Positions 1 through 13,430 of a stretch of DNA of 13,430 nucleotides are shown one piece after another; within the stretch, counting starts at the first letter, position 1, and each line of letters begins with the position of its first letter. A program made the translations under genes and the position numbers. The DNA is from Ruminococcus callidus (GTDB taxonomy: Bacteria > Bacillota > Clostridia > Oscillospirales > Ruminococcaceae). The notes under the pieces are model-generated. The model ran no database searches and was not told the origin of the DNA. It saw only the letters and a program-made list of their open reading frames with translations. The DNA is taken from positions 1 through 13,430 of the forward strand of contig NZ_JAJFCK010000052.1 of the NCBI RefSeq assembly GCF_020709055.1. Direction: 5' to 3'.

Positions 1-91
1 TCTGCAAAAAAATTTGCTCGAAAATCCGCATATATTTCCTATGAACACAAGCTCTAAACAGTATCTTCCGGGATATTTCAAACGAAAACAA

Positions 92-127
92 GGGCTTCCT
101 GCACAAGCATGCGGGAAGCCTTTCTTG
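92..127 (+). terminator. Hairpin terminator, probably for a plus-strand gene left of the window
   Basis: An 11-bp stem pairs 93-103 with 110-120, with one T-G wobble and a 6-nt loop, followed by TTTCTT on the plus strand. The wobble pairs only in plus-strand RNA, so rightward transcription is favoured. On the minus strand the stem would also be followed by a T-rich stretch, so it could back up the rpoC operon terminator. No plus-strand gene is visible in bases 1-91, which are AT-rich and otherwise featureless. Confidence 0.55.
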
Positions 128-139
128 TTAGCCAAAAAC

Positions 140-190
140 AAAATGCCCCTGCGGCTTCGGAACAGTCCGATATCCGCAGGGGCATTTTTT
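140..190 (-). terminator. Rho-independent terminator of the rpoB-rpoC operon (possibly bidirectional)
   Basis: A perfect 12-bp GC-rich stem pairs 143-154 with 174-185, with a 19-nt loop. It is flanked by A-rich sequence on the left (a T-tract on the minus strand) and by TTTTTT on the right, so it can act in both directions. It begins about 24 nt after the stop codon of the small gene at 209-520 and is the first strong terminator after rpoC. Confidence 0.8.
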
Positions 191-208
191 CAGGGGAACG
201 CTCCCCGA

Positions 209-519
209 TTATTTGGTTTTTGCAGAATCACTGCGAGCCTGCTTCTCTTCTTTCAGCTTCTTCATGGTGGGACGCATCACCAGAAAGACCGTACCGCCGC
301 AGGCAACTGTAAAGATTGCCAGAAAGCTGAGAATCTTTCCGGTTTTTCCGGAGGATTCCTCCTCCGTGTCCTCTGCGGGATCCGCCGCAGAAGTCGTGGT
401 CTGTGCCGCAGGTTCTGCTGCACAGGTCAGTGCATTTCCCGAAACTGCCAGAATCCAAAGACTCAAAAAGCTGCAAAGCAGGAGCCTCCAGCGAATGCGT
501 CTACGCTTCCCCATGGCCA

Positions 520-520
<1 letters not shown>
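209..520 (-). CDS. Small single-pass membrane protein of unknown function, coupled to rpoC
   Basis: This 103-aa protein is not recognised as any family. It has a basic N-terminus (KRRRIRWR, residues 5-12), a hydrophobic signal segment (about 13-33) with a plausible cleavage site near residues 33-36, an acidic Ser/Thr/Ala-rich linker (about 36-58), a second hydrophobic helix (about 63-82) and a basic tail (about 83-103). If the first segment is cleaved, the mature protein would be a very short type I membrane protein with a small acidic outside part. Its ATG overlaps the rpoC stop codon by one base (TAATG). No Shine-Dalgarno site is visible, so translational coupling to rpoC is likely. An in-frame ATG two codons later is an alternative start. 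The terminator follows closely, so it is the last gene of the operon. Organisation and signals support a real gene; function is unknown. Confidence 0.65.
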
Positions 521-4116
<3,596 letters not shown>

Positions 4117-4146
4117 ACCGTTACCTCCCACTACAATCTATGAGGA

Positions 4147-4179
4147 GGACTCGCCGCAGCGCCAGCGCCGCAGCAGTCC
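4147..4179 (-). other. GC-rich hairpin in the rpoB-rpoC spacer
   Basis: In the leftward mRNA an outer 5-bp stem (GGACU with AGUCC) encloses an internal loop and an inner stem GCGGCG-CUGG-CGCUGC (6 bp with one G-U pair). No U-tract follows, so it is unlikely to be a terminator. It lies between the rpoB stop and the rpoC ribosome binding site and could be an mRNA processing or stability element. The structure is seen; the role is inferred. Confidence 0.4.
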
Positions 4180-4209
4180 GTAATATTTGTGTTTCCTGTG
4201 AGAACGGTA

Positions 4210-7200
4210 TTACAGCAGGTCGCTGTCTCCGTCGCCCATGTCATCCGAACCAAGATAGTCGTCGCCAAACAGATCGTCTGCATCATCGTCGCTGCTGCCA
4301 TAACCGTCGGTGTCATCATAGTCATCGTCGTCATAGCCGCCCTCCCGGAACGACATACCGGCATTCTTCATATCGTCGTCCACGGTATCGTAACTCATGG
4401 TCTCGTCTGCATCTTCGGATGCGGAAACCGGCTGCGGAATGATGCTGTCATCCTCGTCGAAGTTTGCCTTGAGGTCGATCTCATTCTGCTGGCCGTCCAG
4501 AACCTTGACATCCAGACCCAGCGACTGCAGCTCCTTGATGAGCACCTTGAAAGATTCCGGAATGCCCGGCTTCGGAACATTCTGACCCTTGACGATTGCC
4601 TCGTAGGTGCTGACACGGCCGATGGTGTCGTCCGACTTCACGGTCAGGATCTCCTGCAGCGTGTATGCTGCGCCGTATGCTTCCAGCGCCCATACTTCCA
4701 TCTCACCGAAACGCTGTCCGCCGAACTGTGCCTTACCGCCCAGCGGCTGCTGGGTAACCAGGGAGTACGGGCCAACGGAACGTGCGTGGATCTTATCGTC
4801 AACCAGATGGTGGAGTTTCAGGTAATACATATAGCCGACAGTAACACGGTTGTCGAACTTTTCACCGGTACGGCCGTCATACAGCGTGAACTTGCCGTCC
4901 TCGCTCATTTCCAGTGCCTTGGGGTTGATGACCTTATCCATGGGCTTCAGTTCAAACGGATCGTTGCGGTGCGCCGCATTTCTTTCGTTTGCCTCACGGA
5001 AGCAGTCACGGATGTCTTCTTCGTGCGCGCCGTCGAATACCGGTGTCATGACGTGCCAGCCCAGTGCCTTGGCAGCCATACCCAGATGCACTTCCAGAAC
5101 CTGTCCGATGTTCATACGGGAAGGTACGCCCAGCGGGTTCAGAACGATATCCAGCGGTGTGCCATCCGGCAGGAACGGCATATCCTCTTCCGGCAGAATG
5201 CGGGAAACGACACCCTTGTTGCCGTGACGGCCTGCCATCTTATCGCCCACAGAGATCTTCCGCTTCTGTGCGATGTAGCAGCGAACCAGCTTATTGACAC
5301 CCGGCGACAGCTCCTCGCAGTTCTCACGGGTGAAGATCTTGACATCTACAATAATACCAGCTTCGCCGTGAGGCACCTTCAGGGAGTTATCCCGCACTTC
5401 CCGTGCCTTTTCCCCGAAGATGGCACGCAGCAGACGCTCTTCCGCGGTCAGCTCTGTCTCGCCCTTCGGGGTGACCTTACCAACCAGAATATCGCCGGCG
5501 TGAACCTCGGCACCAATGCGGATGATACCGTTTTCGTCCAGATCCTTCAGCGCATCATCGCCCACGTTGGGGATATCTCTGGTGATCTCCTCCGGTCCCA
5601 GCTTGGTTTCACGGCACTCGATCTCCAGTTCCTCGATGTGCACCGAAGTGAAGACATCTTCTCTTACCAGACGCTCGTTCAGCAGAACGGCATCCTCGTA
5701 GTTATAGCCCTCCCAGGTCATGAAGCCGATGAGGGCGTTCTTGCCCAGAGAGATCTCGCCGTCTGCGGTTGCCGGACCGTCCGCCAGCACCTGACGCTTC
5801 TTGACCCGCTCGCCAACGCTGACGATGGGGCGCTGATTGATGCAGGTAGACTGGTTGGAACGCTTATACTTCTGGAGCTCGTACTTATGGGTCTTGTGGT
5901 CGTCGTCCACCAGAACGATCTCATCTGCGGAAACAGAATCGATCACGCCGTCATAATCCGATACCACGCAGACGCCGGAGTCAACAGCTGCCTTATATTC
6001 CATACCGGTGCCGACAAACGGGCGCTCGGTCTTCAGCAGCGGCACTGCCTGACGCTGCATGTTGGAACCCATGAGGGCACGGTTTGCGTCGTCGTTTTCC
6101 AGGAACGGGATCATAGAGGTTGCCACGGAAACTACCATCTTCGGCGATACATCCATGAAGTCGATCTTATCGGCATCGATTTCCAGAATCTGATCACGGT
6201 AACGTGCTGCAACCTTGGAATGAGCAAAACGTCCCTCTTCTGTCAGCGGTTCGTTCGCCTGCGCTACAATATAATTATCTTCCATGTCGGCAGTCATGTA
6301 GACTACCTCGTCTGTGACAATACCGGTCTTCTTGTCCACTCTCCGGTACGGCGCTTCGATGAAGCCGTACTGGTTGATGCGGGCGAACGTTGCCAGATAG
6401 GAGATCAGACCGATGTTCGGACCTTCCGGCGTCTCGATCGGGCACATTCTGCCGTAGTGGCTGTAGTGTACGTCACGAACTTCGAATCCGGCACGGTCAC
6501 GGGACAGACCGCCGGGGCCCAGTGCGGACAGACGGCGCTTGTGCGTCAGCTCTGCCAGCGGATTGTTCTGATCCATGAACTGGGACAGCGGCGAAGAGCC
6601 GAAGAATTCCTTGATCGCGGAAGTCACCGGACGGATGTTGACCAGTGCTGCCGGTGTGATGTTCTCTGCATCCTGCGCCTGAATGGACATGCGCTCACGG
6701 ATGACACGCTCCATACGGGTGAAACCGATGCGGAACTGGTTCTGGAGCAGCTCGCCCACAGAACGGATACGGCGGTTGCCCAGATGGTCGATGTCGTCCA
6801 CGTTGCCCACGCCGTCGCACAGGTTCAGGAAGTAGCTGATGGTGGCGAAGATATCATCCAGAATGATGTGCTTTGGCACCAGCTCGTCTGCCTTTCTGCG
6901 GATGGCTGCCTTCAGGTCGTCCTCTCCGGTGCAGCTCTCCAGAATCTCGTTCAGGACGCTGAACCGCACCTTTTCGCTGATGCCCAGCGGTGCGCAGTCG
7001 AAGGAAACGTAGCCGGAAATATCCACCATGCCGTTACCGATGACCTTGGCTTCCTTCTTGACAAAGCGAATGGCGCTCTCGCCGGTCTCTGTCTCGTAGT
7101 ATTCCTTGGTTTCTACGGTGATGTAGGCTTCCGTTACGCCGGCCTCCTGCACCTGCAGCGCCTGATCGTAGGTGAGCACGGTTCCGGTCTCGAAGAGCAC

Positions 7201-8109
7201 CTCGCCGGTATAGGCGCTGACAACCGGACGGGACAGCTCGTGTCCTGCCAGACGGCTGGCAATGCCCAGCTTCTTGTTGTATTTATAACGGCCAAACCGG
7301 CTCAGGTCGTACCGCTTGGCATCGAAAAACAGATTGTTCAGGTGGTTCAGGGCACTCTCCACCGTAGGCGGTTCGCCCGGACGCAGCTTCTTGTAAACTT
7401 CCTTCAGCGCATCATCGGTGTTCTTGGTGCCGTCCTTTTCCATGATGGTCTGTGCCAGACGCTCGTCGTTGTCGAACATCTCCTGGATCTCCTCGTCGCT
7501 TCCCACACCCAGCGAACGGATGAAGGTCGTGATCGGGATCTTGCGGTTCTTATCAATGCGGACATAGACCACGTCGTTGGAATCCATCTCGTATTCCAGC
7601 CATGCGCCGCGGTTCGGAATGACAGTTGCCTTGAACAGATCCTTACCGGTGCGGTCCTTTTCGGAGGCGTAGTAAACGCCCGGCGAACGAACCAGCTGGG
7701 AGACGATAACACGCTCTGCGCCGTTGATGACAAAGGTGCCGCTGTCGGTCATCAGAGGAAAGTCGCCCATGTAGATTTCGGATTCCTTGATCTCGCCGGT
7801 TGCATTATTTCTCAGACGAGTGGTCACACGGAGCGGTGCTGCGTAGGTGACATCTCGTTCTTTGCACTCTGCGATGGTGTACTTCGGGGTAGCGTCGATC
7901 CGATAGTCAACAAAATCCAGAACCCAGTTGCCGTTATAGTCCGTAATGGACGAAACGTCACGAAAGACCTCTTTCAGTCCCTTTTCCCGGAACCAGTTGT
8001 AAGAGTTCTTCTGTACCTCAATCAGGTTCGGCATTTCGAGAACCTCGTTGATCGTCCCGAAATTCATGCGAACGTTTTTCCCGCACTGTTTTGGCGTAAC
8101 ATGCACCAT
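4210..8109 (-). CDS. rpoB: DNA-directed RNA polymerase subunit beta
   Basis: RpoB is the second large subunit of core RNA polymerase, and this 1299-aa protein matches the family along its whole length. The rifampicin pocket is intact: QFMDQNN (510-516) and [13 protein letters not shown] (522-534), with Q510, D513, H523, R526 and S528 matching the drug-sensitive residues of E. coli (Q513, D516, H526, R529, S531). No classical resistance substitution is present. Also visible are [14 protein letters not shown] and [12 protein letters not shown]. The start ATG follows AAGGAGG at good spacing. The protein is about 100 residues longer than Bacillus subtilis RpoB, partly because of an acidic tail: residues 1256-1299 contain 19 Asp, one Glu and no Lys or Arg. 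No ribosomal protein genes lie immediately upstream. Transcription starts at the consensus promoter at 8273-8301. Confidence 0.98.
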
Positions 8110-8199
8110 TGGCGAAAAACCTCCTTCACTTTGTCAGAAATGGCATAAACCGCACCTGCCCGTCGGAACTTTATTTTTTTCCAAAAATGCAGAAACCTC

Positions 8200-8229
8200 T
8201 TGACAGATGCGGATGGAATGTGGTATACT
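8200..8229 (+). promoter_or_regulatory. Strong sigma-A-type promoter facing the rpoB promoter
   Basis: TTGACA (8200-8205), an 18-nt spacer and TATACT (8224-8229), with a TG one base before the -10 box (extended -10). The start site would be near 8235-8239. It lies inside the rpoB leader and reads rightward across the rpoB promoter. It is too strong a match to dismiss, yet no gene follows before the terminator at 8283-8319. Confidence 0.65.
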
Positions 8230-8272
8230 ATTCTACTGAAATACGCAAATTTACATTACGATACATTTTTAT

Positions 8273-8301
8273 ATTATAAAACAATGCCGGAGAGTTGTCA
8301 A
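8273..8301 (-). promoter_or_regulatory. Consensus promoter of the rpoB-rpoC operon
   Basis: On the minus strand TTGACA (8301-8296), a 17-nt spacer and TATAAT (8278-8273) give a perfect sigma-A consensus. The start site would be near 8266, leaving a leader of about 157 nt before the rpoB ATG. The -35 box sits in the loop of the inverted repeat at 8284-8315, so one sequence serves as promoter element for rpoB and terminator for the opposite strand. Confidence 0.85.
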
Positions 8302-8319
8302 GAGCTCTCCGGCATTTTT
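8283..8319 (+). terminator. Intrinsic terminator overlapping the rpoB -35 box
   Basis: A perfect 11-bp stem (8284-8294 with 8305-8315, extended by A8283-T8316) with a 10-nt loop is followed by TTTTT on the plus strand. It would end the transcript from the promoter at 8200-8229. On the minus strand a T-rich run also follows, but leftward rpoB transcription starts downstream of it and would not cross it. Confidence 0.65.
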
Positions 8320-8466
8320 GGCGAAAAAAGCACTTCGGGTATCATTTCAGCTTCTCCGTTTGTGCAACTTGAGCAGTTGCTCTTCCGTTCGGGCACTGAC
8401 CGCCGGCAGCGGCATTTCGGCCTGCTGAAAATCCATCGTTTTCGGCTTCCTGATTTTTCCATTTTT

Positions 8467-8504
8467 CGGAGGATATTGACAGTCTATCCTCCGGGTGTTA
8501 TAAT
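8467..8504 (+). promoter_or_regulatory. Promoter of the three-gene secreted-protein operon, with inverted repeat around the -35 box
   Basis: TTGACA (8476-8481), a 17-nt spacer and TATAAT (8499-8504), with TG one base before the -10 box: a perfect extended -10 promoter. A 9-bp perfect inverted repeat, CGGAGGATA (8467-8475) and TATCCTCCG (8485-8493), brackets the -35 box and is a candidate operator. The predicted start is near 8511, about 52 nt before the ATG at 8564. Confidence 0.85.
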
Positions 8505-8563
8505 AAAACCAGCACGCAGTCCAAGAATTTTTAAGAAAGATTTTTCAGAAAGGATGGGTTTTT

Positions 8564-9184
8564 ATGAAAAAAATACTCGCATACTTCACTGCCTCGGTGC
8601 TGGCGCTGGCTTCTCTGCCGTATTCTGCCGGCGCAGCGGAGTTTGACCCGTTTCCGCCGGGGGATGTGGATCGGGACACCGTCATCACAGGACATGACGC
8701 TGCCATGGTCTCCCGCTATATCCTGCGGGGCGACAACCGCCTGACGGACAAGCAGCTGAAGCAGGCGGACATCAACCGGGACGGCGTAGTTGACCAGACA
8801 GACGCCGACCTCATTCACCAGCAGGCACTGGAAAACGGCTACCGGCTGGGAGATGCCAATCTAGACGGTAATATTTGGATAGAAGACGCATTTCAGATTA
8901 CACAGGCGAACGCCCAAAACGCTGCATTCCTCCGGGGGGATATCACTGCGCCATGGATGCCCTTCTTTTCCAAGCTGCAAATTAATCTCGCCGACATGAC
9001 CGGCTTTCCGTATCTGGAGGTCAGCCTTGACGATGCTATGACCGTATTGCAGTACTACAGTTATCTTGCAGCCGGCTATGACTTCGGCATCTCGCCCTAT
9101 GAACGTGACGTTTTCCGCAATGCCGACGGGCAGCGGTGCTATTACTTTGATCCGCACGATTCGATATACCACGAAAATTCATAA
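8564..9184 (+). CDS. Secreted tandem dockerin-like protein, first gene of a three-gene operon
   Basis: This 206-aa protein has a signal peptide (1-24, ending SAGA-A) and two dockerin-like modules. The first has two canonical 12-residue calcium loops: D34-x-D36-x-D38 to D45 (DVDRDTVITGHD) and D69-x-N71-x-D73 to D80 (DINRDGVVDQTD). The second has one good loop, D97-x-N99-x-D101 to D108, and a degenerate half (NLADMTGF... then SLDDAMTVLQYY, 154-165). The C-terminus carries DGQRCYYFDP with Cys192. No enzyme or sugar-binding domain fits in the remaining length. Dockerins normally plug a carrier protein into a cohesin; here the dockerins are nearly the whole protein. AGAAAGGA lies upstream of the ATG. 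It is an operon with the next two paralogs, with 14-bp gaps. Calcium binding is likely from the motifs; cohesin binding is inference. Confidence 0.85.
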   Translation: MKKILAYFTASVLALASLPYSAGAAEFDPFPPGDVDRDTVITGHDAAMVSRYILRGDNRLTDKQLKQADINRDGVVDQTDADLIHQQALENGYRLGDANLDGNIWIEDAFQITQANAQNAAFLRGDITAPWMPFFSKLQINLADMTGFPYLEVSLDDAMTVLQYYSYLAAGYDFGISPYERDVFRNADGQRCYYFDPHDSIYHENS

Positions 9185-9198
9185 TTGGAGGGATTGCT

Positions 9199-9816
9199 AT
9201 GAAAAAATCACTTGCATGCCTGACTGCCTCTATTTTAGCTATCGCCTCCCTGCCCGTTTCTGCCGGCGCAGCGGAGTTTGACCCGTTCCCGCCGGGGGAC
9301 GTAGATCGGGACACCGTCATCACAGGACATGACGCTGCGCTGGTCTCCCGCTATGTGCTGTTGGGCGACAACCGCCTGACGGACAAGCAGCTGAAACTGG
9401 CGGACATCAACCGGGACGGCGTAGTTGACCAGACAGACGCCGACCTCATTCACCAGCAGGCAGTGGAAAATGGCTACTGGCTTGGAGATGCCGATCTGGA
9501 CGGTAAACTTTCGATAGATGACGCATTTCAGATTGCACAGGAGTACTCCAAAAACGCCGCAATCCTCCGAGGGGATCTGAATGTGCCGTGGATGCATTTT
9601 TCCGGTCTGCAAGCCAACCTTGCCAACACGACTGGCTTTCCGTATCCGGATGTCAGCCTTGACAATGCTATGAATGTATTGCGGTACTACAGTCACTGTG
9701 CAGCCGGCCATGACTTCGGCATCTCGCCCTATGAACGTGATGTTTTCCGCAATGCCGACGGGCAGCGGTGCTATTACTTTGATCCGCACGATTCGATATA
9801 CCACAAAAATTCATAA
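9199..9816 (+). CDS. Secreted tandem dockerin-like protein, second gene of the operon
   Basis: A 205-aa paralog of the gene before it, nearly identical in residues 25-90 and in the last 35 or so residues. It has a signal peptide (1-24) and calcium loops at D34-D45, D69-D80 and D97-D108 (DADLDGKLSIDD). The degenerate fourth loop is NTTGFPYPDVSLDN, and the C-terminal motif DGQRCYYFDP contains Cys191. An extra Cys167 sits in the last helix. GGAGGG precedes the ATG, which is 14 bp after the previous stop, so the genes are co-transcribed. Most differences from the first paralog fall in the middle (about 91-170), which points to diversification of the second module while the first is held constant. 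Function unknown beyond probable calcium-dependent protein binding outside the cell. Confidence 0.85.
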   Translation: MKKSLACLTASILAIASLPVSAGAAEFDPFPPGDVDRDTVITGHDAALVSRYVLLGDNRLTDKQLKLADINRDGVVDQTDADLIHQQAVENGYWLGDADLDGKLSIDDAFQIAQEYSKNAAILRGDLNVPWMHFSGLQANLANTTGFPYPDVSLDNAMNVLRYYSHCAAGHDFGISPYERDVFRNADGQRCYYFDPHDSIYHKNS

Positions 9817-9830
9817 TTGGAGGGATTGCG

Positions 9831-10451
9831 ATGAAAAAATCACTTGCATGCCTAATTGCCTCTATTTTAGCTATCGCCTCCCTGCCCGTTTCTGCCGGCA
9901 CAGCGGAGTTTGACCCGTTTCCGCCGGGGGACGTAGATCGGGACACCGTCATCACCGGACATGACGCTGCGCTGGTCTCCCGCTATGTGCTGTTGGGCGA
10001 CAACCGCCTGACGGACAAGCAGCTGAAACTGGCAGACATCAACCAGGACGGCGTAGTTGACCAGACAGACGCCGACCTCATTCATCAGAAGGCGGTGTAT
10101 CTGCTGGGAGATGTGCAGCTGAACGGCAACATAAATGACGACGACGCTTTCGACACCTTACAGGAAGTCTCCTATGCTGCTACGTTCCTGTATCATGACG
10201 GCAGCACAACCCCGAAGTTTTCCAAATTGCAGAAAAACCTCGCCGATATCACCGGCTTGCAGGACGGCGCACCAGACATGGATGACGCCATGACCATTCT
10301 GCAATACTACTGTATCTATGCTGCCGGCTGTTTGAGCAACACTCAAGCAGCCTATGGCTCAGGCGTGTTCTATATTACAAAAAATGGTGCGCCGTGCTAT
10401 TTCTTTGATCCGGCGGATTATATTCAAAATGGTCCCGGAAAAGGATTTTAA
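9831..10451 (+). CDS. Secreted tandem dockerin-like protein, third gene of the operon, divergent C-terminus
   Basis: A 206-aa paralog. Residues 1-85 almost copy the second gene, but the rest differs strongly. The first module keeps loops D34-D45 and D69-D80. The third loop is weak (D94-x-Q96-x-N98 to D105), a five-residue segment before it is missing, and the fourth half is DITGLQDGAPDMDDAMTILQYY in outline (139-160). The C-terminus is NGAPCYFFDP with Cys189, plus Cys160 and Cys166. It has the same GGAGGG ribosome site and 14-bp gap as the gene before. A terminator follows 42 bp after the stop. The sharp switch from near identity to divergence suggests recombination joined a conserved 5' half to a different 3' half. 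Confidence 0.85.
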   Translation: MKKSLACLIASILAIASLPVSAGTAEFDPFPPGDVDRDTVITGHDAALVSRYVLLGDNRLTDKQLKLADINQDGVVDQTDADLIHQKAVYLLGDVQLNGNINDDDAFDTLQEVSYAATFLYHDGSTTPKFSKLQKNLADITGLQDGAPDMDDAMTILQYYCIYAAGCLSNTQAAYGSGVFYITKNGAPCYFFDPADYIQNGPGKGF

Positions 10452-10493
10452 GTTCATCAACAGTATTGTAAAAATTGTACAGTGCCCATTTTG

Positions 10494-10531
10494 CCAAGGC
10501 TGCGGTTTTCGTCGCAGTCTTGGTATTTTTT
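10494..10531 (+). terminator. Terminator of the three-gene operon
   Basis: An 11-bp stem with one G-T wobble pairs CCAAGGCTGCG (10494-10504) with CGCAGTCTTGG (10513-10523), with an 8-nt loop, then TATTTTTT. It lies 42 bp after the third operon gene. Confidence 0.85.
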
Positions 10532-10607
10532 CGCCAATTTTGTCGAATCCTGTCTGATTCCGTCGAATTATGTTAAAATATTTTCTTTATATTTTATCAA
10601 AAAGTGG

Positions 10608-10636
10608 TTGACATTGAATTTAAAATGTGCTATGAT
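10608..10636 (+). promoter_or_regulatory. Promoter of the 296-aa dockerin protein gene
   Basis: TTGACA (10608-10613), a 17-nt spacer and TATGAT (10631-10636), with TGC before the -10 box. The predicted start is near 10643, giving a leader of about 90 nt. Just after it, TGAGATAT (10644-10651) can pair imperfectly with ATATTCTCA (10670-10678). Confidence 0.8.
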
Positions 10637-10732
10637 AGAAGCATGAGATATCCAAAGTTCGAACGCAGAATATTCTCAGTACCGTCATTTTGATATGGTA
10701 TAAATTGTAAAATACGTATGGAGGTAGAAAAA

Positions 10733-11623
10733 ATGAATCTGTTGAAAAAAGTAACCGCAGCGCTCTCTGCTGTGGTAATGGCAGCCGGTGCTGTCAGCGC
10801 TATCCCGACTTGTGCGATTGGGATAAGTCCAGATAAAAACGGCAAACAGTCCGCATTTGAGTACGAGCTGGAAACCTATCGCCTGTCTGATACCAGAATT
10901 GGTGTGCGAATTGCAACCATAAATAATCCTGGAGTATTGAAATTTGGACTCGTTCTTAAGTATGATGCAGACTGTACTTTAATGGATTTAGAGCAGAATC
11001 TTCCGGACTTCTTGGTTTCTATTCAGAATGACACTAATAAGCACCAGATTATTGTGCCTATGCTAAGCGTAAACTCTGATCGTGACGGCACCTGCATAGA
11101 TAATCTTAACGACTTTTCGTGCTATTTCGAATTCAGCGTTCCCAGTTCTTCTGCATATCCTCTGCAATTTTCGTCTTGCGTTTACAAATACGATTCTTTG
11201 AACGAGGGTATCAGCTTTGACTTCGATAGCACCAAGGACTCTCGTCCGAGAGATACTTCTGTAGGTGTAAAGTTAAAGGATGTTCCTTATCGAATCGGCG
11301 ATGTAGACGAAGATAACAAGATCACCATGGATGATGGATTTAGCATTCTGCAAATGGCTAAGTATGGTAACAATCTTCTCACCGTGGATGACCTGAATGA
11401 GTATCTTTTTAAGCACTCTATTTACAAAGGCACCCGCACATGGAATGACATGTTCCCCAAACTGACCTATGCAGAGTGCGCTGATGCCAATCAGGATGGT
11501 TATATCAAGGAAGAGGATTCCGATGAGGTTATGGAATACTATTCTCAGGCAGCCGCTTCGAATATCACCATGTCTACGCTGGTAAATACTATTGGATATA
11601 AGACGGTAACTTACGAATATTAA
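10733..11623 (+). CDS. Secreted protein with possible cohesin-like domain and C-terminal dockerin
   Basis: This 296-aa protein has a signal peptide (about 1-23 or 1-28), a beta-rich region (about 41-168) and a dockerin (about 188-275). The dockerin loops are canonical: D190-x-D192-x-D194 to D201 and D251-x-N253-x-D255 to D262, each followed by a helix (DGFSILQMAKY, DSDEVMEYYSQAA). The beta-rich region has the size and some patterns of a cohesin (VLKFGLVLKYDADC, then a later SCYFEFSVP strand), but this match is by eye and weak. If correct, the protein would resemble single-cohesin adaptor scaffoldins such as ScaC of Ruminococcus flavefaciens. The start is ATG 10733, after GGAGG; an earlier in-frame ATG at 10718 overlaps that site. 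Codon use is more AT-rich than the neighbours, with TTA and CTA leucines. It lacks the CY[FY]F tail of the flanking paralogs. Confidence 0.8.
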   Translation: MNLLKKVTAALSAVVMAAGAVSAIPTCAIGISPDKNGKQSAFEYELETYRLSDTRIGVRIATINNPGVLKFGLVLKYDADCTLMDLEQNLPDFLVSIQNDTNKHQIIVPMLSVNSDRDGTCIDNLNDFSCYFEFSVPSSSAYPLQFSSCVYKYDSLNEGISFDFDSTKDSRPRDTSVGVKLKDVPYRIGDVDEDNKITMDDGFSILQMAKYGNNLLTVDDLNEYLFKHSIYKGTRTWNDMFPKLTYAECADANQDGYIKEEDSDEVMEYYSQAAASNITMSTLVNTIGYKTVTYEY

Positions 11624-11640
11624 TTTTTCCAAAAAATCGC

Positions 11641-11669
11641 TTGACAAATTCTGCATCTCATGCTATAAT
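11641..11669 (+). promoter_or_regulatory. Promoter of the 193-aa secreted protein gene
   Basis: TTGACA (11641-11646), a 17-nt spacer and TATAAT (11664-11669), with TGC before the -10 box: perfect consensus. It begins only 18 bp after the previous stop codon, and no hairpin terminator is visible between them, so read-through from the 10733 gene is possible. Confidence 0.85.
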
Positions 11670-11745
11670 GAAAACGAAGAAAAAAGAAAGTTTTCTTGAT
11701 CTTCAGAAAAAGAAAGAATGACTTTTTTGAGAAAGGATGATTTTT

Positions 11746-12327
11746 ATGAAAAAGACACTCGCATTTTTGACGGCATCTATCATGGCGCTGGGCTCGCTGC
11801 CGTTCCTCTCCGTTGGTGCGGAAAGTTTTGCACCGGGCGATGTGGATATGGACGGCGTAATCACCGGGCATGATACCGCCTTGGTTTCCCGCCATCTGGC
11901 ACGTGGCGATAACAGTCTTTCCAGAAAGCAGCTGGAACTGGCTGACTACAATGGGGATGGCGTAGTCGATCAGGCAGATGTAGAAGCAATCCACGAGAAC
12001 GAGGTTTGGGAACTCGGCGATGTGGATATGAGCGGCGAACTTCGGATGGATGATGCACAGGCAATCTTTCAGGAGTTTTCCTATGCTTCTGCCGGAAGAA
12101 ACCCCATTCCTGATGCACTCACCGATGTACAGAAGAATCTCGCCGACATGTCTGGAAAATACACCGTTGCTACAGAAGCAACTCTGGACGAATCTTTTGA
12201 TTGTCTTGTCGTTTATTCGTTGCGGGCAGCTAGTCGTTTCGATGAGGTATTTCCTGTTGTTGACGGACAGAAGTGCTATTTCTTCGACAATCCCTACGAA
12301 AACGATCTCGAAATAATCGTCAAGTAA
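11746..12327 (+). CDS. Secreted tandem dockerin-like protein, single-gene unit
   Basis: This 193-aa protein belongs to the same family as the 8564-9831 genes but to a second subgroup. It has a signal peptide (1-25, ending VGA-E), loops D32-D43 (DVDMDGVITGHD), D67-D78 (DYNGDGVVDQAD) and D92-x-D94 to D103 (Ser in position five), the conserved VQKNLADMSG segment (128-137), and an eroded fourth loop. The C-terminal motif is DGQKCYFFDNPYE with Cys177, followed by a short hydrophobic end not seen in its neighbour. Ribosome site GAAAGGA and ATG at 11746; an in-frame ATG at 11737 overlaps that site and is rejected. It has its own promoter and terminator, unlike the first three paralogs. Confidence 0.85.
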   Translation: MKKTLAFLTASIMALGSLPFLSVGAESFAPGDVDMDGVITGHDTALVSRHLARGDNSLSRKQLELADYNGDGVVDQADVEAIHENEVWELGDVDMSGELRMDDAQAIFQEFSYASAGRNPIPDALTDVQKNLADMSGKYTVATEATLDESFDCLVVYSLRAASRFDEVFPVVDGQKCYFFDNPYENDLEIIVK

Positions 12328-12364
12328 CTTCTCTTCGATTCCTTTTAAAACACAACATAACCAG

Positions 12365-12400
12365 CGTGCGTCTTGTCTTCGGATGGGGCGCACGTTTTTT
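12365..12400 (+). terminator. Terminator after the 193-aa gene
   Basis: CGTGCG (12365-12370) pairs with CGCACG (12389-12394), extended by two more pairs, and a small inner TC-TTCG-GA hairpin may form in the loop. TTTTTT follows (12395-12400). Confidence 0.85.
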
Positions 12401-12456
12401 GTGAAGTTCCACAAAAAATTTTTCCGAAATTTTCTCCCATTTTTTTGCAATCCCTA

Positions 12457-12515
12457 TTGACAGCGGATTTTCCATGTGCTATAATGAACATAGGATATGA
12501 GATTCTTGTATCCTA
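12457..12515 (+). promoter_or_regulatory. Promoter of the 191-aa gene, with inverted repeat at the start site
   Basis: TTGACA (12457-12462), a 17-nt spacer and TATAAT (12480-12485), with TGC before the -10 box. A perfect 7-bp inverted repeat, TAGGATA (12491-12497) and TATCCTA (12509-12515), begins at the expected start site. It could be an operator or a 5' mRNA hairpin. Its AGGATA/TATCCT core also occurs around the -35 box at 8470-8490. Confidence 0.85.
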
Positions 12516-12560
12516 CGTAGCCTTTTTAAGAAAGAACTAAAACAAGAAAGGATGATTTTT

Positions 12561-13136
12561 ATGAAAAAGGCACTTGCATTTTTGACGGCATCTATCATGG
12601 CGCTGGGCTCGCTGCCGTTCCTCTCCGCTGGTGCGGAAGACGCTTTTGCACCGGGCGATGTGGACATGGACGGCGTGCTCACCGGACATGATGCTGCACT
12701 GGTTTCCCGCCACCTGGCATATGGTGACAACAATCTCTCGGAAGAACAGCTGAAGCTGGCAGACTACAATGGGGATGGCGTAGTCGATCAGACAGACGTA
12801 GAAGCAATCCACGAGAACGAGGTTTGGAAGCTCAGCGATGTCGATATGGATAACGATATTGATCTGGATGATGCAATGGCAATTCTGCAGGAGTATTCCT
12901 ATGCCGTAGTAGGAAGAATAGCAGGAAACCTCCCTCCTGAGAATGCGTTCACTGATGTGCAGAAAAACCTCGCCGATGTCGGAGGAATTCATGCAACTCC
13001 TACAGAACCGACCATGGATCAGGCGATCGTTTGCCAGAGAGTTTTCACGATGGAGTCAGCCGGGTACTGTTATGCAGAAATATATCCTGTTGTTGACGGG
13101 CAGCCGTGCTATTTCTTCTATAACCCTTACGAATAA
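12561..13136 (+). CDS. Secreted tandem dockerin-like protein, duplicated unit
   Basis: A 191-aa close paralog of the 11746 gene. It has a signal peptide (1-25), loops D33-D44, D68-D79 and D93-x-D95-x-D97 to D104 (DVDMDNDIDLDD), the conserved VQKNLADVGG (133-142), an eroded fourth loop and the C-terminal motif DGQPCYFFYNPYE, ending the protein, with Cys183. Cys158 and Cys170 are extra. ATG at 12561 follows GAAAGGA; the in-frame ATG at 12552 overlaps that site. Its promoter, leader and first 50 bases are repeated 820 bp downstream, so this gene or its neighbour arose by very recent tandem duplication. Confidence 0.85.
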   Translation: MKKALAFLTASIMALGSLPFLSAGAEDAFAPGDVDMDGVLTGHDAALVSRHLAYGDNNLSEEQLKLADYNGDGVVDQTDVEAIHENEVWKLSDVDMDNDIDLDDAMAILQEYSYAVVGRIAGNLPPENAFTDVQKNLADVGGIHATPTEPTMDQAIVCQRVFTMESAGYCYAEIYPVVDGQPCYFFYNPYE

Positions 13137-13184
13137 ATCATTCCGTCACGCCATCTGATTCCTTTCAAAACACAACATAACCAG

Positions 13185-13220
13185 CGTGCGTCTTGTCTTC
13201 GGATGGGGCGCACGTTTTTT
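13185..13220 (+). terminator. Terminator after the 191-aa gene
   Basis: Identical to the hairpin and T-tract at 12365-12400, 820 bp downstream. It lies about 48 bp after the stop codon. Confidence 0.85.
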
Positions 13221-13276
13221 GTGAAGTTCCACAAAAAAATTTTCCGAAATTTTCTCCCATTTTTTTGCAATCCCTA

Positions 13277-13335
13277 TTGACAGCGGATTTTCCATGTGCT
13301 ATAATGAACATAGGATATGAGATTCTTGTATCCTA
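13277..13335 (+). promoter_or_regulatory. Promoter of the truncated last gene, with start-site inverted repeat
   Basis: Exact copy of the promoter at 12457-12515: TTGACA (13277-13282), a 17-nt spacer, TATAAT (13300-13305), and TAGGATA (13311-13317) with TATCCTA (13329-13335). Confidence 0.85.
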
Positions 13336-13380
13336 CGTAGCCTTTTTAAGAAAGAACTAAAACAAGAAAGGATGATTTTT

Positions 13381-13430
13381 ATGAAAAAGGCACTTGCATT
13401 TTTGACGGCATCTATCATGGCGCTGGGCTC
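13381..13430 (+). CDS. Start of another secreted dockerin-family gene (truncated by window edge)
   Basis: Only 16 codons are visible, MKKALAFLTASIMALG, identical to the start of the 12561 gene, after the same GAAAGGA ribosome site. This is a signal peptide N-terminus. By position in the tandem repeat it should encode a further paralog, so the array continues to the right. Confidence 0.75.
   Translation, partial: MKKALAFLTASIMALG

What the first reader, a model, noticed from the sequence alone, without database searches (positions are those of the whole stretch)
8564..13430. Expanding array of secreted proteins made almost only of dockerin-like modules
Five complete paralogs and one partial gene encode signal peptide plus two dockerin-like modules and nothing else recognisable. 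Dockerins normally act as plugs fused to enzymes or scaffolds, so dockerin-only proteins raise the question of what they do: cap or compete for cohesins, bridge two cohesins, buffer calcium, or bind something else. The first module, including ITGHD and DAALVSR-type recognition positions, is nearly constant, while the second varies, as if one end has a fixed partner and the other a changing one.
Basis: partly seen in the sequence, partly recalled or inferred. Interest (0 to 1): 0.8.

Follow-up and report, generated by a model that had tools for sequence, protein, structure and literature searches.

The report
Double-dockerin gene array beside cohesin-like gene
Next to its RNA polymerase genes, an uncultured Ruminococcus-type gut bacterium carries a row of genes for small, apparently secreted proteins that are almost nothing but two molecular plugs, and in the middle sits a gene whose product looks like a socket fused to another plug, a pairing that recurs in related bacteria.

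Summary
Five complete paralogues (D1-D5) and one truncated start encode a signal-peptide-like start and two dockerin-like modules. Module 1 passes Pfam Dockerin_1 in all five. Module 2 is missed by Pfam but scores on a dockerin profile built here from related genomes (D5 marginally), and its model fits Ruminococcus flavefaciens dockerins. X-like genes lie directly upstream of double-dockerin genes at seven loci of five related genomes. The 'TGHD' module 1 is strong in 8 of 16 genomes of the related genus, always just after the signal peptide, only in ORFs below 500 aa. All 16 encode cohesins.

Best explanation: D proteins are two-ended adaptors; module 1 is held by X's cohesin-like domain, module 2 plugs into another cohesin. 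Folds (by model) and neighbourhood are shown here; binding is inferred, and 4 of the 8 TGHD genomes show no X.

'Constant module 1, changing module 2' is real, but partly recombination: D2 and D3 are nearly identical in the 5' half even at silent sites. Double- and multi-dockerin proteins are in print; the cohesin-like/double-dockerin gene pair was not found in seven paper searches.

The parts
8564..9184 (+). D1: signal-peptide-like start + TGHD-type dockerin (aa 33-88) + dockerin-like module 2 (about aa 96-177) + tail
9199..9816 (+). D2: same architecture; the modelled member
9831..10451 (+). D3: same architecture; 5' half nearly identical to D2 even at silent sites
10718..11623 (+). X: signal-peptide-like start + cohesin-fold-like domain (about aa 45-189) + dockerin-like module (about aa 190-287)
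11746..12327 (+). D4: second subfamily (ORF open from ATG 11737; start at 11746 chosen by eye from the spacing to AGAAAGG)
12561..13136 (+). D5: second subfamily (ORF open from ATG 12552; start at 12561 chosen likewise)
13381..13430 (+). D6: truncated start of a further D4/D5-type gene, cut by the contig end inside a repeat
8476..8504 (+). Consensus promoter-like site (12/12, TG before second hexamer) before D1-D2-D3
   Evidence: consensus match only
10608..10636 (+). Promoter-like site (11/12) before X
   Evidence: consensus match only
11641..11669 (+). Consensus promoter-like site (12/12) before D4
   Evidence: consensus match only
12457..12485 (+). Consensus promoter-like site (12/12) before D5
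   Evidence: consensus match only
13277..13305 (+). Consensus promoter-like site (12/12) before D6
   Evidence: consensus match only
10492..10525 (+). Terminator-like hairpin after D3
   Evidence: consensus match only
12363..12396 (+). Terminator-like hairpin after D4 (copy at 13183-13216 after D5)
   Evidence: consensus match only
12337..12610 (+). 274-nt unit, 99% identical to 13157-13430: intergenic promoter region plus gene start

Best explanation
The array makes secreted two-ended adaptors of a cellulosome-like system. Each D protein has, right after its signal peptide, a class of dockerin (TGHD type) that in the related genus was found only on small multi-dockerin proteins, followed by a dockerin-like module of the class that ends several other secreted proteins of the genus. 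Gene X makes a cohesin-like domain fused to a dockerin-like module that scores, weakly, on the same second class. I propose that X's cohesin-like domain holds module 1 of the D proteins, so that X and D form a pair whose two remaining dockerin-like modules plug into further cohesins on the cell surface or on scaffoldins; the variable module 2 changes where or how tightly each paralogue sits. Shown: architecture, folds by model, two module classes, neighbourhood, cohesins in relatives. Inferred: secretion, calcium dependence, who binds whom, purpose.
Confidence: 0.38

Rival explanations
1. Two-ended adaptors that do not need X: module 1 docks on a conventional cohesin of the genus (cell-wall-anchored single cohesin, lipoprotein cohesin or cohesin-dockerin adaptor) and module 2 on another; X is a separate adaptor that merely shares the locus.
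For: Four of 8 genomes with TGHD dockerins show no X. All 16 genomes of the related genus have Pfam cohesins, and 14 of 16 have a relative of an anchored-type single cohesin matching over its cohesin part (in G001 and G009 only the tail matches). In the C. thermocellum double dockerin Clo1313_0689 the first module prefers the cohesin of a cell-bound scaffoldin (review PMC12484212, section read), and its structure is the best solved match of the module-1 profile.
Against: Does not explain the repeated X-D neighbourhood in diverged genomes. Cohesins are equally present in genomes without TGHD dockerins.
Confidence: 0.33
2. Caps or competitors: D proteins occupy cohesins without bringing any enzyme and so tune how full scaffoldins are.
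For: No catalytic or carbohydrate-binding domain matched above a curated cut-off in any D protein; consensus promoter-like sites would fit strong expression.
Against: Does not explain two distinct dockerin classes in fixed order; a cap needs only one. Module 1 is not the class seen at the C termini of other secreted proteins, so it would not compete with them.
Confidence: 0.13
3. Dockerin-derived calcium-binding surface proteins that no longer bind cohesins, diversifying under phage, host or competitor pressure; variability reflects recombination and relaxed constraint.
For: The second calcium loop of module 2 is degenerate in all five window paralogues (by eye); module 2 shows dN/dS 0.65-0.88 for D1/D2 and X's cohesin-like domain is variable; dockerins of leucine-rich-repeat proteins mostly bound no tested cohesin (PMC5301203 passages).
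Against: Module 1 is conserved (dN/dS 0.15 between subfamilies) with both calcium loops readable; D genes recur beside a cohesin-like gene.
Confidence: 0.13

Closest known systems
Double-dockerin proteins of Clostridium thermocellum (Clo1313_0689 double-dockerin module, PDB 8x39/8x3a; also double dockerins 'with no partner')
   Same: Two dockerins in one polypeptide, some with nothing else; best solved match to module 1 by profile (44.6 bits) and top Foldseek row for D2 (E 0.028). Known to me through the review PMC12484212 section 3.2 and the PDB titles; the original paper is not held.
   Different: The solved one is attached to a protease. The review section says nothing of paralogue arrays or a neighbouring cohesin-like gene; I did not test its modules on the two class profiles made here beyond.
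Multi-dockerin proteins of Ruminococcus flavefaciens 007c and 17 (seven tandem dockerins; two non-tandem dockerins)
   Same: Dockerin repeats in one protein in a related ruminococcus (PMC4081043, passages).
   Different: No fixed N-terminal TGHD class or gene array is described in the passages seen; sequences not compared here.
ScaC-type adaptor scaffoldins of Ruminococcus (single cohesin + dockerin)
   Same: X has the same order, cohesin-like then dockerin-like, and a similar size (one search shows such proteins in the related genus; the name ScaC comes from PMC11557425, passages).
   Different: X's domain is not recognised by the Pfam cohesin model. Its dockerin-like module cannot be told from the adaptors' by the class profile (X 22.3 bits; three adaptors 20.0-29.5).
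Group-4 dockerins of R. flavefaciens that bind the cell-surface cohesin ScaE (Gly-Arg dyad at positions 10-11)
   Same: Module 1 has Gly-His in the window, and Gly-Arg in some relatives (G007, G012), at the matching place in its first repeat.
   Different: The dyad is in one repeat only (second repeat reads DQTD or DQAD) and is Ser-His or Ala-His in other relatives; the module-1 profile scores type I dockerins (4fl4_A 33.5 bits) above the ScaH dockerin (24.9 bits).

Membership tests
Dockerin type I (module 1 of D1-D5) | Significant match to PF00404 above the curated cut-off | tested here: met
   5 of 5, 41.4-54.9 bits against 22.9
Dockerin type I (module 1 of D1-D5) | Two 12-residue calcium loops, each followed by a helix | tested here: met
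   Both loops readable in all five; helices 43-55 and 78-90 in the D2 model. Calcium binding itself not tested.
Dockerin type I (module 1 of D1-D5) | Binds a cohesin | not testable with these tools
   Needs recombinant proteins
Dockerin (module 2 of D1-D5) | Match to PF00404 | tested here: not met
   No match outside module 1 in 5 of 5
Dockerin (module 2 of D1-D5) | Match to a dockerin profile of related genomes, and dockerin fold | tested here: met
Dockerin (module 2 of D1-D5) | Two intact calcium loops | tested here: not met
   First loop largely intact, second degenerate in all five by eye; intact in several relatives. Ruminococcus type III dockerins also lack a canonical second loop (PMC12484212, passage)
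Cohesin (N-domain of X) | Match to PF00963 | tested here: not met
   No match for X or for the X-like relatives scanned; cohesins of Ruminococcus reported earlier can also be missed by domain models (PMC11557425, passages)
Cohesin (N-domain of X) | Cohesin beta-sandwich fold | tested here: inconclusive
Cohesin (N-domain of X) | Binds a dockerin | not testable with these tools
   Needs recombinant proteins or complex modelling
Double-dockerin protein | Two dockerins in one secreted polypeptide | tested here: met
   with the limits on module 2 given above; secretion judged from the signal-peptide-like start only

The most novel reading that the evidence does not exclude
A self-contained matched set: X is a dedicated socket for the TGHD plug, so each X-D pair becomes a double plug that can link two scaffoldins or tie a scaffoldin to the cell surface, and arrays of D genes with changing second modules diversify the linkage.
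Probability: 0.27. Interest if true: 0.75.

Novelty: new variant of a known kind. Interest (0 to 1): 0.55.

Why it matters
The function of multi-dockerin proteins is described as unknown in a 2025 review (PMC12484212, section 3.2). Here a family strong in 8 of 16 genomes of one related genus comes, at several loci, with a small, testable candidate partner encoded next door, so the question of what dockerin-only proteins do could be answered by a handful of binding assays. If the partner is right, it would also give a new cohesin-dockerin specificity.

Tried and rejected
Whole-genome search of the window's own genome: none held. Close-relative scan of genome contigs with D2: no confirmed locus; repeated with alignment A2: 12 loci, of which L009, L010 and L012 (other lineages) and the fragment L011 were not pursued.

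'Module 2 is an enzyme dockerin': I first thought so. Of 7 carriers of this class scanned, 5 are leucine-rich-repeat proteins, one a GDSL hydrolase and one unassigned; two enzymes with internal dockerins (L128 with GH11, L124 with GDSL) do not reach 20 bits on the class profile. I call it only the C-terminal class.

'X is required for D': rejected, because 4 of 8 TGHD genomes show no X.

'Constancy of module 1 proves a fixed partner': rejected, because silent sites are homogenised between D2 and D3.

'Partial gene is a pure assembly duplicate': disfavoured, since the end repeat is 99%, not 100%, identical, but not excluded.

X's cohesin relation by sequence: hhalign scores 24.7-37.4 against maxima of 12.3-13.9 in two sets of 40 column-shuffled controls and 8.7-12.4 for reversed sequences, but probabilities of only 11-78%; one search included one wrongly framed sequence (L191) among its cohesins and is given little weight.

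Pfam E-values up to 10 for non-dockerin families (EF-hands, others) stay below their cut-offs, except that EF-hand_1 passes in one relative (26.2 against 25.4), and were not followed.

Novelty searches cover open-licence PubMed Central only.

Full report
What is there. The window holds rpoC (520-4131, minus; named by reading) and rpoB (4210-8109, minus; Pfam), then on the plus strand D1, D2, D3, X, D4, D5 and a truncated D6. D1-D3 are 14 nt apart. Promoter-like sites lie before D1, D4, D5 and D6 (12 of 12 consensus positions) and X (11 of 12); terminator-like hairpins follow D3, D4 and D5. The scan found 14 promoter-like sites against 7.9 (sd 3.3) in shuffles and 8 terminator-like against 5.4 (sd 2.6). 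This reads as five transcription units, by pattern only.

Constant and variable. Identities among the five: module 1 62-96%, module 2 26-65%. Among 13 close homologues from other assemblies and the window: module 1 94%, module 2 68%, tail 88% on average. Silent sites: D2/D3 dS is 0.08-0.10 in signal peptide and module 1 but saturated in module 2; D1/D2 tail dS 0.05; D4/D5 signal-peptide dS 0.04, module 1 0.55, module 2 0.71 to saturated. So parts of the genes have been exchanged or copied among paralogues. Across subfamilies (D2/D4) module 1 shows dN/dS 0.15 at dS 1.77. The paralogues are mosaics with a protected module 1.

Gene X. X (301 aa) has 10 matches at E <= 1e-3 in the protein collection, one of them identical. 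Some share longest-contig lengths with D homologues (86933: P0007, P0013, P0101 and X-type P0064; 22059: P0012 and P0063), which suggests but does not prove shared contigs. Its N-domain has no Pfam match. The model is weak (47; N-domain about 60-80), yet Foldseek and VIA-align put cohesins first, mixed with same-fold adhesin domains and others. The profile's best PDB sequence hit is a cohesin at E 0.013, the next a phage cement protein at 0.016. In 10 aligned X sequences the signal peptide (96%) and dockerin-like part (84%) are conserved while the cohesin-like part is not (49%, middle third 28%).

Relatives. The 16 genomes held for the genus of G002 (a genome found through A2) have rpoB matches 78-88% identical to the window's in 18 of 19 rows, partial and second copies included; one row of 63% was set aside. 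That the window belongs to this genus is inferred from this. Module-1 (TGHD) dockerins of at least 60 bits occur in 8 of 16; G016 has only a weak match of 37 bits. In a family-wide draw, with at most 22 candidates scored per genome, 5 of 297 genomes matched at E <= 1e-10, two of them weakly (45.5 and 47.4 bits). Among 778 distinct ORFs of all loci fetched by then, 32 have module 1 at 60 bits or more, the five of the window included; they are 182-484 aa, module 1 begins at residue 29-55 in 32 of 32, and 29 of 32 have a C-terminal-class match above 10 bits after it. Some carry two or three pairs or a further C-terminal dockerin.

Neighbourhood. Reading TGHD loci showed an X-like gene directly upstream on the same strand at G001:C80, G003:C27, G003:C71, G007:C37 and G007:C72 (identified). 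To limit circularity I searched the 16 genomes with the N-domain of X and these five alone: nine hits, these five plus G012:C10 (1-nt overlap with a TGHD gene), G006:C88 (39 bits; 35 nt from a double dockerin with TEHD instead of TGHD), G015:C23 (47 bits; followed by a module-2-like remnant) and G003:C6 (20 bits). The last is a single-cohesin protein with a sortase-type tail (by eye), not an X; PDB cohesins match it at E 1e-10, and relatives matching over the cohesin part occur in 14 of 16 genomes, in G001 and G009 only the tail matches. A further pair with a more diverged cohesin-like partner lies at G006:C57, though its N-domain is not clearly related to X (hhalign 0.5%). Against the pairing, G002, G004, G005 and G008 have TGHD genes without a detectable X.

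Mechanism. Pfam cohesins are present in 16 of 16 genomes, so relatives have sockets. X's dockerin-like module scores 22.3 bits on the module-2 class, no better than three ordinary adaptors (20.0-29.5). The distance test over 8 loci links X's cohesin-like domain to module 1 (r 0.48, p 0.013; 0.50, p about 0.007 given rpoB) but not to module 2, and is fragile (one of six tests; 0.24 without G012). I therefore prefer an X-module 1 pairing giving a bridged double plug, at 0.38, only just ahead of the rival in which module 1 uses a conventional cohesin. Binding, calcium need and secretion are inferred.

Known or new. Double dockerins, including ones with nothing else, and multi-dockerin proteins are in print, with function unknown for the latter (PMC12484212 section 3.2 read in full; PMC4081043 passages). 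I found no description of a cohesin-like gene paired with double-dockerin genes in the searches listed, of which I saw listings, starts of abstracts and the passages cited. Hence a new variant of a known kind.

Noticed in passing
G007: This genome bin holds two full-length rpoB genes (83% and 80% to the window's), so it is probably a mixture of two species; its X-D loci may come from different organisms.
   Followed up: partly
L123 (G007:C72) 1437-15920 and beyond: As in the window, an X-D pair lies on the same contig as rpoBC, about 12 kb from a gene that reads like rpoC, with other genes between.
   Followed up: no
L113, L117, L125; L120, L123, L129: In three genomes TGHD genes lie near genes that read like the glycogen branching enzyme and a class II aldolase (named by reading); in three loci they lie near a gene that reads like ssb.
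   Followed up: no
window 8564-13136, C-terminal tails: All five D proteins end in a tail with CY[YF]F, a conserved cysteine in a predicted secreted protein; the more distant relatives shown lack it.
   Followed up: no
L160 7017-8816: Two tandem cohesin-like/dockerin proteins with near-identical starts but different dockerin halves, upstream of a TEHD double dockerin.
   Followed up: partly
G002:C114, G003:C10, G005:C10, G014:C151, G016:C7: ORFs of 792-910 aa, all but the one of G002:C114 with two or more spaced matches to a ruminococcal cohesin, at places not listed by the Pfam cohesin search: possible multi-cohesin scaffoldins.
   Followed up: no
window 209-520, minus: Small ORF (103 aa) beside rpoC with a signal-peptide-like start and a membrane segment by eye; no family match above a cut-off.
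   Followed up: no
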